Assembly (NCBI GenBank): GCA_014879655.1
Contig: JACSRS010000096.1
Coordinates: forward strand, 1 to 64,000
DNA length: 64,000 bases
Origin: Burkholderiaceae bacterium
GTDB taxonomy: Bacteria > Pseudomonadota > Gammaproteobacteria > Burkholderiales > Burkholderiaceae_C
Direction of reading: 5' to 3'
The notes below the pieces were generated by a model. That model was not told the DNA's origin, did not search any database, and saw only the letters and a program-made list of their open reading frames with translations. Positions 1-64,000 of this stretch are shown piece by piece. Position 1 is the first letter of the stretch, and the number at the start of each line of letters is the position of its first letter. A program made the translations under genes and the position numbers.

Positions 1-600
1 GTGGACAAGTTCGAATACCGCCGCGGCTACAAATTCTCGACCTACGCCACCTGGTGGATCCGCCAGGCCATTACCCGCAGCATTGCCGACCAGGCGCGCA
101 CGATCCGCATCCCGGTGCATATGATCGAAACCATCAACAAGATGAACCGCATCTCGCGCCAGCATCTGCAGGAGTTCGGCTTCGAGCCCGACGCCAGTGT
201 GCTGGCCGAGAAGATGGAGATCCCGGAAGACAAGATCCGCAAGATCATGAAGATCGCCAAGGAGCCGATCTCGATGGAGACGCCCATTGGTGACGACGAC
301 GACAGCCATCTGGGCGATTTCATTGAAGACAGCGCCAACACCGCGCCGATCGAAGCCGCCATGCAGGCCGGCCTGCGCGACGTGGTGAAAGACATCCTCG
401 ACAGCCTGACGCCGCGCGAAGCCAAGGTGCTGCGCATGCGCTTCGGCATCGAGATGTCGACCGACCACACGCTTGAAGAGGTGGGCAAGCAGTTTGACGT
501 GACCCGCGAACGCATCCGCCAGATCGAAGCCAAGGCGCTGCGCAAGCTCAAGCACCCGAGCCGTTCGGACAAGCTGCGCAGCTTCATCGACACCATCTGA
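1..600 (+). CDS. rpoD: RNA polymerase primary sigma factor RpoD, 3' part only
   Basis: This is the C-terminal 199 residues of the housekeeping sigma-70 factor, which directs RNA polymerase to most promoters. The frame is open from the first base, and the GTG there is an internal Val codon (the family reads [20 protein letters not shown]), so the gene starts left of the window. Visible are the end of region 2 with the aromatic DNA-melting stretch, region 3 ([20 protein letters not shown]) and region 4 with the helix-turn-helix [20 protein letters not shown] that reads the -35 box. The end RSFIDTI fits a natural C terminus. Confidence 0.97.
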
Positions 601-669
601 GTGCCGCCCAAACTTTTTTTCACCAACCTGTAAACGCTCTGTTAACGTCCCGCGTTGAAGGAAAGCCCG

Positions 670-692
670 AACGCCAAACAGGACAAGGGCGT
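670..692 (+). terminator. possible weak hairpin after rpoD
   Basis: An AACGCC...GGCGTT stem with a long loop lies about 70 bases past the rpoD stop and is followed by a short T-rich stretch. It could be a weak rpoD terminator or part of the leader of the next gene. The call is tentative. Confidence 0.2.
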
Positions 693-727
693 TTAAATCT
701 TTCGCACAACTTATTCAAGGAAATCAC

Positions 728-1105
728 ATGAAATTCAAGTTCGCTCTGCTCGCCCTGATCGCTGGCGCTTCGATGGTTGCCCAGGCTGCCGACACCAAGG
801 CCGCCGCCAAGGAAGGCGTCGAAGGCGCCGCCAAGCCGACCACGATGCCTGCACCGGCCAAGGCCAGCGCCAGCTCGATGGAGAAAAAGGCTGAAGTGAA
901 GAAGGAAGCCGCTGCCGCCAACAAGGCCGGCCAAACCACTCAAGGCGATGCCAAGCCCACCGTCATGCCCAAGCCCGCCAAGGCTTCTGCCAGCGCGATG
1001 GAAAAAAAGGCTGAAGTGAAGAAAGAAGCTGCTGCTGCCACCAAGGCTGGCGACACCACCCAAGGTTCCGCCAAGCCGACCGAAATGCCGGCAGTCAAGA
1101 AGTAA
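728..1105 (+). CDS. small secreted protein made of a 40-residue tandem repeat
   Basis: A 125-residue protein that I do not recognise. Residues 1-20 form a classic Sec signal peptide (MKFKFALLAL followed by a small-residue AQA-A cleavage site). The mature part is Ala/Lys/Pro-rich. Residues 36-75 and 76-115 are two copies of a 40-residue unit that begins KPT and contains MEKKAEVKKEAAAA, and a third copy starts KPTEMP before the stop. The repeat is near identical in DNA (about 833-952 and 953-1072), which suggests recent duplication. The repeat is predicted helical and charged. The start is supported by AAGGAAATCAC just upstream. A strong terminator follows, so the gene is monocistronic. Confidence 0.8.
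   Translation: MKFKFALLALIAGASMVAQAADTKAAAKEGVEGAAKPTTMPAPAKASASSMEKKAEVKKEAAAANKAGQTTQGDAKPTVMPKPAKASASAMEKKAEVKKEAAAATKAGDTTQGSAKPTEMPAVKK
833..1072 (+). repeat. two tandem 120-bp units inside the secreted repeat protein
   Basis: Two in-frame copies of 120 bp, each coding 40 residues, lie head to tail in the gene at 728-1105. Most differences are silent or conservative (TTMPAP versus TVMPKP). Copy-number change by slippage or recombination would keep the frame. Confidence 0.8.
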
Positions 1106-1123
1106 TTTCACAATTGCTTCTTC

Positions 1124-1154
1124 AAAAAAAAAGGACCTTCGGGTCCTTTTTTTA
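1124..1154 (+). terminator. rho-independent terminator
   Basis: AAGGACC-TTCG-GGTCCTT is a perfect stem with a stable UUCG-type tetraloop, flanked by an A-run and a T-run. It begins about 20 bases after the stop of the repeat protein. The A and T tracts would let it work on both strands. Confidence 0.9.
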
Positions 1155-1295
1155 TGGTGCGTCGGCACCGCGACTGACGCGCACTCGAAGCGCAGGTCGA
1201 CCCGCTCGCGCGAGGAATAACCGCTGACAGCAATCAGACGCCGCATCGAGGCACAATAAGCGTGGCTTCTTATCGATCAATATCCGGGAGATCAA

Positions 1296-1544
1296 ATGAA
1301 AATCGGTATTGCCTTGTTGTCTTCACTGTCCCTGGTTCTGGGCGGTTGCGCCGGCTTACCGGGAAGTCCGGGACCGGGCACCACAGGCTCAGCCACCCCC
1401 CCTGCCTCGCCGACCGCAGCGGCGGGCGGCCCGACTCGCGCCCAGGTGCAGGCTGAAGCCATCGCAGCGGTTCGCGACGGCACCACCGTCACCGGCTTTG
1501 CCACGCCAGGGCCAGGCCAGGGTGGACGGCCGACAGCGCCATAA
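1296..1544 (+). CDS. small Pro/Gly-rich lipoprotein
   Basis: An 82-residue protein with a type II signal peptide: MKIGIALLSSLSLVLGGC has a lipobox (L-G-G-C) at Cys18, so the mature protein should be a lipoprotein. The mature part is low-complexity Pro/Gly/Thr/Ala. It holds one ordered stretch, TRAQVQAEAIAAVRDG, that resembles the short helical motif of DUF4148-type periplasmic proteins of Burkholderiales (TRAEVKAEL-like). CGGGAGATCAA precedes the ATG as ribosome binding site. The function is unknown. Confidence 0.65.
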   Translation: MKIGIALLSSLSLVLGGCAGLPGSPGPGTTGSATPPASPTAAAGGPTRAQVQAEAIAAVRDGTTVTGFATPGPGQGGRPTAP

Positions 1545-1593
1545 AGCAAATCCTGTCGCACCGGCTGGCCGCGGCTGGCGGCAGATCCCTGGT

Positions 1594-4500
1594 TCAGGTT
1601 TGCGCTGTCACGGCAATCCCGCGCAGGTGTCCGGCTTTGGCTTCACGGACGGGCTGCGGATAACGATTCGGGTCCAGCCGATGCAACAATTCGGCCTCCC
1701 GCACCCGGGCCAGTCGCACATTGGCCAGCTTCACGTGACCGAAGCCGCGCATGGACAGCGGCACGGCGAGGATTTCCGCCACCCGCTTCAGATTGCCCGC
1801 TGACACCTGCGGCAGCAGTTCGAGCACCCGCGCTTCATAGTTCAGGAGCAGTTCCTGCTCCATGCGCCGCTCGGTGGTCCGGCCAAAAATGTCAAGCGGG
1901 GTGCCACGCAGCACCTTGCCACGGGCCAGCCAGCGCATGGCCGGCATCATCCAGGCGCCCAGCCGCATCTTTTTCGGCGCCTCGCCCCCCTTGGCGCGGG
2001 AGAGGAACGGCGGCGCCATGTAGAAGTCGAGTTGCACGTCGCCCTCGAACTGGCTCGCCAGCGCCGACTGGAACGCACCGTCGGTATAGAGGCGCGCCAC
2101 TTCGTATTCGTCCTTGATCGCCATCAGCTTGAACAGGCTGTTCGCCGCCACAGTCGTCAGCTTCCCTTCGCAGCAGGCGGACTTTTCAGCCTTTTGCACT
2201 TCGCGCACCAGCGCCTCGTAGCGGTCGGCCAGCGCGGCATTCTGGTAAGCGGTGAGGTGGGCGCGATGCCGCTTGATCAGCCCCTCCGGCGTTTCAGGCG
2301 GTGGCTGCTCCGCACGGCCTTCGACCAGTTCGCGGCAGGCGGCAGGGTCCGCAGCGGCCAGCCGTCCCAGCGCAAAGGACAGCAGATTGGCCTCGACCGC
2401 CACGCCGTTGAGCCGGATGGCACGCTCAAGCGCCGCGAGGCTGACCGGCACCAGAGCGCGCTGCCAGCCGTAGCCCAGCGCCAGGATGTTGGCCGTCAGC
2501 GTGTCGCCCAGAAAGTCCTCTGCCAGACTCTGCGCGTCAAAGGTTTCCACCCGGTCCTCACCCGCGACAAATTGCAGCTTCTCCAGCAGAAGATCGGTTT
2601 TCAGGCTGGCATCGGGGTTCTTCAGCGCTTCCGCCACCGGGATCGGGTGCGTGTTGACCAGCACGCGGGTGCGGCCAAAGCGCACCGTCTGCAGCGCCTC
2701 GGGTGACGCGCCGACAACGATGTCGCAGGCCAGCACCGCATCGGCCTGCTGGGTGTCGATGCGCACCTGATTCAGCCGCTCGGGCACATCGGCCAGCCGC
2801 ACGAACGAGAGCACCGAGCCGCCCTTCTGCGCAAAGCCCATGAAGTCCAGCACGCTGGCGCAGCGGCCTTCCAGGTGCGTGGCCATCGCGATCACCGCGC
2901 CCACCGTCACAACACCGGTGCCGCCGACGCCGGTGACGAGCAGGTCGTAAGGTCCGGTCCAGACGTGCGGCGCCGGTTGCGGCAACTCGGCCACACGGCG
3001 CAGGAAAGCGGCTTTGCCCTCACCGGCCAGCGCGCCCGCCTTCTTGCGCAGCCGCCCGCCGCTGACGCCGACAAAGCTGGGGCAAAAACCCTTGGCGCAG
3101 GAATAGTCCTTGTTGCACGCGGTCTGGTCGATCTTGCGTTTGCGGCCTAGCGCAGTCTCTTGTGGCAACACCGCCACGCAGTTGCTTTGCACCGTACAGT
3201 CGCCACACCCCTCACACACCGCTTCGTTGATGAACAGGCGCCGCGTCGGGTCTACCAGCTCCCCTTTCTTGCGCCGGCGACGCTTTTCTGCAGCGCAGGT
3301 CTGCTCGTAGATCAGCACGGTCACGCCCTTGACTTCACGCAGGCGGCGCTGCACGACGTCCAGTTCGCTGCGGTCGTGAAAGGTCGTGCCGGCCGGGAAC
3401 TTGCCACGCATCGCGTCGTATTGGGTGATGTCATCCGACACCACCACCACCTGCTTCACGCCTTCGCTCTCGACCTGGCGTGCGATGGCGTCCACGCTGG
3501 TCACGCCATCCACCGGCTGGCCGCCGGTCATGGCCACCGCGTCGTTGAACAATATCTTGTAGGTCAGTGTGGCTTTGGCAGCAACCGCCTGGCGGATGGC
3601 CAGGTAGCCCGAATGGTAGTAGGTGCCGTCGCCCAGGTTCTGGAACACATGCGGCGTGCGCGTGAACATCGCATGCGAGACCCAGTCCACACCCTCGCCG
3701 CCCATCTGGATCAGCCCGGCGGTTTCACGATCCATCCAGTTGGCCATGAAGTGGCAGCCGATGCCGGCCCGCGCGGTCGAGCCTTCCGGCACCTTGGTTG
3801 ATGTGTTGTGCGGGCACCCCGCGCAGAAGTACGGCACCCGCTTGACGCTGTCGCCGTCGTTCGACAGCAGCGTCGGCGGCGTGAAGTCGCGCACATGGCG
3901 GCGGTGATCGTTGAAGGTGGCGTTGTCCGGAAAGTGACGCACCAGCCAGTCGGCGATGATCTCGATCAGCCGGGACGGCCGCAACTCGTCCAGTGCCGAC
4001 ACCAATGGCTGCCCCGACGCATCACGCTTGCCGAGGATCACCGGGCGGGCGTCGGCCGGTGCGTTGTAGAACAGCTCACGCAACTGGTTCTCAACCACCG
4101 GGCCTTTTTCTTCAACCACCAGAATCTCGCCCAGCCCCTGCGCAAACGCGCGCATGCCGCTCTGCTCCAGCGGATAGCTCAGCCCCACCTTGTACAGGCG
4201 CACGCCGGCCGATGCCAACATGGCAGGTGTGATTTCCAGCCGGCGCAGCACTTCCATCAGGTCTGCGTGTGCCTTGCCGCAACTGACGATGCCCACCCGC
4301 GCCTGCGGCGACGCAATCACCTCGCGGTCGATGCGGTTCACGCGCGCAAACGCCGCCACCGCCTCCAGCTTGTGGGCCAGCCGCTGCTCCAGTGCCAGCG
4401 ACGGCAGATCGGGCCAGCGGTAATGCAGACCGTCGGGCGGCGGCGCTTGGCCGGTGGCGGCTTGCACCGCTTCACCACCTTGCCACTGGCTGGCGCGCGC

Positions 4501-5205
4501 GTTGACCATGTCCAGATCCACCGTGGCGCCACTTTCCACCACCTCAGACAGCGCCGTCATCGCCACCCAGTTGCCGCTGTAACGGGACAGCGCCCAGCCA
4601 TACAGGCCGAACTCGAGCAGTTCGGCCACGTTGGCAGGTGCCAGTACCGGCATGTGGAAGGCCTGAAAAAGCTGGTCGCTCTGGTGTGGCATCGACGATG
4701 AAACACAGCCGTGGTCATCCCCCGCCACCACCAGCACGCCGCCATGCGGCGACGAGCCATAGGCGTTACCGTGCTTGAGGGCATCACCTGCGCGGTCCAC
4801 GCCGGGGCCTTTGCCGTACCACATGGCGAACACGCCTTCAGCAGTGCGCTCGGGGTCGGATTCGACGCGCTGCGTGCCCAGCACCTGCGTGGCGCCGAGT
4901 TCCTCATTCACGGCCGGAACAAAACGCACACCGGTTTCTTCAAAGCGTTTGCCGGCTTTCCAGATCGCCATGTCGAGCGCGCCCAGCGGCGAGCCGCGAT
5001 AGCCGCTGACGAAGCCGCGCGAATCGATGCCGGCTGCCTCGTCGCGCTGGCGCTGCATCACCAGCAGCCGCACCAGCGCCTGGGTGCCGGTCAGAAAGAC
5101 CTGGCCCTCGCGCGCCCAGAGGCTGTCGGCCAGCTGGTAGTCGGGACGCGCGAGCGGCGAGTTGCCGATCGGCGCGGCGGATGCAGGGGTTGGGGCTTCG
5201 GACAT
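1594..5205 (-). CDS. indolepyruvate ferredoxin oxidoreductase, fused alpha-gamma form
   Basis: A 1203-residue enzyme of the single-chain indolepyruvate:ferredoxin oxidoreductase family, which decarboxylates aryl pyruvates from aromatic amino acids to aryl-acyl-CoA. The N-terminal transketolase-like domain is followed by CAGCPHNTS near residue 460 and a thiamine-pyrophosphate domain, then a ferredoxin-like Cys cluster CEGCGDCTVQSNC near 670, and a Rossmann-like gamma domain starting VTGVGGTGVVTVG near 760. The length is usual for the fused form. The ATG at 5205 is chosen because GGAGA lies just upstream; an open frame extends further but is not family-like. The gene is divergent from a Lrp-type regulator, a common arrangement for amino acid catabolism. 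Confidence 0.93.
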   Translation of the reverse strand: MSEAPTPASAAPIGNSPLARPDYQLADSLWAREGQVFLTGTQALVRLLVMQRQRDEAAGIDSRGFVSGYRGSPLGALDMAIWKAGKRFEETGVRFVPAVNEELGATQVLGTQRVESDPERTAEGVFAMWYGKGPGVDRAGDALKHGNAYGSSPHGGVLVVAGDDHGCVSSSMPHQSDQLFQAFHMPVLAPANVAELLEFGLYGWALSRYSGNWVAMTALSEVVESGATVDLDMVNARASQWQGGEAVQAATGQAPPPDGLHYRWPDLPSLALEQRLAHKLEAVAAFARVNRIDREVIASPQARVGIVSCGKAHADLMEVLRRLEITPAMLASAGVRLYKVGLSYPLEQSGMRAFAQGLGEILVVEEKGPVVENQLRELFYNAPADARPVILGKRDASGQPLVSALDELRPSRLIEIIADWLVRHFPDNATFNDHRRHVRDFTPPTLLSNDGDSVKRVPYFCAGCPHNTSTKVPEGSTARAGIGCHFMANWMDRETAGLIQMGGEGVDWVSHAMFTRTPHVFQNLGDGTYYHSGYLAIRQAVAAKATLTYKILFNDAVAMTGGQPVDGVTSVDAIARQVESEGVKQVVVVSDDITQYDAMRGKFPAGTTFHDRSELDVVQRRLREVKGVTVLIYEQTCAAEKRRRRKKGELVDPTRRLFINEAVCEGCGDCTVQSNCVAVLPQETALGRKRKIDQTACNKDYSCAKGFCPSFVGVSGGRLRKKAGALAGEGKAAFLRRVAELPQPAPHVWTGPYDLLVTGVGGTGVVTVGAVIAMATHLEGRCASVLDFMGFAQKGGSVLSFVRLADVPERLNQVRIDTQQADAVLACDIVVGASPEALQTVRFGRTRVLVNTHPIPVAEALKNPDASLKTDLLLEKLQFVAGEDRVETFDAQSLAEDFLGDTLTANILALGYGWQRALVPVSLAALERAIRLNGVAVEANLLSFALGRLAAADPAACRELVEGRAEQPPPETPEGLIKRHRAHLTAYQNAALADRYEALVREVQKAEKSACCEGKLTTVAANSLFKLMAIKDEYEVARLYTDGAFQSALASQFEGDVQLDFYMAPPFLSRAKGGEAPKKMRLGAWMMPAMRWLARGKVLRGTPLDIFGRTTERRMEQELLLNYEARVLELLPQVSAGNLKRVAEILAVPLSMRGFGHVKLANVRLARVREAELLHRLDPNRYPQPVREAKAGHLRGIAVTAQT

Positions 5206-5300
5206 CGCGGTCTCCGGATGCTCAGGAAGCCACCAGCATAGGTCGGTTGAAGCCGAAAGGGTTCCCTCTTTCGCCCCGGTATGGCAGGATATGAAGAACA

Positions 5301-5314
5301 AAATTCTGGAATTT
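5301..5314. promoter_or_regulatory. palindrome, candidate Lrp/AsnC operator
   Basis: AAATTC-TG-GAATTT is a perfect inverted repeat. It ends five bases before the start codon of the Lrp-type gene and about 95 bases upstream of the divergent oxidoreductase start. Lrp-family proteins bind A/T-rich dyads of about this size. The position suggests autoregulation and possibly control of the divergent gene. Confidence 0.45.
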
Positions 5315-5318
5315 CGAC

Positions 5319-5867
5319 ATGAATCAGGAAACTGTTCTCGATAACGCCAGTCTGCGTATCTTGCAGGAATTGCAGCGTGATGCCCGCCAGACCGTGCAGC
5401 AACTGGCGGACGCGGTTGGCCTGTCCAGCACGCCGTGCTGGAAACGCATCAAGGACATGGAGGCGGCCGGCGTGATTCGCGGCTACACCGCGCTGGTGGA
5501 CCGCAGCAAGGTGGGCCTGCACCTGCTGGTGGTGGCCGAGATCAACCTGAGCCAGCACAGCGAAGAACTGGTACTGGGGTTTGAACGGGCTGTGGCGGCG
5601 GAGCCCAAGATCGTGCGCTGCCTTTCAACCACCGGGCAGTCGGATTACATCCTGACGGTACTGGTGCCGGGCATTGCCGAATACGAGCGCTTTCTGCACG
5701 GCACGCTGTTCAAGCTGCCGGGTGTGACGCATGTGCGCTCGTCCATCGTGCTCAAGGAAGTCAAGGCCGAGGTGCGGCTGCCGGTGAATTCGGCCGCGTG
5801 GCCCCTGGCCGCTCCGGCGACGCCCGGGAAACGGGGGACCCCCCGGGCACCCCAAGAGAGAATTTGA
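5319..5867 (+). CDS. Lrp/AsnC family transcriptional regulator
   Basis: A 182-residue regulator. Residues 1-60 hold the winged helix-turn-helix (LDNASLRILQELQRDARQTV, then LSSTPCWKRIKDMEAAGVI). Residues 70-155 are the RAM/AsnC ligand-binding domain, with the G-x-x-D turn TTGQSDYILTVLV. Family members usually end near 150-160. Here about 20 extra residues (PLAAPATPGKRGTPRAP...) come from a GC-rich hairpin region, and the stop lies at the edge of a dispersed repeat. It is divergent from the indolepyruvate oxidoreductase and probably senses an aromatic or branched amino acid, or the corresponding ketoacid, to control it. Confidence 0.92.
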   Translation: MNQETVLDNASLRILQELQRDARQTVQQLADAVGLSSTPCWKRIKDMEAAGVIRGYTALVDRSKVGLHLLVVAEINLSQHSEELVLGFERAVAAEPKIVRCLSTTGQSDYILTVLVPGIAEYERFLHGTLFKLPGVTHVRSSIVLKEVKAEVRLPVNSAAWPLAAPATPGKRGTPRAPQERI

Positions 5868-5922
5868 CACCTTTTTGGCACTATCCCAGCGTCAAATGGT
5901 GCTTTTCAGCTATTGAATCAGG
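5863..5922 (-). repeat. dispersed intergenic repeat, copy a
   Basis: One of six copies of a roughly 55-60 bp element. Read on the minus strand it begins TTCAATAGC, has the core GCACCATTTGACGCTGGGAT and ends near AAAAAGGTGTCAAA. It lies between two convergent genes, and the stop codon of the Lrp-type gene falls at its edge. See 10395, 12832, 33001, 42951 and 49831 for the others. Confidence 0.8.
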
Positions 5923-5992
5923 ACTATTCCAGAAGATTCGACGGCGCGAATCCACGCCGCATGCCCGATGGCTGGGCCAATCCTCAAGCCCG

Positions 5993-7294
5993 TCAACGCT
6001 CGACGATCGCCACCACGCCCTGGCCGCCAGCCGCGCAGATCGAGATCAGGCCGCGCCCGGAACCCTTTTGCGCCAGCATCTTGGCCAGCGTGGCAACGAT
6101 GCGAGCGCCGGTGGCGGCGAACGGGTGACCCGCCGCGAGCGAACTGCCATGCACGTTGAGCCTGGAACGGTCGATCCGGCCCAGCGGTTTGGCAAGGCCC
6201 AGGCGCTCCTTGCAGAAGGTCTTGTCTTCCCACGCGGCCAGCGTGCACAGCACCTGGGCGGCAAAGGCTTCGTGAATCTCGTAATAGTCAAAGTCCTGCA
6301 GACTCAATCCGGCGCGCGCCAGCATGCGCGGCACCGCGTAGGCGGGTGCCATCAGCAGGCCCTCCTTGCGCTCACCAAAAAAGTCCACCGCGGCCACCTC
6401 ACTGTGCGCCAGCCAGGCCTGTACCGGCAGCTTGCGCGCAGCCGCCCATTCCTCACTGGCCAGCAGCACGGCGGATGCGCCATCGGTCAGCGGTGTGGAA
6501 TTGCCGGCGGTCAGCGTGCCCTTGCCGGGCGCCACCTTCTTGTCGAACACGGGTTTGAGTTTGGCCAGTTGCTCACCGGTCAGGCCGGCGCGCAGGTTGT
6601 TGTCCTGCGTGAGGCCCTGATAGGGCGTCATCAGGTCGGTGAAGAAGCCCTCGGCAAAGGCCTGCGCCAGTTTCTGGTGGCTTTCCAGCGCCAGCGCGTC
6701 CTGCGCCTCGCGGGTGATACCCCACTGCTGCGCCATCTCCTCGGCATGTTCGCCCATCGACAGGCCGGTGCGCGGCTCGCCATTGCGCGGCAACGTCACA
6801 CTCGCCAGCATGCCGGGGCGCAGGCGGGCCAGCGTGGCCACGCGCTGCCCCGCCGTCCTGGCGCGGGACAGGTCGAGCAGCACCTTGCGCAGGCCTTCGC
6901 TGACGCCGATCGGCGCATCCGACGTGGTGTCCACGCCGCCGGCAATGCCGCTGTCAATCTGGCCCAGCGCAATCTTGTTGGCGACCAGAATCGCCGCTTC
7001 CAGCCCGGTGCCGCAGGCCTGCTGCAGGTCATACGCCGGCGTCTCTGGCGAGAGTGTGGTAGACAGCACGCTCTCGCGCACCAGGTTGAAGTCGCGCGAA
7101 TGTTTCATCACCGCGCCAGCGGCCACATCACCGAGGCGCTCGCCGTGCAGGTTGAATCGGTCCACCAGACCCTGCAGGGTGGCGGTGAGCATGGCCTGAT
7201 TGGTGGCGTGAGCGTAGGCCGTGTTGGAGCGGGCAAACGGAATGCGGTTGCCGCCCAGAATGGCGACGCGGCGAATCGAAGCAGAAGCGGTCAT
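5993..7294 (-). CDS. acetyl-CoA acetyltransferase, FadI-like thiolase
   Basis: A 433-residue thiolase that would cleave 3-ketoacyl-CoA or condense acetyl-CoA. The nucleophile lies in QQACGTGLEA (Cys94). The other active-site elements are the EIHEAFA loop, the GHPFAATGAR His motif and the C-terminal CAAGGQG Cys. The family usually has NEAF where this protein has HEAF, as FadI-type enzymes do. It lies 70 bases downstream of a FabG4-like ketoacyl reductase on the same strand. The pair carries out consecutive beta-oxidation or beta-ketoacyl steps and is probably one operon. Confidence 0.93.
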   Translation of the reverse strand: MTASASIRRVAILGGNRIPFARSNTAYAHATNQAMLTATLQGLVDRFNLHGERLGDVAAGAVMKHSRDFNLVRESVLSTTLSPETPAYDLQQACGTGLEAAILVANKIALGQIDSGIAGGVDTTSDAPIGVSEGLRKVLLDLSRARTAGQRVATLARLRPGMLASVTLPRNGEPRTGLSMGEHAEEMAQQWGITREAQDALALESHQKLAQAFAEGFFTDLMTPYQGLTQDNNLRAGLTGEQLAKLKPVFDKKVAPGKGTLTAGNSTPLTDGASAVLLASEEWAAARKLPVQAWLAHSEVAAVDFFGERKEGLLMAPAYAVPRMLARAGLSLQDFDYYEIHEAFAAQVLCTLAAWEDKTFCKERLGLAKPLGRIDRSRLNVHGSSLAAGHPFAATGARIVATLAKMLAQKGSGRGLISICAAGGQGVVAIVER

Positions 7295-7364
7295 GGCAAG
7301 GCTTTTTGGGCTGTTGAAAACATTAAACGGTAATCACGAGAAATGCAGAACTTCAGGATTGTGC

Positions 7365-8783
7365 TCAGGCACCGATCAGGCTCTGGCCACAGACGCGCAC
7401 CACGTTGCCGTTGATGCCGCCCGAGGCCGGGCTGGCCAGCCAGGCAATGGCTTCGGCCACGTCCTGCGGCTGTCCGCCCTGCCCCATCGAGTTCATGCGG
7501 CGGCCGGCTTCGCGGATGGCAAACGGCACGGCGGCCGTCATCTGCGTCTCGATGAAGCCCGGCGCCACCGCGTTGATGGTGGTGCCGCGCAGCGCCAACG
7601 CCGGCGCATGGCTTTGCACCATGCCGATCACGCCCGCCTTGGAAAACGCGTAGTTGGTCTGGCCCATGTTGCCGGCAATGCCCGAGATGGACGACACACA
7701 GACGATGCGCCCGCCCGCGCGCAGACCGCCGCCCTGCACCATCGCGTCGTTGATGCGCTCCTGCGCCGCCAGATTGATGTTGACCACCGACTGCCACTGG
7801 TCCGGCCGCATGCGGGCAATCGTCTTGTCGCGGGTGATGCCGGCGTTGTGCACCACCACGTCCCAGCCGCCATCGGCCAGCGCGGCGCCCAGCAGGTCCT
7901 GCGGCGTATCGGCGGCGGCAATGTCCAGCGCCAGCGCGCTGCCACCGAGCCGCGCGGCGACGGCTTCCAGATCCTGGGCGGCCTGCGGCACGTCCAGCAA
8001 CACCAGCTGCGCGCCGTCACGGGCCATCACTTCGGCAATCGCCGCGCCGATGCCGCGCGCAGCGCCGGTGACCAGCACCTTGCGGCCGGCCAGCGGTGCA
8101 TCCCAGTCGATAACCGCCGCGTCACCATCCGCCGCCTTGCCAATGCGCACCACCTGCCCCGACACATAGGCCGAGCGGGGCGACAGCAGAAAACGCAGCG
8201 TCGATTCCAGCTGCGGCTCGGCGCCGCGCGTCAGGTAGACCAGGTTGGCATTCGCGCCACGCTTGACTTCCTTGCCCAGCGAACGGGTCAGGCCCTCCAG
8301 CGCGCGCATCACGGTGGCCTGGCGCGGATCGTCACATTCCTGCGGCGGGCGGCCGATGATCACGATGCGCCCGCAAGGCAGCAGCGATCGCGCTGCATCA
8401 TGAAAGAACTTGTAGACGGCTTCGGACTGGCCCACGTCAGCCAGACCGGTAGCGTCAAACAGCAGGCCCTTGAGCCGCACGCCGCCGCCGCTCTCGACGT
8501 CTTCGCCGCCCCAGCGGCCGGTCAGCAAGCCGGCAGCGTTGGCCACCGAGGTCCACTGCGGCAGGGATCGATGGGCCAGCGTCTGTGCGCCGATGCGGGC
8601 GAACATGTCTGCCAGTGGATCGAGCAGTTCCGGCGCGCCGCCGGCGCCGACCAGAACCGGGCCCTTGATGACCGGCTGGCCGGCCTGGTAACGCTCCAGG
8701 GGTGTGGGTTGCGGCAAGCCGAGCAGCCCGGTGATGCGCCCCCCCAGCGTCGAGTTGGCGAATTCAAGGTAGGAATCATTCAT
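7365..8783 (-). CDS. 3-oxoacyl reductase, high-molecular-weight FabG (FabG4-like)
   Basis: A 472-residue protein, about twice the length of ordinary FabG. The N-terminal half (residues 1-205) is a flavodoxin-like domain typical of high-molecular-weight FabG. The C-terminal half is a complete short-chain dehydrogenase with VTGAARGIGAAIAE as cofactor loop, NAG (HNAGITRD), and the catalytic Ser and Tyr-x-x-x-Lys in VSSISGIAG and NYAFSKAG. Such enzymes use NADH with acyl-CoA substrates. The ATG at 8783 is preferred over the in-frame GTG at 8843 because similarity begins there. It precedes the thiolase gene. Confidence 0.92.
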   Translation of the reverse strand: MNDSYLEFANSTLGGRITGLLGLPQPTPLERYQAGQPVIKGPVLVGAGGAPELLDPLADMFARIGAQTLAHRSLPQWTSVANAAGLLTGRWGGEDVESGGGVRLKGLLFDATGLADVGQSEAVYKFFHDAARSLLPCGRIVIIGRPPQECDDPRQATVMRALEGLTRSLGKEVKRGANANLVYLTRGAEPQLESTLRFLLSPRSAYVSGQVVRIGKAADGDAAVIDWDAPLAGRKVLVTGAARGIGAAIAEVMARDGAQLVLLDVPQAAQDLEAVAARLGGSALALDIAAADTPQDLLGAALADGGWDVVVHNAGITRDKTIARMRPDQWQSVVNINLAAQERINDAMVQGGGLRAGGRIVCVSSISGIAGNMGQTNYAFSKAGVIGMVQSHAPALALRGTTINAVAPGFIETQMTAAVPFAIREAGRRMNSMGQGGQPQDVAEAIAWLASPASGGINGNVVRVCGQSLIGA

Positions 8784-8937
8784 GGTTTTGGTTCTCCGCG
8801 CGCATCCTAGGCGGTTTGAGGCGTGGTCGGTCGGGAGTGCCACCTAAACCACCGCGAAGTCCCTGCCCATCCGACGGACGTTAGACTGACAGGCAGCCGC
8901 CGGGCGCATCGCCCGGCCTGATGGAGTTTTCCTGCCC

Positions 8938-9564
8938 ATGACCCCCCCGCCACCGCGCAAGCCCTTTGCCATGATCCGCGAGTTCCACCTGGCGGACTGG
9001 TTCACGCTGGGCAATGCCGTTTGTGGCGTGGGTGCGCTGTTCTCGGTGATGAGCTTCCTGCAAAAGGGCGATGTGCTGCACATCTACTACGCCTGCGCGC
9101 TGGTGCTGGCGGCACTGGTGTTTGACATCCTTGACGGTCGCATTGCGCGCTGGCGGCAGGTGTCGTCCGCCATGGGGCGCGAGCTCGACTCGCTGGCCGA
9201 TGTGATCTCGTTTGGCGTCGCTCCTGCGGCCATTGCCTACGGCTGCGGCATGCAAGGCCTGTACGACCGCATCGTACTGGCCTTTTTTGTCGCCTGCGGG
9301 GTGTCGCGGCTCGCGCGCTACAACGTCACGGCCGAAGCGCATGCGGACGCCAGTGGCAAAGTCACGCACTTCGAAGGCACACCGATTCCCACCTCCATCG
9401 TGCTGGTGGCCATGCTGGCGGCAGCGGCAGCCAGCGGCGCCATCGGCCCGGCGCTTTGGCTGGGCGCCGTCAAGGTCGCTGGCTTCACGCTGCACCCGCT
9501 GGTGCTGGCGTTTGCACTGTCCGGGTCGCTGATGATCAGCCGCATCCGCATCCCCAAGCTCTGA
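8938..9564 (+). CDS. pssA: CDP-diacylglycerol-serine O-phosphatidyltransferase
   Basis: A 208-residue integral membrane enzyme that makes phosphatidylserine, the precursor of phosphatidylethanolamine. The CDP-alcohol phosphotransferase signature DG-x2-AR-x8-G-x3-D-x3-D is intact (DGRIARW...GRELDSLAD, near residues 66-90). About five to six hydrophobic segments follow. The protein is short compared with some relatives, which carry C-terminal extensions, but it matches the compact betaproteobacterial form. It is followed by a strong hairpin shared with the convergent SYLF gene. Confidence 0.93.
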   Translation: MTPPPPRKPFAMIREFHLADWFTLGNAVCGVGALFSVMSFLQKGDVLHIYYACALVLAALVFDILDGRIARWRQVSSAMGRELDSLADVISFGVAPAAIAYGCGMQGLYDRIVLAFFVACGVSRLARYNVTAEAHADASGKVTHFEGTPIPTSIVLVAMLAAAAASGAIGPALWLGAVKVAGFTLHPLVLAFALSGSLMISRIRIPKL

Positions 9565-9583
9565 ACCCTCGACGCCCAAAAGA

Positions 9584-9609
9584 AAGGGCGCCCGTTACCG
9601 GGCGCCCTT
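9584..9609. terminator. bidirectional terminator between convergent genes
   Basis: AAGGGCGCCCG-TTAC-CGGGCGCCCTT is an 11-bp perfect stem between the stops of pssA (+) and the SYLF protein gene (-). The flanking A-run on one side and pyrimidine-rich tail on the other make it usable in both directions. Confidence 0.85.
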
Positions 9610-9631
9610 CCTGTTTTCCGTGTGAACCGGA

Positions 9632-10195
9632 TCAGTTCAGATCTTTGTCCACCCAGAACTTGCTGCCTTCGGCTGCCGCACCAGCGCGAAGACCGTTTTT
9701 GGTCAGCGAATAGGTCATGGCATTGGCCGTAGAGACCTCACCGGTACCCGGCGTGCCGGCGCTCTTGCCGTCGGCACCGGCCTGGATGGCCGCAGAGCCG
9801 CCGCCTGTCCAGCCTTTTTCGATGAATTCAGCCATGCCCGCTTCGTTCTTGAAGACGATCAACGTCTCGGTTTCCGCGGCACCAATCTGCACACCGGCGC
9901 TCGCCTGCGCCATCGCCATGAAAGTGTCTTTCTTGGTCTTGTTGTTGTGCACGATGCCTTTGCCGCCGGCGCCGCCAACCAGGAAGCTGATGCCGAAACT
10001 GGTGAACACCGCGTAGCCCGGCGCCTTGCCGACCGCAGCCTTCAGGGCAGGATCCGCCTTGTAAAACTTGGCCAGCGACGCTTGCGCGGCCTTGCGAACT
10101 TCAGCCTGCTGTTCGGCTTTGGTCGCTGCCACCGCACCGCCCGCGAGCGAGAACATCATGACAAGCGCTGTAAATACTTTGAATACCTTCTTCAT
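9632..10195 (-). CDS. secreted SYLF (Ysc84) domain protein
   Basis: A 187-residue protein. Residues 1-24 are a signal peptide (MKKVFKVFTALVMMFSLAGG, then AVA-A). The rest is the lipid-binding SYLF/Ysc84 fold: GYAVFTSFGISFLVGGAGGKG, then GVQIGAAETETLIVFKNEAG and the C-terminal NGLRAGAAAEGSKFW. Bacterial members are periplasmic or surface proteins of uncertain role that may bind phospholipid. The ATG at 10195 is chosen because AAAGGAAGGCC precedes it and the signal peptide starts there. Confidence 0.88.
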   Translation of the reverse strand: MKKVFKVFTALVMMFSLAGGAVAATKAEQQAEVRKAAQASLAKFYKADPALKAAVGKAPGYAVFTSFGISFLVGGAGGKGIVHNNKTKKDTFMAMAQASAGVQIGAAETETLIVFKNEAGMAEFIEKGWTGGGSAAIQAGADGKSAGTPGTGEVSTANAMTYSLTKNGLRAGAAAEGSKFWVDKDLN

Positions 10196-10394
10196 GGCCT
10201 TCCTTTCGGTCAATTGGATGCACACTGCACTGCTCCGAAGGGTTGCAGGCCAGCATCTGGCCGACAGTGTACGACTTCGCACGATGGCCGGTAAACCATC
10301 TGGACTTGCACCGGGCACGGCGGGATCGAAGCGCGCTCGCCAAGCCAGCCACGCCGTCACAAGCATCCGACCCCTGCGCCCGTTTTTAGGGAAA

Positions 10395-10449
10395 TTCATG
10401 CAAAATCGCCCCTATCCCAGCGTCGGATGGTTCCTTTTTGCTATATTTT
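10395..10449 (-). repeat. dispersed intergenic repeat, copy b
   Basis: On the minus strand it reads ATAGCAAAAAGGAACCATCC, then GACGCTGGGATAGG and GCGATTTTGCATGAA. It lies in the divergent space between the SYLF gene and the fumarylacetoacetase-family gene, about 40 bases upstream of the latter, so it may carry or disturb its promoter. Confidence 0.75.
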
Positions 10450-10489
10450 TTGCATATCTGCAGCCCCTTCACCGCGAAATGGATTCCTC

Positions 10490-11686
10490 ATGCCAAGCCT
10501 GCCAACCCAGACCAACGCCCGGCTGCTGCCTGATGACGGCTGCGCCGGCACCCTGATCGGCCGCGCCTGGCTGCCCGAAGCACTCACCGGCGGCCCCGCC
10601 GGGCCGGCCCCGGTCTGGGTGCACTCCGACGGCGTGTTTGATCTATCGCCGCTGGCCCCGACCTGTGCGGCACTGATCGAACGCGGCCTGCAACGTGATG
10701 ACTTCAAAACCGCGGGTCTGCGCCGCCTGACCGGCAGCGAAGCCCTGATCGCCAACACCCTCGCCGCGTCGCGCGACCCGGCCAGCCCCTGGCTGCTCGC
10801 GCCGGTGGATCTGCAGGTGATCAAGGCCTGCGGCGTGACCTTCATGTGCAGCATGCTCGAGCGCGTGATCGAGGAACGCGCCGGCGGCGACGCCGCCAAG
10901 GCCGAGGCTGTGCGCCAATTGATCGGCGAGCGCATCGCCGGCGGGATCAGCGGCGTGCGGCCGGGCTCACCCGAGGCGGACGAACTCAAGGCCATCCTGC
11001 AATCACAGGGCATCTGGTCGCAGTACCTGGAGGTGGGCATTGGCCCGTTTGCCGAAGTGTTCACCAAGGCGCCGGTGCTGTCGGCCGTTGGCACCGGTGA
11101 ACAAGTCGGTCTGCATCCGGCCTCGAACTGGAACAACCCGGAGCCTGAAGTCGTGCTGCTAGTCGACCCGGCCGGTCAGGTGGTCGGCGCCACGCTGGGC
11201 AACGACGTGAATCTGCGTGACATCGAGGGCCGCAGCGCACTGCTGCTGGGCAAGGCCAAGGACAACAACGCATCGTGCGCGCTGGGGCCGCTGATCCGGC
11301 TTTTTGACGACACCTTCACGATTGATGACGTACGGCGCATGCGTGTGCAGGTGACGGTCGAAGGCGAAGACGGCTTTCAGCTCGACGCCGCCAGCGATCT
11401 GGGCCAGATCAGCCGCGACGTGCTCGATCTGGTGGCCCAGACCATGGGAGCACATCACCAGTACCCGGACGGTATAGCCCTGTTCACCGGCACACTGTTT
11501 GCACCCACTCAGGACCGCGACGGGCCGGGCCAGGGCTTTACCCATCACCTGGGTGACGTGGTGCAGATTTCATCGCCGCAACTGGGCACGCTGACCAATA
11601 GGGTCACGCTCAGCACCCTGGCGCCACCCTGGCAGTTCGGCCTGTCGGCACTGATGACCAATCTGGCAGCGCGGCGACTACTCTGA
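10490..11686 (+). CDS. fumarylacetoacetate hydrolase family protein
   Basis: A 398-residue protein. The C-terminal half carries the FAH-fold signatures: SNWNNPEPEVVLLVD, then TLGNDVNLRDIEGRSALLLG with the acidic metal ligands, and the end motif GDVVQISSPQLGTLTN. The N-terminal 170 residues are an extra domain found in the long FAH subgroup of Proteobacteria. Such proteins act as hydratases, hydrolases or decarboxylases on 2-keto acids or sugar-acid intermediates. The substrate cannot be read here and no pathway genes adjoin it. The start at 10490 (MPSLPTQTN) is chosen because similarity begins there; the ribosome binding site is weak. Confidence 0.8.
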   Translation: MPSLPTQTNARLLPDDGCAGTLIGRAWLPEALTGGPAGPAPVWVHSDGVFDLSPLAPTCAALIERGLQRDDFKTAGLRRLTGSEALIANTLAASRDPASPWLLAPVDLQVIKACGVTFMCSMLERVIEERAGGDAAKAEAVRQLIGERIAGGISGVRPGSPEADELKAILQSQGIWSQYLEVGIGPFAEVFTKAPVLSAVGTGEQVGLHPASNWNNPEPEVVLLVDPAGQVVGATLGNDVNLRDIEGRSALLLGKAKDNNASCALGPLIRLFDDTFTIDDVRRMRVQVTVEGEDGFQLDAASDLGQISRDVLDLVAQTMGAHHQYPDGIALFTGTLFAPTQDRDGPGQGFTHHLGDVVQISSPQLGTLTNRVTLSTLAPPWQFGLSALMTNLAARRLL

Positions 11687-11712
11687 GCATGAGTCCCGCA
11701 GCCGCATCATGA

Positions 11713-11742
11713 AAAAAGCCTGCCACAAGCGGCAGGCTTTTT
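11713..11742. terminator. terminator between convergent genes
   Basis: AAAAAGCCTGCC-ACAAGC-GGCAGGCTTTTT is a 12-bp perfect stem with A and T tracts on either side. It lies between the stops of the FAH-family gene (+) and the outer membrane protein gene (-) and should work both ways. Confidence 0.88.
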
Positions 11743-11794
11743 CACTGGGCACGCTGCACTCAACAGTTCACAAAGGCCGCCAGCCGCCAGCGGC

Positions 11795-12622
11795 TTACCA
11801 CTTGAAGGTTGCGCCCAGCAGCGGGCCGTTGAAGTTCATGCTCTCGATCGCCGCGCCCGACTTCATCTGGAAACCGGTGTAGCGCCAGGCAGCCAGCAGC
11901 GAACCCCAGTTGTATTCATAGCCAATGCCGACCATGCCTTGCCAGGTGGACTGGGTTTCGCCCGTTCCCACATCCAGGTAGTAGGGCACGTACCACTTGC
12001 GCTCTGCGCCCAGGTAGGTCTTGCCCTTCACGCCGATGACGGCGTCCCAGAAGGTGTCGCTGACGGTGGCCGATCCCGAGCGCCCGGGCAGCGGCAGGCT
12101 GCTGATGTCACCCTGGAAGTTCCAGCCCAGGCGCGTTTTTACATTCAGCATGCGCGCGCCACCCAGCAGGTCGATGCTGGTCTCGGGTGACGAGTGGACG
12201 TTGTAGGTCACGGCCGTCGTCCAGATCGTGCCCTTGAGGTCCAGGTTCAGGCTGGCGCTGACGTCAGCCGGAATCGCGGAGCCTCCCAGGTTGAAGTCGC
12301 GCGTGCCGGTCTTGGATCCGCCCAGGTCGGCATAGACCAGATCGGTAAAACCACCCCATTTGCCGCTTTTGACTTCCAGCGCACCCATGAATGTCATCTT
12401 CAGGGCGTCCAGTACATCGCCCCCGTCAAGGTTCAGGGAAGCGCCGCCTGTGTTCACTGGATAGGCCGTCGAGCCGCTGATCGTCGGCAGCCAACCGTAG
12501 ATGGCGGCGTTCCATTTGAGACCTTCGTTGGCCTGCTGCGCCTGTGCGGCAAGGGGCAACAAGGCGGAAACAGCGAACGCGACCGCAGAAGCGGCAAAGG
12601 GAAGAGACAAACGACGGGTCAC
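11795..12622 (-). CDS. beta-barrel outer membrane protein of unknown function
   Basis: A 275-residue protein with a signal peptide (TRRLSLPFAASAVAFAVSAL, cleaved near AQA-Q). The mature part has alternating polar/hydrophobic strands with many aromatic residues, and it ends GATFKW. A terminal aromatic residue is the usual signal for outer membrane assembly. The start is a GTG at 12622, preferred because AGGAG lies seven bases upstream; no good ATG exists there. I do not recognise a named family. It may be a small porin or a structural barrel. Confidence 0.72.
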   Translation of the reverse strand: MTRRLSLPFAASAVAFAVSALLPLAAQAQQANEGLKWNAAIYGWLPTISGSTAYPVNTGGASLNLDGGDVLDALKMTFMGALEVKSGKWGGFTDLVYADLGGSKTGTRDFNLGGSAIPADVSASLNLDLKGTIWTTAVTYNVHSSPETSIDLLGGARMLNVKTRLGWNFQGDISSLPLPGRSGSATVSDTFWDAVIGVKGKTYLGAERKWYVPYYLDVGTGETQSTWQGMVGIGYEYNWGSLLAAWRYTGFQMKSGAAIESMNFNGPLLGATFKW

Positions 12623-12923
12623 GGTGAACTCCTGAGTCAGAAAAGGGATGAAAACGATCGGCAGCAAAGTCGATATTTGAACAGGTTTGGAAAAACATTC
12701 AACGCACGTCCCCTGCTTGTTCGGGTCCGCAGCGAGTGAGCGCAGCAGCACGCATCCCGGGCACGGCCGTGTGAACGGTCATCGCCAGGCGACTTGGCGC
12801 CACCCCCCCTGCTCGATCTTCAGTCAGATTATTGACAAAAATCGGCAAATCCCAGCGTCAAATGGTGCTTGTTTGCTATTGAATCAGGGAAAAAAGGCGC
12901 ACCTTGCGAGCACCCTGCAAGAC
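12623..12923. other. 301-bp intergenic region
   Basis: This space lies between the outer membrane protein start and the end of the TRAP large permease gene. It holds dispersed repeat copy c and the presumed promoter and leader of the outer membrane protein gene. I see no further gene, RNA or hairpin terminator. Confidence 0.6.
12832..12889 (-). repeat. dispersed intergenic repeat, copy c
   Basis: On the minus strand it reads TTCAATAGCAAACAAGCACC, then ATTTGACGCTGGGATTTGCC and GATTTTTGTCAA. Its core is identical to copy a (GCACCATTTGACGCTGGGAT). It lies about 35 bases downstream of the TRAP large permease stop. Confidence 0.8.
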
Positions 12924-14207
12924 TCAGTTGCGCATGGTCCCCGGCAGCCACAGCGCGATCTGCGGCCAGATCATCACCATGCCCATGACGGCCAGCATCA
13001 GCAGCACGTAGGGCGCGGCGCCGCGCACGATGGCACCCATGGGGGCGCGCGTGATGGCCTTGATGGTGAACAGGTTCATGCCCACCGGCGGTGTGATCTG
13101 CGCCAGTTCGAGGTTGATGACCAGCAGCACGCCGTACCAGATCGGGTTGATGCCCAGGTGCGTCATTGCCGGCAGGATGACCGGTGTGGTGATCAGGATG
13201 ATCGAGATCGACTCCAGAAACATCCCCAGCACGAAGATCAGCGCCATCATCACGATCAGGAAGCCGGTGACGCCGATGTCGGCGGCAATCACCGACTGCA
13301 CCACCTGCTGCGGAATGCGCAACTTGGTCAGCACATGGCCAAACACCGACGCACCCGCCAGGATCATGAACAGCATGGCAGAGACCCTGCAGGCGTCGAT
13401 CGAGGCCTCCCACATCGCGCGCAGGCTCACCGTGCGGTAAATCACCATGCCGACAAACAGCGCCAGCAACGCGCCCGCAGCAGCCGCCTCGGTGGCGGTG
13501 AAGACGCCCGCATACATGCCGCCGAGCACAAATACCGGCAATGAAAACGCCCAGACCGATTTGCGGATGGCCAGCGCAGCCTCACGCAGCGTGGCGCGCG
13601 GCTCCCGCGGAATGTGACGGTGCGCAATGGCGGTGGCCGTCATCGACCAGGCCACAAAGACGCCTGCCATCAGCAGGCCCGGCAGGATGCCCGCCATGAA
13701 CAGGCCGCCGATCGAGGTGTCGGTGGTCACGCCGTACAGCACCATCGGGCCCGATGGCGGGATCAGGATGCCCAGCGTGCCGCCCGCCGCCACCAGACCA
13801 TAGGCGGCGCGCGGCTCGTAACCGAACTTGATCATCTGCGGAATGGCCACGGCGCCGATGGTCAGCGCCGTGGCCACGCTGGAGCCCGAGATGGCGGCAA
13901 AAATCGTGCAGGCCAGGATGGTCGCAATGCCCAGACCACCGGGCAGGTGGCGGGTGAGCGTGTAGGCCGTGTCGTACAGGTCGTCAACGATGCGGCCGCG
14001 GATCATGACCTGCGCCATGAAGGCAAACAGCGGAATCGCCACCAGCAGGTAGCGGTTCATTTCGCCGTAGATGACTTCTGTGACCGATCCAAGTTCACCC
14101 TGGGTAATCAGCAGCAGCGCCCCGCCGTACAGCGCAAGGCCGGCAAAAATGGGCAGGCCGGTGAACAGCAGCAACAACAGGCCGGCAAACAGCAGCGCGA
14201 TGGTCAT
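12924..14207 (-). CDS. TRAP transporter large permease (DctM family)
   Basis: A 427-residue membrane protein with about a dozen hydrophobic segments and the DctM signatures GLPIFAGLALYGGALL near the start and SGSSVATALTIGAVAIPQM near residues 110-130. It is the sodium- or proton-coupled transport subunit for carboxylate uptake. It lies 21 bases after the small permease gene and is the last gene of an operon with the binding protein, a CoA-transferase and a lyase. Confidence 0.93.
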   Translation of the reverse strand: MTIALLFAGLLLLLFTGLPIFAGLALYGGALLLITQGELGSVTEVIYGEMNRYLLVAIPLFAFMAQVMIRGRIVDDLYDTAYTLTRHLPGGLGIATILACTIFAAISGSSVATALTIGAVAIPQMIKFGYEPRAAYGLVAAGGTLGILIPPSGPMVLYGVTTDTSIGGLFMAGILPGLLMAGVFVAWSMTATAIAHRHIPREPRATLREAALAIRKSVWAFSLPVFVLGGMYAGVFTATEAAAAGALLALFVGMVIYRTVSLRAMWEASIDACRVSAMLFMILAGASVFGHVLTKLRIPQQVVQSVIAADIGVTGFLIVMMALIFVLGMFLESISIILITTPVILPAMTHLGINPIWYGVLLVINLELAQITPPVGMNLFTIKAITRAPMGAIVRGAAPYVLLMLAVMGMVMIWPQIALWLPGTMRN

Positions 14208-14228
14208 GGGGCGGCGCTCATTTGGTGA

Positions 14229-14810
14229 TCATTCGGTGGTCACGCCGGGCGCGCCTTCGTCGCCATGGTCAGCCGGCCCGCTCACGCCGACCACCGCGCG
14301 CCACAGCGACTCCAGACCGGCCAGCAACAGCAGCGTGCCACCCACCGGCATCAGCAACATCACCATCCAGGTCGGCCACTCCAGGTTGCCCTCGGTCACC
14401 AGGCCCAGCGTGCGCGCGAGCATGGCCGTTTCCCAACCATTCCAGACCAGAACAGCGGCCATCAACATGGCGGCAAACGCCCCCCAGACCTGGGACCAGC
14501 GCCGACCGGCTGGCCCCAGCCGCTCGACCAGCAGATCCACGCCGATGTGCTCGCCCTTGCGCAGCGTCTGCGCCGCCGCCAGCAGCACAATGGCGACCAG
14601 GCTGAAGCCGACAAAGTCATCGACCCAGCCCGGCGCCGCATTGAAGGCGTAGCGCATCACCACCGCCCAGCCGATCAGCACCAGCGACGCCAGCAGCGCG
14701 AGCGCTGCCAGACCCATGGCCACGCCGGTCAGCCAGCCGACGACGCGGCTCAGGCCGGCCAGCGCCGGTCCGCCGGGCATGCGGCCCGGTGAAGGGGAAT
14801 CACCTGACAT
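14229..14810 (-). CDS. TRAP transporter small permease (DctQ family)
   Basis: A 193-residue membrane protein with four hydrophobic segments, the usual DctQ layout (WVDDFVGFSLVAIVLLAAAQ, then LRKGEHIGVDLL). It pairs with the large permease just downstream. The start at 14810 has no clear ribosome binding site, and Met11 is an alternative. It follows the periplasmic binding protein gene by 25 bases. Confidence 0.88.
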   Translation of the reverse strand: MSGDSPSPGRMPGGPALAGLSRVVGWLTGVAMGLAALALLASLVLIGWAVVMRYAFNAAPGWVDDFVGFSLVAIVLLAAAQTLRKGEHIGVDLLVERLGPAGRRWSQVWGAFAAMLMAAVLVWNGWETAMLARTLGLVTEGNLEWPTWMVMLLMPVGGTLLLLAGLESLWRAVVGVSGPADHGDEGAPGVTTE

Positions 14811-14835
14811 GGGGTTGGGCCCGGTTGCGCCGCGC

Positions 14836-15843
14836 TCAGAGCCGGTCGATGGCTTCGAGCAGCTTCACGCCGTCGGGTGCTGTGGCGCGCAGGAAGTCTT
14901 TCTTCACCGCAGGCTGCATGGCATCGGCCATGACCTTTTCCTGCGCCTTGGTCAGCGCAACGGCCTTCATGCCCTTGTCATTGAGCACCTTGATGTTCTC
15001 GGGCGGAATGCCGTCGGTCTTGCGGATCGAACGCTGCACGGCGCGGTCGGCCGCCTTCTGGATGGCGCCGCGCAAATCCGGCGGCAGCGACTTCCACCAG
15101 GCTGGATTGACCACCAGGTTGTCGTAGGCCAAGATGATGTTGGAGGCCACGCCGTACTTCTGCACTTCGTAGAACTTGCGGCTGTTGGCGGCCTCAACGC
15201 CAGTGAAGCCTGCATCGATGACGCCGGTCTGCAGCGCCTGGTAGACCTCCGAGCCGGGCATGGCCGAAGGCGCCGCGCCCATGGCCAGCAGTCCTTCGTC
15301 AAACAGCTTGTTCAGGCCGCGGATCTTGACGCCGGCAAAGTCGGCTGGCACCACCAGCGGCTTGCTGTTGGAAGTGAAGATGCCGTCATTGGTGTCGACG
15401 ATCCATGCGATGTTCTGCACGCCCTTGGCCAGCATCTTGGCATCGAGCTGGCGCGCGGCGTCGGACGTGATGAAGGCCTTCTGCTTGGCCACCGAGGTCA
15501 TCAGGTACGGAATGATGGTGACACTCATCTCGGGAATGGTGCCGCCCCACTGGAAGCTCAGGATGGCGGCTGCCTCGACCTTGCCGCTGGCCACGGCCGG
15601 GTGGTTTTGCGCCGGCTTGAACAACTGGGCGTTGCCAAAGATCTGCACGTCGACGCGCCCCTTGGTCGCCTCCTTGACTTCCTTGGCCAGCTGATCGAGC
15701 GACTGCGCCGTATGGTGCGCCGGCGGAAACTGGTGGCTGATGCGCATGGTGTAGTCGGCAGCGAGTGCGCTGCCGCCCATGCCGAGGGCGGCCAATGCAG
15801 CCACAAGGGTGCGGCGGGTGAAACGGGTTGCGAAAATGGTCAT
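14836..15843 (-). CDS. TRAP transporter periplasmic binding protein (DctP family)
   Basis: A 335-residue protein with a signal peptide (TRFTRRTLVAALAALGMGGS, cleaved near ALA-A). The mature DctP fold shows RISHQFPPAHHTAQSLDQLA and the ligand-site region VKIRGLNKLFDEGLLAMGA, where the conserved Arg normally holds the substrate carboxylate. It delivers a carboxylic acid to the two permease subunits. The neighbouring CoA-transferase and HMG-CoA-lyase-like genes hint at a branched dicarboxylate as substrate. Confidence 0.92.
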   Translation of the reverse strand: MTIFATRFTRRTLVAALAALGMGGSALAADYTMRISHQFPPAHHTAQSLDQLAKEVKEATKGRVDVQIFGNAQLFKPAQNHPAVASGKVEAAAILSFQWGGTIPEMSVTIIPYLMTSVAKQKAFITSDAARQLDAKMLAKGVQNIAWIVDTNDGIFTSNSKPLVVPADFAGVKIRGLNKLFDEGLLAMGAAPSAMPGSEVYQALQTGVIDAGFTGVEAANSRKFYEVQKYGVASNIILAYDNLVVNPAWWKSLPPDLRGAIQKAADRAVQRSIRKTDGIPPENIKVLNDKGMKAVALTKAQEKVMADAMQPAVKKDFLRATAPDGVKLLEAIDRL

Positions 15844-15882
15844 GTCAGTGTCGTCCTTCAGTATGTATGCGTTGCAATTCGA

Positions 15883-17094
15883 TCATGCCACGGCGCCCGC
15901 GCCGCGCAGTCTGTCGATATCCCTAGGTTCAAATCCCAGTTCGGCCAGAACCTGCGCCGTGTGCTCCCCGGCTTTGGGCGGCTGCAGCCGCACGCCCAGC
16001 CGCTTGCCGTCCATCGTGAACGGCAGCAAGGTGGTTTGTGCGGTCTGACCGGCACGCGCGCCATCGGGCAGCGTGATGTCGGCCAGGCCGCCTGTGGCCT
16101 GCAGGTGCTCGTCATCGTAGAGTTCCTCGGGCCGGCGGATCGGCGCAAACGGCAGTCCGGCGCGTTCAAACATCGCCGTCAGTTCGGCCGCGCTGTGCGC
16201 TGCCAGCCGCTCACGCAGCACCGGCATCAAGGTCGGGCGCTGACGCACACGGTCGTTGTTGGTGGTGTAGCGTGGGTCGGCCTTCAGGTCGGCAAAGCCC
16301 AGCAGGTCGCAGAAGGTGGCCCACTGCGCGTCGCTCACGGCCGCCAGAAAGATCTGCTCGCCATCTTTCACCGTGAACACGTCGTACACCGCCCAAGCGG
16401 AGATGCGGTCGGGCATGGGCGCTGCCGGTTTGCCAGTGATGGCGTACTGCAGCATGTGCTGGCCGACCAGAAACACATTGTTTTCGTACAGCGCGCTTTG
16501 CACTTCCTGGCCTTTGCCGGTGATGCCGCGCTGGATCAGTGCGCCCATGGCACCAATCGCGCCGAACATGCCGCCCATGATGTCATTCACGCTGGTGCCC
16601 GCGCGCAGCGGGTCGCCGGGCCGGCCGGTCATGTAGGCCAGGCCGCCCATCATCTGAACCACCTCGTCGAGCGCGGTGCGGTGCTCGTAGGGGCCGGGCA
16701 GAAAGCCCTTGTGGCTGACGTAGATGAGGCGTTCGTTGTCGCGGGCGAGCGATTCGTAGTCCAGCCCGTACTTGGTCATCGTGCCGGGTTTGAAGTTCTC
16801 GGCCACCACATCGGCGCTGGCAGCCAGGCGGCGCGCCACTTCGGCGCCTTCCGGCTTGTGCAGATCGATGGCGATGCTCTGCTTGTTGCGGTTGAACATC
16901 GGGAAAAAACCCGCGCCTGCGCCCAGCAGGTGACGGGTGCGGTCCCCTTCGACCGGTTCGACCTTGATGACATCGGCGCCCATATCGGCCAGCACCATGC
17001 CGCAGGTCGGGCCCATCACCATGTGGGTGAACTCAACCACGCGCAAGCCGGCTAGCGGCAACGGGCGATCAGTTCGAGTGGTGGCGTCTTTCAT
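15883..17094 (-). CDS. class III CoA-transferase (CaiB/BaiF family)
   Basis: A 403-residue CoA-transferase that moves CoA from a donor such as succinyl-CoA to a carboxylic acid. The family start LAGLRVVEFTHMVMGPTCGM and the catalytic Asp region GTSVNDIMGGMFGAIGAMGA (Asp near 165) are present. The ATG at 17094 is preferred over the one at 17100, because GGAG stands seven bases from the former and only one base from the latter. It lies between the lyase gene and the TRAP genes. Human succinate-hydroxymethylglutarate CoA-transferase is of the same class, which fits the lyase beside it. Confidence 0.9.
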   Translation of the reverse strand: MKDATTRTDRPLPLAGLRVVEFTHMVMGPTCGMVLADMGADVIKVEPVEGDRTRHLLGAGAGFFPMFNRNKQSIAIDLHKPEGAEVARRLAASADVVAENFKPGTMTKYGLDYESLARDNERLIYVSHKGFLPGPYEHRTALDEVVQMMGGLAYMTGRPGDPLRAGTSVNDIMGGMFGAIGAMGALIQRGITGKGQEVQSALYENNVFLVGQHMLQYAITGKPAAPMPDRISAWAVYDVFTVKDGEQIFLAAVSDAQWATFCDLLGFADLKADPRYTTNNDRVRQRPTLMPVLRERLAAHSAAELTAMFERAGLPFAPIRRPEELYDDEHLQATGGLADITLPDGARAGQTAQTTLLPFTMDGKRLGVRLQPPKAGEHTAQVLAELGFEPRDIDRLRGAGAVA

Positions 17095-17109
17095 CTGCAT
17101 GCTCCGGAC

Positions 17110-18066
17110 TCAGACAGCGACAGCTTCGGGCTGCGCTGGCGACATGCACTTCGGCAAACCCGCCCGCCACAGCGTGCCATGCAGGGTTTCGCCATCCAGC
17201 CAGTCGGCCACCTGCCGGCGCAAGGCGAGCAGTGCGTCGATATCGATACCGGTGTCGATGCCCATGCTGCGCAGCATGAAGGCCAGGTCTTCGCTGCTGA
17301 CATTGCCGCTGGCGCCCGGCGCGTGCGGGCAGCCGCCGATGCCAGCCAGGCAGGCGTCAAAACGGTTCACGCCCGTCTGCAGAGCCGCCAGCACATTGGC
17401 CAGCCCCAGGCCGCGCGTGTCGTGAAAGTGGCCACACCAGAGTTTGTCGCCCGCGACGGCGCGCACCTTGGTAAACAGGCGTTCCACCGCCAGCGGGTCG
17501 GCATAACCCACCGTGTCGGCCAGGCTGATGCGGTCCACGCCAGCATCCAGCAGGCAGCGAACCAGCCGCACGACCTCATCGTGCGGCACCTCGCCCTGCA
17601 ACGTGCAACCAAACGCAGTGCTGATGCCGCCTTCCAGCAAGATCGACGAGCCCGCGGCGTCGATGGCGGCGCGCATGCGCGCCACGTCGGCCACCACCTC
17701 ATCGGGCGCGCGGCGCAAATTGGCCAGGCTGTGGGCGTGACTGGCCGAAAGCGGCACCGTCATCAGGTGCGCGCCGCTTTCGATGGCACGCTCGGCACCT
17801 TTCAGATTCGGCACCAGCACCGAGACGAACAGATCCGGCAGCGTGCGTGCATAGGCCACCAGTTCAGCCGTATCGGCCAGTTGCGGCAGCAGGCGTGCAG
17901 GCACAAAGGAGCCGACCTCGATCTCGCGCTGGCCCGCCGCATGGGCGGCGCGAATCCATTCGATCTTCTGGGCGCTGGGCAGGATTCGAGCGATGCTCTG
18001 CAGCCCGTCGCGAAGACCCACTTCCCGAATGATGGCCGTGGCCGGCAGCTTGCGTTCTGGTTGCAT
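17110..18066 (-). CDS. hydroxymethylglutaryl-CoA lyase family enzyme
   Basis: A 318-residue TIM-barrel aldolase of the HMG-CoA lyase family. IIREVGLRDGLQ carries the conserved Arg and metal-binding Asp, GHFHDTRGLGLAN has the His-x-His pair, and the signature loop GIGGCPHAPGASGN has the catalytic Cys. It would split HMG-CoA into acetyl-CoA and acetoacetate, or a related 3-hydroxy-3-methyl-acyl-CoA such as citramalyl-CoA. The ATG at 18066 is chosen where similarity begins. It is the first gene of the operon and faces a LysR regulator across a 101-bp gap. Confidence 0.92.
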   Translation of the reverse strand: MQPERKLPATAIIREVGLRDGLQSIARILPSAQKIEWIRAAHAAGQREIEVGSFVPARLLPQLADTAELVAYARTLPDLFVSVLVPNLKGAERAIESGAHLMTVPLSASHAHSLANLRRAPDEVVADVARMRAAIDAAGSSILLEGGISTAFGCTLQGEVPHDEVVRLVRCLLDAGVDRISLADTVGYADPLAVERLFTKVRAVAGDKLWCGHFHDTRGLGLANVLAALQTGVNRFDACLAGIGGCPHAPGASGNVSSEDLAFMLRSMGIDTGIDIDALLALRRQVADWLDGETLHGTLWRAGLPKCMSPAQPEAVAV

Positions 18067-18130
18067 GGTTGTTCCCGTGGGCTGGCAAACCTGAAGTTTA
18101 GATGTTCCCAAACACTTCAGAAACGGTATA

Positions 18131-18151
18131 TTGGAAACATAGAGATTCCAA
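18131..18151. promoter_or_regulatory. LysR-type operator dyad
   Basis: TTGGAA-N9-TTCCAA is a perfect inverted repeat with the T-N11-A core expected for LysR regulators. It sits 17 bases upstream of the LysR start and about 65 bases upstream of the divergent lyase start, the usual place for an autoregulatory and activating site. A second, looser pair ATGTTCC...GGAAACAT overlaps it. Confidence 0.6.
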
Positions 18152-18167
18152 AACGGAATGCCAGAAG

Positions 18168-19088
18168 ATGCGAAACCTTGATCTCACCACACTGCAACTC
18201 TTCGTTGCCGTCTGCGACGCCCGCAGCATCGCGCGGGCCGCCGTCCAGCAGGCCATCGTGGGATCTGCCATCAGCAAACGAATGGCGGCGCTGGAACACA
18301 ACGTGGGCACGCCTTTGCTGGTGCGCCGGCGTCGCGGCGTGGAGCCGACGCCTGCCGGCGAAACCCTGTTGGAGCACGCCCGCACCATGCTGGCCTGCAG
18401 CGACCAGATCGAGCGCGACATGGCCGCCTACGCCGCTGGCGTGCGCGGCCAGGTGCGCATCCTGGCCACCGCTTCGGCCATTGCCGAGTCGCTGGCCGAC
18501 GACGTGGCCGCCTTCCTGCAGATGCCGGCCCACCTGGACATCCGCATTGATATCGAGGAGCGCGTCAGCAGCGGCGTGCTGCGCGGCGTGCGCGAAGGCA
18601 TCGCGTCGGTCGGCATCTGCTGGGACGTGGCTGATCGCAGCGGTCTGCAGTCGCGCCCCTGGCGCAGCGACCATCTGGCCGTGATCGTGCCGGCAGAACA
18701 CCCGCTGGCGCTGCACACGAGCCTGGCGTTCGCCCAGACGCTGGCGTTCGAACATGTGAGCCTGCCGCCCAACAGTGCGGTGCAGTTGACGCTGCAACGC
18801 GCGGCCGCAATGGCCGGCCAGCCGCTGAACAACCGCATTTCGGTCGCCACCTTTGAAGCCGCGCTGCGCGTGGTGCGGGCCCGACTGGCCATCTGCGTAC
18901 TGCCCGCCGAACTGGCACAGCCCGGCGCACGGGATGCATCCCTCGTGGTCATCCCGCTCACCGATGACTGGGCGCAGCGGCGATTTGCAATCTGCACCCG
19001 TGACGACGCAACGCTCTCACCAGCTGCGCGCTTGTTGTTGGACCACCTGGCGAACTGTGGACGAACGAGAAAACCAGCGCCCGATTGA
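18168..19088 (+). CDS. LysR family transcriptional regulator
   Basis: A 306-residue regulator. The N-terminal helix-turn-helix is LDLTTLQLFVAVCDARSIAR, AAVQQAIVGSAISKRMAALE, and the effector-binding domain runs from about residue 90 (VRILATASAIAESLADDVAA). It starts at the ATG at 18168 after CCAGAAG. It is divergent from the lyase/CoA-transferase/TRAP operon and is presumably its activator, responding to the imported acid or its CoA ester. Confidence 0.92.
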   Translation: MRNLDLTTLQLFVAVCDARSIARAAVQQAIVGSAISKRMAALEHNVGTPLLVRRRRGVEPTPAGETLLEHARTMLACSDQIERDMAAYAAGVRGQVRILATASAIAESLADDVAAFLQMPAHLDIRIDIEERVSSGVLRGVREGIASVGICWDVADRSGLQSRPWRSDHLAVIVPAEHPLALHTSLAFAQTLAFEHVSLPPNSAVQLTLQRAAAMAGQPLNNRISVATFEAALRVVRARLAICVLPAELAQPGARDASLVVIPLTDDWAQRRFAICTRDDATLSPAARLLLDHLANCGRTRKPAPD

Positions 19089-19205
19089 ACCCCCGACCCT
19101 CCCGCCGAAAGATGGCTTTTCCGCCTTGTTGAGGCAAGCAGGGCCCGGCGGAACATGCCAAACCCGAAAGTCGCCGCGCGGGCCAAAAACCAGAACCGAA
19201 GTCGC

Positions 19206-19925
19206 TCAGGGCTTTCGACGCAAGAGCCGCAAATGCAAGGGTCGCACAAAGTCTGCGCCTCCCTCGCCGCAGTGCGGCTCGAAAGCCGCGCGAACCCGCT
19301 TCAGAATCGCCTCATCGATTCCATGATCGGCAAAGCTGGGATACATCATGCGCAGGGCAAAGTCTTCGAAGTTTGCGAAGTGCACAGCCTGCGCAAAGCG
19401 CTGCTCTGCCGCCATCTCCCAATGCTGGCCAGTCGCCAGAGCCCGATCCAATGCCGCCTGAGCGGCTGGTCGCACCACGCCCTCATCGTTGTACAAGCGC
19501 ACAAGTTCGTTCAGCGCGCCGCCATAGATCGGCTCGGATGTATAGAGAAAGCCGCCAGGTCGCACCACCCGCGCCACTTCAACCAGCGCCTGATCCATCA
19601 CGGGCATGGGCACATGGTGCAACGACTTGAGCATGAGCGCCAAATCAAACGAGGCGTCGGCAAACGGAACAGCCTGCGCGCCAGCTGCCACAAACTCCAA
19701 ACCAACTTGCGGACTCGCCAGGTTCTTCGCGTGCTGAATGGCGTCCACCTCCAGTCCGGTGACGCGGCACATCGGCCAGCGCTTCACCAGGGCCCGCGCC
19801 AAACGCGCATTTCCACAACCGAGTTCAATGATGGCCTGAGCCCGCAATGGCACCAGTGCATCAAGCACCTCCAGTTCGTCGTCCTGGACGGGCAACCTGT
19901 CGGGATCAAGTGCGACAGCGGTCAT
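19206..19925 (-). CDS. class I SAM-dependent methyltransferase
   Basis: A 239-residue protein with the SAM-binding motif I IIELGCGNARLA near residues 32-43, an acidic end of strand 2 (VTGLEVDA), and the motif III-like region FDLALMLKSLHHV. This is the Methyltransf_11/UbiE-like architecture. The substrate is not readable. The ATG at 19925 is used; an in-frame ATG at 19967 is also possible. It ends convergently with the LysR gene, and upstream lies a thioesterase gene 69 bases away. Confidence 0.82.
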   Translation of the reverse strand: MTAVALDPDRLPVQDDELEVLDALVPLRAQAIIELGCGNARLARALVKRWPMCRVTGLEVDAIQHAKNLASPQVGLEFVAAGAQAVPFADASFDLALMLKSLHHVPMPVMDQALVEVARVVRPGGFLYTSEPIYGGALNELVRLYNDEGVVRPAAQAALDRALATGQHWEMAAEQRFAQAVHFANFEDFALRMMYPSFADHGIDEAILKRVRAAFEPHCGEGGADFVRPLHLRLLRRKP

Positions 19926-19994
19926 GTCGAGTGTTCCAAATGAAGATTCAGCGGAGGTAATGATCATGAAGCAGCAGACGACGACAGGCAGCGG

Positions 19995-20456
19995 TCAATT
20001 CCGTCCGAAACTGTCAGGCATCTGCACCGCCACCACCTCGCCACGCGCCGTGGCCACGCCATCGGCAAACACGGTCGTGATCACGACGACCTTTCGCCCC
20101 TTGATCTCTTTCACTGAGCCGCGGATTCTCAGCTCCACCAGTGGCGTAGGTTTCAGAAAATCCACGTGCAAGGAACCTGTGACGAAGCGGAACGCCGGCA
20201 ATGTATCCATCTCACGACCTTCCTGGCGGTACATGGCAGCCGCCGCAGTCGCGGTACTGTGGCAATCGATCAACGAGGCGATCAGTCCGCCATAGGTGAA
20301 ACCAGGCACCGACGTGTGGAACGGCTCAGGCGTGAACAGGGTCACCGTTTCGTCACCATCCCAATGGGTCTTGATCTGATGGCCATGGCGGTTCAAGCTT
20401 CCGCAACCATAACAGTGCGAAACGTTCTCGGGGTATTGGTCCTGAAAGGCTTTCAT
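19995..20456 (-). CDS. PaaI-family hotdog thioesterase
   Basis: A 153-residue hotdog-fold protein of the PaaI/YigI thioesterase group. The N-terminal motif CYGCGSLNRHGHQIK is characteristic of one branch and may bind metal. The helix TYGGLIASLIDCHSTATAAA holds the catalytic region, and the strand pair SLHVDFLKPTPLVELRIRGS closes the fold. It would hydrolyse acyl-CoA. The ATG at 20456 is used; an in-frame TTG at 20474 is possible. Confidence 0.8.
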   Translation of the reverse strand: MKAFQDQYPENVSHCYGCGSLNRHGHQIKTHWDGDETVTLFTPEPFHTSVPGFTYGGLIASLIDCHSTATAAAAMYRQEGREMDTLPAFRFVTGSLHVDFLKPTPLVELRIRGSVKEIKGRKVVVITTVFADGVATARGEVVAVQMPDSFGRN

Positions 20457-20657
20457 GGCTGAGATCTTCTTCAATCTGACCAGGCGCTCAGGCCGATCGG
20501 GTTACATGGGTGCCATCGTTGGCGCCGGCGCTGTTCAAGTGATCGGCCTTAGCGGTGCACTTGCGGATAAGGCAAATTCCCAATGACACCGCCGGCAAAA
20601 TGTGAACGACGGGCTCGCGGCCCAGAGATTCGATGGGTGTGCAGGCGGTTGTCGTGT

Positions 20658-21794
20658 TCATCGGTATTTTTTCAGATAGACACCTTCAAAATAACGCTTG
20701 GCCCAGTGGAACAGGCGAGTTGAGGGCAGGACCAACTGGCGCCGCGCGTTTCGGAACACCAGCGTGCCGTGGTCGAGCGCATCGATGATGCAGATCAGCT
20801 CGACCTTGAAAGTCGCCGAAGGCGTCTGGCCGCGCAGTCCCGCCAACACGTTTTCAGCCGCTGCCGCGGCCTGCAAGTCGGCCATGTGGGCCTGCTTGGG
20901 CATCCAGTCGGGGCCAGGAAAACTGCCCGAATCGCCGACCACATAGACATGCTGACTACCGACCACTCGGCATTGCGCATCAGCCTGCAGCAAACCGCCG
21001 GGCGAGCGCGCCAGCTCGGTCTGGTCGAACCAGGCGTTACCAGTCATGCCGGGCATGAACAGGATCAGGTCGGCCGGGAATTCCCCCCCTTCAGTGACGA
21101 CACGATCGGCGTCAAAACGCTTCATCTTGTGGCCCAGATGGGTGCGGATGCCACGCCTGGCCATTTCTGCCAGCAGGTGCTTCACAGCTTTCGGACCGAG
21201 GCGTGCACCAGGCTCCTTGGAAGGGTTGAAAAAAACCAGCTCGAACTTGTCACGCCGGCCCTCGCGCTTGAGCTGTTCGTCAATGCCGAACAGGAACTCG
21301 AACATGGGCCCGCCGCGCACAGCGCTTGGCTCGTTGGGGTTGCCACCAAAGCCGATGGCAATTGTGCCGCCGTTCATGGCCCGCAACCGTTCGCGAATCC
21401 TTTCCGCCGCCGAGATGCCTTCACACGGTGTAATCGCGTATTCGATGCCGGAGAGCTTCTTGATGAACCGCCCTCCGCTGGCGATCACCAGCGCGTCGTT
21501 CGCGATCTCGCCAGCCGTGGTATCGACGAGGCGCCCCCCTTCGCGCAGTCCCGTCACCTCAGCGGCCACATGGCGCACCTTCATTCGCCGGAAAAAATTG
21601 GCCAAAGGAACGATCAGTTGCTCCCGGGTGCGCAGTCCAGCGGGGATCCAGATGATGCCAGGCAGGTAGTGCAGTTCGGCGCGCGGCGCGATCAGGGTGA
21701 TTTCGATGTTCGGGTCACGCCGGCGTATCTCGCGCACGGTGGATAGCGCGCCGAAGCCGGCGCCAATGACGGTGATACGGGCCGGCGTGGTCAT
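20658..21794 (-). CDS. SQR-like FAD-dependent oxidoreductase, last gene of the cytochrome bd operon
   Basis: A 378-residue flavoprotein of the sulfide:quinone oxidoreductase/type II NADH dehydrogenase superfamily. ITVIGAGFGAL is the FAD-binding Rossmann loop, and VYVVGDSGSF is the second FAD motif. True sulfide:quinone oxidoreductases have a redox Cys in a C-x-GP-x-YEF motif. Here the aligned segment is SAVRGGPMFEF, without Cys. The remaining Cys residues (TPCEG, AQCRV, ELICI) do not obviously replace it. Its start overlaps the upstream metallo-beta-lactamase-fold gene by four bases (ATGA), so the two are translationally coupled. Electrons may go to quinone and on to cytochrome bd, but the donor is unknown. 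Confidence 0.8.
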   Translation of the reverse strand: MTTPARITVIGAGFGALSTVREIRRRDPNIEITLIAPRAELHYLPGIIWIPAGLRTREQLIVPLANFFRRMKVRHVAAEVTGLREGGRLVDTTAGEIANDALVIASGGRFIKKLSGIEYAITPCEGISAAERIRERLRAMNGGTIAIGFGGNPNEPSAVRGGPMFEFLFGIDEQLKREGRRDKFELVFFNPSKEPGARLGPKAVKHLLAEMARRGIRTHLGHKMKRFDADRVVTEGGEFPADLILFMPGMTGNAWFDQTELARSPGGLLQADAQCRVVGSQHVYVVGDSGSFPGPDWMPKQAHMADLQAAAAAENVLAGLRGQTPSATFKVELICIIDALDHGTLVFRNARRQLVLPSTRLFHWAKRYFEGVYLKKYR

Positions 21795-22462
21795 AGGGCA
21801 AAACTTTCATCACAAGGCTGGTGCTGCCACGACGGTAGCAGCCTGGCGGCGCGCTCGAGGAATTCGTCTCGCGAAAGGCCCGCCAACAAGGGATGCCAAC
21901 GGCGCTGCTCCAGAACCGTGCTGACCGCCCGCGCACGGTGTTCGTGCCCGGCAAACAATAGCGTTTCGTCCGGCATGGTGAAGATGCGTTGAGACACGCT
22001 GTCCCACAGCGCGGCCGCATCGGCGGGAAAGGGTTGGCTGGGGCAGGCATCCACGGCCAGCAGCCCCCCGCAAAACACGCGATCACGCCAGACAAAGCTG
22101 AGGCAGGCGGGAGTGTGTCCAGGCGTCTTCAGCACGCGGACCAATTCATCACCAAAAGGCAGCAACTCACCATCGGCCACTGCATGCATGACAACAGGCG
22201 CTGAGGCTGAAACCGTCGCAGCGCCCTGGACAACCGGGGCACCCAGGCCCTGGAGCATGGCGATTTCGCCACCTTGCGCCGGTCCGTGGTGATGGGTGCG
22301 CAGCACCCAGCGCAGCCGCAAGCCACGCTCGGTCAGCACCGCTCGCCAGACCGCAAGGTCGCAGCCATGTGGATCAACCAGCACTGCTTCGCCCGCGTCG
22401 GCATCGGCCAGCAAGTAGCTCATTTCGCCCGTACGTTCGTTGTGCAGCATGCGGAACCACAT
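21791..22462 (-). CDS. ETHE1-like metallo-beta-lactamase-fold protein with degenerate metal site
   Basis: A 223-residue protein whose layout matches persulfide dioxygenases (ETHE1) and glyoxalase II. These bind iron or zinc through HxHxDH plus further His and Asp. Here that motif reads THHHGPA (residues 56-62), so the Asp-His pair is Pro-Ala. The usual GDALL Asp is Gly133 (FCGGLLAVDA). TPGHTPA (His116) and the late AGHEH are kept. Normal catalysis is therefore doubtful. It starts one base after ybgE and overlaps the SQR-like gene by four bases, which places it in the cyd operon. Confidence 0.8.
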   Translation of the reverse strand: MWFRMLHNERTGEMSYLLADADAGEAVLVDPHGCDLAVWRAVLTERGLRLRWVLRTHHHGPAQGGEIAMLQGLGAPVVQGAATVSASAPVVMHAVADGELLPFGDELVRVLKTPGHTPACLSFVWRDRVFCGGLLAVDACPSQPFPADAAALWDSVSQRIFTMPDETLLFAGHEHRARAVSTVLEQRRWHPLLAGLSRDEFLERAARLLPSWQHQPCDESFAL

Positions 22463-22463
22463 G

Positions 22464-22781
22464 TCAGGCACCCCAGCGCAAAAATGCCGCCAATGCGAGA
22501 CCGGCCAGGCAAGCCCAACCCGAGAACAGCCAGCGCCACAGTACAAACCGAGGCACGAAGCCGACACCCCGCACCAACCCCGCGCTCATGGCCCAGAACA
22601 GCGCCATGGCAAGCCTGTGGTCCGCTTTGCCGCTGGCATCGGTAAACAGCAGCGGGTAGACGCTCCCGATTACCATGAGCAGCAACGCCGCGAACAGGCT
22701 GGGAAAATGAACCCGGCTGGTGGTGTGCTCTGCCTCGGGCATGGCGAGTGCCTTGGGGCTCGATGCAATGGGCGCTGGCAT
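22464..22781 (-). CDS. ybgE: cyd operon protein YbgE
   Basis: A 105-residue membrane protein with about three hydrophobic segments (SLFAALLLMVIGSVYPLLF, then HRLAMALFWAMSAGLVRGVG and a C-terminal WLFSGWACLAGLALAAFL). Size, position and the GFVPR-type loop fit YbgE, which accompanies cydABX in many Proteobacteria and whose role is unsettled. Its ATG overlaps the cydX stop by one base (TGATG), showing tight coupling. Confidence 0.82.
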   Translation of the reverse strand: MPAPIASSPKALAMPEAEHTTSRVHFPSLFAALLLMVIGSVYPLLFTDASGKADHRLAMALFWAMSAGLVRGVGFVPRFVLWRWLFSGWACLAGLALAAFLRWGA

Positions 22782-22897
22782 CAATGGTCCTCGGCGCGGG
22801 CAGCAGCGCGAGCGTCCTGGTTTTCGCCCCACATGGCGTTGAGGATGGCGAGCAAAACGGCAAAGCCGACACCGAGTATCCAGGCGAAGTACCACAT
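22781..22897 (-). CDS. cydX: cytochrome bd small subunit CydX
   Basis: A 38-residue protein starting MWYFAWILGVGFAVLLAILN and ending AMWGENQDARAAARAEDH. It has a single membrane helix followed by a charged tail. The opening MWYFAWILG and the tryptophan after the helix are the hallmarks of CydX, which stabilises the haem site of the bd oxidase. AAGGAAAT precedes the ATG. It lies 43 bases after cydB and overlaps ybgE by one base. Confidence 0.92.
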   Translation of the reverse strand: MWYFAWILGVGFAVLLAILNAMWGENQDARAAARAEDH

Positions 22898-22940
22898 GAT
22901 CAGATTTCCTTGGTAGGGTTTAGGTGGAGGAAACAGCGGC

Positions 22941-24077
22941 TCAATAGGCCCCGTGTTCGTTTTCTCGGATATAGGCTGCAGTCACCTTGCCGCGCATCAC
23001 GCGGTAGGCCCAGGATGTGTAGACCACGATCAACGGCATGAAGATCAGGGTGGCCCAGAACATGATGCCCAGCGTCAGGTGGCTGGACACGCTGTCCCAA
23101 ACCGTCAGGCTGGCTCCGGGCATGGTGCTTGAAGGCATGACGAAGGGAAACATGGAAGCACCCGCCGTGCCGATCACGCCGATGATGGCGAGCGCCGAGG
23201 AGACGAACGCCATCAGCGTGCGTCGTGCCAAGAGCAGCGCGGCAGTAACGAGTGCACCCAGCGCCCCGACGGCGGGCAACAGCCACAGCAACGGTTGCAC
23301 AGCGTAGTTGTGCATCCAGGCACCGGCCTCACGCACCACCGTTTTCGCCAGCGGGTCGGGGAGCGCAGAAGCATCGACCACCGAGCTGATACGGTACCCG
23401 CCGATGCTTTGCAGCCAAAAGCCGGCCGCCAGGAACGCCACGACCATCACCAGCGCCGCACCGACCGCGCCCTTGACCGCGCGCGACTGGATCACGCCTT
23501 CGGTCCGGTGCGCCAGGTAGGCGCCGCCGTGCATGGTGATCATGGCGCTGCTGACCACGCCAGCCAGCAAGGCGAAGGGGTTGAGCAGTTGCCAGAAGCT
23601 GCCGGTGTAGGTAGAGATCAGATATTCGTCAAACTGGAACGGTACACCTTGCAGCAGGTTGCCAAAAGCCACGCCAAAGATCACGGGCGGAACGAACCCG
23701 CCAATGAAAAGCCCCCAGTCCCAAGTGCTGCGCCAGGTCGCGTTGTGGATCTTGCTTCGATAGTCGAAACCCACCGGGCGGAAGAACAGCGCCCACAGCA
23801 CGGCCAGCATGGCCCAGTAGAAGCCGCTGAAGGCGGTGGCGTAGACCAGCGGCCAGGCGGCGAAGATGGCTCCGCCAGCGGTGATGAACCAGACCTGGTT
23901 GCCATCCCAATGCGGCCCAACGGTGTTGATCACCACCCGACGCTCCATATCGTCACGACCGACGAAGGGCAGCAAGGTGCCCACGCCCATATCGTGGCCA
24001 TCCATGATGGCGAAGCCTACCAGCAGCACGCCTACCAGCAGCCACCAGATCAGTTTGAAAGTTCCGTAGTCGAACAT
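22941..24077 (-). CDS. cydB: cytochrome bd ubiquinol oxidase subunit II
   Basis: A 378-residue membrane protein of about eight to nine helices, the normal CydB length. The family start FDYGTFKLIWWLLVGVLLVG, the conserved FAIMDGHDMGVG and the loop NTVGPHWDGNQVWFITAGGA are clear. It forms the oxidase core with CydA. The ATG at 24077 is chosen as the start of similarity; an upstream in-frame start at 24164 would run into cydA. It lies ten bases after cydA. Confidence 0.97.
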   Translation of the reverse strand: MFDYGTFKLIWWLLVGVLLVGFAIMDGHDMGVGTLLPFVGRDDMERRVVINTVGPHWDGNQVWFITAGGAIFAAWPLVYATAFSGFYWAMLAVLWALFFRPVGFDYRSKIHNATWRSTWDWGLFIGGFVPPVIFGVAFGNLLQGVPFQFDEYLISTYTGSFWQLLNPFALLAGVVSSAMITMHGGAYLAHRTEGVIQSRAVKGAVGAALVMVVAFLAAGFWLQSIGGYRISSVVDASALPDPLAKTVVREAGAWMHNYAVQPLLWLLPAVGALGALVTAALLLARRTLMAFVSSALAIIGVIGTAGASMFPFVMPSSTMPGASLTVWDSVSSHLTLGIMFWATLIFMPLIVVYTSWAYRVMRGKVTAAYIRENEHGAY

Positions 24078-24087
24078 GGCGTTTCCT

Positions 24088-25656
24088 TCAGGCGTGAGCC
24101 GGTGCGTGAACGGGTTCTTGCTGGTAGCGGCCAGTGCCCAGACTGCCCGGGCCGATGCGTGCAAACTTCACCATCAGGTACATCTCAACCACCAGCAACA
24201 CGGTGTAGAAACCCACGAAGCCGGCGAGCGAGCCGTAGAGGCTGTTGACGCTCAGGGTCGAAACCGAGAGGTGGGTCGGCAGGACGCCGTAGATGGTCCA
24301 GGGCTGGCGACCGTACTCCGCAACGAACCAGCCCAGTTCACAGGCAATCCATGGCGCGGGCAGCATGATCAAGGCCCATTTCAGCAACCAGGGTCGCGCT
24401 TGGCAATTGGTCTTGACCGTGCTCCAGAAAGCCAGGGCAAACAGCGCCAGCATCAGGAATCCAAGACCCACCATGATGCGAAAGGCCCAGAACATCGGCG
24501 TCACCCGGGGCACCGTGCTGTCCACCGCTTTCTGGATCATCTCGGGCGTCGCATCGCGCACATCGACCACATATTTTTTCAGCAGCAAGCCAAATCCCAG
24601 ATCGGCCTTCCGTTGCTCAAATGCGGCTTTGGCGGCTGCGTCCTCGGGGTTGTGGCGCAGCGCTTCGAGCGCGGTGACAGCCTGAATCCCGTTTTCGATG
24701 CGCGCGCGATTCTTGGCTTTGATTTCGTGAATGCCCGGGATCTCCTTGGTCAACGAGCGCGTACCGATCAGACCCATGACCCAGGGCACTTCGATTTCCC
24801 AGTTGTTCTTCTGGTCGGCTTCGTTGATATCAGCCACCAGGGTCAGGCCAGCCGGCGCGGGTTTGGTTTCCCACATGGCTTCCAGCGCCGCCATCTTGGT
24901 CTGCTGGGCCTCGCCCACGGTGTAGCCCGATTCGTCGCCGAGAACGATCACCGAACACACGCTGGCCAGACCAAAGGCGGCCGCCACACGAAAGCTGCGT
25001 TTGGCAAACTCAATGTCGCGGCCCTTGAGCAGGTACCAGCTGGAAATGGCCAGCACAAACATCGCGCCGGTCACATACCCGGCCGAAACCGTATGCACAA
25101 ACTTGGCCTGTGCGTCCGGATTGAAGACCACGGCCCAGAAGTCCGTCATCTCCATGCGCATGGTCTGGTAGCTGAACTCGGCACCCACCGGGTTCTGCAT
25201 CCAGCCATTGGCGATCAGGATCCACAGCGCCGAAAGGTTGGTACCGACTGCCATCAAGGTCGTCACCATCAAATGCTGCGTACGCGAAAGCCGGTCCCAG
25301 CCAAAGAAGAACAGACCGATCATGGTTGATTCCAGAAAGAAAGCCATCAGGCCCTCAATCGCCAAGGGGGCGCCAAAGATGTCGCCCACGTAGTGCGAGT
25401 AGTAGGCCCAGTTGGTGCCGAACTGGAACTCGAGCGTGATGCCGGTGGTAACGCCCAGGGCGAAGTTGATGCCGAAAAGCTTGCCCCAAAAACGGGTCAT
25501 GTCTTTCCAGATCACGTTGCCGGTCATCACATAGACGCTCTCCATGATCACCAGCAGCCAGACCATGCCAATGGTCAGCGGCACAAACAGGAAGTGGTAC
25601 AGCGCAGTCGCGGCAAACTGCAAGCGCGACAGGTCAACCAATTGTTCTGAAATCAC
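24088..25656 (-). CDS. cydA: cytochrome bd ubiquinol oxidase subunit I
   Basis: A 522-residue haem-carrying subunit with the length of the long-Q-loop (E. coli) type. The haem-ligand His is in LYHFLFVPLTIGM near residue 20, and the conserved GRQPWTIYGVLPT is present near the C-terminal third. It oxidises quinol and reduces oxygen with high affinity, and bd oxidases tolerate sulfide, cyanide and nitric oxide. The start is GTG at 25656, with AGGAGTGATACC ahead of it lying inside the end of the preceding cydP gene. Confidence 0.97.
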   Translation of the reverse strand: MISEQLVDLSRLQFAATALYHFLFVPLTIGMVWLLVIMESVYVMTGNVIWKDMTRFWGKLFGINFALGVTTGITLEFQFGTNWAYYSHYVGDIFGAPLAIEGLMAFFLESTMIGLFFFGWDRLSRTQHLMVTTLMAVGTNLSALWILIANGWMQNPVGAEFSYQTMRMEMTDFWAVVFNPDAQAKFVHTVSAGYVTGAMFVLAISSWYLLKGRDIEFAKRSFRVAAAFGLASVCSVIVLGDESGYTVGEAQQTKMAALEAMWETKPAPAGLTLVADINEADQKNNWEIEVPWVMGLIGTRSLTKEIPGIHEIKAKNRARIENGIQAVTALEALRHNPEDAAAKAAFEQRKADLGFGLLLKKYVVDVRDATPEMIQKAVDSTVPRVTPMFWAFRIMVGLGFLMLALFALAFWSTVKTNCQARPWLLKWALIMLPAPWIACELGWFVAEYGRQPWTIYGVLPTHLSVSTLSVNSLYGSLAGFVGFYTVLLVVEMYLMVKFARIGPGSLGTGRYQQEPVHAPAHA

Positions 25657-25660
25657 GGTA

Positions 25661-25846
25661 TCACTCCTGGACGGAATTTGAAATCTTTGCGGGGCGCGAA
25701 TCCAACATTTGTGCGGCAGCGGTTTCGGGACTCACCACCACGCGCTCTTCACGCACAAAACCCCACCACAACCCGACGAGCACGAGCAACTTGATCACCA
25801 GCACGACGGCCAGTTTGCGTATCAAGATGCGATCAGGGAGGTTCAC
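25661..25846 (-). CDS. cydP: CydP-type small subunit of cytochrome oxidase
   Basis: A 61-residue protein with one membrane helix (KLAVVLVIKLLVLVGLWWGF) and a short periplasmic tail. Size, the N-terminal RILIRKLAVV and position directly ahead of cydA match the putative small subunit CydP described for beta- and gammaproteobacterial operons. It starts with GTG at 25846 and is the first gene of the operon; four bases separate it from cydA. Confidence 0.75.
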   Translation of the reverse strand: MNLPDRILIRKLAVVLVIKLLVLVGLWWGFVREERVVVSPETAAAQMLDSRPAKISNSVQE

Positions 25847-25871
25847 GGCAGGAAATCGTTGTCATTTATTT

Positions 25872-25888
25872 AACAAGAAGCGTGCCAG
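25872..25888 (-). promoter_or_regulatory. sigma-54-like promoter for the cyd operon
   Basis: On the minus strand the sequence CTGGCACGCTTCTTGTT matches the sigma-54 consensus CTGGCACG-N4-TTGCW except for one base in the -12 part (TTGT instead of TTGC). It lies 26 bases upstream of the cydP start. A sigma-54 activator gene starts divergently beyond it, which supports the assignment. Confidence 0.6.
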
Positions 25889-26002
25889 GCTGCTTACGAT
25901 CAATTAATCCATATAAATCAACAGCTTGCGATGAACTACTTTTCCAACGACGAACTGTCACTTGCGGAAACTGTCATATTTGTCAGATACTGCCAACCAT
26001 TT

Positions 26003-26017
26003 CTGCCATTCTGGCAG
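26003..26017. promoter_or_regulatory. palindrome, candidate activator-binding site
   Basis: CTGCCA-TTC-TGGCAG is a perfect 15-bp dyad. It is about 115-130 bases upstream of the sigma-54-like promoter, the normal distance for an enhancer, and next to the start of the activator gene. CTGTCA half-site-like words occur nearby (25955-25990). It may be the site of the activator encoded beside it. Confidence 0.5.
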
Positions 26018-26033
26018 TTGCAATGGATGCCCT

Positions 26034-27398
26034 GTGAAACCCCTGCCCGAACTTGCCGCGTTCCTTGAAAGCCTGCCCGAGCCCCACATCCTCTTCGATG
26101 CGAAGTACCGCATCCTTTCGGCCAACGCGGCCTATCGGCGCGAGCACAGCCCCGACCGCAGCGTCATCGGCCGCCACTGCTACGAGGTATCTCACCACTT
26201 CGCCGTTCCCTGTGACCAGGCGGGCGAGTCATGCCCCATGGCGCAGTCGTTGCGCTCGGGCCAACGCGAACGCGTGCTGCACCTGCATCACACCCCAAAA
26301 GGCGAGGAATACGTCAACATTGAGCTCTCGCCGCTTCCGGGTCCCGATGGTGAAACGGCATTTTTCGTGGAAAAAATGGAGTTGCTGGGTGTGGCGCATG
26401 GCGAGCCCGCCCATCAGGGACTGATCGGCCGCTCGGAAGCGTTCCAGGGCATGTTGAGGTTGGTGGCGCGGGCGGCAAACTCGCGCGCCACCGTGCTGCT
26501 GCTGGGTGAATCGGGTACCGGCAAGGAACTCGTCGCCAGGGCTTTGCACGAAGCCAGTCCACGCGCGGCCAAGCCGCTGGTGGCAGTGGACTGCTCCAGC
26601 CTGCCCGAAACCCTTTTCGAATCCGAGATCTTCGGCCACGAGCGCGGCGCTTTCACCGGCGCCAATGCGGCCAAGGCCGGATTGGTGGAGGCGGCCAGCG
26701 GCGGCACCCTGTTTCTCGATGAGGTGGGCGACATTCCGCTGTCACTGCAGGTCAAATTGCTGCGCCTGCTGGAAACAGGTACCTACCGCCGCGTCGGCAG
26801 CACCCTGCTGCGCCATGCCGACATCCGCGTTGTCTCTGCCACCCACCGCGACCTTGACCAGATGGTGGCAGACGGCCGCTTCCGAGAAGATCTCTACTAC
26901 CGACTATCGACCTTTCCGATCAGGCTGCCCAGTTTGCGCGATCGCACGGGCGATGTGCGGCTGCTGGCGCCCTCGCTGCTGGAGCGTGTGGCCGCGCCGC
27001 GCCATCTGCAACTTAGCGCGTCAGCCCTGAAGCTGCTGGATGCGCAGACCTTTCCGGGAAATGTGCGTGAATTGCGCAACCTGCTGGAGCGCTCGGCACT
27101 GCTCTGCGACGGCGATCTGATCGAGGCCGAGCATGTGCAGCAGGCCATCGACACCGGTCGCCGTCCGACTGGCGCACCCAGGCAAGCGGACATGAGTCTG
27201 GCGCTCACGCTGCCTGCAGGCGCCGGCGCGGAATCGGTGCCGGATTTCAAGGCCCTGGAACGCACCGCGCTGCGTGCCGCCCTCGCGGCCCATACAGGCA
27301 CCCGGGCAGAACTCGCCTTCAAGATGGGCATCAGCGAGCGCTCGCTCTACCGAAAAATCAAAGGGCTGGATTTTCCTTGCACACCACCGGCAGCCTGA
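26034..27398 (+). CDS. sigma-54-dependent activator with Cys-rich PAS domain
   Basis: A 454-residue regulator. Residues 5-115 form a PAS domain with an unusual Cys/His set (GRHCYEVSHHFAVPCDQAGE, SCPMAQ) that could hold a metal or Fe-S cluster. Residues 130-365 are an AAA+ domain with Walker A GESGTGKE and the sigma-54 contact GAFTGA. The C terminus is a Fis-type helix-turn-helix (RAELAFKMGISERSLYRKIK). The start is uncertain. GTG at 26034 is used, but a TTG at 25962 in the same frame would add a segment with FCHSGSCNGCP. It is divergent from the cyd operon and probably activates it. Confidence 0.88.
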   Translation: MKPLPELAAFLESLPEPHILFDAKYRILSANAAYRREHSPDRSVIGRHCYEVSHHFAVPCDQAGESCPMAQSLRSGQRERVLHLHHTPKGEEYVNIELSPLPGPDGETAFFVEKMELLGVAHGEPAHQGLIGRSEAFQGMLRLVARAANSRATVLLLGESGTGKELVARALHEASPRAAKPLVAVDCSSLPETLFESEIFGHERGAFTGANAAKAGLVEAASGGTLFLDEVGDIPLSLQVKLLRLLETGTYRRVGSTLLRHADIRVVSATHRDLDQMVADGRFREDLYYRLSTFPIRLPSLRDRTGDVRLLAPSLLERVAAPRHLQLSASALKLLDAQTFPGNVRELRNLLERSALLCDGDLIEAEHVQQAIDTGRRPTGAPRQADMSLALTLPAGAGAESVPDFKALERTALRAALAAHTGTRAELAFKMGISERSLYRKIKGLDFPCTPPAA

Positions 27399-27636
27399 GC
27401 GAGTCGCAAAATCCCGCCTATGAATTCACAACACAGCAGTGACTTTGCGAATACCGACATCAGCAGTCCAACAACTGGCGTGCCGGTCTCGGATCTCCAC
27501 AAAGCCTTGCTGAAATCAAACGCGACAGGAAAGAATCCGCAGTCAAGGACGCGAGCATGATTGAATCGAACCAACCAGAAGCCATCTCCAGCGTCATCGC
27601 TGATCGCGTGATCTGCCCACGAATTTCCCCAATAGC

Positions 27637-28275
27637 ATGACCCTCGACAGCAACCCCTCATTTGCCAACCCGGCACAGATCTGGAACAGCCGCTTCTCCA
27701 CAGACGGTTACGTTTTCGGCACCGAACCCAATGACTGGCTCCGGCGCCACGCCTCCGTCTGGAAATCAGGTTCAACCATCCTTTGTGTGGCCGACGGCGA
27801 AGGACGCAACAGCGTCTGGCTGGCCGGGCAAGGCCACAATGTGGATGCGTTTGACATCTCAGAGGTGGGTGTCGGCAAGGCCAGGCGCCTGGCCGAGCAA
27901 TACCACGTGAACGTCAACTATTCGATTTCCGGATGCGACGACTTTGAGTGGAGGCCCAATCATTACGATGGCGTTGCCGCCATCTTCGTGCAATTCGCTG
28001 ATCCCGTGCTTCGGTCACGTCTGTTTGAGAATATGGCTCGGAGCCTCAAGCCCGGAGGCTCCCTTGTGTTGGTTGGATATACACCCAAACAATTGGACTA
28101 CGGAACCGGTGGACCATCTGTTCTCTCGCATCTCTACACGCCTGAAATGCTACGCGAGGCATTTGGAAGTCTGGATATTCAAGTTCTGGAAGCCTATGAG
28201 GCGGAATTGGCAGAGGGTGATGGCCACAAGGGCCGCTCCGCCATCATCGGACTTATTGGAGCGCGCACGGATTAG
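27637..28275 (+). CDS. SAM-dependent methyltransferase, TehB/thiopurine-like
   Basis: A 212-residue class I methyltransferase. The N-terminal WNSRFSTDGYVFGTEPNDWL is typical of the TehB/thiopurine methyltransferase group. The SAM motif is unusual: ILCVADGEGRNSVWLAGQGH, with DGEGRN where DxGxGxG is expected, as in this subgroup. The acidic end VDAFDISEVG follows. Its substrate may be a small nucleophile or metalloid. No ribosome binding site is evident, and the local base composition is lower in GC than the flanks. It precedes a cupin gene by 26 bases. Confidence 0.8.
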   Translation: MTLDSNPSFANPAQIWNSRFSTDGYVFGTEPNDWLRRHASVWKSGSTILCVADGEGRNSVWLAGQGHNVDAFDISEVGVGKARRLAEQYHVNVNYSISGCDDFEWRPNHYDGVAAIFVQFADPVLRSRLFENMARSLKPGGSLVLVGYTPKQLDYGTGGPSVLSHLYTPEMLREAFGSLDIQVLEAYEAELAEGDGHKGRSAIIGLIGARTD

Positions 28276-28301
28276 GTACGGGCGCACTTGAAGGCTTTTT
28301 T

Positions 28302-28967
28302 ATGAACACTCTCATGGTGAATGCCGACCTGTCGCAACGAAGTGTTGTCGATGGCAACGCCCTACCTTGGCAACCCTCTCCTTCACCGCTGGTCCACCGC
28401 AAGATTCTGGAGCGCGATGGCGCGGAGGTGGCCCGCGCGACTTCCATCGTTCGATACGACGCGGGGGCGACGTTCAACTTGCACGAGCATGAGCTCGGGG
28501 AAGAAATTTTGGTGCTGGAAGGAACCTTGAGCGACGAGTTTGGAGACTATGGACCCGGCACTTACGTGAAGAACCCCCCGGGCTCCAGCCATGCACCATT
28601 TTCCAAGGGCGGGTGCACATTGTTTGTGAAACTGCGGCACCTTTCCCCCGATGACGATGAGCGGGTTGTGATTCACACCCACCATTCGCCCTGGTTCCGG
28701 GGAATGGTCGACGGGCTGACCGTTATGCCACTGTCTGAATTCGGGACCCGTCACACCGCAATGGTGCGATGGGCGCCAGGCACATATTTCAATCCTCACA
28801 GGCATTACGGCGGCGAAGAAATTTATGTTGTCGAAGGCGTTTTTTCCGACGAACATGGAACATACCCGCAAGGAAGCTGGATCCGCAGTCCGCACCTGAG
28901 CCAGCACAAGCCGTTCAGTGTTGAGGGATGCCTGATTCTGGTGAAAACCGGACACCTTGTGGATTGA
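28302..28967 (+). CDS. double-cupin protein, ChrR-like
   Basis: A 221-residue protein with two cupin domains. The first holds HEHELGEEILVLEGTLSDEF and the second HRHYGGEEIYVVEGVFSDEH, each with the His-x-His and Glu metal ligands. Each is followed by a GTYVKNPPGSSH- or GSWIRSPHLSQH-like strand. This is the arrangement of the ChrR cupin family, some members of which are anti-sigma factors. No sigma factor gene and no N-terminal zinc domain are present, so an enzymatic or sensing role for oxidised small molecules is as likely. It probably shares an operon with the methyltransferase. Confidence 0.8.
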   Translation: MNTLMVNADLSQRSVVDGNALPWQPSPSPLVHRKILERDGAEVARATSIVRYDAGATFNLHEHELGEEILVLEGTLSDEFGDYGPGTYVKNPPGSSHAPFSKGGCTLFVKLRHLSPDDDERVVIHTHHSPWFRGMVDGLTVMPLSEFGTRHTAMVRWAPGTYFNPHRHYGGEEIYVVEGVFSDEHGTYPQGSWIRSPHLSQHKPFSVEGCLILVKTGHLVD

Positions 28968-28990
28968 TCTCTTACTTGACTTGCCTTTGA

Positions 28991-29007
28991 GGGCTTTTGC
29001 AAAGCCC
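28991..29007. terminator. hairpin between convergent genes
   Basis: GGGCTTT-TGC-AAAGCCC is a perfect seven-base-pair stem shortly after the cupin stop. It is followed by AATAAAAGGG and has no T-run on the plus side, so the terminator call is weak. Confidence 0.35.
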
Positions 29008-29091
29008 AATAAAAGGGCAACCGGTTCCAAGTCCGGTCTCAGCACACTTCTGTCGGGCTGGCATCCGCCGGTCAACAGCTGGTTCCATTGG

Positions 29092-29937
29092 TTACGCCGC
29101 CTCCAACGCCAGAACCGCTGTCGCTGTGTTGGAAATCGGGATGTGATAGTTGCCGGTGACCCGCCGCACCTTCGGACCGGCTGCTGTCAGAGCACCGCGC
29201 ATGGCCAGCCACATCAGCAGTTCCACACCTTGCGTGCCGGTCTTTTCGACGAGTTCGTGAATGCTGAATTGCGTGGCCCATTCAGGATTGGTCTCCAGGC
29301 TGTCGAGAAACTGCAGGTCGAAGGCCTTGTTGATGAAGCCCGCGCGTTCGCCGTCGAGCTGGTGGCTCAGGCCGCCGGAGGCGATGACGGCCACCTTCTT
29401 GCTGCTGTCCCATGACTTGATCGCCTCGCCCACGGCCTTGCCCATTGCATAGACGCGGCTGGCCTTGGGCAACGGGAACTGCACGGTGTTGATGCACACC
29501 GGCACCACGGTCACTGGGCAATCGCCTTCAGGCCAGAACAACTTGAGCGGCAGCGTGCAAGCATGGTCAACCAGCATCTCCTGGCAACTCACGATGTCGA
29601 ACTCCTTCTCGACGAGCGTGTTGATGATGTGCCATGAAAGGTCCAACTCACCCCTGAAAGGCGGCAGCGTCGGGATGCCCCAGCCCTCGTCAGCGTTGTT
29701 GTATTCGGGAGCGGCGCCGACGGCGAAAGTTGGCATCTTGTCCAGGAAGAAGTTCAGGCCGTGGTCGTTGTAGAACAACACGACGACGTCGGGCCTCTTT
29801 GCACCCAGCCATTCGCGGATCGGCGGGAAACCGTCGAAGAAGGGTTTCCAGTAGGGCTCCTGCTGCAGACCCTTGTGAATCGCGCTGCCGATGGCGGGAA
29901 TGTGGGACGTGCCGAGGCCGCCGATGAGTTGTGCCAT
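29092..29937 (-). CDS. protocatechuate 4,5-dioxygenase beta subunit (LigB/PmdB-like)
   Basis: A 281-residue catalytic subunit of a class III extradiol dioxygenase. The Fe(II) ligands expected in LigB are visible as His12 (GTSHIP), His59 (FYNDHG) and a Glu in GVELLMWLAM. The catalytic His is in SGGLSHQLDG. It would cleave protocatechuate or a similar catechol between carbons 4 and 5. AGGAGAACCAAC precedes the ATG. The alpha subunit gene lies 27 bases upstream. The rest of the 4,5-cleavage pathway is not nearby, so the true substrate is open. Confidence 0.88.
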   Translation of the reverse strand: MAQLIGGLGTSHIPAIGSAIHKGLQQEPYWKPFFDGFPPIREWLGAKRPDVVVLFYNDHGLNFFLDKMPTFAVGAAPEYNNADEGWGIPTLPPFRGELDLSWHIINTLVEKEFDIVSCQEMLVDHACTLPLKLFWPEGDCPVTVVPVCINTVQFPLPKASRVYAMGKAVGEAIKSWDSSKKVAVIASGGLSHQLDGERAGFINKAFDLQFLDSLETNPEWATQFSIHELVEKTGTQGVELLMWLAMRGALTAAGPKVRRVTGNYHIPISNTATAVLALEAA

Positions 29938-29964
29938 GTTGGTTCTCCTGGAATCGTTGTTGAT

Positions 29965-30312
29965 TTACTGTCCGGCGGCCACGAGCTTCGCCTTGAACGC
30001 TTCCTTGGTCATGCCGGTCTGCTGGGCACCGATGTCCTGCATGTCCAGCTTGAAAATGCCTGCGAACTTGGCCAGGTAGTAGGCGTGGCCGCCCGCCGCG
30101 ATGAGTTGCAGCACGTTGCGCGCGCGGATGGCGGCGGCCTGCTGCTCGTTCAGACCGTACTTGCGCATGTAGGCTTCTTCATCGGCAACGAAAGCCTGAC
30201 GGTTGGCTTCATCATTGAATGAAAAGCACATCTTGTTCAGCGCATAACCTTTGCGGGCCTGTTCACCGTCAAAGGGTGTTGTGCCGGGGATCTCTTTGGC
30301 GGGCTGAGTCAT
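29965..30312 (-). CDS. protocatechuate 4,5-dioxygenase alpha subunit (LigA/PmdA-like)
   Basis: A 115-residue small helical subunit. The LigA signatures GYALNKMCFSFNDEANRQAF and AAIRARNVLQLIAAGGHAYYLAKFA are present. This subunit closes the active site of the beta subunit. The ATG at 30312 follows AGGAGACGAGC, a strong ribosome binding site. It is the first gene of a two-gene operon and is divergent from a LysR regulator. Confidence 0.88.
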   Translation of the reverse strand: MTQPAKEIPGTTPFDGEQARKGYALNKMCFSFNDEANRQAFVADEEAYMRKYGLNEQQAAAIRARNVLQLIAAGGHAYYLAKFAGIFKLDMQDIGAQQTGMTKEAFKAKLVAAGQ

Positions 30313-30383
30313 TGCTCGTCTCCTGCGATGGTTGATGTGAGTCAGGACTCCAGTGTCACGCGCCGATTGCAAAAGATAAACAG

Positions 30384-30400
30384 ATCAATCATGATTTGAT
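30384..30400. promoter_or_regulatory. LysR-type operator next to the regulator start
   Basis: ATCAATCATGATTTGAT is a near-perfect palindrome with a T-N11-A core (GATCAAnCATGATTTGATC when one extra base per side is read). It ends two bases before the LysR start codon and lies about 70-90 bases upstream of the dioxygenase start. It would suit binding by the neighbouring LysR protein with autoregulation. Confidence 0.5.
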
Positions 30401-30402
30401 CC

Positions 30403-31305
30403 ATGAGCAAATTCGATTGGTCCGATCTCGACGCCCGTCTGCTGCAGTTGCTGGTGGCGGTAGTCGAGGCCGGCAGCATCACCGGCGCAGCCCAGCGGCT
30501 GGGGGTCACGCAATCAGCGGTGAGCCACCTTCTGGAAAAGTTGCGTGGCATCGTGGGTGACCCGCTGTTCGTCAAGTCCGGGCGGGGCATCGTGGCCACA
30601 GCGCGGGCCGAAGCACTGGCCGTTCAGGCGCGGGATCTGCTGGGCGAGTTGGAGCGATTCGCGCGTTCGGGCGAATTCGACCCGGCACGCTGGCAGACCA
30701 CTTTCACCATCGCCGCCAACGATTTCCAGCGGGACCTGTTGCTGCCGGCCTTGATGGCACGGTTGCGCAGCGCCGCGCCAGGCGTCGCGCTGCGGGTGAT
30801 TCCATCCGGTGTGCCCAGCCTGGAGATGCTGCGCAGCGAGCACTGCCAGCTCGTCATCAGCCCGCGCCCGCCCGACGGCGCCGACATCCTGCAAAAGCGC
30901 CTGTTCGAGGACTGCTACCGCGTGTTCTACGACCCCGCCGTGCGCAAGCCGCCAGGCTCACGCACCGAGTACCTGGCGGCCGACCACATCACCGTGCTCT
31001 ACGAGCCGCGCCGCCCGCTCGACCTGGATCAGCACCTGGCCCGCAAGGGCATTCAGCGGCGCTTTGCCATCATGGTGCCGGACTTCTCCGGACTGCCCCC
31101 GTTCATCCGCGGCAGCGACATGCTGGCCACCGTGCCCGCCCGCCTGCAGTCCCACCTGCTGCGCGACCTGGCCAGCGTGGAGCCCCCGGTGCCCTGCCCA
31201 CCCCTGCCGATGTACATGATCTGGCACGCGCGGCATCAGGCGGATGCCGCGCATCGGTGGCTGCGGGCAGCGCTGGAGTCGGTGGTGGCGCAAGAAGTCG
31301 GATGA
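30403..31305 (+). CDS. LysR family regulator of the LigAB-like operon
   Basis: A 300-residue LysR protein. The helix-turn-helix is LDARLLQLLVAVVEAGSITG, AAQRLGVTQSAVSHLLEKLR, and the effector domain begins near residue 95 (WQTTFTIAANDFQRDLLLPA). The NodD/PnbR-like start of the effector domain (FTIAANDFQ) suggests an aromatic ligand. It is divergent from the dioxygenase genes and is likely their regulator. Confidence 0.9.
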   Translation: MSKFDWSDLDARLLQLLVAVVEAGSITGAAQRLGVTQSAVSHLLEKLRGIVGDPLFVKSGRGIVATARAEALAVQARDLLGELERFARSGEFDPARWQTTFTIAANDFQRDLLLPALMARLRSAAPGVALRVIPSGVPSLEMLRSEHCQLVISPRPPDGADILQKRLFEDCYRVFYDPAVRKPPGSRTEYLAADHITVLYEPRRPLDLDQHLARKGIQRRFAIMVPDFSGLPPFIRGSDMLATVPARLQSHLLRDLASVEPPVPCPPLPMYMIWHARHQADAAHRWLRAALESVVAQEVG

Positions 31306-31405
31306 ATGCGAAAAGCCCTGACCACCTTGCAGATGTCGCGAGCGCTTGATGGCTGCCCGTCACAGACAATTCTTTGACACTTGCCGCCCCCGCCCCGCGG
31401 CATCC

Positions 31406-31855
31406 TCAGCTGCCGATCCTATCCTCCAGCGCCGCCATGGCTTCGTCGAGCAGCGCGTGCAACTCAGCAACCCGCGCCTCACCCAGCCGCTGGTTCAGCG
31501 CCAGTTGCGCCACCTTCCAGTGTCGCTGCGCCTCCGCGCGCTTTCGCTGACCGTCTTCGGTGGCGGTGATCAGGTGGCTGCGTGCGTCGGCGCCCGGGGC
31601 CACGCTGATCCAGCCCGACGCAACCAGCGGCTGCAGGTTGCGTGACAGCGTTGACGGCGTGAGTTTCATGGCGGCCGCCAGGTCCACGCTGCGCATGGGC
31701 CCCAGCCGCACCACGTGCGAAAGCAGCGAATACTGGGTGCCCTTGAGCCCCGTCTTGCCCACTTCAGCGTCGTAGTGCTGCGCGACGCGGCGCATCAGCT
31801 GGCGCAGCTTCAGGTTGGTGCAGCCTTGCGGTCGGGAAAGCGGTGCATTCGTCAT
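31406..31855 (-). CDS. MarR family transcriptional regulator
   Basis: A 149-residue winged-helix regulator. The DNA-binding region is LLSHVVRLGPMRSVDLAAAM, KLTPSTLSRNLQPLVASGWI, and the wing is PGADARSHLITATEDGQRKR. MarR proteins are dimeric repressors released by small phenolic or oxidised ligands. It is divergent from a PaaI-type thioesterase gene, with a perfect 16-bp palindrome between them. Confidence 0.92.
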   Translation of the reverse strand: MTNAPLSRPQGCTNLKLRQLMRRVAQHYDAEVGKTGLKGTQYSLLSHVVRLGPMRSVDLAAAMKLTPSTLSRNLQPLVASGWISVAPGADARSHLITATEDGQRKRAEAQRHWKVAQLALNQRLGEARVAELHALLDEAMAALEDRIGS

Positions 31856-31860
31856 TATTT

Positions 31861-31876
31861 AATTGTAGCTACAATT
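31861..31876. promoter_or_regulatory. MarR operator palindrome
   Basis: AATTGTAGCTACAATT is a perfect 16-bp palindrome. It starts five bases upstream of the marR start codon and about 45 bases upstream of the divergent thioesterase. Size, symmetry and position are as expected for a MarR-family operator that represses both genes. Confidence 0.7.
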
Positions 31877-31920
31877 GTTGCAGATACATTTTTATTTCTG
31901 GCGACACAAAGGAGCCCCGC

Positions 31921-32490
31921 ATGAGCCACACCCCGCACAACCATATCGATCAATGGCTGGCCGACGAAGAAGCCGTTCGCAAGCGCGCGCAGGGTGGCGC
32001 CGGACCGGGACTGGCCACGGCCGAGCAAGTGGCGGGCAAGTCAGGGCTGGAAGTGATGCAGGCGATGCTGCGCGGCGAAGTGCCGCACGCGCACATCGCG
32101 CGGACGCTGAATTTCACGACGATCGAGATCTCCAAAGGGGTGGCCATTTTTCAGGGCACGCCGCAGATCGAGCACTTCAACCCGCTAGGCTCGGTGCACG
32201 GCGGCTGGTTTGCCACGCTGCTCGATTCGGCGCTGGGATGCGCGGTGCACACGATGATGCCCGCCGGCCGCGCTTACACCACCGCCGAGCTGAGCGTGAA
32301 CTTCGTCAAGGCGATCACGCTCAAGGTTCCGCGAGTGCGTGCCGAGGGCCGCGTGATTCACTGCGGCCGGCAGCTGGCCACCGCCGAGGCCCGCCTGGTT
32401 GGCCCGGACGGCACGCTCTACGCGCACGCCACCACCACCTGTCTGGTGTTCGACATGAAGCACCCGCCCGCCGGCGGGGCGACGACATAA
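31921..32490 (+). CDS. PaaI-family hotdog thioesterase
   Basis: A 189-residue protein. The hotdog fold follows an N-terminal helix region of about 55 residues. The catalytic helix lies in HFNPLGSVHGGWFATLLDSA (the usual N/D-x6-H-GG pattern), and the strand TAELSVNFVKAITLKVPRVR is typical. It would hydrolyse aryl- or acyl-CoA esters. AAAGGAGCCCCGC precedes the ATG at 31921. It is divergent from marR and probably controlled by it, with gloA 69 bases downstream. Confidence 0.87.
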   Translation: MSHTPHNHIDQWLADEEAVRKRAQGGAGPGLATAEQVAGKSGLEVMQAMLRGEVPHAHIARTLNFTTIEISKGVAIFQGTPQIEHFNPLGSVHGGWFATLLDSALGCAVHTMMPAGRAYTTAELSVNFVKAITLKVPRVRAEGRVIHCGRQLATAEARLVGPDGTLYAHATTTCLVFDMKHPPAGGATT

Positions 32491-32559
32491 TCAAAATCTC
32501 TGGCGATCAACCTCACCCGGGGTGGCGGGAAACTGCCCAATACGAACAGAAGGACACTC

Positions 32560-32970
32560 ATGAGACTGCTTCACACCATGCTTCGCGTCGGCAACCTGCA
32601 GCGCAGCATCGACTTCTACACCCAGGTGCTGGGCATGAAATTGCTGCGCACCTCCGAAAACCCCGAATACAAATATTCGCTCGCGTTCCTGGGTTACGGC
32701 AGCAACCCCGAGCACGCCGAACTGGAGCTGACCTGGAACTGGGGTGTTGAAAGCTACGAGATGGGCACGGCCTATGGTCACATCGCGCTGGGCGTGCCCG
32801 ACGCCTATGCGGCGGTGGAGAAGATCAAGGCCGCCGGCGGCAACGTGACGCGCGAGGCCGGCCCGGTCAAAGGCGGCAAGACGGTGATCGCCTTTGTCAC
32901 CGACCCGGACGGCTACAAGATCGAGCTGATCGAACGAGCCGAAAACGCCGGTGGCGGCGGGCTGCGCTGA
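32560..32970 (+). CDS. gloA: lactoylglutathione lyase (glyoxalase I)
   Basis: A 136-residue vicinal-oxygen-chelate enzyme that converts the methylglyoxal-glutathione adduct to lactoylglutathione. The metal ligands of the nickel-type enzyme are in place: His5 (LLHTML), Glu in HAELELTWN, His in YGHIALGV and Glu in YKIELIE. The helix [15 protein letters not shown] is diagnostic. AGAAGGACACTC precedes the ATG. It follows the thioesterase gene and may be co-transcribed. Confidence 0.96.
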
Positions 32971-33000
32971 ATCGGCGCCTTCGAGCCAGAAAATCGTCCT

Positions 33001-33053
33001 GTTTTCATAGCGAAAAACGTCCATTTCACGATGGCTTTTCCCCATTTTGACGT
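33001..33053 (+). repeat. dispersed intergenic repeat, copy f (divergent)
   Basis: TTTTCATAGCGAAAAACGTC, then CATTTCACGATGGCTTTTCC and CCATTTTGACG. It aligns with the other copies at ATAGC, GAAAA, CCATTT, ACG, TGG and the closing CCATTTT but has lost much of the core. It lies between gloA and the convergent OmpA-like gene. Confidence 0.5.
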
Positions 33054-33075
33054 AAAAAAGCCCGGAAACCGGGCT
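33054..33075 (-). terminator. terminator of the OmpA-like gene
   Basis: Read on the minus strand, AGCCCGG-TTT-CCGGGCT is a perfect stem followed by a run of six T. It lies about 60 bases past the stop of the OmpA-like gene and may also end gloA transcription from the other side. Confidence 0.85.
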
Positions 33076-33134
33076 GAGGGGGGTCCGTCGCCGGGGACCC
33101 GATCCTGCGTGCGCCCTGATTGGCGCGGCGGGCC

Positions 33135-33623
33135 TTATTTCAGCGTGACCTCGACCCGGCGCGCCTCAGCCGGTGAACCGCCGGCCTGCGTGTTTTCGGG
33201 GCGGCTCATTTCGATCTTGTCTTCGGTTACGCCCAGCAGCAGCAGCGATGCACGCACGGCCATGGCCCGCTGCTTGGCCAGTTCGGCATTCAGCGCCGGG
33301 TCACCAGAGGCGTCATGGAAGCCGCTGATCACCGCCATCTTGCCGCCTGAAACGGCGGTCACGACTTCGCCCAGTGCCTGCGGAGCGCCTTCGGCCAGAT
33401 CGGCCTTGCCGCTGGCAAAGTAGAAAACCACCATGCCTTCGCCAACCCGGATGCGCGGCGCATCGACGTCCACCTCAACCACCACCGCCGTTGGCGCCTG
33501 CACGGCACGGGCCCGGTTGCCCTGATAGATGCTGACGCCGATCACCAGCGACACCACCAGCGCAATCACGCCAAAAACCACACCCAGCACCAGCCCCTGG
33601 CTGTCATCGTCCGAAGAAAACAT
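33135..33623 (-). CDS. OmpA-family protein with one membrane anchor
   Basis: A 162-residue protein. Residues 10-30 form one membrane helix (LVLGVVFGVIALVVSLVIGV). Residues 60-160 are an OmpA/MotB-like peptidoglycan-binding domain with VVFYFASGKADLAEGAPQAL, then a GFHDASGDPALNAELAKQRA segment where the family has G-x-TD-x-x-G-x-x-x-N-x-x-L. The anchored form would tie the inner membrane to the cell wall. It is divergent from the ChaC-like gene with only about 40 bases between. Confidence 0.85.
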   Translation of the reverse strand: MFSSDDDSQGLVLGVVFGVIALVVSLVIGVSIYQGNRARAVQAPTAVVVEVDVDAPRIRVGEGMVVFYFASGKADLAEGAPQALGEVVTAVSGGKMAVISGFHDASGDPALNAELAKQRAMAVRASLLLLGVTEDKIEMSRPENTQAGGSPAEARRVEVTLK

Positions 33624-33664
33624 CTCACACTCCCAGAAAAGATGAGGGATTGTAAAGTGTGGGC

Positions 33665-34294
33665 ATGTCCGCCCCCGACGACCGCTCGCCCTTTGCCCGC
33701 TGGACGGTGCGCGACCCGGCGCCGCTGCTGGAGCGGGTGCGCGGCCAATGGCAGGGCCTGCGCGAGCGCGGCGACACCCACGCCGATCTGTGGGTGTTCG
33801 GCTACGCCTCGCTGATCTGGCGCCCCGACTTCGACCATACCGAGCGGCACATCACCCGCGTGCACGGCTGGCACCGGGCGCTGAAGATGTGGAGCCGCAT
33901 CAACCGCGGCACCCCTGAAGTGCCCGGGCTGGTCTTTGCCCTGCTGCCCGGCGGCAGCTGCCAGGGCATGGTGTTCCGGGTGCCGCACCGCGATGCCGAA
34001 GAGGTACTGGCAGCGCTTTGGGCACGCGAGATGCCCACCGGTGTGTACGACCCGCGCTGGTTGCCCTGCGCCACGCCGCATGGCGCCGTGCAGGCGCTGA
34101 CCTTTACACTGTCCCGGCGCAGCCCCAACTACACGGGCCAATTGAGCCCGCAGCAGTTGCAACAGATTTTTTCGCAGGCCCGCGGGCGCTACGGCACGAC
34201 GCGCGACTATGCCCGCCAGACGCTGGAAGCGCTGCGCCAGCAGGGCATTGACGACCGCGCGCTAGCGCGCCTGCTGGCCCAGACCCATCCCTGA
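33665..34294 (+). CDS. gamma-glutamylcyclotransferase, ChaC-like
   Basis: A 209-residue enzyme that would release 5-oxoproline from glutathione. The substrate loop [14 protein letters not shown] near residues 45-60 and the catalytic Glu in [15 protein letters not shown] are conserved, as is the strand [15 protein letters not shown] at 33665 is preferred over GTG two codons earlier. It is followed by pdxH. Confidence 0.92.
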
Positions 34295-34329
34295 GGCCGC
34301 ACCCGATCTCCCAACTTTCAACCCAGACC

Positions 34330-34962
34330 ATGAACATCGCCGACCTGCGCAAGAGCTACGAAAAAGCCGAGCTGAACGAACACGCCTCGCATGCCGACCC
34401 CCTGAAACAGTTTGACCAGTGGTTGCAGGAAGCGATCAAGGGCGAAGTCCCCGAACCCAACGCCATGACGCTGGCCACGGTGGCCAGCAACCTGCGCCCC
34501 AGCACGCGCGTGGTGCTGGTCAAGGGCTACGACGAGCGCGGCATCGTCTGGTACACCAATTACGACAGCCAGAAGGGGCAGGAACTGGCCGGCAACCCCT
34601 GGGCCGCGCTGCAGTTTCACTGGGTGGAACTGGAGCGGGTGGTTCGCATCGAGGGGCTGGTAGAAAAGATCAGCGATGCCGAGAGTGACGCCTACTTTCA
34701 CAGCCGGCCGCTCGATTCCCGCATCGGCGCCTGGGCCAGCCCGCAAAGCCAGGTGATCGACGACCGCACCGTGCTGGTGACCGCCGCCGCGCGCTACGCC
34801 GCCAAATTCCTGCTGCAGCCGCCGCGCCCGCCGCACTGGGGTGGCTACCGCCTCAAGCCCGACACCTGGCAGTTCTGGCAGGGCCGCAAGAGCCGGCTGC
34901 ACGACCGGCTGCGCTACCGGCTGGACGGCGGCAACTGGGTGCGCGAGCGCCTCGCCCCCTGA
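34330..34962 (+). CDS. pdxH: pyridoxamine 5'-phosphate oxidase
   Basis: A 210-residue FMN enzyme that makes pyridoxal 5'-phosphate. The N-terminal [15 protein letters not shown], the FMN site region [27 protein letters not shown], and the C-terminal signature [20 protein letters not shown] are complete. The length is normal. It lies 35 bases after the ChaC-like gene on the same strand. Confidence 0.97.
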
Positions 34963-34974
34963 TCCGGCGCCCCG

Positions 34975-35934
34975 TCAGGGTGGCAGTTTCGGCACCAGCG
35001 CCAGCACCAGCGATACGCTGACCAGCGCCATCGCGGTCGAGACCGCCAGCGTTGCCGTCACCAGGTCTTCCGCCTTGCGGTAGCGGTGGGCAAACAGGAA
35101 CACGTTGGCGCCCACCGGCAAGGCTGCCGCCATCACCATCACCGCCAGTTGCACGCCGCGCAGGCCGAACAGCCAGCCAGCCGCGAGCATCAGCACCGGG
35201 TGCACGAAGGTCTTGATGGCCGAAATGACCAGCGCGCCCTTGAGCTGCATGCCGATGGCCGTGTGCGCCAGCGTCACGCCCACCAGCACCAGCGCCACCG
35301 GCCCGAAGGCATCGCCCAGCAGTTTCAGCGGGCGGTCGATTTCGGCCGGCAGGCCCCAACCCGTCTGTGCGTACAGCAGCCCGGCAATGATGGGCAAGGG
35401 AATCGGGTGGACGATGGCGTTCTTCATCGCCGTGCCGACGATCAACAGCAGATGGCGCCGCTCGCCCTGCCCGGCCTGCGACTGCTCGTGGGCCACCAGA
35501 AGTTCCAGCACCACTGTGGCAAAGGTCAGCACCACCAGCGCGTGCATCGATACCAGCGCGAACAGCTGCACCAGACCGGCTTCGCCGTAGGCCAGCCCGA
35601 CCAGCGGCACGCCGATCATCAGCATGTTGCTGAAGATCGCGCCCAGCGCGATCACCGCCGACCGGCTGTGCCAGCCCTGCAGCGCCAGCACGATCAGAAA
35701 CAGCGCAATCGCCACCGCGTAGTACAGCGCCACCGAACCGAAGTTCAGCCGCTCGATGTGCACCGAGCTCATGGTGCGAAACAGCAGCGCCTGCGCCAGC
35801 ACTAGAAACACCAGATTGGAAAGGTCGCGCACGCCCTCGCCGCGGATCAGTTTGGCCTTGCCGGCCACAAAGCCGATGCCGATGAGCAGGCCCACCGGCA
35901 GCAGCGCAGAAAGAACGGGGTTGTCGAGCGTCAT
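34975..35934 (-). CDS. AEC family permease (auxin efflux carrier type)
   Basis: A 319-residue membrane protein with about ten hydrophobic segments in two inverted halves. The family feature GIGFVAGKAKLIRGEGVRDL at the start and the paired mid-membrane regions (IFSNMLMIGVPLVGLAYGEA and, late, AAALPVGANVFLFAHRY) are visible. Members export or import small carboxylates or amino acids. The ATG at 35934 is the start of similarity. The gene is convergent with pdxH. Confidence 0.9.
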   Translation of the reverse strand: MTLDNPVLSALLPVGLLIGIGFVAGKAKLIRGEGVRDLSNLVFLVLAQALLFRTMSSVHIERLNFGSVALYYAVAIALFLIVLALQGWHSRSAVIALGAIFSNMLMIGVPLVGLAYGEAGLVQLFALVSMHALVVLTFATVVLELLVAHEQSQAGQGERRHLLLIVGTAMKNAIVHPIPLPIIAGLLYAQTGWGLPAEIDRPLKLLGDAFGPVALVLVGVTLAHTAIGMQLKGALVISAIKTFVHPVLMLAAGWLFGLRGVQLAVMVMAAALPVGANVFLFAHRYRKAEDLVTATLAVSTAMALVSVSLVLALVPKLPP

Positions 35935-36022
35935 CGGAGCGGCTATTATCGACCGCATGGGCCACCGGGCGCTCGCGCCCGTCAACCATCAGCCAACCCT
36001 TCCCCATTCCCGGCCACCTGCC

Positions 36023-38047
36023 ATGTCCAGCCATTCATTCGCGAAGCTGACCACCGCCCCGCCGGCTCGCGCGCTGCGCCGGTTGCCCGCCCCACTGTGC
36101 ACGACCCTGCTCGCCAGCTTCATCGCGCTGTCCGGCTGCGGCAAGGCAGACGGCGTGGGCGGTGCGACGGGCGACGCCAGTGCAGCCACCGTGGCCGCCA
36201 ACGCCGAAGCGGCCAAGGCCTTCAACCTCGCTGACCCGCAGGGCATGGAAGACGCACGACGCGGCTTCATCGCCCGGCCCACCGGGCAGATCAGGGGCGC
36301 GGACGGTACGATGCTGATCGACTTCGAAGCGTTCAGGTTCGTCGAAGGCCCGGCACCGCCCACCGTCAACCCGCTGCTGTGGCGCCACGCCACGTTGAAC
36401 GCGCAGATCGGCCTGTTCAAGGTAACCGACGGCATCTACCAGCTGCGCGGCTTCGATCTGGCGAACATGACACTGATCCGGGGCCAGACCGGCTGGATCG
36501 TCGTGGACCCGCTGACCGCACGCGAGACCTCGGCGGCCGCGCTGGCCTTCGCGCGCCAGCACCTGGGCGACAAGCCGGTGAGCGCCGTGATCTTCACCCA
36601 CAGTCACATCGACCATTTCGGTGGCGCGCAGGGCGTGGCCACGACGCAGGAGGTGGCAGCGCGCAAGATTCCGGTGGTGGCGCCGGTCGGTTTCATCGAA
36701 GAGGCCACCAGTGAGAACGTGATGGCCGGCCCCGCCATGGGGCGCCGCTCGATCTACCAGTTCGGCCGCGACCTGCCCCGCGACGCCCGGGGCCTGGTGG
36801 ACACAGGCCTGGGAAAGAACCTGGCCTATGGCAACTTCGGCATTCTGGTGCCCAACCAGCTCATCACCGAACCGGCACAGGCGCTGACGCTGGACGGCGT
36901 GCACTTCATCTTTCACAACGTACCGGGCGCCGAGGCGCCGGCCGAACTGACGTTTTCGCTGCCCGACCTGAAGGCCTATGGCGGAGCCGAGAACATGTCG
37001 CAGACCCTGCACAACCTGCTGCCTGTGCGTGGCGCCAAGGTGCGCGACGCGCTGCGCTGGTCCGAGTACCTGGAGCAGGCGCTGGAACAGGTAAAAGGCG
37101 CCGAGGTCTACTTCGGCCAGCACAACTGGCCCGTCTGGGGCCAGGCGCGCATCAGAGAGTTCGTGAAGATGCAGCGCGACGTCTACAAGTACATGCACGA
37201 CCAAACCGTTCGCCTGATGAACGCCGGGCTGACGCCGCGCGAGATCGCCGAGCGCATCCGGCTGCCCGCATCGCTTGCAGCCTACCCGGCCGTGCGCGGC
37301 TACTACGGCGACCTGCGCCACAACGTGAAAGCCGTCTACCAGTTCTACATGGGCGCCTACGACGGCAACCCCGCCAACCTGAACCCGTTGCCGCCGGTGG
37401 AATCGGCCAGGCGCTATCTGGAGCTGGCCGGGGGCGCCGACAAGGCCCTCGCCGCCGCGCAGGCCGCGTTCGACAAGGGCGACTACCGCTGGGCTGCCGA
37501 ACTGCTGAACCACGTGGTCTTTGGCGCCCCGGACAGCAAGGCTGCCCGCGAACTGCTGGCGCGCACCTACGAGCAGATGGGTTACCAGTCTGAAGCTGCC
37601 AGCTGGCGCAACAGCTACCTGACGGCCGCCGCCGAACTGCGCAACGGGCCGCCCAAAAAGGGCATTGACCGTGCCGGCGCGATCGAGCTGCTGAAGGAAA
37701 CACCGATCGAGCGCTTTCTGGAGGCGATGGCTGCCGGCCTGGACGGCCCCGCCGCCGAAGGCAAGAACCTGAAAATCAACCTGGTGCTGAGCGACTTGGG
37801 CGCGTCGTATGTGCTGTGGATTGAAAACGCGGTTCTGCACTTCAGAAAGGCCCCACCGGCGGCCGATGCCCATGCCACGCTGACACTGACCCAGCCGATC
37901 TTCATCAAGATGGTGGCCGGCACCGCCGGCGTGAAGGACACACTGCTGAGCGACGACCTGAAGGTGGATGGCAGCAGCATCGATCTGGTGCGCTTCTTCT
38001 CGCTGATCGACAAGGCGCCAGGCACCTTTGCCATCGTGACACGCTGA
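36023..38047 (+). CDS. alkyl sulfatase of the SdsA1/YjcS type, predicted lipoprotein
   Basis: A 674-residue enzyme. The signal peptide ends in the lipobox FIALSGC, so it is probably a lipoprotein, unlike the soluble secreted relatives. The metallo-beta-lactamase domain has the zinc motif THSHIDHFGG near residue 194. The alkyl-sulfatase dimerisation domain follows (RGYYGDLRHNVKAVYQFYMG). The SCP2-like C-terminal domain is at about 545-674. It would hydrolyse primary alkyl sulfates such as dodecyl sulfate. ATG at 36023 is used; longer starts would run back through the divergent AEC gene. Confidence 0.92.
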   Translation: MSSHSFAKLTTAPPARALRRLPAPLCTTLLASFIALSGCGKADGVGGATGDASAATVAANAEAAKAFNLADPQGMEDARRGFIARPTGQIRGADGTMLIDFEAFRFVEGPAPPTVNPLLWRHATLNAQIGLFKVTDGIYQLRGFDLANMTLIRGQTGWIVVDPLTARETSAAALAFARQHLGDKPVSAVIFTHSHIDHFGGAQGVATTQEVAARKIPVVAPVGFIEEATSENVMAGPAMGRRSIYQFGRDLPRDARGLVDTGLGKNLAYGNFGILVPNQLITEPAQALTLDGVHFIFHNVPGAEAPAELTFSLPDLKAYGGAENMSQTLHNLLPVRGAKVRDALRWSEYLEQALEQVKGAEVYFGQHNWPVWGQARIREFVKMQRDVYKYMHDQTVRLMNAGLTPREIAERIRLPASLAAYPAVRGYYGDLRHNVKAVYQFYMGAYDGNPANLNPLPPVESARRYLELAGGADKALAAAQAAFDKGDYRWAAELLNHVVFGAPDSKAARELLARTYEQMGYQSEAASWRNSYLTAAAELRNGPPKKGIDRAGAIELLKETPIERFLEAMAAGLDGPAAEGKNLKINLVLSDLGASYVLWIENAVLHFRKAPPAADAHATLTLTQPIFIKMVAGTAGVKDTLLSDDLKVDGSSIDLVRFFSLIDKAPGTFAIVTR

Positions 38048-38079
38048 GCGCGGCGGCTCCCGGCGGCTCCCGGCGGCTG

Positions 38080-38601
38080 TCAGCCGACCTGGGTGGGCGT
38101 CGTCCAGCCGGTTGCGCGCAATTTGCCCCAGACGTGCACCAGCAAGCCGTCGCAGGCATCTTCCACCAGATCGAGCGTGCGCTCGAAACCGGCCGGGCCG
38201 CCGCTGTACGGATCGGCCACAACCTCGGCGCGGTGCTTGCGGCAGAACTCGGTCAGGCGCCGCACCTTGGGCAGGTACCGATCATCCGGGCACAGCGCCC
38301 GCGTCAACGCAAAGTTGTCCCAGTCCATCGCCAGCAGCAGCGTGCTGCGTTCAAAGTCGGCGTCTTCCAGCGCCCGCGCCCGCAGGTCCGACAGGTCATA
38401 GCCGCGCCGCGCCGCCGCGTGCTGGCTGCGCGGGTCGGGCGGCGCGCCGACGTGGTAGTCGTGCGTGCCGACCGAATCGACCCGCACCTGCTGCGCCAGC
38501 CCGGCGTCGCGCACCATCTGCCGGAACACACCGTGCGCGGTCGGGCTGCGGCAGATGTTGCCCATGCAGACGAAGGTGATGAGCAGGGGTGGCTGGGCCA
38601 T
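38080..38601 (-). CDS. low-molecular-weight protein tyrosine phosphatase
   Basis: A 173-residue enzyme with the phosphate loop VCMGNICRSPTAHG (CxxxxxRS) near residues 12-21 and the general acid Asp in VADPYSGGPAGFE near residue 134. The substrate may be a tyrosine kinase of exopolysaccharide control or a free phosphoester. It lies ten bases downstream of the FrnE-like gene. Confidence 0.94.
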   Translation of the reverse strand: MAQPPLLITFVCMGNICRSPTAHGVFRQMVRDAGLAQQVRVDSVGTHDYHVGAPPDPRSQHAAARRGYDLSDLRARALEDADFERSTLLLAMDWDNFALTRALCPDDRYLPKVRRLTEFCRKHRAEVVADPYSGGPAGFERTLDLVEDACDGLLVHVWGKLRATGWTTPTQVG

Positions 38602-38611
38602 CGTCAGATCC

Positions 38612-39277
38612 TCATGCGCTGGCGGTCTCTGCAGCGATCTGCCGCAGCGCCTGCTCGAACACCGCCGCCGGCTGGCCGCCGGAAATCAGGTGCTTGTTGT
38701 TGATGATGACGGCGGGCACCGAATGGATGCCGGCGCGCAGGTACAGCTGCTCGCGCTCGCGCACCTCGGCGGCGAATTCGTCGCTGGCCAGAATGGCGCG
38801 GGCGCGGGCCTCGTCCAGACCGGCTTCCTTCACCGCCGCCAGCAGCACGTCCGCCGACTCCGGGCTTTCGCCCCGGCCCTGATAGGCCGCCAACAGCGCT
38901 TTTTTCAGCGCCACCTGCGCACCCGGCGCACCCTCTTCGGCGGCCCAGTGCAGCAGCCGGTGCGCGTTAAAGGTGTTGTAGACACGGCCGCGACCGGCCG
39001 GGTTGAAGCTGAAGCCCACCTCGGCGCCGCGCTGGCGGATGGTTTCGCGGATCTGCTTTTGCTGCTCGGGCGTGGAGCCGTATTTTTCGGTCAGGTGCTC
39101 GGTAATGTCCTGCCCGCCGGGCGGCATCTGCGGGTTCAGCTCGAAGGGCTGGAACTGCAGCGTGGCTTTCACGGTATCGCCGGTGGCGGCCAGCGCCTGT
39201 TCCAGCGCGCCCAGGCCAACCGCGCACCAGGGACAGGCGATGTCGGAAACGAAGTCGATTTTCAGTTCAGTGGTCAT
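38612..39277 (-). CDS. DsbA-family oxidoreductase, FrnE-like
   Basis: A 221-residue cytoplasmic thioredoxin-fold protein without signal peptide. The redox motif is CPWC (DIACPWCAVG, residues 14-17), and an inserted helical domain follows, ending with the cis-Pro strand VPAVIINNKHLISGGQ. This is the FrnE/2-hydroxychromene-isomerase-like branch. The ATG at 39277 is used as the start of similarity. Confidence 0.92.
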   Translation of the reverse strand: MTTELKIDFVSDIACPWCAVGLGALEQALAATGDTVKATLQFQPFELNPQMPPGGQDITEHLTEKYGSTPEQQKQIRETIRQRGAEVGFSFNPAGRGRVYNTFNAHRLLHWAAEEGAPGAQVALKKALLAAYQGRGESPESADVLLAAVKEAGLDEARARAILASDEFAAEVREREQLYLRAGIHSVPAVIINNKHLISGGQPAAVFEQALRQIAAETASA

Positions 39278-39388
39278 GGCTTTCGGACGACCGTCAAAGC
39301 GGCCGCTTCGCGTCAGGTAAAAGTCCATTTTCGGCCATCGGGCATTTCCCTGCCGGCATCACCATCATGCCGACAAGGACGGCGCCAC

Positions 39389-39799
39389 TCAATCCGGCGG
39401 CGCGCGGCGCAGCGCCTTGATGTCCGAGCGCTGGCGCTTGCCCTCCAGCCGGCGCTGTCGGGAACCCCAGGTGGGCTGGGTGGCGCGGCGCACACGCGGC
39501 GCGCGCGCCACGCTGTTGACCACCGCCTGCAGCCGCTCCATGGCGTCGTTGCGGTTGAGCTCCTGGCTGCGGTACTGCTGCGCCTTGATCACCAGCACGC
39601 CGGCGTCGCTGATGCGGGCATCTCGCAGGCTCAAGAGGCGCGCTTTCACGTCATCCGGCAGCGATGAAGCGGGGATGTCAAAGCGCAAATGCACCGCACT
39701 GGACACCTTGTTGACGTTCTGCCCGCCCGCACCCTGGGCACGGATCGCGCTGATTTCGACCTCGCTTTCGGGAACGCGCAGCAGCGGGCCGACCGTCAT
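39389..39799 (-). CDS. arfB: alternative ribosome-rescue hydrolase ArfB
   Basis: A 136-residue class I release-factor-like peptidyl-tRNA hydrolase. The GGQ motif is in IRAQGAGGQNVNKVSSAVHL near residues 25-27. The basic C-terminal tail (WGSRQRRLEGKRQRSDIKAL) would enter the empty mRNA channel. It releases stalled ribosomes. Its ATG overlaps the end of the upstream hydrolase gene by four bases. Confidence 0.95.
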   Translation of the reverse strand: MTVGPLLRVPESEVEISAIRAQGAGGQNVNKVSSAVHLRFDIPASSLPDDVKARLLSLRDARISDAGVLVIKAQQYRSQELNRNDAMERLQAVVNSVARAPRVRRATQPTWGSRQRRLEGKRQRSDIKALRRAPPD

Positions 39800-40674
39800 C
39801 GCGGCCCCGCCACGCCAGCAAGCGCCGCCAGCAGCGCGGCGTCGAACACTGCCGGCCGCTCGAACTGCACCCAGTGACCGGCGTCCGGTATCAGCGCCAG
39901 GCCCCGAAAGTCCGGCGTCACGGCGGCGTAGGCGGCTTCCAGCTGGCTGATCCAGGCCTTGTACAGCGCGTCGTGCGCGCCGTAGATCGCATGAACCGGG
40001 CAGCGGACGGCGGGCAGCGAACGTGCCAGGATGTCGGTGTGCGCCAGCCGCCGGCGCGGCATGCGGTCGCGCGCCAGGTTGGCCTTGTGCAGATGCAGCG
40101 CCAGCCCGTCGATCAACGCCGGGTCGCGCAGCATCAGCGCCGCCAGGTTGTACCGATGCACCGCGTCCTGCGCCATCGGGTCGGGCAGATGCCGCCACGC
40201 CTTGAGTTCGAACTGGCGCTCGGGCACCACGCCCATCGCCGGCGCGCCGACCAGCACCAATTGCCGCGCCAGCGGCGGGTGCGCCGCCAGCAACATGCCG
40301 GCCGTCATCCCGCCGAATGAAAAACCGACCAGGTCGCAGCGACCCGCCGGGCCCAGCATTGCCCGCAGGCCGTCGGCCAGCGGCTCGATCATCGCGTCGG
40401 CATCGCCGCCGCTGGCCGGGGGTGCGCTGTCGCCGAAACCGGGCAGGTCGGCCGCCCAGACCTCGCGCCCGGCGGACAGCAGCGCATCGATGTTGCGCAC
40501 CCAGTGCGTCCAGCTGCCACTGCCGCCGTGAAGCAGCACGACGGGCAAACCCGACTCGCCAATTGCCGCCTCGCGCGATGGCGTCCATTGGTGCCAGACC
40601 ATCGCGCCCCGCCCGCACGGTGTCTGTGTGCGCCGGGCTTGCGCCGCCAGCCGCCGGACAATGTCGGCCGGCAC
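39796..40674 (-). CDS. alpha/beta hydrolase
   Basis: A 292-residue hydrolase. The oxyanion motif LLHGGSGSWTHW, the nucleophile elbow GFSFGG (Ser near 122) and the catalytic His in PDAGHWVQFERP are present, with a cap domain between. The MhpC-like layout could accept esters or C-C cleavage substrates. It begins one base after aroQ and ends overlapping arfB, so the three genes form one transcript. Confidence 0.9.
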   Translation of the reverse strand: MPADIVRRLAAQARRTQTPCGRGAMVWHQWTPSREAAIGESGLPVVLLHGGSGSWTHWVRNIDALLSAGREVWAADLPGFGDSAPPASGGDADAMIEPLADGLRAMLGPAGRCDLVGFSFGGMTAGMLLAAHPPLARQLVLVGAPAMGVVPERQFELKAWRHLPDPMAQDAVHRYNLAALMLRDPALIDGLALHLHKANLARDRMPRRRLAHTDILARSLPAVRCPVHAIYGAHDALYKAWISQLEAAYAAVTPDFRGLALIPDAGHWVQFERPAVFDAALLAALAGVAGPR

Positions 40675-40675
40675 G

Positions 40676-41131
40676 TCAGCCGGCAGCGGTCATCTGCGCC
40701 AGACCGGCAATGGCCAGCGCATAGCCCTGCACGCCAAAACCGCACATCACCGCCCTGGCGGCCGGCGACAGGAAGCTGTGGTGGCGAAATGCCTCGCGCG
40801 CAAAGACGTTGCTGATGTGCAGCTCGATCAGCGTGACGCCGGTGCCCTTGACCGCGTCGTGCAAGGCCACGCTGGTGTGGGTGTAGGCGCCTGCATTGAA
40901 GATGAGGCCTGCCAGCGTGCCGGCAGCCTGCGCGCGACCGGCCTCGTGAATCCAGCCGACCAGCTCGCCCTCGTGGTTGCTCTGGCGAAAATCGAGTGCC
41001 AGGCCGTGCTCGGCGCAGGCCTGCGCACAGAGCTTTTCAACGTCGGCCAGCGTCGCCGAACCGTAGACCGCGGGTTCGCGCGTACCCAGCAAGTTCAGAT
41101 TGGGGCCGTTGAGGATCAGGGCAGTTTTCAT
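40676..41131 (-). CDS. aroQ: 3-dehydroquinate dehydratase, type II
   Basis: A 151-residue shikimate pathway enzyme. The start [19 protein letters not shown] has the catalytic Tyr and conserved Arg. [32 protein letters not shown] and [18 protein letters not shown] carry the substrate-binding residues. The ATG at 41131 starts the family sequence. It is the first gene of aroQ-hydrolase-arfB. Confidence 0.97.
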
Positions 41132-41207
41132 GATGGGTGCGGCAGAGCCGGCCAGACGGGGTCGTTGCGTCAAGTTTAGAGCCAAACAAAAAGCGCCCAA
41201 AAAGAAG

Positions 41208-41227
41208 AAGGGCCCGAAAAGGCCCTT
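41208..41227 (-). terminator. terminator of the peptide-binding protein gene
   Basis: AAGGGCC-six-base loop-GGCCCTT. On the minus strand the stem is followed by a pyrimidine-rich tail with T-runs. It lies about 20 bases past the stop of the binding protein gene. Confidence 0.75.
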
Positions 41228-41245
41228 TCTGTGAGGCGGAAACGA

Positions 41246-42832
41246 TCAGTTGACGACGATGACGCGCCAGTCCAGCCGGTTGTCCGCGCGGTGGACGACT
41301 TCGACGTTCTTCTTCATCGCCCACGGAATGACCTGGTTGTGCAGCGGAATGTGGGCCACGGTGTCGTTCTGCAGCTGCAGCGCCTGCGTGAGCAGCTGGG
41401 TGCGCAGTTTCAGGTCGGTTTCCTTTTTGGTGCGCTCCACCAGCGCGTCCATCTGCGGGTTGCTGTAGCGGCCCACGTTGTAGTTGCCGTCGCCCTGTGC
41501 GCCGACGCTGCGCACCAGCGATTGCAGGCTGTACAGGGCATCGAAGGTCGGCACGCCCCAGCCCAGCATGTAGATGCTGGCTTCATTGCGCTGGATCATC
41601 GGGAAATAGGTCACCAGTGGCAGCGTGCGCAGTTTGGCCTTGACGCCGATCTTGGACCACATCACGGTGACGGCCTGGCAGATCTGCTCGTCATTGATGT
41701 AGCGGTTGTTCGGGCAGGCAAAGTCCACCTCGAAGCCGTCGGGGTAGCCCGCTTCGGCCAGCAGCTTCTTCGCGCCTTCCACGTCATAGGGGATGCGCTT
41801 GTCCACTTCCTTGCTCCAGCCGTTGACCTGCGGCGCCACCAGCGCGCCGGTGGGCTGGGCCAGACCGCGCATGGTCACGCGGGTCAGTGACGCGCTGTCA
41901 ATCGCCATCGACAGCGCCTTGCGCACGCGCAGGTCCTTCAGCGGGTTCTTACCCTTGATGTTGGAGCCGGGCAGTTCGTCGCGGTACTGGTCCATGCCGA
42001 AGAAGATGGTGCGGTTTTCGGCGCCATCGATCACCTTCAGTACGGTGTTGCTGCGCAGACGCGCCAGATCCTGCAGGCTGGGGTCGAGCACGAAGTCGAC
42101 TTCGCCGGAAAGCAGCGCAGCCACGCGCGTGGCTTCGGACTTGATCGGGGTGTAGATGATCTCGGTCACGTTGCTCTTGCTGGTGGCCCAGCCCCACCAG
42201 CCGGGGTTCTTCACCAGCACCAGTTTCTGGTCAGGTTGCCACAGCTGCACCATGAACGGGCCGGTGCCCATGGCATTGCGGTGGGCAAAGTTCTCTTCCT
42301 TGGCCTTGGCGTCCTTGGGTTCGACCGACTTGTTCTTCTCGGCCCAGGACTTGCTCATGATGCGCAGCTCGGTCAGCTGGTTCAGCAGCACCGGATTCGG
42401 CGCCTTCAGGATGATGTCGAAGTTCTGCGCGTCCACCGCAACCACCTTGTCGATGCCCTGGGTGTAGACCGCGTAGTTGGAGGTCTTGGCCATCGCCCGG
42501 TTCAGCGAGAACACCACGTCGTCGACCGTCAGCGGCGAGCCGTCGCTGAACTTGACGCCCTGACGCAGCGTGAAGCGCATCTGCGTGGGCGAGATTTCTT
42601 TCCACGACACCGCCAGTTGTGGCTCGATCTTGAAGGTTTTGCTGTTGTAGTACACCAGCGACTCGTAGATGGCGGCGTGCACGCCATTGCCCAGCGCGTT
42701 GTTCTGCGAATGCACGTCCAACGTCGGGATGTCGCTGGCGCTGGCCCATTTGAACGTCTTGGCATGGGCAGGCAGGGCAGCCAGCGTGGCCGCCAGAACC
42801 GCAGCGGGCAGCAGGGCAAAAGTGAATTTCAT
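41246..42832 (-). CDS. ABC transporter substrate-binding protein, peptide/family 5
   Basis: A 528-residue periplasmic protein with a signal peptide ending AHA-K (residues 1-24). The DppA/OppA-like fold shows YESLVYYNSKTFKIEPQLAV, the VKFSDGSPLTVDDVVFSLNR signature near residue 95, and DLRVRKALSMAIDSASLTRV. It binds peptides or similar solutes. No permease or ATPase genes adjoin it, and it is bounded by a terminator and a 307-bp gap, so it is an orphan that must use a transporter elsewhere. Confidence 0.92.
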   Translation of the reverse strand: MKFTFALLPAAVLAATLAALPAHAKTFKWASASDIPTLDVHSQNNALGNGVHAAIYESLVYYNSKTFKIEPQLAVSWKEISPTQMRFTLRQGVKFSDGSPLTVDDVVFSLNRAMAKTSNYAVYTQGIDKVVAVDAQNFDIILKAPNPVLLNQLTELRIMSKSWAEKNKSVEPKDAKAKEENFAHRNAMGTGPFMVQLWQPDQKLVLVKNPGWWGWATSKSNVTEIIYTPIKSEATRVAALLSGEVDFVLDPSLQDLARLRSNTVLKVIDGAENRTIFFGMDQYRDELPGSNIKGKNPLKDLRVRKALSMAIDSASLTRVTMRGLAQPTGALVAPQVNGWSKEVDKRIPYDVEGAKKLLAEAGYPDGFEVDFACPNNRYINDEQICQAVTVMWSKIGVKAKLRTLPLVTYFPMIQRNEASIYMLGWGVPTFDALYSLQSLVRSVGAQGDGNYNVGRYSNPQMDALVERTKKETDLKLRTQLLTQALQLQNDTVAHIPLHNQVIPWAMKKNVEVVHRADNRLDWRVIVVN

Positions 42833-43139
42833 GGAAACCTCAAAATGTTAGGAGCGCTGAATATGCCAGAGCTGCAGGATCAGCGGACAGACGGGGAAAC
42901 CCGGCAAAAGCCTTGCAGATTTCGGGGCCATTTCGTCGCCAATGCACCCCAATATTGATAGCTGAAAGGCGCCAAAAGACGCTGGATCAAGGCCATTTTT
43001 GTTCAAAAAATTTCCTAAAGATGGTCTGGGGGTCCACTTCGTCCGCCAGCCACATCGGCAGCCCGGGCTGCACCGCGCCACCTGGCCGGTTGACGCGGCC
43101 ACCCGCCATCCGAAACCAGGCGCTGGCTGGCCCGGCGCG
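42833..43139. other. 307-bp intergenic region
   Basis: The space lies between the binding protein start and the end of the oxidoreductase operon. It contains dispersed repeat copy d at 42951-43010 and presumably the binding protein promoter. A 40-codon open frame on the minus strand (42987-43109) runs into the repeat; I do not annotate it as a gene. Nothing else is recognisable. Confidence 0.6.
42951..43010 (+). repeat. dispersed intergenic repeat, copy d
   Basis: ATTGATAGCTGAAAGGCGCC, then AAAAGACGCTGGATCAAGGC and CATTTTTGTTCAAAAAA. The ends (GATAGCT and CCATTTTTGTTCAAAA) match the other copies best; the middle is shuffled. It lies downstream of the 2-oxoacid oxidoreductase operon and upstream of the binding protein gene. 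Confidence 0.75.
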
Positions 43140-44771
43140 TCAGCTTTCTTCGGGCACCATCTTGATGGCGCCGCTGGGGCATTCGGCCACACAGATGCCG
43201 CAGCCCTTGCAGTAGTCGTACTTGAACTCGAAGCCCTTGCCCGGGCCGAGCTTGACGACCGCGTTGTCCGGGCAGACGCCGTAGCAGTTGTCGCACTCGA
43301 AGCAGTTGCCGCACGACAGGCAACGGCGCGCCTCGAACAGCGCATTGCCTTCATCCAGACCGCCCTGCACCTCTTCGAACGTGGAGCGGCGGCGGATGAT
43401 GTCCAGCATGGGGCGCACCGCGCGCGGCGCGTCGCTGTAGTACCAGGTGTTGAGCTTGTCGAAGCTCGCCAGTTCGCTTTTCGGCAGTGCCACCACCGCC
43501 TGCCCCTTCAGCCAGGCGTGAATGTTGCGCGCCGCCTTTTTGCCGTGACCGATGGCCACCGTCACGTTGCGCTCGGCCGGCACCATGTCGCCGCCGGCAA
43601 AGATGCCGGCGTGGCCGGTCATCATCTGCGCGTCTACCTGCACCACGCCGCCTTCCACCGCCAGGCCCGGCACGCCTGCTATCAGCGACAGATCGACGTC
43701 CTGGCCCAGCGCCAGCACCACCGAGTCGGCCTCCAGCGTCTCGAACTCGCCGGTGGGCTGCGGAAAGCCCTTTTCATCGAGCGCCATCTTCTCGACCGTG
43801 ATCGACTCGGCGCCGGCCTGTTTGATGGTGGAGAGCCACTTGATCATCACGCCCTCCTGCAGCGCCTCCTCGACCTCGAAGTCGTGCGCCGGCATCTTTT
43901 CGCGGCTGCGTCGGTAGACGATGATCGCCTCGGTCGCGCCCAGGCGTTTGGCGGTGCGCGCCACGTCGATGGCGGTGTTGCCGCCACCGTAGACCACCAC
44001 CCGGCGCCCCAGCATGGGTTTGTCTTCGCCCTCCATCGAGCGCAAGACCGAGACCGCGTCCAGCACCCTGGCCGAGTCGCCCGCCGGGATGAAGGCGCGC
44101 CTGGCAATGTGGGCACCCACGGCCAGAAAGACGGCGTCAAATCCGCCAGCCTGCATGTCCTGCAGCACGCTCTCGACCTTGCGGTTGTAGTGAATCTGCA
44201 CGCCCATGTCGACGATGCGTCGCACCTCGGCGTCGAGCACGTCGCGCGGCAGCCGGTACTTCGGGATGCCAAAGCGCATCATGCCGCCGGGCAGCGGGCC
44301 GGCTTCGAACACGGTGACGGCATGACCCAGGCGCGCCAGATGGTAGGCGGCCGACAGGCCCGAAGGCCCGGCACCGACCACCAGCACCTTCTGGCCCGAG
44401 GTGGCAGCCGGCGCGTCAAAGGCCCAGCCGTTTGCGATGGCCTGGTCGCCCAGAAAGCGTTCGACCGAGTTGATGCCCACGGGCGCATCGAGCTGCCCAC
44501 GGTTGCAGGCGCCTTCGCAGCTGTGGTAGCAAACGCGGCCCATCACCGCGGGAAACGGGTTGTCCTGCACCAGCGTGCGCCAGGCCTGCTGGTAGTTGCC
44601 CGATTCGGCGTGGAACAGCCAGGCCTGGATGTTCTCGCCGGCCGGGCATTGCTGGTTGCACGGCGGCATGCGGCTGAGGTAGACCGGGCGCTCGTTGCGC
44701 CAGGAGCCGGTATGGTTGGCCAGCGAGCTGCCAACGTCCAGGGTGATGGCAAAGGGTTTTTGCATGCTCAT
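43140..44771 (-). CDS. GltD-like flavoprotein fused to a 2x[4Fe-4S] ferredoxin
   Basis: A 543-residue electron-transfer subunit. The N-terminal Fe-S domain has CNQQCPAGENIQAW and VCYHSCEGACNRG. The middle is the glutamate-synthase-small-subunit fold with FAD site KVLVVGAGPSGLSAAYHL and NAD(P) site RRVVVYGGGNTAIDVARTA. The C-terminal 65 residues are a ferredoxin with CLSCGNCFECDNCYGVCP and CKGCGICVAECP. It would pass electrons between NAD(P) and the oxidoreductase encoded by the three genes before it. It overlaps the beta subunit gene by four bases. Confidence 0.92.
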   Translation of the reverse strand: MSMQKPFAITLDVGSSLANHTGSWRNERPVYLSRMPPCNQQCPAGENIQAWLFHAESGNYQQAWRTLVQDNPFPAVMGRVCYHSCEGACNRGQLDAPVGINSVERFLGDQAIANGWAFDAPAATSGQKVLVVGAGPSGLSAAYHLARLGHAVTVFEAGPLPGGMMRFGIPKYRLPRDVLDAEVRRIVDMGVQIHYNRKVESVLQDMQAGGFDAVFLAVGAHIARRAFIPAGDSARVLDAVSVLRSMEGEDKPMLGRRVVVYGGGNTAIDVARTAKRLGATEAIIVYRRSREKMPAHDFEVEEALQEGVMIKWLSTIKQAGAESITVEKMALDEKGFPQPTGEFETLEADSVVLALGQDVDLSLIAGVPGLAVEGGVVQVDAQMMTGHAGIFAGGDMVPAERNVTVAIGHGKKAARNIHAWLKGQAVVALPKSELASFDKLNTWYYSDAPRAVRPMLDIIRRRSTFEEVQGGLDEGNALFEARRCLSCGNCFECDNCYGVCPDNAVVKLGPGKGFEFKYDYCKGCGICVAECPSGAIKMVPEES

Positions 44772-45760
44772 TCCTCCAGCAGCCCGAAGCGGCGGATGTT
44801 GCGGTCGGCGATGGCCTGCAGCCGGGCAATGGTGGCGGTGTCCGGGTCGGGGCCAAACAGGTGGGCAAAGCGCTTTTGCGGCCGCAGGTAGTCTTCAATC
44901 GGCACCTGGTGGCGGATCTTCGAGACGCCGGTGACCTCGCCACGCTCGGCCTCGAACACCGGAAAGAACCCGCTCTCGTGCGCCAGCCGCGCCAGCCGGA
45001 TGGTGTCGTGCGAGGCCGCGCCCCAGCCCAGCGGACACGGCACAAAGATGTGGATGTATCGTGCGCCGTGTACCGTCATGGCCTTGGCCACCTTGGCCTC
45101 CAGGTCGTGCAGATCAGCCACCGTGGCCGTGGCCACGTAGGAAATCTCGTGCGCCATGGCGATCTGCGGCAGGTTCTTGCCCTGGCCAAAGACGTTGCCC
45201 GGCTGCGGGCCGACCGGCATGGTGGTGGCCGTTCGCGCCGCCGGCGGTGTGGCGCTGGAGCGCTGCACGCCGGTGTTCATGTAGGCCTCGTTGTCGTAGC
45301 AGATGTAGAGCACGTCGTCGTTGCGCTCGAACATGCCCGACAGGCAGCCAAAGCCGATGTCGGTGGTGCCGCCGTCACCGCCCTGCGCCACCACGCGCAC
45401 CTCGCTGCGGCCCTTGACGCGCATGGCCGCCGCAATGCCCGTGGCCACGGCTGCCGCATTGCCGAACAGCGAATGTATCCAAGGCATCTGCCACGAGGTT
45501 TCCGGGTACGGCGTGGAAAACACCTCCAGGCAGCCGGTGGCGTTGGCGGCGATCAGCTGGCCGTTGGTGGCCTGCATGGCCGCGTCAATCGCGTAGCGTG
45601 CGCCCAGCGCCTCGCCACAGCCCTGGCAGGCGCGGTGGCCCGAGTTGAGCGAATTGTTGCGCGCCGTGTTGGCCTGCACGCTGCGCTGCTCGGGAGCGAG
45701 CAGCCGGTTGCCGACGGTGAAGGTGCCGGTCTGGTAGAACTTGACGACGGTTGGGTCCAT
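44768..45760 (-). CDS. 2-oxoacid:acceptor oxidoreductase beta subunit
   Basis: A 330-residue thiamine-pyrophosphate subunit of the pyruvate ferredoxin oxidoreductase family. The cluster-binding Cys are in HRACQGCGEALG, ANATGCLEVFS and FVPCPLGW. The cofactor motif is GGDGGTTDIGFGCLSG followed by ICYDNEAYMNTG. The substrate may be pyruvate or an aromatic 2-oxoacid. It lies 41 bases after the alpha gene and overlaps the flavoprotein gene. Confidence 0.93.
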   Translation of the reverse strand: MDPTVVKFYQTGTFTVGNRLLAPEQRSVQANTARNNSLNSGHRACQGCGEALGARYAIDAAMQATNGQLIAANATGCLEVFSTPYPETSWQMPWIHSLFGNAAAVATGIAAAMRVKGRSEVRVVAQGGDGGTTDIGFGCLSGMFERNDDVLYICYDNEAYMNTGVQRSSATPPAARTATTMPVGPQPGNVFGQGKNLPQIAMAHEISYVATATVADLHDLEAKVAKAMTVHGARYIHIFVPCPLGWGAASHDTIRLARLAHESGFFPVFEAERGEVTGVSKIRHQVPIEDYLRPQKRFAHLFGPDPDTATIARLQAIADRNIRRFGLLEE

Positions 45761-45801
45761 GGGAGTTTCCAGTCAGTGTCGGTTTGCCGCGGGCACGCCG
45801 C

Positions 45802-47055
45802 TCAGGCCACGCGCGATGAAACGGTACCGATGTCGCGCAGGATGCCTTCGGCCACCGGGCCGCTGCGCCGCTGGTCCTTCTCGCGCGCCAGTACGCGGTT
45901 GACGATGTCCCAGTCCAGATCCAGAAAGGTCAGCTGTTCCAGCTTGTCCTGCACCGCATCGTGCAGCAGCTTGCCCAGCGAGGCGCGTGTGATGGCGCGC
46001 CCCCCCAGCCCCGCCACGACCGCATACACCTGCTGCGGGCGGTTCTGCACAGCGCTGCGCACGTCGCGGGTGACGATGCCACCAATGCCGACGGCAAAAC
46101 ATTTTTCGACAACGACCAGCCGCTTGACGTGTGCGGTGGCCGCGCGGATGGCCGCGATGGGAAACGGCCGGAACGAGGTGATGCCCAGCACACCGATCTT
46201 CAGGCCTTCATCCCGCAGCGCATCGACCGTGTCCTTGATCGTTCCCAGCACCGAGCCGAGCGCAATGACCACGGTTTCAGCGTCTTCCAGTTTGTAGGTG
46301 CGGATCAGGCCGCCCGAATCACGACCAAATTCCTGGCGGAATTCCGCGGCGATTTCCGGCAGCCGCTCCAGCGCCTGCATCTGGCGCGCATGCGCCAGAT
46401 AGCGCACCTCGGTGAAGGCCTCCGGCCCCACCATGGCGCCGATCGTTACCGGCTCGTTCGGGTCCAGCACCTGGCGCGGCTCGTACGGCGGCAAAAAGCG
46501 GTCGACCTGCGCCTGCTCGGGCAGGTCGACCCGCTCGTAGGCGTGCGTCAGGATGAAACCGTCCATGCAGACCATCACTGGCAGCGACACTTCCTCGGCA
46601 ATGCGAAAAGCCTGGATGTGCAGGTCCAGCGCCTCCTGATTGGTCTCGGCAAACAACTGGATCCAGCCGGCGTCGCGCATCGACATGCTGTCGGTATGGT
46701 CGTTCCAGATGTTGATGGGCGCGCCAATCGCGCGATTCGCCACCGTCATCACGATCGGCAGGCCCAGTCCTGAGGCGTTGTAGACCGCTTCCGCCATGAA
46801 CAGCAGGCCCTGACTGGCAGTGGCCGTATAGGCACGCGCGCCGGCTGCAGAGGCGCCGATCGCCACGCTGAGCGCGGCAAATTCCGACTCGACGTTGATG
46901 AACTCGCAGCGCGCAAGCGCGCCGGATTTCACCATCTCGCCCAATCCTTCGACGATGTGCGTCTGTGGCGAAATCGGATAGGCGCAGATGACTTCTGGGC
47001 GGCTCAGCGCCACGGCCGTGGCAACGGCGTGCGAGCCTTCGCATTGTTCAAGCAT
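45802..47055 (-). CDS. 2-oxoacid:acceptor oxidoreductase alpha subunit
   Basis: A 417-residue subunit. The N-terminal pyrimidine-binding domain shows QCEGSHAVATAVALSRPEVI and YPISPQTHIVEGLGEMVKSG, then FINVESEFAALSVAIGASAA with the conserved Glu. The C-terminal transketolase-like domain holds GVLGITSFRPFPIAAIRAA. ATG at 47055 overlaps the gamma gene stop by eight bases, so the two are coupled. The order gamma-alpha-beta-flavoprotein recalls phenylglyoxylate oxidoreductase operons. Confidence 0.93.
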   Translation of the reverse strand: MLEQCEGSHAVATAVALSRPEVICAYPISPQTHIVEGLGEMVKSGALARCEFINVESEFAALSVAIGASAAGARAYTATASQGLLFMAEAVYNASGLGLPIVMTVANRAIGAPINIWNDHTDSMSMRDAGWIQLFAETNQEALDLHIQAFRIAEEVSLPVMVCMDGFILTHAYERVDLPEQAQVDRFLPPYEPRQVLDPNEPVTIGAMVGPEAFTEVRYLAHARQMQALERLPEIAAEFRQEFGRDSGGLIRTYKLEDAETVVIALGSVLGTIKDTVDALRDEGLKIGVLGITSFRPFPIAAIRAATAHVKRLVVVEKCFAVGIGGIVTRDVRSAVQNRPQQVYAVVAGLGGRAITRASLGKLLHDAVQDKLEQLTFLDLDWDIVNRVLAREKDQRRSGPVAEGILRDIGTVSSRVA

Positions 47056-47635
47056 GTTGCATCTCCGCCTGGCGTTCCTGTTCTGTGACGATCTGGTAGG
47101 CCTCCGTTGCAGCGGCGACGTTGCCATCGGCCACCGCGCCCTTGAACTTTCGGCGGATTGCCGCGTGCACCGCGTCCAGCGTCACCAGCCCACCGAGCGC
47201 GGCAAAAGCGCCCAACATGGGCACATTGGGCACCGGCCGGCCGACATGCTTCATCGCGAGCTCGGTGGCCGGCACGGTGAGCAGGTGTGCGGGCTTGAAA
47301 CCGCTGGCGAACTCGCCCAAGCCCAGCTGCTCGAACGTGCGAGTAGTGTTGATCAGGATGAATCCGTCCTTTTTCAGGCCGCTGAACACGTCAACCTGAT
47401 GCAGCAGCGTCGGGTCCTGAATCAGCAGCGCGTCAGGCTGCATCACCGGTTCGCGAAGCCGGATTTCGTGATCATCGAGCCGGCAGAACGCCACCACCGG
47501 CGCGCCGGTGCGCTCGGAGCCGAAACTGGGGAAAGCCTGCGCGTGCCGCCCACCCAGAAAAGCCGCGATGGACAGCATTTCTGCGCCGGTGACCACGCCC
47601 TGCCCGCCCCGGCCGTGTATGCGTACCTGAAACAT
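47048..47635 (-). CDS. 2-oxoacid:acceptor oxidoreductase gamma subunit
   Basis: A 195-residue gamma subunit. The Rossmann-like start VRIHGRGGQGVVTGAEMLSI and FPSFGSERTGAPVVAFCRLD are typical. It helps bind CoA. It is the first gene of the operon and lies about 100 bases downstream of an FNR-like box. No separate small ferredoxin gene follows; that function is fused to the last gene. Confidence 0.93.
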   Translation of the reverse strand: MFQVRIHGRGGQGVVTGAEMLSIAAFLGGRHAQAFPSFGSERTGAPVVAFCRLDDHEIRLREPVMQPDALLIQDPTLLHQVDVFSGLKKDGFILINTTRTFEQLGLGEFASGFKPAHLLTVPATELAMKHVGRPVPNVPMLGAFAALGGLVTLDAVHAAIRRKFKGAVADGNVAAATEAYQIVTEQERQAEMQHA

Positions 47636-47727
47636 CCCTGGTCTCCTGTAACCCGGCAGCGCGGCGGCGATGGCGCGCAGCGCAGCAATCCGGTACAGGG
47701 ATGATGGCCCGCTGGGGCCTGCGGGTC

Positions 47728-47741
47728 TTGACCTGAATCAG
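47728..47741 (-). promoter_or_regulatory. FNR/Anr-like box upstream of the oxidoreductase operon
   Basis: On the minus strand CTGATTCAGGTCAA matches TTGAT-N4-(A/G)TCAA with one mismatch in the first base. It lies about 95 bases upstream of the gamma subunit start. Activation under low oxygen would suit an oxygen-sensitive enzyme. One site alone is weak evidence. Confidence 0.4.
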
Positions 47742-47791
47742 GGAAACCGGCCATTCGCCGCTACGGCCACCGGACTGCGAACCGGCGCCCG

Positions 47792-48361
47792 CTACCTGAC
47801 GACGACGGCGTCCAGCATGCGGTAGTACAGCCCCATCGGATCGTCCTTCAGTACCTGAAAGCGCCCTTCCACCACCACCGGTTCCATCGTCGCCTTGACC
47901 GGTATGCGGGTCTTGACTTCGACCATGCTTTCGGGCCCGCCCGGCGTGCAGAAGCCGCAGGTCAGCGGCACGGCGCTGAGCAGGAAATGCCGCTGGCGCT
48001 CGCCTGGCTCCAGCGGCAGCATGAAGCCCTGAAGGCGCTTCGTCTGCTGGTTGAGTTCCAGTTGCGCCGGTTCGAACACCGGCAGGATGCGGTTTTTCTC
48101 AACCCGGGTGGTCACCCGTGTCAACAGCGACCAGGCCAGCACGTCCGAGCGTTGCGGCAGCGGCGCGAAAGGACTGTTGGGGCTGTGAACGCCAGGGCCG
48201 GTGCCGAACGGAACGCCTGGCTCCGCCGAGGCTGACAAGGCAGGCGCTGCCTGCTGCACCGGCTTTACCCCCGGCATCGGCGAACTCAGCTGGGCGTGGG
48301 CCAGACTGCTCGTGACCAGCACCGCGGCCACCAGGCCATGGACGGAGAAAGAGGACTTCAT
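47792..48361 (-). CDS. secreted DUF3299 protein of the zinc locus
   Basis: A 189-residue protein with a signal peptide (residues 1-23, ending AHA-Q). A Pro-rich linker follows. The C-terminal 110 residues fit the DUF3299 pattern, with LQGFMLPLEPGERQRHFLLS and a Cys-x-x-Cys pair in PLTCGFCTPGGPESMVEVKT that could bind metal. Relatives occur beside MacB-like ABC genes under zinc control (from memory, P. aeruginosa PA4063-PA4066). It is the last gene of the zur operon, two bases after a small Cys-rich gene. Confidence 0.75.
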   Translation of the reverse strand: MKSSFSVHGLVAAVLVTSSLAHAQLSSPMPGVKPVQQAAPALSASAEPGVPFGTGPGVHSPNSPFAPLPQRSDVLAWSLLTRVTTRVEKNRILPVFEPAQLELNQQTKRLQGFMLPLEPGERQRHFLLSAVPLTCGFCTPGGPESMVEVKTRIPVKATMEPVVVEGRFQVLKDDPMGLYYRMLDAVVVR

Positions 48362-48363
48362 GG

Positions 48364-48618
48364 TCAGTGCTCGTGTTTCATGCCGCAGTATTTGCCAATG
48401 GCCAGGCCCTTGCACGCGGCCTGAAGCTCCCTGTAACAGGCATCTGCCTTTCTCCCGGACTCCAGACATTTGGCCGCCGCCTCGTGCGCGGCAGCCATGG
48501 CGCGGTGGCGGGCCACGTCCTCCCGGACCTCTTTATCGCTGTGTTGCGCTACGGCATTGAGAGCAACAAAAGACCCGATGACGCTGGGAATCAACCATCT
48601 TTTTACGAATTTCGACAT
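48364..48618 (-). CDS. small secreted Cys/His-containing protein of the zinc locus
   Basis: An 84-residue protein with a signal peptide (SKFVKRWLIPSVIGSFVALN, cut near AVA-Q). The mature part has four Cys (AAKCLES, DACYREL, AACKGLA, KYCGMK) and ends KHEH. It is helical and charged. The pattern allows two disulfides or metal binding. AAGGTGAGAAA precedes the ATG. I know no family name; position suggests a periplasmic zinc handler, by analogy with the small protein next to the P. aeruginosa PA4064-PA4066 genes. Confidence 0.65.
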   Translation of the reverse strand: MSKFVKRWLIPSVIGSFVALNAVAQHSDKEVREDVARHRAMAAAHEAAAKCLESGRKADACYRELQAACKGLAIGKYCGMKHEH

Positions 48619-48623
48619 TTTTC

Positions 48624-49838
48624 TCACCTTGCATTCAACAGCCGGGCCACATCGACCCGGTAGGCACTGACGGCCGGCAAAAGGGCAGCGAGCACCGCCA
48701 CCCCCGCCGCCGCCAACGGCACCCACGCCTCGGCCGGCACCCACTGCCAGCCATGCACCACCACCGATTTTTCGGCCTGCAAAAACCATGCTGCCATAGC
48801 TGTCAAGCCGTGCCCCGCCGCCAGTCCCAGCGCCGAGGCCAGCAGCGCCAGCCAGAGCGCCTCCGAAAGCAGCAGCGCGCCCACCTTCCACGGCGGCGCG
48901 CCAAGCATGCGCAGCATCGCCAGGTCGGCGCGGCGCTCGCGCACGGCGCTCCACAGCGCGATGAACACCCCGAGTGCCGCCGTCATCAGAAGCACAGCCC
49001 CAAAGCCCTGCAGCACCTGCGTGCCGACGCTGACCATTCCGAGCAGCCGCGTGATCTCCACGGCCGGCGCGGCCGACTGCATGCCGGTGCTGCTGTTCAC
49101 GTAACGAGGAAAGGTCACAGCCGCCAGTGGCGTGGTGTAGCGGATCAGCGCCACCGTGACTTCGCGTTCGGCCTCCAGCGCGGCCTGGTCTTCCTTGTCC
49201 AGCGGGGTTTCACCGCTGTGCATGTCTTCGTGCACCTTCCAGACGGATTCGGTGGCCGTGAGGATCAGCCGGTCGAGCACGCAACCACAGGGCGCGAGCA
49301 CGCCGGTGACGGTGTACGGCGTGTGTGCGTGCTCATCGCCGCCCCCGCCCAGACCGTGCGAGCCGGCGAAGGGGTCACCAGTCTTCAGTCCGGTGGCAGC
49401 CGCCACCTGCGCGCCGAGCACGGCCTGCATCGGCGCGGCCCAGAGTTCGCCCTGCGCCAGCTGCGCCTCGTAATGAGCGATGTAGGCCGGCGTGGTACCG
49501 ACGATGCGAAAACCGCGAAAGCTGTCACCCAGGCTCAGCGGAATGAGCTGCGCCACCTGCGGGTGCTTCGCCAGCGCCTGCATGTCGGCCAGCGGAATAT
49601 TGCCCGGCGGCACGTCGATGTGAAAGACCCCGGCCAAGATCAGCTGCATCGGGCTGCCCTTGGCCCCCACCACCACATCGATGCCGGCCAGGTCGCGCTC
49701 GAAAGCGCGGTCCAACTGGTGGCTGGCCAGCAGCACGAAGGTCATGGAAGCCAGCCCCAGCGTCATCAGCAGCAGGTTCAGCCCGGCAGCGAGAGGCCGG
49801 GACCAGAGGTAACGCCATGAAAGAACCAATGTATTCAT
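48624..49838 (-). CDS. ABC transporter permease, MacB/FtsX type
   Basis: A 404-residue permease with an N-terminal helix, a large periplasmic domain (about residues 45-270) and three C-terminal helices, the MacB/FtsX layout. The periplasmic part carries GDEHAHTPY, PCGC and HEDMHSG, His and Cys groups that may relate to metal. The FtsX-type RERRADLAMLRMLGAPPWKV is present. Its start codon overlaps the ATPase stop (ATGA), and both lie inside a dispersed repeat. It belongs to the zur operon. Confidence 0.88.
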   Translation of the reverse strand: MNTLVLSWRYLWSRPLAAGLNLLLMTLGLASMTFVLLASHQLDRAFERDLAGIDVVVGAKGSPMQLILAGVFHIDVPPGNIPLADMQALAKHPQVAQLIPLSLGDSFRGFRIVGTTPAYIAHYEAQLAQGELWAAPMQAVLGAQVAAATGLKTGDPFAGSHGLGGGGDEHAHTPYTVTGVLAPCGCVLDRLILTATESVWKVHEDMHSGETPLDKEDQAALEAEREVTVALIRYTTPLAAVTFPRYVNSSTGMQSAAPAVEITRLLGMVSVGTQVLQGFGAVLLMTAALGVFIALWSAVRERRADLAMLRMLGAPPWKVGALLLSEALWLALLASALGLAAGHGLTAMAAWFLQAEKSVVVHGWQWVPAEAWVPLAAAGVAVLAALLPAVSAYRVDVARLLNAR

Positions 49839-49888
49839 AGCAAACTATGACCATCCGACGCTGGGATGATGCCATTTTTGCTTGAAAA
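49831..49888 (+). repeat. dispersed repeat, copy e, inside coding sequence
   Basis: ATTCATAGCAAACTATGACC, then ATCCGACGCTGGGATGATGC and CATTTTTGCTTGAAA. This copy is not intergenic. Read on the minus strand it codes the last 17 or so residues of the ABC ATPase (FSSKNGIIPASDGHSLL), its TGA stop and the overlapping ATG of the permease. See the finding on this junction. Confidence 0.8.
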
Positions 49889-50515
49889 CAGCAGTTCAGT
49901 CGCCTGGGGCAGCGCTTCGGCCACGCGCCGGTCGTGCGTGGCGATCACCAGCGTCGCGCCACAGGCTGCGGCGCTCTCGCGCAGCAGGGCCAGCGCCGAC
50001 GCACACGCAAAGTCATCAAGGCTGGCCGTGGGCTCGTCGGCCAGGATCACACGCGGCGCACGCAGCACGGCGCGCGCCAGTGCCACACGCTGCGCCTGCC
50101 CGCCCGAGAGCTGATCGGGCTTGCGTTGTGCCAGATCGGCCACACCCAGGACATCAAGCGTGCGGGTGATGGCGCCTGGGTCTACCGGCAGCCCGCCCGC
50201 GTAATAGACCAGCGCGAGGTTGCCGGCCACGCTCAGCGCGTCGCTGAGGTATAGCTTCTGCGGCAACAGGCCGATGGCCCCGGCGCGCCAGGCGTCACGG
50301 GCACGCCCACCCAGCACACCCAAAGGCTGGCCTGCCACGATCATCTCGCCCTCGGTGGCGGTCAGCAGACCGGCCGCCAGCGCCAGCCAGGTCGATTTCC
50401 CGCTGCCCGAGGGTCCACGCAGCAGCAGCGTGCCACCTTGATCGACCCGCACGTCGGGGAAGCGCATTGTCGCGCCGCCGGGGTAGCAATAGGCCATCTG
50501 GCGGCTCACTATCAT
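49835..50515 (-). CDS. ABC transporter ATP-binding protein of the MacB-like pair
   Basis: A 226-residue ATPase with Walker A RGPSGSGKST, signature LSGGQAQRVALARAVL, Walker B VILADEPTASLD and the H-loop VIATHDRR. It is of the LolD/MacB class. The final 17 residues are encoded by a dispersed repeat and lack similarity to the family. ATG at 50515 overlaps the zur stop by four bases. It powers the FtsX-type permease downstream. Confidence 0.9.
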   Translation of the reverse strand: MIVSRQMAYCYPGGATMRFPDVRVDQGGTLLLRGPSGSGKSTWLALAAGLLTATEGEMIVAGQPLGVLGGRARDAWRAGAIGLLPQKLYLSDALSVAGNLALVYYAGGLPVDPGAITRTLDVLGVADLAQRKPDQLSGGQAQRVALARAVLRAPRVILADEPTASLDDFACASALALLRESAAACGATLVIATHDRRVAEALPQATELLFSSKNGIIPASDGHSLL

Positions 50516-51018
50516 GCTCGCCCACCCGGCACGTGAGTGGCGCAATCCGCGCAAACGCCGCGCACCGCGAAGTCCACCGTCAAGCCCTGGTACCCCAGGG
50601 CTTTGAGCGCCTGCAGCGCCGTCTGTGCCGCTTTGTCCAGATCCAGAGCGCTGCCCTGCAAGGCGCTGTCCAGCGGGCGGTCGCGGTGGCAGCTCTGGCA
50701 CTCAAAGTGGGGGATAGCATGAACACTGGGAGGCATGGACTGATACCGGCGAACGCGCTGGGTATCCACCCGGCACAACAGCAGGCCCGCCTGGGTCAGC
50801 CTGTCGATCAGGCGGTAGAGGGTGACTCTGTCCATCGCGTCACCACTATTCGCCCCCCCGGCATCCGCCAGCGCCGCCTGCAACTGGCCATGGGTATAGC
50901 TGGTCGTGGGGTGAGCCAGCAGCCATCCCAGCACTTTTCGCGCGGCAGCGGTGCGGCGCAGCCCGTGGGCCGCCAGCAGCGCGTCGATGGAGTCGGTATT
51001 GGCAGGCGCAAGTGCCAT
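50512..51018 (-). CDS. zur: Fur-family zinc uptake regulator Zur
   Basis: A 168-residue Fur-family repressor. The winged helix is LRRTAAARKVLGWLLAHPTT and DAMDRVTLYRLIDRLTQAGL, and the dimer domain has the structural zinc Cys pairs HFECQSCHRD and GVCADCATH. Zur rather than Fur is inferred from its position between zinc ABC genes. AGGAAAT precedes the ATG at 51018. It heads the operon that includes the MacB-like pair, so it probably represses itself. Confidence 0.85.
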   Translation of the reverse strand: MALAPANTDSIDALLAAHGLRRTAAARKVLGWLLAHPTTSYTHGQLQAALADAGGANSGDAMDRVTLYRLIDRLTQAGLLLCRVDTQRVRRYQSMPPSVHAIPHFECQSCHRDRPLDSALQGSALDLDKAAQTALQALKALGYQGLTVDFAVRGVCADCATHVPGGRA

Positions 51019-51084
51019 TGGTAATTTCCTGTGAAACCGGCAACCTGAAGAACTGACACAACAAATTCTCCGGGGCCAAAGAAT

Positions 51085-51105
51085 TATCGCAACAAAGTTG
51101 CAATA
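51085..51105. promoter_or_regulatory. Zur-like box 1
   Basis: TAT-C-GCAAC-AAA-GTTGC-A-ATA is a 21-bp dyad with perfect GCAAC/GTTGC arms and matching TAT/ATA ends. It lies between zur and the divergent zinc import genes, about 67 bases from the zur start. A second dyad of the same design lies 26 bp away. Confidence 0.6.
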
Positions 51106-51110
51106 GCATC

Positions 51111-51131
51111 TAACGCAATTCAGTTGCATTA
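51111..51131. promoter_or_regulatory. Zur-like box 2
   Basis: TAACGCAA-TTCAG-TTGCATTA is a 21-bp imperfect dyad, centre to centre 26 bp from box 1. It shares the GCAA/TTGC core. It overlaps the first base of the start codon of the 63-residue membrane protein, so a bound repressor would block that gene directly. Confidence 0.55.
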
Positions 51132-51322
51132 TGAACCCAACCCAAGACGTTGACCCGCAATCCGCGGCAAGCAAGGACGCCAAGCCGGTGAGTTTTCATT
51201 GCGCGGGCACGCGAAGTGTGCTGGCGTGGCCCGCGTGGTTGCGCCTGCTGACGGTGGCGCCCGCGTTGCTGCTGCTCTGGCTGGCTGTGCTGTGGGCTCT
51301 CTCGGATCTGGTGCCGCGATGA
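51131..51322 (+). CDS. 63-residue single-helix membrane protein at the head of the zinc import operon
   Basis: A small protein that I do not recognise. Residues 1-30 are hydrophilic, then one membrane helix LRLLTVAPALLLLWLAVLWA and a short tail SDLVPR. It carries single Cys and His residues (SFHCAG) before the helix. Its stop overlaps the ZnuC-like ATG (ATGA), so it is translated with the transporter. The start at 51131 lies in a Zur-like box, and no clear ribosome binding site is visible. It may be a transporter accessory subunit. Confidence 0.55.
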   Translation: MNPTQDVDPQSAASKDAKPVSFHCAGTRSVLAWPAWLRLLTVAPALLLLWLAVLWALSDLVPR

Positions 51323-52155
51323 ACTCTGCCTCAAGTCCTGCCGGACACGGGGCGCCGCTGGTGGACCTGGACAACCTGACCGTGAGCTACCGCAAGCATC
51401 CCGCCCTGCACCACATATCCGGCGTATTTGCGCAAGGGTCGCTCACTGCGGTCATGGGGCCCAATGGCTCGGGAAAAAGTACGCTCTTAAAGAGCATTGC
51501 CGGGCTGCTGCCTGTTGGCTGCGACCGCCCGGCCGCTGCCCTCCAGGTCAATCTGAACCACCGCCCGATGGCGTATCTGCCGCAGTTCAGCGAGATCGAC
51601 CGCAGCTTCCCGATCGATGTGAAGGACTGCGTGCTGCTGGGCTTGTGGGGCCGCACGGGGCCGCTGGGCGGCATGGGTGCGGCGATGCTGGAGCGGGTGG
51701 ACGCGGCCCTTCATTCGGTGGGTCTGCAGGGTTTCGAGCGACGCAGCGTGGGTTCACTGTCCAGCGGGCAGTTTCAGCGGGTCTTGTTTGCCCGCCTGCT
51801 GGTGCAGGACGCCGACCTGATTCTGCTGGACGAGCCCTTCAACGCTATGGACGCGCGAACCACGGCCGACCTGCTGGCACTGGTTCAACACTGGCACCAG
51901 GAGCGTCGCACCGTGATCGCCGTGCTGCACGACGAAGCCCAGGTACGCCAGCACTTCCCTCAGACCTTGTTACTGGCGCGCGAGCGGGTGGCTTGGGGGC
52001 CCACCGCCGTCGTACTCACCCCGGAAAACCTGCAGCGCGCCCGTGCCATGGCCGAAGCCTGGGACGAAACGGCCCGGGTGTGTGAGCTTGACGTCGCGCC
52101 CACGGGCCCGATGGACCCCTCGCGGACGCAGGCGCCAAGCTCCACGGCGGTTTGA
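51319..52155 (+). CDS. znuC: zinc/manganese ABC transporter ATP-binding protein
   Basis: A 278-residue ATPase of the metal importer class. Walker A VMGPNGSGKSTLL, the signature LSSGQFQRVLFARLLVQDAD, Walker B LILLDEPFNAMD and H-loop AVLHDEAQ are present. Its coupling to a metal permease and binding protein under Zur indicates zinc. The gene order ATPase-permease-binding protein also fits the AztABC type. ATG at 51319 overlaps the small membrane protein gene. Confidence 0.88.
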   Translation: MNSASSPAGHGAPLVDLDNLTVSYRKHPALHHISGVFAQGSLTAVMGPNGSGKSTLLKSIAGLLPVGCDRPAAALQVNLNHRPMAYLPQFSEIDRSFPIDVKDCVLLGLWGRTGPLGGMGAAMLERVDAALHSVGLQGFERRSVGSLSSGQFQRVLFARLLVQDADLILLDEPFNAMDARTTADLLALVQHWHQERRTVIAVLHDEAQVRQHFPQTLLLARERVAWGPTAVVLTPENLQRARAMAEAWDETARVCELDVAPTGPMDPSRTQAPSSTAV

Positions 52156-52165
52156 AGGCCACGCC

Positions 52166-53059
52166 ATGGACACACTGTTGATCGGCGCATGGACCGTCCT
52201 GTTCGCACCGTTTGCCGAATTCGCCTTCATGCGCCGGGCGCTGGTGGCCGTTTTGGCCCTGGCGCTCAGTGCAGCGCCGCTGGGCGTGTTCCTGACCTTG
52301 CGGCGGATGAGCCTTCTGGGCGATGCGCTGAGCCATGCCGTGCTGCCCGGCGTGGCCATCGGCTTCCTGGTGGCGGGTCTGTCGCTGCCGGCGATGGCCC
52401 TGGGCGGTGTGGTGGCGGGGCTGGTGGTTGCGGGCATCGCCGGCCTGGTCAGCCGGTTGACGCTGCTCAGGGAGGACGCCAGCCTGGCTGCTTTCTACCT
52501 GGTAGCCCTGGCCCTGGGCGTGACGCTGATCTCCCGCCACGGCACGCAGCTGGATTTGCTGCACATCCTGTTTGGCAGCGCTCTGGGGGTGGACGACGCC
52601 GCACTGCTACTGGTTGCCGGTATTGCCACGGTCAGCGTGCTCGCGCTCGCGCTGATGTACCGCGGCCTGGTGTTGGAGACCTTTGACCCTGGCTTTCTCA
52701 AGGTCCGGCACGGGACTCACTTGGGCGGATGGGTGTGGCACCAGGGTTTTCTGCTGCTGGTGGTGGTGAACCTGGTGGCGGGCTTTCAGACCCTGGGAAC
52801 CTTGATGGCCGTGGGCCTGATGATGCTGCCCGCCGTGTCCGCGCGCCTGTGGCATGACACCTTGCCCGCGCAGTTGATGAACGCCAGCCTGCAAGCCTGC
52901 ATGGCAGGGTTCGCGGGCCTGCTGCTGTCGTACCACCTGGATACGCCTTCGGGGCCGACCATCATCGGCTGCGCCGGCGCACTCTATTTTGTCTCGCTGG
53001 TTCTGGCACCGGCAGGCTGGCTACCCCGCTGGCGCGACACCTCGCACCGGGTTGCGTGA
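52166..53059 (+). CDS. znuB: zinc ABC transporter permease
   Basis: A 297-residue membrane protein of eight or so helices. The family motif TLRRMSLLGDALSHAVLPGVAIGF near residues 45-68, DLLHILFGSALG and GTLMAVGLMMLPAVSARLW match ABC-3 metal permeases. ATG at 52166 lies ten bases after the ATPase gene. It is the transport channel of the importer. Confidence 0.92.
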   Translation: MDTLLIGAWTVLFAPFAEFAFMRRALVAVLALALSAAPLGVFLTLRRMSLLGDALSHAVLPGVAIGFLVAGLSLPAMALGGVVAGLVVAGIAGLVSRLTLLREDASLAAFYLVALALGVTLISRHGTQLDLLHILFGSALGVDDAALLLVAGIATVSVLALALMYRGLVLETFDPGFLKVRHGTHLGGWVWHQGFLLLVVVNLVAGFQTLGTLMAVGLMMLPAVSARLWHDTLPAQLMNASLQACMAGFAGLLLSYHLDTPSGPTIIGCAGALYFVSLVLAPAGWLPRWRDTSHRVA

Positions 53060-53125
53060 GCCGGCTTGCTTACGCCTGAAAAGCAAGACTCTCCCCGATG
53101 CCTTCCTCCCATCGAAGAACTCACC

Positions 53126-54043
53126 ATGAACCCCTCCCGACGCATTCTCCTGGCAAGCAGTCTGATCCTGGCACTGACGAAAAGCGGTCTCGCCAACGCC
53201 GACGACAAAATCCCGGTCGCGGCCAGCTTCAGCATCCTCGGCGACCTGGTGCGTGTCGTAGGCGGCGACCGCGTGGCTGTCACCACGCTGGTGGGGCCCG
53301 ACCAGGACGCGCATGCGTTTGAACCCAGGCCAGCCGACGCCAGGACCCTTCTCGCCACGAAGCTGTTTGTGACCAACGGTCTGAGCTTCGAGCCCTGGGC
53401 CACCAGGCTGGCCCAAGCCACAGGCTACCGCGGCGCCACTGTCGTGGCCTCGAAAGGCGTCAAGCCGATCCCATCCGGCGCGCCCGGCAATCACGGCAGT
53501 CATCGACACGAAACCGCCGATCCGCATGCCTGGCAGGATCCAGAAAACGTGGTGCTGTACGTGCGCAACATCGCTGCCGGCTTGTCCGGAATCGATCCCC
53601 AGGGGGCCAACGGGTATCAGGCCAACGCTGAAGCCTATGCCAAGGAACTCCGGGCGCTGGACGCCTGGGCCCGCGAACAATTCGCAGCCATCCCGCTGGA
53701 CAAGCGCAAGGTGATCACTTCGCATGACGCTTTTGGCTACCTGGCAGCGCGCTACCAGATCCGGTTTCTGGCACCCCAGGGCGTGAACACCGATGCAGCG
53801 CCGGGCGCAAGGCAGGTGGCCCGCCTCATCGAGCAAATCCTGCGTGAAAAAATCAAGGCTGTGTTTGTGGAGAACATGAGCAACCCCAAACTGATCGAAC
53901 AACTTGCCAAGGATACTGGTGTCGCGGTCGGGGCCCGCCTGTATGCCGATGCCCTGTCTTCCGCCGGCCAGCCCGGTTCCAGCTACCTGCTGATGATGCG
54001 ACACAACGTGGCCCAACTGGCGGCGGGAATGAAGCTGAACTGA
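53126..54043 (+). CDS. znuA: zinc ABC transporter substrate-binding protein
   Basis: A 305-residue periplasmic protein with a signal peptide (residues 1-25, ANA-D). The metal-binding residues of cluster A-I proteins are present: His in GPDQDAHAFEP, His in ADPHAWQDPENV, and Asp/His in TSHDAFGYLAARY. A short His-rich loop NHGSHRHE precedes the second. The ASFSILGDLVRVVGGDRV start is typical of the AztC/ZnuA group. It completes the importer. Confidence 0.9.
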   Translation: MNPSRRILLASSLILALTKSGLANADDKIPVAASFSILGDLVRVVGGDRVAVTTLVGPDQDAHAFEPRPADARTLLATKLFVTNGLSFEPWATRLAQATGYRGATVVASKGVKPIPSGAPGNHGSHRHETADPHAWQDPENVVLYVRNIAAGLSGIDPQGANGYQANAEAYAKELRALDAWAREQFAAIPLDKRKVITSHDAFGYLAARYQIRFLAPQGVNTDAAPGARQVARLIEQILREKIKAVFVENMSNPKLIEQLAKDTGVAVGARLYADALSSAGQPGSSYLLMMRHNVAQLAAGMKLN

Positions 54044-54246
54044 AAGGCTCCAGCGCGTCCCGGTGCGGGAGTGGTCTGGCGCCCTGCACGGCCACACTGG
54101 GTGTGAGCAGGTTGCCCGCCTGAAAGCCCACGTGCACATCCTCGCGCAGCCGCTGCGTCAGCCCGAAGCCATGGACCGGAACACCGACGGAACAGGCTGC
54201 CGCTTGATGGGGAGGCCCTCGATTTCTTCAAGCCAGGGCTTGACGC
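54044..54246. other. 203-bp region with possible gene remnant
   Basis: The space between znuA and the convergent msrA holds no intact gene. On the minus strand, two frames look coding-like but are interrupted: VKPWLEEIEGLPIKRQPVPS, then, in another frame, LTQRLREDVHVGFQAGNLLT. Together they may be the scar of a lost gene. No terminator is visible. The evidence is weak. Confidence 0.3.
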
Positions 54247-54789
54247 TCAATCCTTCGCCAGCCGCGCAAAGGTCTTGCGGAACTTGGCCACCTTGGGCGC
54301 TGCCACGGCCATGCAGTAGCCCTGGCCCGGGTTTTTCTCGAAGAAATCCTGGTGGTAGCCCTCGGCCGGCCAGTAGTTCTCCAGCGGCGCGACCTCGGTA
54401 ACGATGGGTGCGCCGAACAGCTTGTCCTGGCTCATTTCACGGATCAGGTCATCAGCCACCGCCTTCTGCTCGGGCGTCGTGTAGTAGATGCCGCTGCGGT
54501 ACTGGGTGCCGGTGTCGTTGCCCTGACGGTTCAGCGTTGTCGGGTCATGAATCACGAAGAAGATTTCGAGCAGTTCCCGGGTGCTGACCTCGGTGGTGTC
54601 GTAGACGAGTTTGACCACTTCGTTGCAACCGGTGCGGCCGGTGCAGACGTCTTCGTAGCTGGGCCGGGCCGCCTGGCCGTTGCTGTAGCCGGACTCGACG
54701 TCGGTCACGCCCCGCACGCGCACATAGACGGCTTCGGTGCACCAGAAGCAGCCGCCACCGAGCACGAGGGTTTGAAGGGTTGAGGACAT
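54247..54789 (-). CDS. msrA: peptide methionine (S)-S-oxide reductase
   Basis: A 180-residue repair enzyme. The catalytic motif GGCFWCTEAVY carries the nucleophile Cys near residue 13. EVVKLVYDTTEVSTRELLEI, TQYRSGIYY and the C-terminal PLENYWPAEGYHQDFFEKNP are conserved. It reduces oxidised Met with thioredoxin. It starts at 54789 and appears monocistronic. Confidence 0.97.
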   Translation of the reverse strand: MSSTLQTLVLGGGCFWCTEAVYVRVRGVTDVESGYSNGQAARPSYEDVCTGRTGCNEVVKLVYDTTEVSTRELLEIFFVIHDPTTLNRQGNDTGTQYRSGIYYTTPEQKAVADDLIREMSQDKLFGAPIVTEVAPLENYWPAEGYHQDFFEKNPGQGYCMAVAAPKVAKFRKTFARLAKD

Positions 54790-54866
54790 GGAGATCTCCG
54801 GTGAAACCTGTCAGTCGCTGACAGTCGCCGCATCTTACGACGCGGCCCCGTGGCATCAGCGCCTGG

Positions 54867-55190
54867 TCAGTCCCGCCTGCGCGTCTTTTGCTTGCTGGCC
54901 CGCATCGGACCGACGATCTTGCGCATCAGCCGCAGCGCAAGCAGAAAGGCGACGGCCGTTGCGATGGCCGCCATCAGCGAACGCAGGTGAAATACCTTGT
55001 CGTCCGGCGGCACGCCGCTGAACATGGCCACCAGGAAATCGCCACCGATGAACGCGCCGAAGACGCCCACCAGCACGTTTTCGATCACGACGATCCGCTC
55101 CTTCTGCCCCGCAACCAAGCCAGCCACCAGGCCGATGAGGCCGCCCACAAAACACCAGATGTAAGGATTGATGCCGTTCTCCTGCAACAA
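54867..55190 (-). CDS. small membrane protein of the GlsB/YeaQ type
   Basis: A 107-residue protein. The hydrophobic stretch IWCFVGGLIGLVAGLVAGQK and the following VIENVLVGVFGAFIGGDFLV give the Gly-rich repeats of the GlsB/YeaQ/YmgE (transglycosylase-associated) family, although it is longer than usual and has a third helix (SLMAAIATAVAFLLALRLM). These proteins respond to stress, and their biochemical role is unknown. It lies six bases after the LysR gene, so it may be co-transcribed with it. Confidence 0.75.
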   Translation of the reverse strand: MLQENGINPYIWCFVGGLIGLVAGLVAGQKERIVVIENVLVGVFGAFIGGDFLVAMFSGVPPDDKVFHLRSLMAAIATAVAFLLALRLMRKIVGPMRASKQKTRRRD

Positions 55191-55196
55191 GAATGA

Positions 55197-56141
55197 TCAG
55201 CCCATGGTGCCAGCATTTGCGCCCGGCGTACCAACTGAATGCTTCGGGCCGTTGCCCGTCAACGCGGGTTCGGCCCGGACAGCATCCAGAAAGGCCGCCA
55301 ACGCCTGGTGTTCCCGGTCCGTTTTCCACAGGCAATAGGTGTCATAGGGTGACGTTTCAACATCCAGCGGCACAAACGCGGTGCCCGGCACCGCCGACTC
55401 GCGCAGCGCCTGCGGGACCAGCGCTAAACCCAGCCCCTGCGAAACCAGGGACACCACGCTGAGCCAGTGCCGCAACTCATAGCGCACTTCGGGGGTGAAG
55501 CCAGCATCGGTACACAAGGCGACGATCCGCGCGTGGTAGTCGGCCGAGACACCGGGCGAGATGCACGCAAACGGCTCACCCCGCAAATCCGACAGCGGCA
55601 GCGAATGCCTGCCTGCCAGCGCATGCGCGGCGGGCAGACAGGCCACCAGCGGCTGGCTGACCACCAGGATCTTCGACAGTCCCGGCGGCACGCGGGTGGT
55701 GTGAACGAAACCCAGATCCAGTCCTTCGCGGGTCAGTTCGATCAGCTGTTCACTCGAACTCAGTTCCCGCAATGTCAGACGCAGCCGCGGGTGCTGCACT
55801 TGGAATCGCCCGAGCAAGGCCGGCAGCCCGCAATACAGCATGGTGCCGACGAAGCCGACCTGCAGGCTGCCAGCGAGCCCGTCGGCCACGTCTCGCGCGT
55901 GCCGGGCGGCCTGCTGGGCTTGCTCCAGCAGCGCGCGGGCACGGGGTATCAGGGCGCGCCCGGCTTCGGTCAGGTGCACGGCCTTGCTGTTGCGGGTAAA
56001 GAGCCGGGCGCCGACGGAGGCTTCGAGTTGCTGGATGTTCGTGGAGAGCGGCGGCTGTGAAATGGACAGCCGCCGCGCGGCGCGGCCAAAGTGCAGTTCT
56101 TCGGCCAGTACCAGGAAATAGCGAAGATGGCGAAACTCCAT
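55197..56141 (-). CDS. LysR family regulator beside gcdH
   Basis: A 314-residue LysR protein. The helix-turn-helix is MEFRHLRYFLVLAEELHFGR, AARRLSISQPPLSTNIQQLE, and the effector domain begins near residue 92 (LQVGFVGTMLYCGLPALLGR). The short start typical of CatR/BenM-like proteins is present. It is divergent from glutaryl-CoA dehydrogenase and probably its regulator, with glutarate or glutaryl-CoA as candidate effector. Confidence 0.92.
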   Translation of the reverse strand: MEFRHLRYFLVLAEELHFGRAARRLSISQPPLSTNIQQLEASVGARLFTRNSKAVHLTEAGRALIPRARALLEQAQQAARHARDVADGLAGSLQVGFVGTMLYCGLPALLGRFQVQHPRLRLTLRELSSSEQLIELTREGLDLGFVHTTRVPPGLSKILVVSQPLVACLPAAHALAGRHSLPLSDLRGEPFACISPGVSADYHARIVALCTDAGFTPEVRYELRHWLSVVSLVSQGLGLALVPQALRESAVPGTAFVPLDVETSPYDTYCLWKTDREHQALAAFLDAVRAEPALTGNGPKHSVGTPGANAGTMG

Positions 56142-56160
56142 GCATCTCCAATTCGTATTG

Positions 56161-56172
56161 TTGAATATTCAA
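56161..56172. promoter_or_regulatory. dyad 1 between LysR gene and gcdH
   Basis: TTGAATATTCAA is a perfect palindrome 19 bases upstream of the LysR start. It contains the T-N-A type symmetry used by LysR proteins and would be suited to autoregulation. Confidence 0.45.
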
Positions 56173-56186
56173 TTGATATTAGACAG

Positions 56187-56210
56187 CTATTGTCGAATCG
56201 CCAACAATAG
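56187..56210. promoter_or_regulatory. dyad 2 between LysR gene and gcdH
   Basis: CTATTGT-N10-ACAATAG is a perfect seven-base inverted repeat about 32 bases before the gcdH start. With dyad 1 it may form the recognition and activation sites of the adjacent LysR protein, or it may be the operator on the gcdH side. Confidence 0.45.
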
Positions 56211-56242
56211 GCGATCGACCACCCGCCGCCACTGGAGACACC

Positions 56243-57439
56243 ATGAAAGCCAAATTCAACTGGGAAGACCCCTTCCTGCTGTCCGAACAGCTCAGCGACG
56301 ATGAGCGCGCCATCCAGGAGGCCGCCCACACCTTCTGCCAGGAAAAGCTGCAGACGCGCGTGCTGATGGCGGCCCGCAATGAAAAGTTCGACCGCGAAAT
56401 CATGACCGAGGCCGGCGCCATGGGTTTTCTCGGCTCCACCATCGAGGGCTACGGCTGCGCCGGCCTGAGCTACGTCGCCTACGGCCTGATCGCCCGCGAG
56501 GTCGAGCGTGTCGACAGCGGATACCGCAGCGCCATCAGCGTGCAAAGCTCGCTGGTGATGCACCCGATCAACGAATACGGCAGCGAAGCCCAGAAGCAGA
56601 AGTACCTGCCCAAACTGGCCACCGGCGAATGGGTCGGCTGCTTCGGCCTGACCGAGCCGAACCACGGCTCCGACCCGGCCAGCATGCTGACCCGTGCACG
56701 GCCGGTGGACGGCGGCTACCAGCTCAAGGGCGCCAAGATGTGGATCACCAACAGCCCGATCGCCGACGTGTTTGTGGTCTGGGCCAAGCTGGCCGACCCG
56801 GATGGCAAAGTCGGCGGCCAGGAATGCATCCGCGGCTTCATCCTCGAAAAAGGCATGAAGGGCCTCTCCGCCCCCAAGATTGAAGGCAAGATGAGCCTGC
56901 GCGCCAGCATCACCGGCGAAATCGTGATGGACGACGTTTTCGTGCCTGAATCCCAGCTGCTGCCCAATGTGGCCGGCCTGAAAGGCCCGTTCGGCTGCCT
57001 GAACAAGGCGCGCTACGGCATCGCCTGGGGCGCACTGGGCGCGGCCGAAGACTGCTGGCACCGTGCCCGCCAGTACACGCTGGACCGCGTGCAGTTCGGC
57101 CGGCCGCTGGCGCAGAACCAGCTGATCCAGAAAAAACTGGCCGACATGCAGACCGAAATTGCACTGGGCCTGCAGGGCTGCCTGCGCGTAGGCCGGCTGA
57201 TGGACGAAGGCAAGGCCGTGCCGGAGATGGTCAGCCTGATCAAGCGCAACTCCTGCGGCAAGGCGCTCGACATCGCCCGCATGGCGCGCGACATGCACGG
57301 CGGCAACGGCATCCATGACGAATACCACGTGATCCGCCACATGATCAACCTGGAAACGGTCAACACTTACGAAGGCACGCACGACGTGCACGCACTGATT
57401 CTGGGCCGTGCACAGACCGGGCTGCAGGCGTTTTATTGA
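56243..57439 (+). CDS. gcdH: glutaryl-CoA dehydrogenase
   Basis: A 398-residue acyl-CoA dehydrogenase that oxidises and decarboxylates glutaryl-CoA to crotonyl-CoA in lysine, tryptophan and glutarate catabolism. [15 protein letters not shown] and [17 protein letters not shown] form the FAD site. The catalytic Glu is in [20 protein letters not shown] near the C terminus. The family start [18 protein letters not shown] is complete. The CoA-transferase gene that often follows is absent here. Confidence 0.95.
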
Positions 57440-57470
57440 GGCCCCAGCCCCCAAAGGGCTGGCTGAGGCC
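57440..57470 (+). terminator. hairpin after gcdH
   Basis: CCAGCCC-CCAAA-GGGCTGG is a perfect stem four bases after the gcdH stop, with outer GGCC/GGCC pairing. It lacks a T-run, so it is a weak or factor-assisted terminator at best. Confidence 0.4.
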
Positions 57471-57592
57471 GGTTCAGCGACCGGTCGTGTGGCGTGGTCT
57501 CTGACGGGATCCGTGGGAAGCAACGACCCCATCGGACAGAAATGTTCCCGCTTAAACTGCGCCCTGCTACACGCCGACCCTGAATCCGCCTC

Positions 57593-58372
57593 ATGAAAAT
57601 TGCCACCTGGAACATCAACTCGCTGACCGTGCGGCTGCCTCAGGTTCTGGACTGGCTGGCGGCCAATCCGGTGGACGTGCTGGGCCTGCAGGAACTCAAG
57701 CTCAGTGACGACAAGTTTCCGCTCGACGCGCTGCAGGCGATCGGCTATCACAGCGCCGTGTTCGGTCAGAAGACCTACAACGGCGTTGCCCTTCTGACAC
57801 GTGCGCCGGTGACCGGCGTGGTGAAAAACATCCCTGGCTTTGCTGACGAGCAATCCCGCGTCATCGCTGGCACGATCGCCAGCCCGGCGGGTGACGTGCG
57901 CGTGATCAACGGCTATTTTGTCAACGGCCAGGCGCCGGGCACCGACAAGTTTGCCTACAAGATGACCTGGCTGGCGGCGTTGCGCGACTGGCTGGCGACC
58001 GAACTGGCGCGACACCCCCGGCTGGTGTTGATGGGAGACTTCAACATCACCGCCGACGATCGCGACAGCTGGGACCCGGACGGTCTGCGAGAAACCATTC
58101 ACCACACGAGCGCCGAGCGCGAGGCGCTTCAATCGCTGCTGGCCCTGGGCCTGCACGACGCCTTCCGCCTCTTCGAGCAGCCCGAGAAAAGTTACAGCTG
58201 GTGGGACTACCGCGAATTCGCCTTTCGCCGCAACCGGGGTCTGCGCATCGACTACACGCTGGTCAGCGAGGCGCTCAGGCCCCAGGTGCTTGCCTGCGCC
58301 ATCGACAGGTTGCCGCGCAAGAACGAACGCCCCAGCGACCACACCCCCGTGGTGCTGACGCTGGCCGACTGA
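57593..58372 (+). CDS. xth: exodeoxyribonuclease III
   Basis: A 259-residue AP endonuclease and 3'-exonuclease. The start MKIATWNINSLTVRLPQVLDWL, the Mg-binding Glu in LGLQELKLSDDKFP, GDFNITADD and the C-terminal SDHTPVVLTL are conserved. It repairs abasic sites. It precedes the PhoX-like gene by 35 bases. Confidence 0.96.
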   Translation: MKIATWNINSLTVRLPQVLDWLAANPVDVLGLQELKLSDDKFPLDALQAIGYHSAVFGQKTYNGVALLTRAPVTGVVKNIPGFADEQSRVIAGTIASPAGDVRVINGYFVNGQAPGTDKFAYKMTWLAALRDWLATELARHPRLVLMGDFNITADDRDSWDPDGLRETIHHTSAEREALQSLLALGLHDAFRLFEQPEKSYSWWDYREFAFRRNRGLRIDYTLVSEALRPQVLACAIDRLPRKNERPSDHTPVVLTLAD

Positions 58373-58407
58373 TTCACACCCGACTCACACGCCAGGGAAC
58401 CGCGAGC

Positions 58408-60366
58408 ATGGCCAAAGACTTCAGCGCGATGGAGGACAGCAACCGCTCGTCCAATCCCGACATCCACAGCCTGTCGGACCCGCGCCGCCGCACCCTGTTG
58501 CAGCTGTCGGTCGGCGCAGCGTCAGCGGCGTTGTTCTCACCCTGGCTGGCCGGATGCGCCTCCGCCCAATCGGCACCCGTCGGGGCAACCCAGCGACTCA
58601 AACCGGGCTTCAAATCCGTCCCGGTCGACACCTCCGACCGCCTGGTCGTGCCGGACGGCTACGTGGCGGCGGCGTTGGCCGCCTGGGGCGAACCCGTGGG
58701 CGTGCCGGGCCAGATGCCCGCCTGGAAAGCGGACGCCAGCAACAGCGCCGCAGAACAGGCCGTGCAGATGGGCATGCACCACGACGGCATTCATTACTTT
58801 CCGCTCGAAAATGGTGCACAAGGCAGTCGCCACGGCTTGCTGGTGATGAACCACGAATACGTCGACGACGGTCTGCTGCATCCGGGTGGCATGCAGCCCT
58901 GGACGGCCGAGAAGGTGCGCAAGGCCCAGGCTGCCCACGGCATTTCGGTGATCGAGGTCGTTGAAACACCCGCCGGCTGGCAGATGGTGCGGCCGAGCCG
59001 CCATGCGCGGCGCATCACCGCCGTGACGCCGTTCCGTCTGAGCGGGCCGGCTTCGGGTCATTCGCTGATGAAGACCGCCGCCGACCCGGCCGGGCAAACC
59101 GTGCTGGGCACGCTGAACAACTGCGCCGCCGGCATGACGCCCTGGGGCACCTACCTGAGCGGCGAAGAAAACTTCCGCTTCTACTTTGCAGGTGGCGACA
59201 AGCCCGACGCCCACCAGCAACGCTGGGGCATCACCAAAGCGGCGTTTTTCCGCTGGCCGGAACACGACGAGCGCTTTGACGCCACCCGCCACCCCAACGA
59301 GTTCAACCGCTTCGGCTGGGTGGTGGAAGTCGACCCGATGGACCCGGCCAGCGCCCCCATCAAACGCACGGCGCTGGGCCGGGCCGCGCACGAAGGCGCC
59401 TGGGTGGCGGTCACCCGCGACGGGCGTGCGGTGGTCTACAGCGGTGAGGACGCGCGCTTCGAATACATCTACAAGTTCGTCAGCCGGGACGCCATCCGGC
59501 CTGCAGGTGGCGGATTGTCCAAGGCACAGGCCAATCGGGACTTGCTGGACCACGGCACGCTGTACGTGGCCCGGTTCAACGCCGACGGCACCGGCGCGTG
59601 GTTGCCACTGGTGCATGGCGAGGGACCGCTGACCGCGGCCAACGGTTTTGCCGACCAGGGCGAGGTGCTCATCAAGGCGCGCCAGGCCAGCGACCTGCTG
59701 GGTGCCACCAAGATGGATCGCCCCGAATGGCTGGCCATCGACCCGATCAGCGGCACGATCTACTGCACGCTGACCAACAACAGTGCGCGCGGCGCAAAGG
59801 GCCAGCCGCCAGTCGACGCGGCCAACCCCCGGGCCAACAACAGCCATGGCCACATCATTCGCTGGGACGAGGGCGCGGCGCCGGGCGGTGACTTCCATGC
59901 CACGGTGTTCCGCTGGAACCATTTGGTGCTGGCCGGCGATCCGGCCAACGCCCGCGCCGAGGCCAGGGGCAACATCAACGGCGACATCTATGGATGCCCC
60001 GATGGCATTGCGTTTGACGCCCGCGGCCTGCTGTGGATACAGACCGACGCCCACGCCTCGCAGATGTACCAGGGAGAATTTCGCAATATCGGCAACAACC
60101 AGATGCTGGCCTGCGACGTCACCACCGGCGAGACCCGGCGTTTTCTGACCGGGCCGACCAACTGCGAGATCACCGGCCTGGCGCTGACACCCGATGGCCG
60201 CACCCTGTTCATCAACGTCCAGCACCCGGGCGAAACGCCCAGCGATCGCAGCGATCCGGCCGATCCTGCGCGCTTTTCGAACTGGCCCGACTTCAGGCCC
60301 GGTGGCCGACCCCGGTCTGCCACCGTGGTGATCCGCAAAAAGGACGGTGGGCTGATTGGCAGCTGA
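58408..60366 (+). CDS. PhoX-like alkaline phosphatase (DUF839)
   Basis: A 652-residue secreted protein. The N terminus has a twin-arginine-type signal: DPRRRTLLQLSVGAASAALF near residues 24-43, followed by AGCAS, which could also be a lipobox. The PhoX/DUF839 region shows FPLENGAQGSRHGLLVMNHE, CAAGMTPWGTYLSGEENF and NINGDIYGCPDGIAFDARGL. PhoX enzymes need calcium and iron. ATG at 58408 is used, with similarity starting there. It may be co-transcribed with xth. Confidence 0.85.
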   Translation: MAKDFSAMEDSNRSSNPDIHSLSDPRRRTLLQLSVGAASAALFSPWLAGCASAQSAPVGATQRLKPGFKSVPVDTSDRLVVPDGYVAAALAAWGEPVGVPGQMPAWKADASNSAAEQAVQMGMHHDGIHYFPLENGAQGSRHGLLVMNHEYVDDGLLHPGGMQPWTAEKVRKAQAAHGISVIEVVETPAGWQMVRPSRHARRITAVTPFRLSGPASGHSLMKTAADPAGQTVLGTLNNCAAGMTPWGTYLSGEENFRFYFAGGDKPDAHQQRWGITKAAFFRWPEHDERFDATRHPNEFNRFGWVVEVDPMDPASAPIKRTALGRAAHEGAWVAVTRDGRAVVYSGEDARFEYIYKFVSRDAIRPAGGGLSKAQANRDLLDHGTLYVARFNADGTGAWLPLVHGEGPLTAANGFADQGEVLIKARQASDLLGATKMDRPEWLAIDPISGTIYCTLTNNSARGAKGQPPVDAANPRANNSHGHIIRWDEGAAPGGDFHATVFRWNHLVLAGDPANARAEARGNINGDIYGCPDGIAFDARGLLWIQTDAHASQMYQGEFRNIGNNQMLACDVTTGETRRFLTGPTNCEITGLALTPDGRTLFINVQHPGETPSDRSDPADPARFSNWPDFRPGGRPRSATVVIRKKDGGLIGS

Positions 60367-60384
60367 GCGCCGGTAGCACCGGCC

Positions 60385-61917
60385 CTACTCCAGCCCCAGC
60401 TCCTGGATCTTGCGGGTGATGGTGTTGCGGCCGATACCCAGTTTCTGGGCGGCCTCGATGCGCCGGCCCCGGGTGCAGCCCAGCGCGGCCTGAATCAGGC
60501 TGGTCTCGAAGCGGCGCGTCAGCACATCCCAGACATCTTCGCGGCCGGCGGCCAGCAGATCGTGCGCTTCGCGCTCGAGCGCATGTTCCCAGACCTCTCC
60601 CGCACCCGTCAGGTCGGCTGTGACCGCCGACACAGGCGTCTGCATGGCTGGCGCGGGATCACCTGCAACGGCCTGCGGGTCGGCCACAACTGCAGGTTCG
60701 GTGGTCGCGGACACCTGCATCGCCGCTGACGCGACGGCGGCCGGTGCCGGCGCGCTGCCCAGCACCTCGGGCGGCAGGTCCTTCAACTCAATCACCTGCG
60801 CCGGCGCCATAACGGTCAGCCAATGGCAGATGTTCTCCAGCTGGCGCACATTGCCGGGGAAATGAAACTGCCCCAGCCGCGCCACCGCCGCATCCGAAAT
60901 GCGCTTGGGCTCTACACCGAGCTGCCGGGCGCTCTGTTGCAAAAAGTGGCGCGTCAGCATCGGGATGTCTTCTCGCCGGTCGGTCAGGCGCGGCAGGCGC
61001 AGGCGGATCACGTTCAAACGGTGAAACAGGTCTTCGCGAAAACTGCCCTCCTTGACCCTTTGCTCCAGATCCTGGTGCGTGGCGGCAATCACCCGCACAT
61101 TGGACTTGACGGCGCTGTGGCCGCCCACCCGGTAGAAGCTTCCATCGGAGAGCACGCGCAGCAGGCGGGTCTGCAGGTCAAACGGCATGTCGCCGATCTC
61201 GTCCAGAAACAGCGTGCCGCCATCGGCCTGTTCGAACCGCCCGCGCCGCATGGTCTGCGCACCGGTGAACGCGCCCCGCTCATGCCCGAACAGTTCCGAT
61301 TCGAGCAGGTCCTTCGGGATGGCGGCCGTGTTGATGGCCACAAACGGTCCGCTGGCACGTGGTGAATGCTTGTGCAGCGCCCGGGCGACCAGTTCCTTGC
61401 CCGAGCCCGATTCACCGGTGATCAGCACCGTGACGTTGCTCTGTGAGAGCCGGCCGATGGCACGGAACACGTCCTGCATCGCCGGCGCCTGGCCCAGCAT
61501 TTCGGGCGCCGCAGCCATGCGCTCCTCGGCGACCTCCTCGCGCTGGCTTTCTTCGACAGCGCGGTGGATCAGTTCGACGGCACGCGGCAGGTCGAACGGC
61601 TTGGGCAGGTATTCGAAGGCGCCGCCCTGAAAGGCCGATACGGCACTGTCCAGGTCGGAAAACGCGGTCATGATGATGACGGGCAGGCCGGGCAGCTTTT
61701 CCTTGACCTTGCCGAGCAGGTCCAGGCCGGAGCCCCCCGGCATGCGGATGTCGCTGACCAGCACCTGCGGTCCATCATCAGCATCGGCAGACTCCAGCGC
61801 CGCCAGCACCTCGCGCGGGCTGACAAAGCTGCGGGTGGGCAGGTTCTCGCGCAGCAGCGCCTTCTCCAGCACGAAACGGATGGACTGGTCATCATCAACT
61901 ATCCAGATCGGTTTCAT
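60385..61917 (-). CDS. ntrC: nitrogen regulation response regulator NtrC
   Basis: A 510-residue sigma-54 activator. The receiver domain has IWIVDDDQSIRFVLEKALL and the phospho-acceptor Asp in VLVSDIRMPGGSGLDLL (near residue 55). The AAA+ domain has GESGSGKE and GAFTGA. The Fis-type helix-turn-helix GRRIEAAQKLGIGRNTITRK ends it. A Pro/Ala-rich linker of about 80 residues lies between. It controls nitrogen assimilation genes with NtrB. Confidence 0.97.
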   Translation of the reverse strand: MKPIWIVDDDQSIRFVLEKALLRENLPTRSFVSPREVLAALESADADDGPQVLVSDIRMPGGSGLDLLGKVKEKLPGLPVIIMTAFSDLDSAVSAFQGGAFEYLPKPFDLPRAVELIHRAVEESQREEVAEERMAAAPEMLGQAPAMQDVFRAIGRLSQSNVTVLITGESGSGKELVARALHKHSPRASGPFVAINTAAIPKDLLESELFGHERGAFTGAQTMRRGRFEQADGGTLFLDEIGDMPFDLQTRLLRVLSDGSFYRVGGHSAVKSNVRVIAATHQDLEQRVKEGSFREDLFHRLNVIRLRLPRLTDRREDIPMLTRHFLQQSARQLGVEPKRISDAAVARLGQFHFPGNVRQLENICHWLTVMAPAQVIELKDLPPEVLGSAPAPAAVASAAMQVSATTEPAVVADPQAVAGDPAPAMQTPVSAVTADLTGAGEVWEHALEREAHDLLAAGREDVWDVLTRRFETSLIQAALGCTRGRRIEAAQKLGIGRNTITRKIQELGLE

Positions 61918-61948
61918 GTGGCGGACATCCCCTGCTGTTTGTTGGAAC

Positions 61949-63019
61949 CTAAGGCAACGGAATCAGAATCTTGAAATCCGTTCGGCCGGGCACACTGTCG
62001 CACTCGATCAGGCCATGATGCTGCTGGACAAAGGTTTGCGCCAGCGTCAGCCCCAGACCCGATCCCCCATCCCGCCCGGACACGAGTGGATAGAAGATGC
62101 GGTCCTTGATCGAGTCTGGCACGCCAGGCCCGTTGTCGATGACATGCAATTCCAGTGCCAGCCGGTAGCGCTGCTTGCCGAAGGTGATCTGCCGGACGAC
62201 GCGCGAGCGAAAGACGATCTCGGCGTCACCGACCGCGATGCGCGGAGCCAGCGCCTGCGCGGCATTGTGAACGATGTTCAGCAGCGCCTGAATGAGTTGT
62301 TCCCGGTCACCGCGAAACTCCGGAATCGAGGTGTCGTAGTCCCGCACCACCCGCAGCCCCCTGGGAAACTCCGCCAGCACCAGTGACCGCACCCGCTCGC
62401 ACACTTCATGGATGTTCACGTCGCCCACCACATGGGGCCGGCGGTGCGGCGCCAGCAAGCGGTCCACCAGCGTCTGCAGACGATCGGCCTCGTGGATGAT
62501 GACCTGGGTGTATTCGGCCAGTTCCTTCGAGTCGAGCTCCAGTTCCAGCAACTGCGCAGCTCCCCGGATGCCGCCCAGCGGATTCTTTATTTCGTGCGCG
62601 AGGTTGCGGATCAGCTCCTTGTTCGCCTGCGCCTGGTCGATCAGCCGCTCTTCGCGCTCCTGACGCGCCTGCGCCTCCAGCGGCAACAGCTCGACGATGA
62701 TCTCGCCCGCGCGCTCGGTCTGGGCCACGATCACGTGGACGGGCAAGGGTTCGTGATGCACCCGCTTGAGCTGCGCGTCGTAACGCAGTGCGGCAAATTC
62801 GTTGCTGCGAGCCCCTTGCAGTGCGTGCCGCAGCACCACCGGATCGACGAAGCAGTCGGGCAGCGGCGCACCTTCGATGCTGCGGCGCGACAGCCCCATG
62901 GCATCTTCCAGCGCCGCATTGGCAAACAGCACCTGGCCGTCACCACGCACCACCGCTACCAGCGTGGCCAGCAGATCAAAAGCGTGGAAAGGGGAGGATC
63001 GCGGAGCAGCGGGTTTCAA
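61949..63019 (-). CDS. ntrB: nitrogen regulation sensor kinase NtrB
   Basis: A 356-residue soluble kinase/phosphatase. The PAS domain is at about residues 15-120. The phospho-acceptor His is in RNLAHEIKNPLGGIRGAAQL. The ATP-binding domain has LNIVHNAAQAL, DNGPGVPD and GSGLGLTLAQTF. The start is a TTG at 63019, as no ATG precedes the PAS domain. It lies five bases after the DUF4124-like gene. It responds to PII. Confidence 0.96.
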   Translation of the reverse strand: MKPAAPRSSPFHAFDLLATLVAVVRGDGQVLFANAALEDAMGLSRRSIEGAPLPDCFVDPVVLRHALQGARSNEFAALRYDAQLKRVHHEPLPVHVIVAQTERAGEIIVELLPLEAQARQEREERLIDQAQANKELIRNLAHEIKNPLGGIRGAAQLLELELDSKELAEYTQVIIHEADRLQTLVDRLLAPHRRPHVVGDVNIHEVCERVRSLVLAEFPRGLRVVRDYDTSIPEFRGDREQLIQALLNIVHNAAQALAPRIAVGDAEIVFRSRVVRQITFGKQRYRLALELHVIDNGPGVPDSIKDRIFYPLVSGRDGGSGLGLTLAQTFVQQHHGLIECDSVPGRTDFKILIPLP

Positions 63020-63024
63020 GCGGT

Positions 63025-63525
63025 TTATTTTGCCGCAGAACCCGCCGGAGTCGGCGCACGGCCCAACTCACGCCGGATGCCGGCGATGTCACTCTCCGTG
63101 CGAGCGATCGAGGCTTTCAGTTCGGCCGTGCGATCCAGGTACTTCTGGTAATTGCTGGCCTCCGAGCCCTGCTTGTCGGGTTGCCCGTCCTTGTACTCGG
63201 CCTTGAGTTCGGCCAGCCGGGTCTCGGCCTTCTTCAGTTCGGCCTCGAGCACCGCGCGGGCATCGGCGTCGCGGGCACGCTGGTCGCTTGAATCCACCCG
63301 CTGCCCGGCGCTTCCGGAAGCCCTGGGCGCACTCGCCGGCTGCGGCTGGCTCTGCACCTTGGTGCCGGGGATCACACTGACGCCGGTGTTCTCGATCAGC
63401 TTGCAGGCCTTGGGGTCCACAGGCTTGTTGGTGTACTCGTTGCCACATCGATAGATACGGTCCTGCGCCTGCGCACTTTGCACCGCCATCAACGCCAGCA
63501 GGACCATCGGAAATACGTGCTTCAA
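63025..63525 (-). CDS. secreted DUF4124-like protein with coiled coil
   Basis: A 166-residue protein. The signal peptide (residues 1-20, ending AQA-Q) is followed by a short DUF4124-like start DRIYRCGNEYTNKPVDPKAC and, from about residue 85, a coiled coil (ARAVLEAELKKAETRLAELK). The start is a TTG at 63525, preceded by GAGGTGAGGA at normal spacing. It lies between glnA and ntrB, a place where such a gene is often found in Burkholderiales. Its function is unknown. Confidence 0.7.
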   Translation of the reverse strand: MKHVFPMVLLALMAVQSAQAQDRIYRCGNEYTNKPVDPKACKLIENTGVSVIPGTKVQSQPQPASAPRASGSAGQRVDSSDQRARDADARAVLEAELKKAETRLAELKAEYKDGQPDKQGSEASNYQKYLDRTAELKASIARTESDIAGIRRELGRAPTPAGSAAK

Positions 63526-63605
63526 AACTGTTCCTCACCTCGGGGCCGGGTTGCAAGTATCGGTCAATCACCGGCGATGTCAAAACCGGGTTTTACGATA
63601 CCAAC

Positions 63606-63633
63606 AAAAAAGGACGGCCGAAGCCGTCCTTTT
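63606..63633 (-). terminator. terminator of glnA
   Basis: AAAGGACGGC-CGAA-GCCGTCCTTT is a perfect stem with a stable tetraloop. On the minus strand it is followed by a T-run. It lies about 20 bases past the glnA stop, before the DUF4124-like gene, so ntrB and ntrC are probably reached by read-through or their own promoter. Confidence 0.88.
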
Positions 63634-63653
63634 GCAAAGTTTCGCTACAAAAC

Positions 63654-64000
63654 TTACAGCGAGTAATACATGTCGAACTCGACCGGATGGGTCGCCATGC
63701 GGAAACGCGTGACTTCCTGCATCTTCAGGTCGATGTAGGCGTCAAGGTAGGCGTCGGTGAACACACCGCCCTTGGTCAGGAAGGCACGGTCCTTGTCAAG
63801 GTATTCCAGCGCCTGGTCCAGACTGTGGCACACGGTCGGGATCAGCGCGTCTTCTTCGGGCGGCAGGTGATACAGGTCCTTCGTCGCCGCTTCACCCGGA
63901 TCGATCCTGTTCTCGACGCCGTCAAGGCCGGCCATCAGCAATGCCGCGAAGCCGAGGTAGGGGTTCATCAGCGGATCGGGGAAACGTGCCTCGACGCGAC
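63654..64000 (-). CDS. glnA: glutamine synthetase type I, 3' part only
   Basis: The last 115 or so codons of glutamine synthetase, which joins ammonia to glutamate. The frame is open to the right edge ([20 protein letters not shown]), then [20 protein letters not shown] and the C-terminal [11 protein letters not shown] are typical. The start lies beyond the window. Its place next to ntrB/ntrC is normal. Confidence 0.96.

Follow-up and report, generated by a model that had tools for sequence, protein, structure and literature searches.

Zinc ABC importers of the AztABCD and ZniCBA class, described as AztABCD in Paracoccus denitrificans and as ZniCBA in Klebsiella and Rhizobium leguminosarum, have so far been studied as sets of three or four proteins. 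In the accessible parts of the literature, Klebsiella ZniCBA and P. denitrificans AztABCD (the latter known here by publication) have been published as working importers, and there are reports of Zur-type control of zniCBA in R. leguminosarum and of azt in P. denitrificans (PMC12183173, PMC5387054). The available portion of the Rhizobium account places a Zur box 153 bp upstream of zniC and records only basal activity for an 88-bp promoter fragment (PMC12183173). As far as the accessible text of four accounts of these systems goes, no small gene is mentioned beside the importer genes (PMC12183173, PMC10797113, PMC5387054, PMC7463823). The "ZniCBA" of Cupriavidus shares only the name, being an unrelated efflux pump.

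The locus described here lies in a 64,000-nucleotide stretch of DNA from a Burkholderiaceae bacterium (hereafter the window), and its importer operon resembles AztABCD and ZniCBA in three proteins: AztA, AztB and AztC are the top-scoring models for the ATPase, the permease and the binding protein, respectively (206.6, 232.7 and 288.5 bits, each below its curated NCBIfam cut-off of 220, 280 and 350). It differs from both in an extra small gene. The original prediction had named the ATPase ZnuC and considered a Znu importer; because NCBIfam ranks AztA, AztB and AztC first, with Znu models scoring far lower or not among the matches shown, "AztABC/ZniCBA type" is the better label. The ATPase groups in a tree with Azt-type rows, away from the Sit-like clade. 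The host genome contains no AztD candidate at E ≤ 1e-40, so the locus does not belong to AztABCD in the full, four-protein sense.

Table 1. Features of the small gene, the importer operon and its upstream region, with positions in the window.
Feature	Positions	Strand	Remarks
Fur/Zur-like regulator, two CxxC motifs	50512..51018	-	Divergent; matches Pfam FUR below cut-off only
Palindromic operator-like box 1 (TATCGCAACAAAGTTGCAATA)	51085..51105	.	Genome-wide match scan; GCAA-5-TTGC repeat in relatives
Palindromic operator-like box 2 (TAACGCAATTCAGTTGCATTA)	51111..51131	.	Overlaps first base of ATG 51131
63-residue frame from ATG (original prediction)	51131..51322	+	Start probably unused
Small one-helix protein, proposed coding sequence	51188..51322	+	GTG start, 44 aa, TGA stop; rests on Shine-Dalgarno, box distance, AlphaFold helix and selection
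AztA/ZniC-type ABC ATPase	51319..52155	+	Four-base ATGA overlap with small gene
AztB/ZniB-type permease (ABC-3)	52166..53059	+	
AztC/ZniA-type zinc-binding protein (ZnuA family)	53126..54043	+	

Upstream of the operon, the inverted repeat that had been read as a Zur-like box proved to be double, and with up to three mismatches allowed, nothing else in the host genome matches its two boxes. Among 62 distinct Burkholderiales upstream regions, 57 contain a GCAA-5-TTGC repeat. The divergent regulator has a Fur-family regulator as its top PDB sequence match (E = 0.0062), and when five of its orthologues were scanned against Pfam FUR, four matched, all below the cut-off, and one did not match. The operon may be under Zur-type control; it has a divergent Fur-like protein, itself below the Pfam cut-off, and two boxes unique in the genome. 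A scan for sigma-70 promoters found none. Behind the regulator gene, the minus strand (48364-50515) encodes an ABC ATPase and a permease of the FtsX/MacB type (54 bits for Pfam FtsX; also MacB_PCD), followed by a small protein that ends in HEH and has no Pfam match. We take this arrangement to resemble PA4063-PA4066 of Pseudomonas, which is under Zur control. Many relatives also show a second, divergently placed ATPase match.

The small gene had been read as a 63-codon frame opening in the Zur-like box, and that frame is indeed present, its terminal ATGA common to the ATPase start at 51319. The ATG at 51131 does use the last base of box 2, but it is probably not the start that is used. It lacks a Shine-Dalgarno sequence (duplex +0.5 kcal/mol). 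GTG 51188, by contrast, is preceded by one of -5.1 kcal/mol and stands 59 nt past box 2, as in many relatives; most relatives offer a start some 15-60 nt past the last box, and an ATG 2 nt past the box recurs in a few (L005, L108, L110, L111, L117 and L119). Because of the Shine-Dalgarno contrast and this spacing, GTG 51188 fits better, and our preferred reading is that the product is probably 44 residues long (51188-51319). The SFHCAG segment to which the original prediction drew attention survives in this shorter form, but the alignment of relatives shows that it is not a conserved feature.

To ask whether the frame is conserved, relatives were collected both through the small protein and through the ATPase. 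Among 399 genomes of the host's family, 38 contain a match to the small protein at E ≤ 0.01, the strong matches lying directly before such an ATPase. Searching by the ATPase yielded 80 loci from a named collection and 30 more from 150 genomes of the host family; a short hydrophobic frame is found just upstream of the ATPase in 113 of 131 parsed loci, a few of these frames being spurious (for example L053). Before counting, 12 loci were left out as duplicates or odd (L053), as were further identical sequences. From 70 cores, 47 were aligned over 37 positions into a core-only profile (A1), with the window protein as its first row. The core reads S-x-L-x-x-x-A-x-x-R followed by a helix ending in LW....WA, whereas the N-terminal tails are very different; the arginine at the helix start is invariant (47/47), and L7, L25, W26, W31 and A32 each occur in at least 90% of the aligned cores.

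When A1 was searched against 398 Pseudomonadota genomes, 74 matches were obtained, and for the linkage count an AztA model was run over 398 genomes drawn likewise. Counted among the AztA matches listed, at least 66 of the 74 have an AztA-type ATPase 27-81 bp downstream of them on the same strand; all 59 matches with E ≤ 8e-4 adjoin such an ATPase, and the other eight of the 74 are weak. Apart from G000 and G091 these searches are independent of the loci from which A1 was built, and as the linkage holds in genomes not used for the profile, the window protein (E = 1.9e-11 against A1, whose first row it is) falls within a new family. The linkage is kept with differing upstream neighbours, including DUF1826, HTH and TetR proteins and a divergent Zur. 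Close relatives thus do carry the frame on which the original prediction hinged, and it is kept at the protein level immediately upstream of AztA-type ATPases in alpha-, beta- and gammaproteobacteria.

The junction with the ATPase gene is equally persistent. The reading-frame phase of ATGA-, GTGA- or TAATG-type junctions is found in 62 of the 66 adjacent A1 matches, and among 108 distinct loci not selected via the small protein, 95 show the overlap phase and 76 an ATGA, GTGA or TTGA ending. (A separate count of 97/108 is partly circular, A1 having been built partly from loci L003-L141.) As the stop/start overlap is kept across loci, coupling of the small gene to aztA is, at the level of sequence, a conserved feature of gene layout. 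Fusion of the two proteins was considered and rejected: none is in frame, the 66 adjacent distances being 0 (n = 62) or 2 (n = 4) modulo 3, and we read three apparent in-frame fusions as overlapping-frame read-through; these three came from a scan that left out L058 and L073 and whose pattern missed some real cases.

To examine where the small gene occurs, presence was placed on a tree of AztA-like proteins. It is found in 112 of 148 rows, a frequency biased by rows fetched for carrying the small protein, and presence changes 7 times, where shuffled labels need 32.7 changes on average. By our reading of the tree, the 36 rows without it comprise 16 Sit/Mnt-like or far outliers and 20 Azt-type rows, that is, 20 of 132 non-redundant Azt-type rows. 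These 20 are an AztABCD-type clade (Rhizobiaceae and Paracoccus), the Klebsiella zniCBA copy, one Burkholderiales clade, Bradyrhizobium sp. 131 and L129, the last with a copy below the profile cut-off that is recognisable by eye. In particular, the gene is missing from the aztABCD locus of Paracoccus sp. MA and from the plasmid copy of zniCBA in Klebsiella; since importers of these two types are published as working, the absence argues that the small protein is accessory rather than core or essential to transport. Because PLSDB gene tables are incomplete, "no gene listed" counts for little as evidence of absence. The Burkholderiales clade consists of L043, L045, L048, L052-L055 and L061, with no detectable small gene, and its sister rows (L041, L046, L047, L050 and L051) retain strongly diverged versions. 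At L211, a plasmid of Bradyrhizobium sp. 131, the AztA-like ATPase (1342-2223) is annotated with a longer N-terminus and there is no separate small gene; at a Deinococcus locus the small protein was not found. Nor is AztD supported as a simple substitute as a rule: AztD matches occur in 7 of 80 genomes picked for high AztA score, one genome (G611) has both an AztD match and a small gene that the profile initially missed, and several Rhizobiaceae have neither.

In the Rhizobium lineage, Rhizobium paknamense carries a small gene that begins at ATG 3870, after a TGTTATA-type Zur-like palindrome, and ends in an ATGA shared with aztA at 3992. By analogy with this matching space, the 153-bp gap upstream of R. 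leguminosarum zniC may hold a small gene too.

The original prediction had cited no known subunit of this kind in Znu or Azt importers, and the family is indeed unnamed in Pfam and NCBIfam. No model of either covers the window protein (DUF3099 reaches 14.4 bits against a cut-off of 23.2), PDB sequence searches likewise gave no known small family, and the public label, as in three plasmid records from Skermanella, Comamonas and Thioclava, is "hypothetical protein". CbtB-like and other small His-rich membrane metal proteins are also short, with one helix and a His-rich part, but the window family has no Pfam match to any of them and its conserved motif lies in the helix. KdpF is a small one-helix subunit of a membrane complex. 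CydX and AcrZ likewise associate with a membrane complex, according to the accessible parts of their descriptions (PMC4325964, PMC7267776). The window protein resembles these three in its small size, its predicted single helix and its place alongside a membrane complex, but shares no Pfam or NCBIfam family with them, would have an ABC metal importer as partner, and belongs to a family part of which has a His-rich tail. A literature search that took in few subscription papers returned no recognised description of such a subunit (PMC11647595, in its available part; PMC10903887, with no zinc match).

Taken together, these findings make it probable that the small protein is a translationally coupled accessory subunit of the AztABC/ZniCBA-type importer, a single-span inner-membrane protein likely to pack on AztB. 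Protein-level conservation and linkage to AztA thus support the accessory subunit first proposed, with its start, its Znu affiliation and the supposed conservation of SFHCAG corrected. It would come first among the products of a zinc-starvation operon (small gene-aztA-aztB-aztC) that the divergent Fur/Zur-like regulator would control through the two palindromic operators. Because the ATGA/GTGA overlap would couple translation of the ATPase to that of the small gene, we propose that both proteins are made together at the membrane. There the small protein most likely binds AztB, packing against the permease through the invariant arginine and the LW....WA helix end, and would stabilise or tune the importer. 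Against this reading count the Azt-type rows that have no small gene, a conservation of the helix that is not significantly one-sided (100-degree moment, P = 0.12), the lack of any natural fusion to AztA among the adjacent matches, and a His tail that only part of the family has.

An alternative, raised at the outset, is that translating the small frame serves mainly to control aztA translation, making the gene a leader or coupling cistron whose peptide has no separate job. Its small size, its place first in the operon beside the operator, and the conserved stop/start overlap would all suit such a role. What speaks most strongly against a mere leader, however, is selection on the residues themselves. 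Across 38 independent core pairs, the proposed frame gives a dN/dS of 0.24 and each of the other two frames a value above 1, pN is below pS in every pair (38/38), and changes at codon positions 1, 2 and 3 number 157, 84 and 282; by these codon comparisons, made like the tail statistics on motif-matching frames only (95 and 96 distinct, respectively, of 113), the core is under purifying selection at the protein level, and we infer that the frame is translated in vivo. The invariant arginine and the helix motif also recur across classes, the alignment shows no conserved run of regulatory codons, and there is no Rfam match and no unusual or stable RNA fold at the junction (z = +1.24), so that we regard a mere leader as quite improbable. 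The GC-rich DNA of the window yields many long frames, and a chance frame might be expected on that ground, but conservation, linkage and selection would be unexpected for one; in our view the 38/38 pairs and the AztA linkage rule it out, leaving it hardly any probability.

A further possibility is a membrane-bound zinc sensor, buffer or chaperone, whose His-rich cytosolic tail would take zinc at the exit or shut the importer, with the helix mainly an anchor or docking element. As originally predicted, a single segment of the protein is strongly hydrophobic (Kyte-Doolittle maximum of 2.41 over 19 residues), and AlphaFold models the 44-residue form as a single helix over residues 16-41 (mean pLDDT 80.3, about 95 mid-helix), in agreement with a single transmembrane helix. 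Because Lys and Arg are more abundant in the N-terminal than in the C-terminal flank (95 of 96 proteins), the topology is predicted to be N-in, which would place the tail in the cytosol. Tails with at least three His occur in 37 of the 96, and His makes up 13.7% of tail residues in frame, compared with 4.2% and 4.8% when that DNA is read in its other frames. Heuristic start-codon assignment means that these tail statistics may include untranslated parts. However, 59 of 96 tails have fewer than three His, including 38-residue proteins nearly without a tail, the window protein has a short tail with one His and one Cys, and conservation falls on the helix rather than on the tail; we therefore think a dedicated sensor, buffer or chaperone unlikely. 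The most His-rich tails belong to Bradyrhizobium and similar loci (L138, L141, L126, L200 and L216), where HSHGHAH-type runs precede a conserved SILRM core. Within the accessory-subunit reading, the cytosolic tail, which varies between relatives and is rich in His in more than one third of them, would probably bind zinc near the exit side, and a zinc-handling tail is plausible for the His-rich members only. More tentatively, the protein could be a fourth subunit of this importer class, a coupled one-helix protein whose tail receives exiting zinc or senses it and shuts the pump, a possibility that we hold as somewhat doubtful.

In summary, we find an unnamed family of small proteins that is tied to zinc ABC importers of the AztABC/ZniCBA type and is probably an overlooked part of them. 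Should most relatives carry a small partner in front of the ATPase, it may have been lost or changed without notice in mutants, complementation plasmids and promoter deletions constructed without it. The small protein is a candidate new subunit and may help to explain how the cytosolic side receives imported zinc or controls it by feedback; were the fourth-subunit proposal true, it would give cluster A-I importers a built-in device for exit-side zinc handover or feedback.
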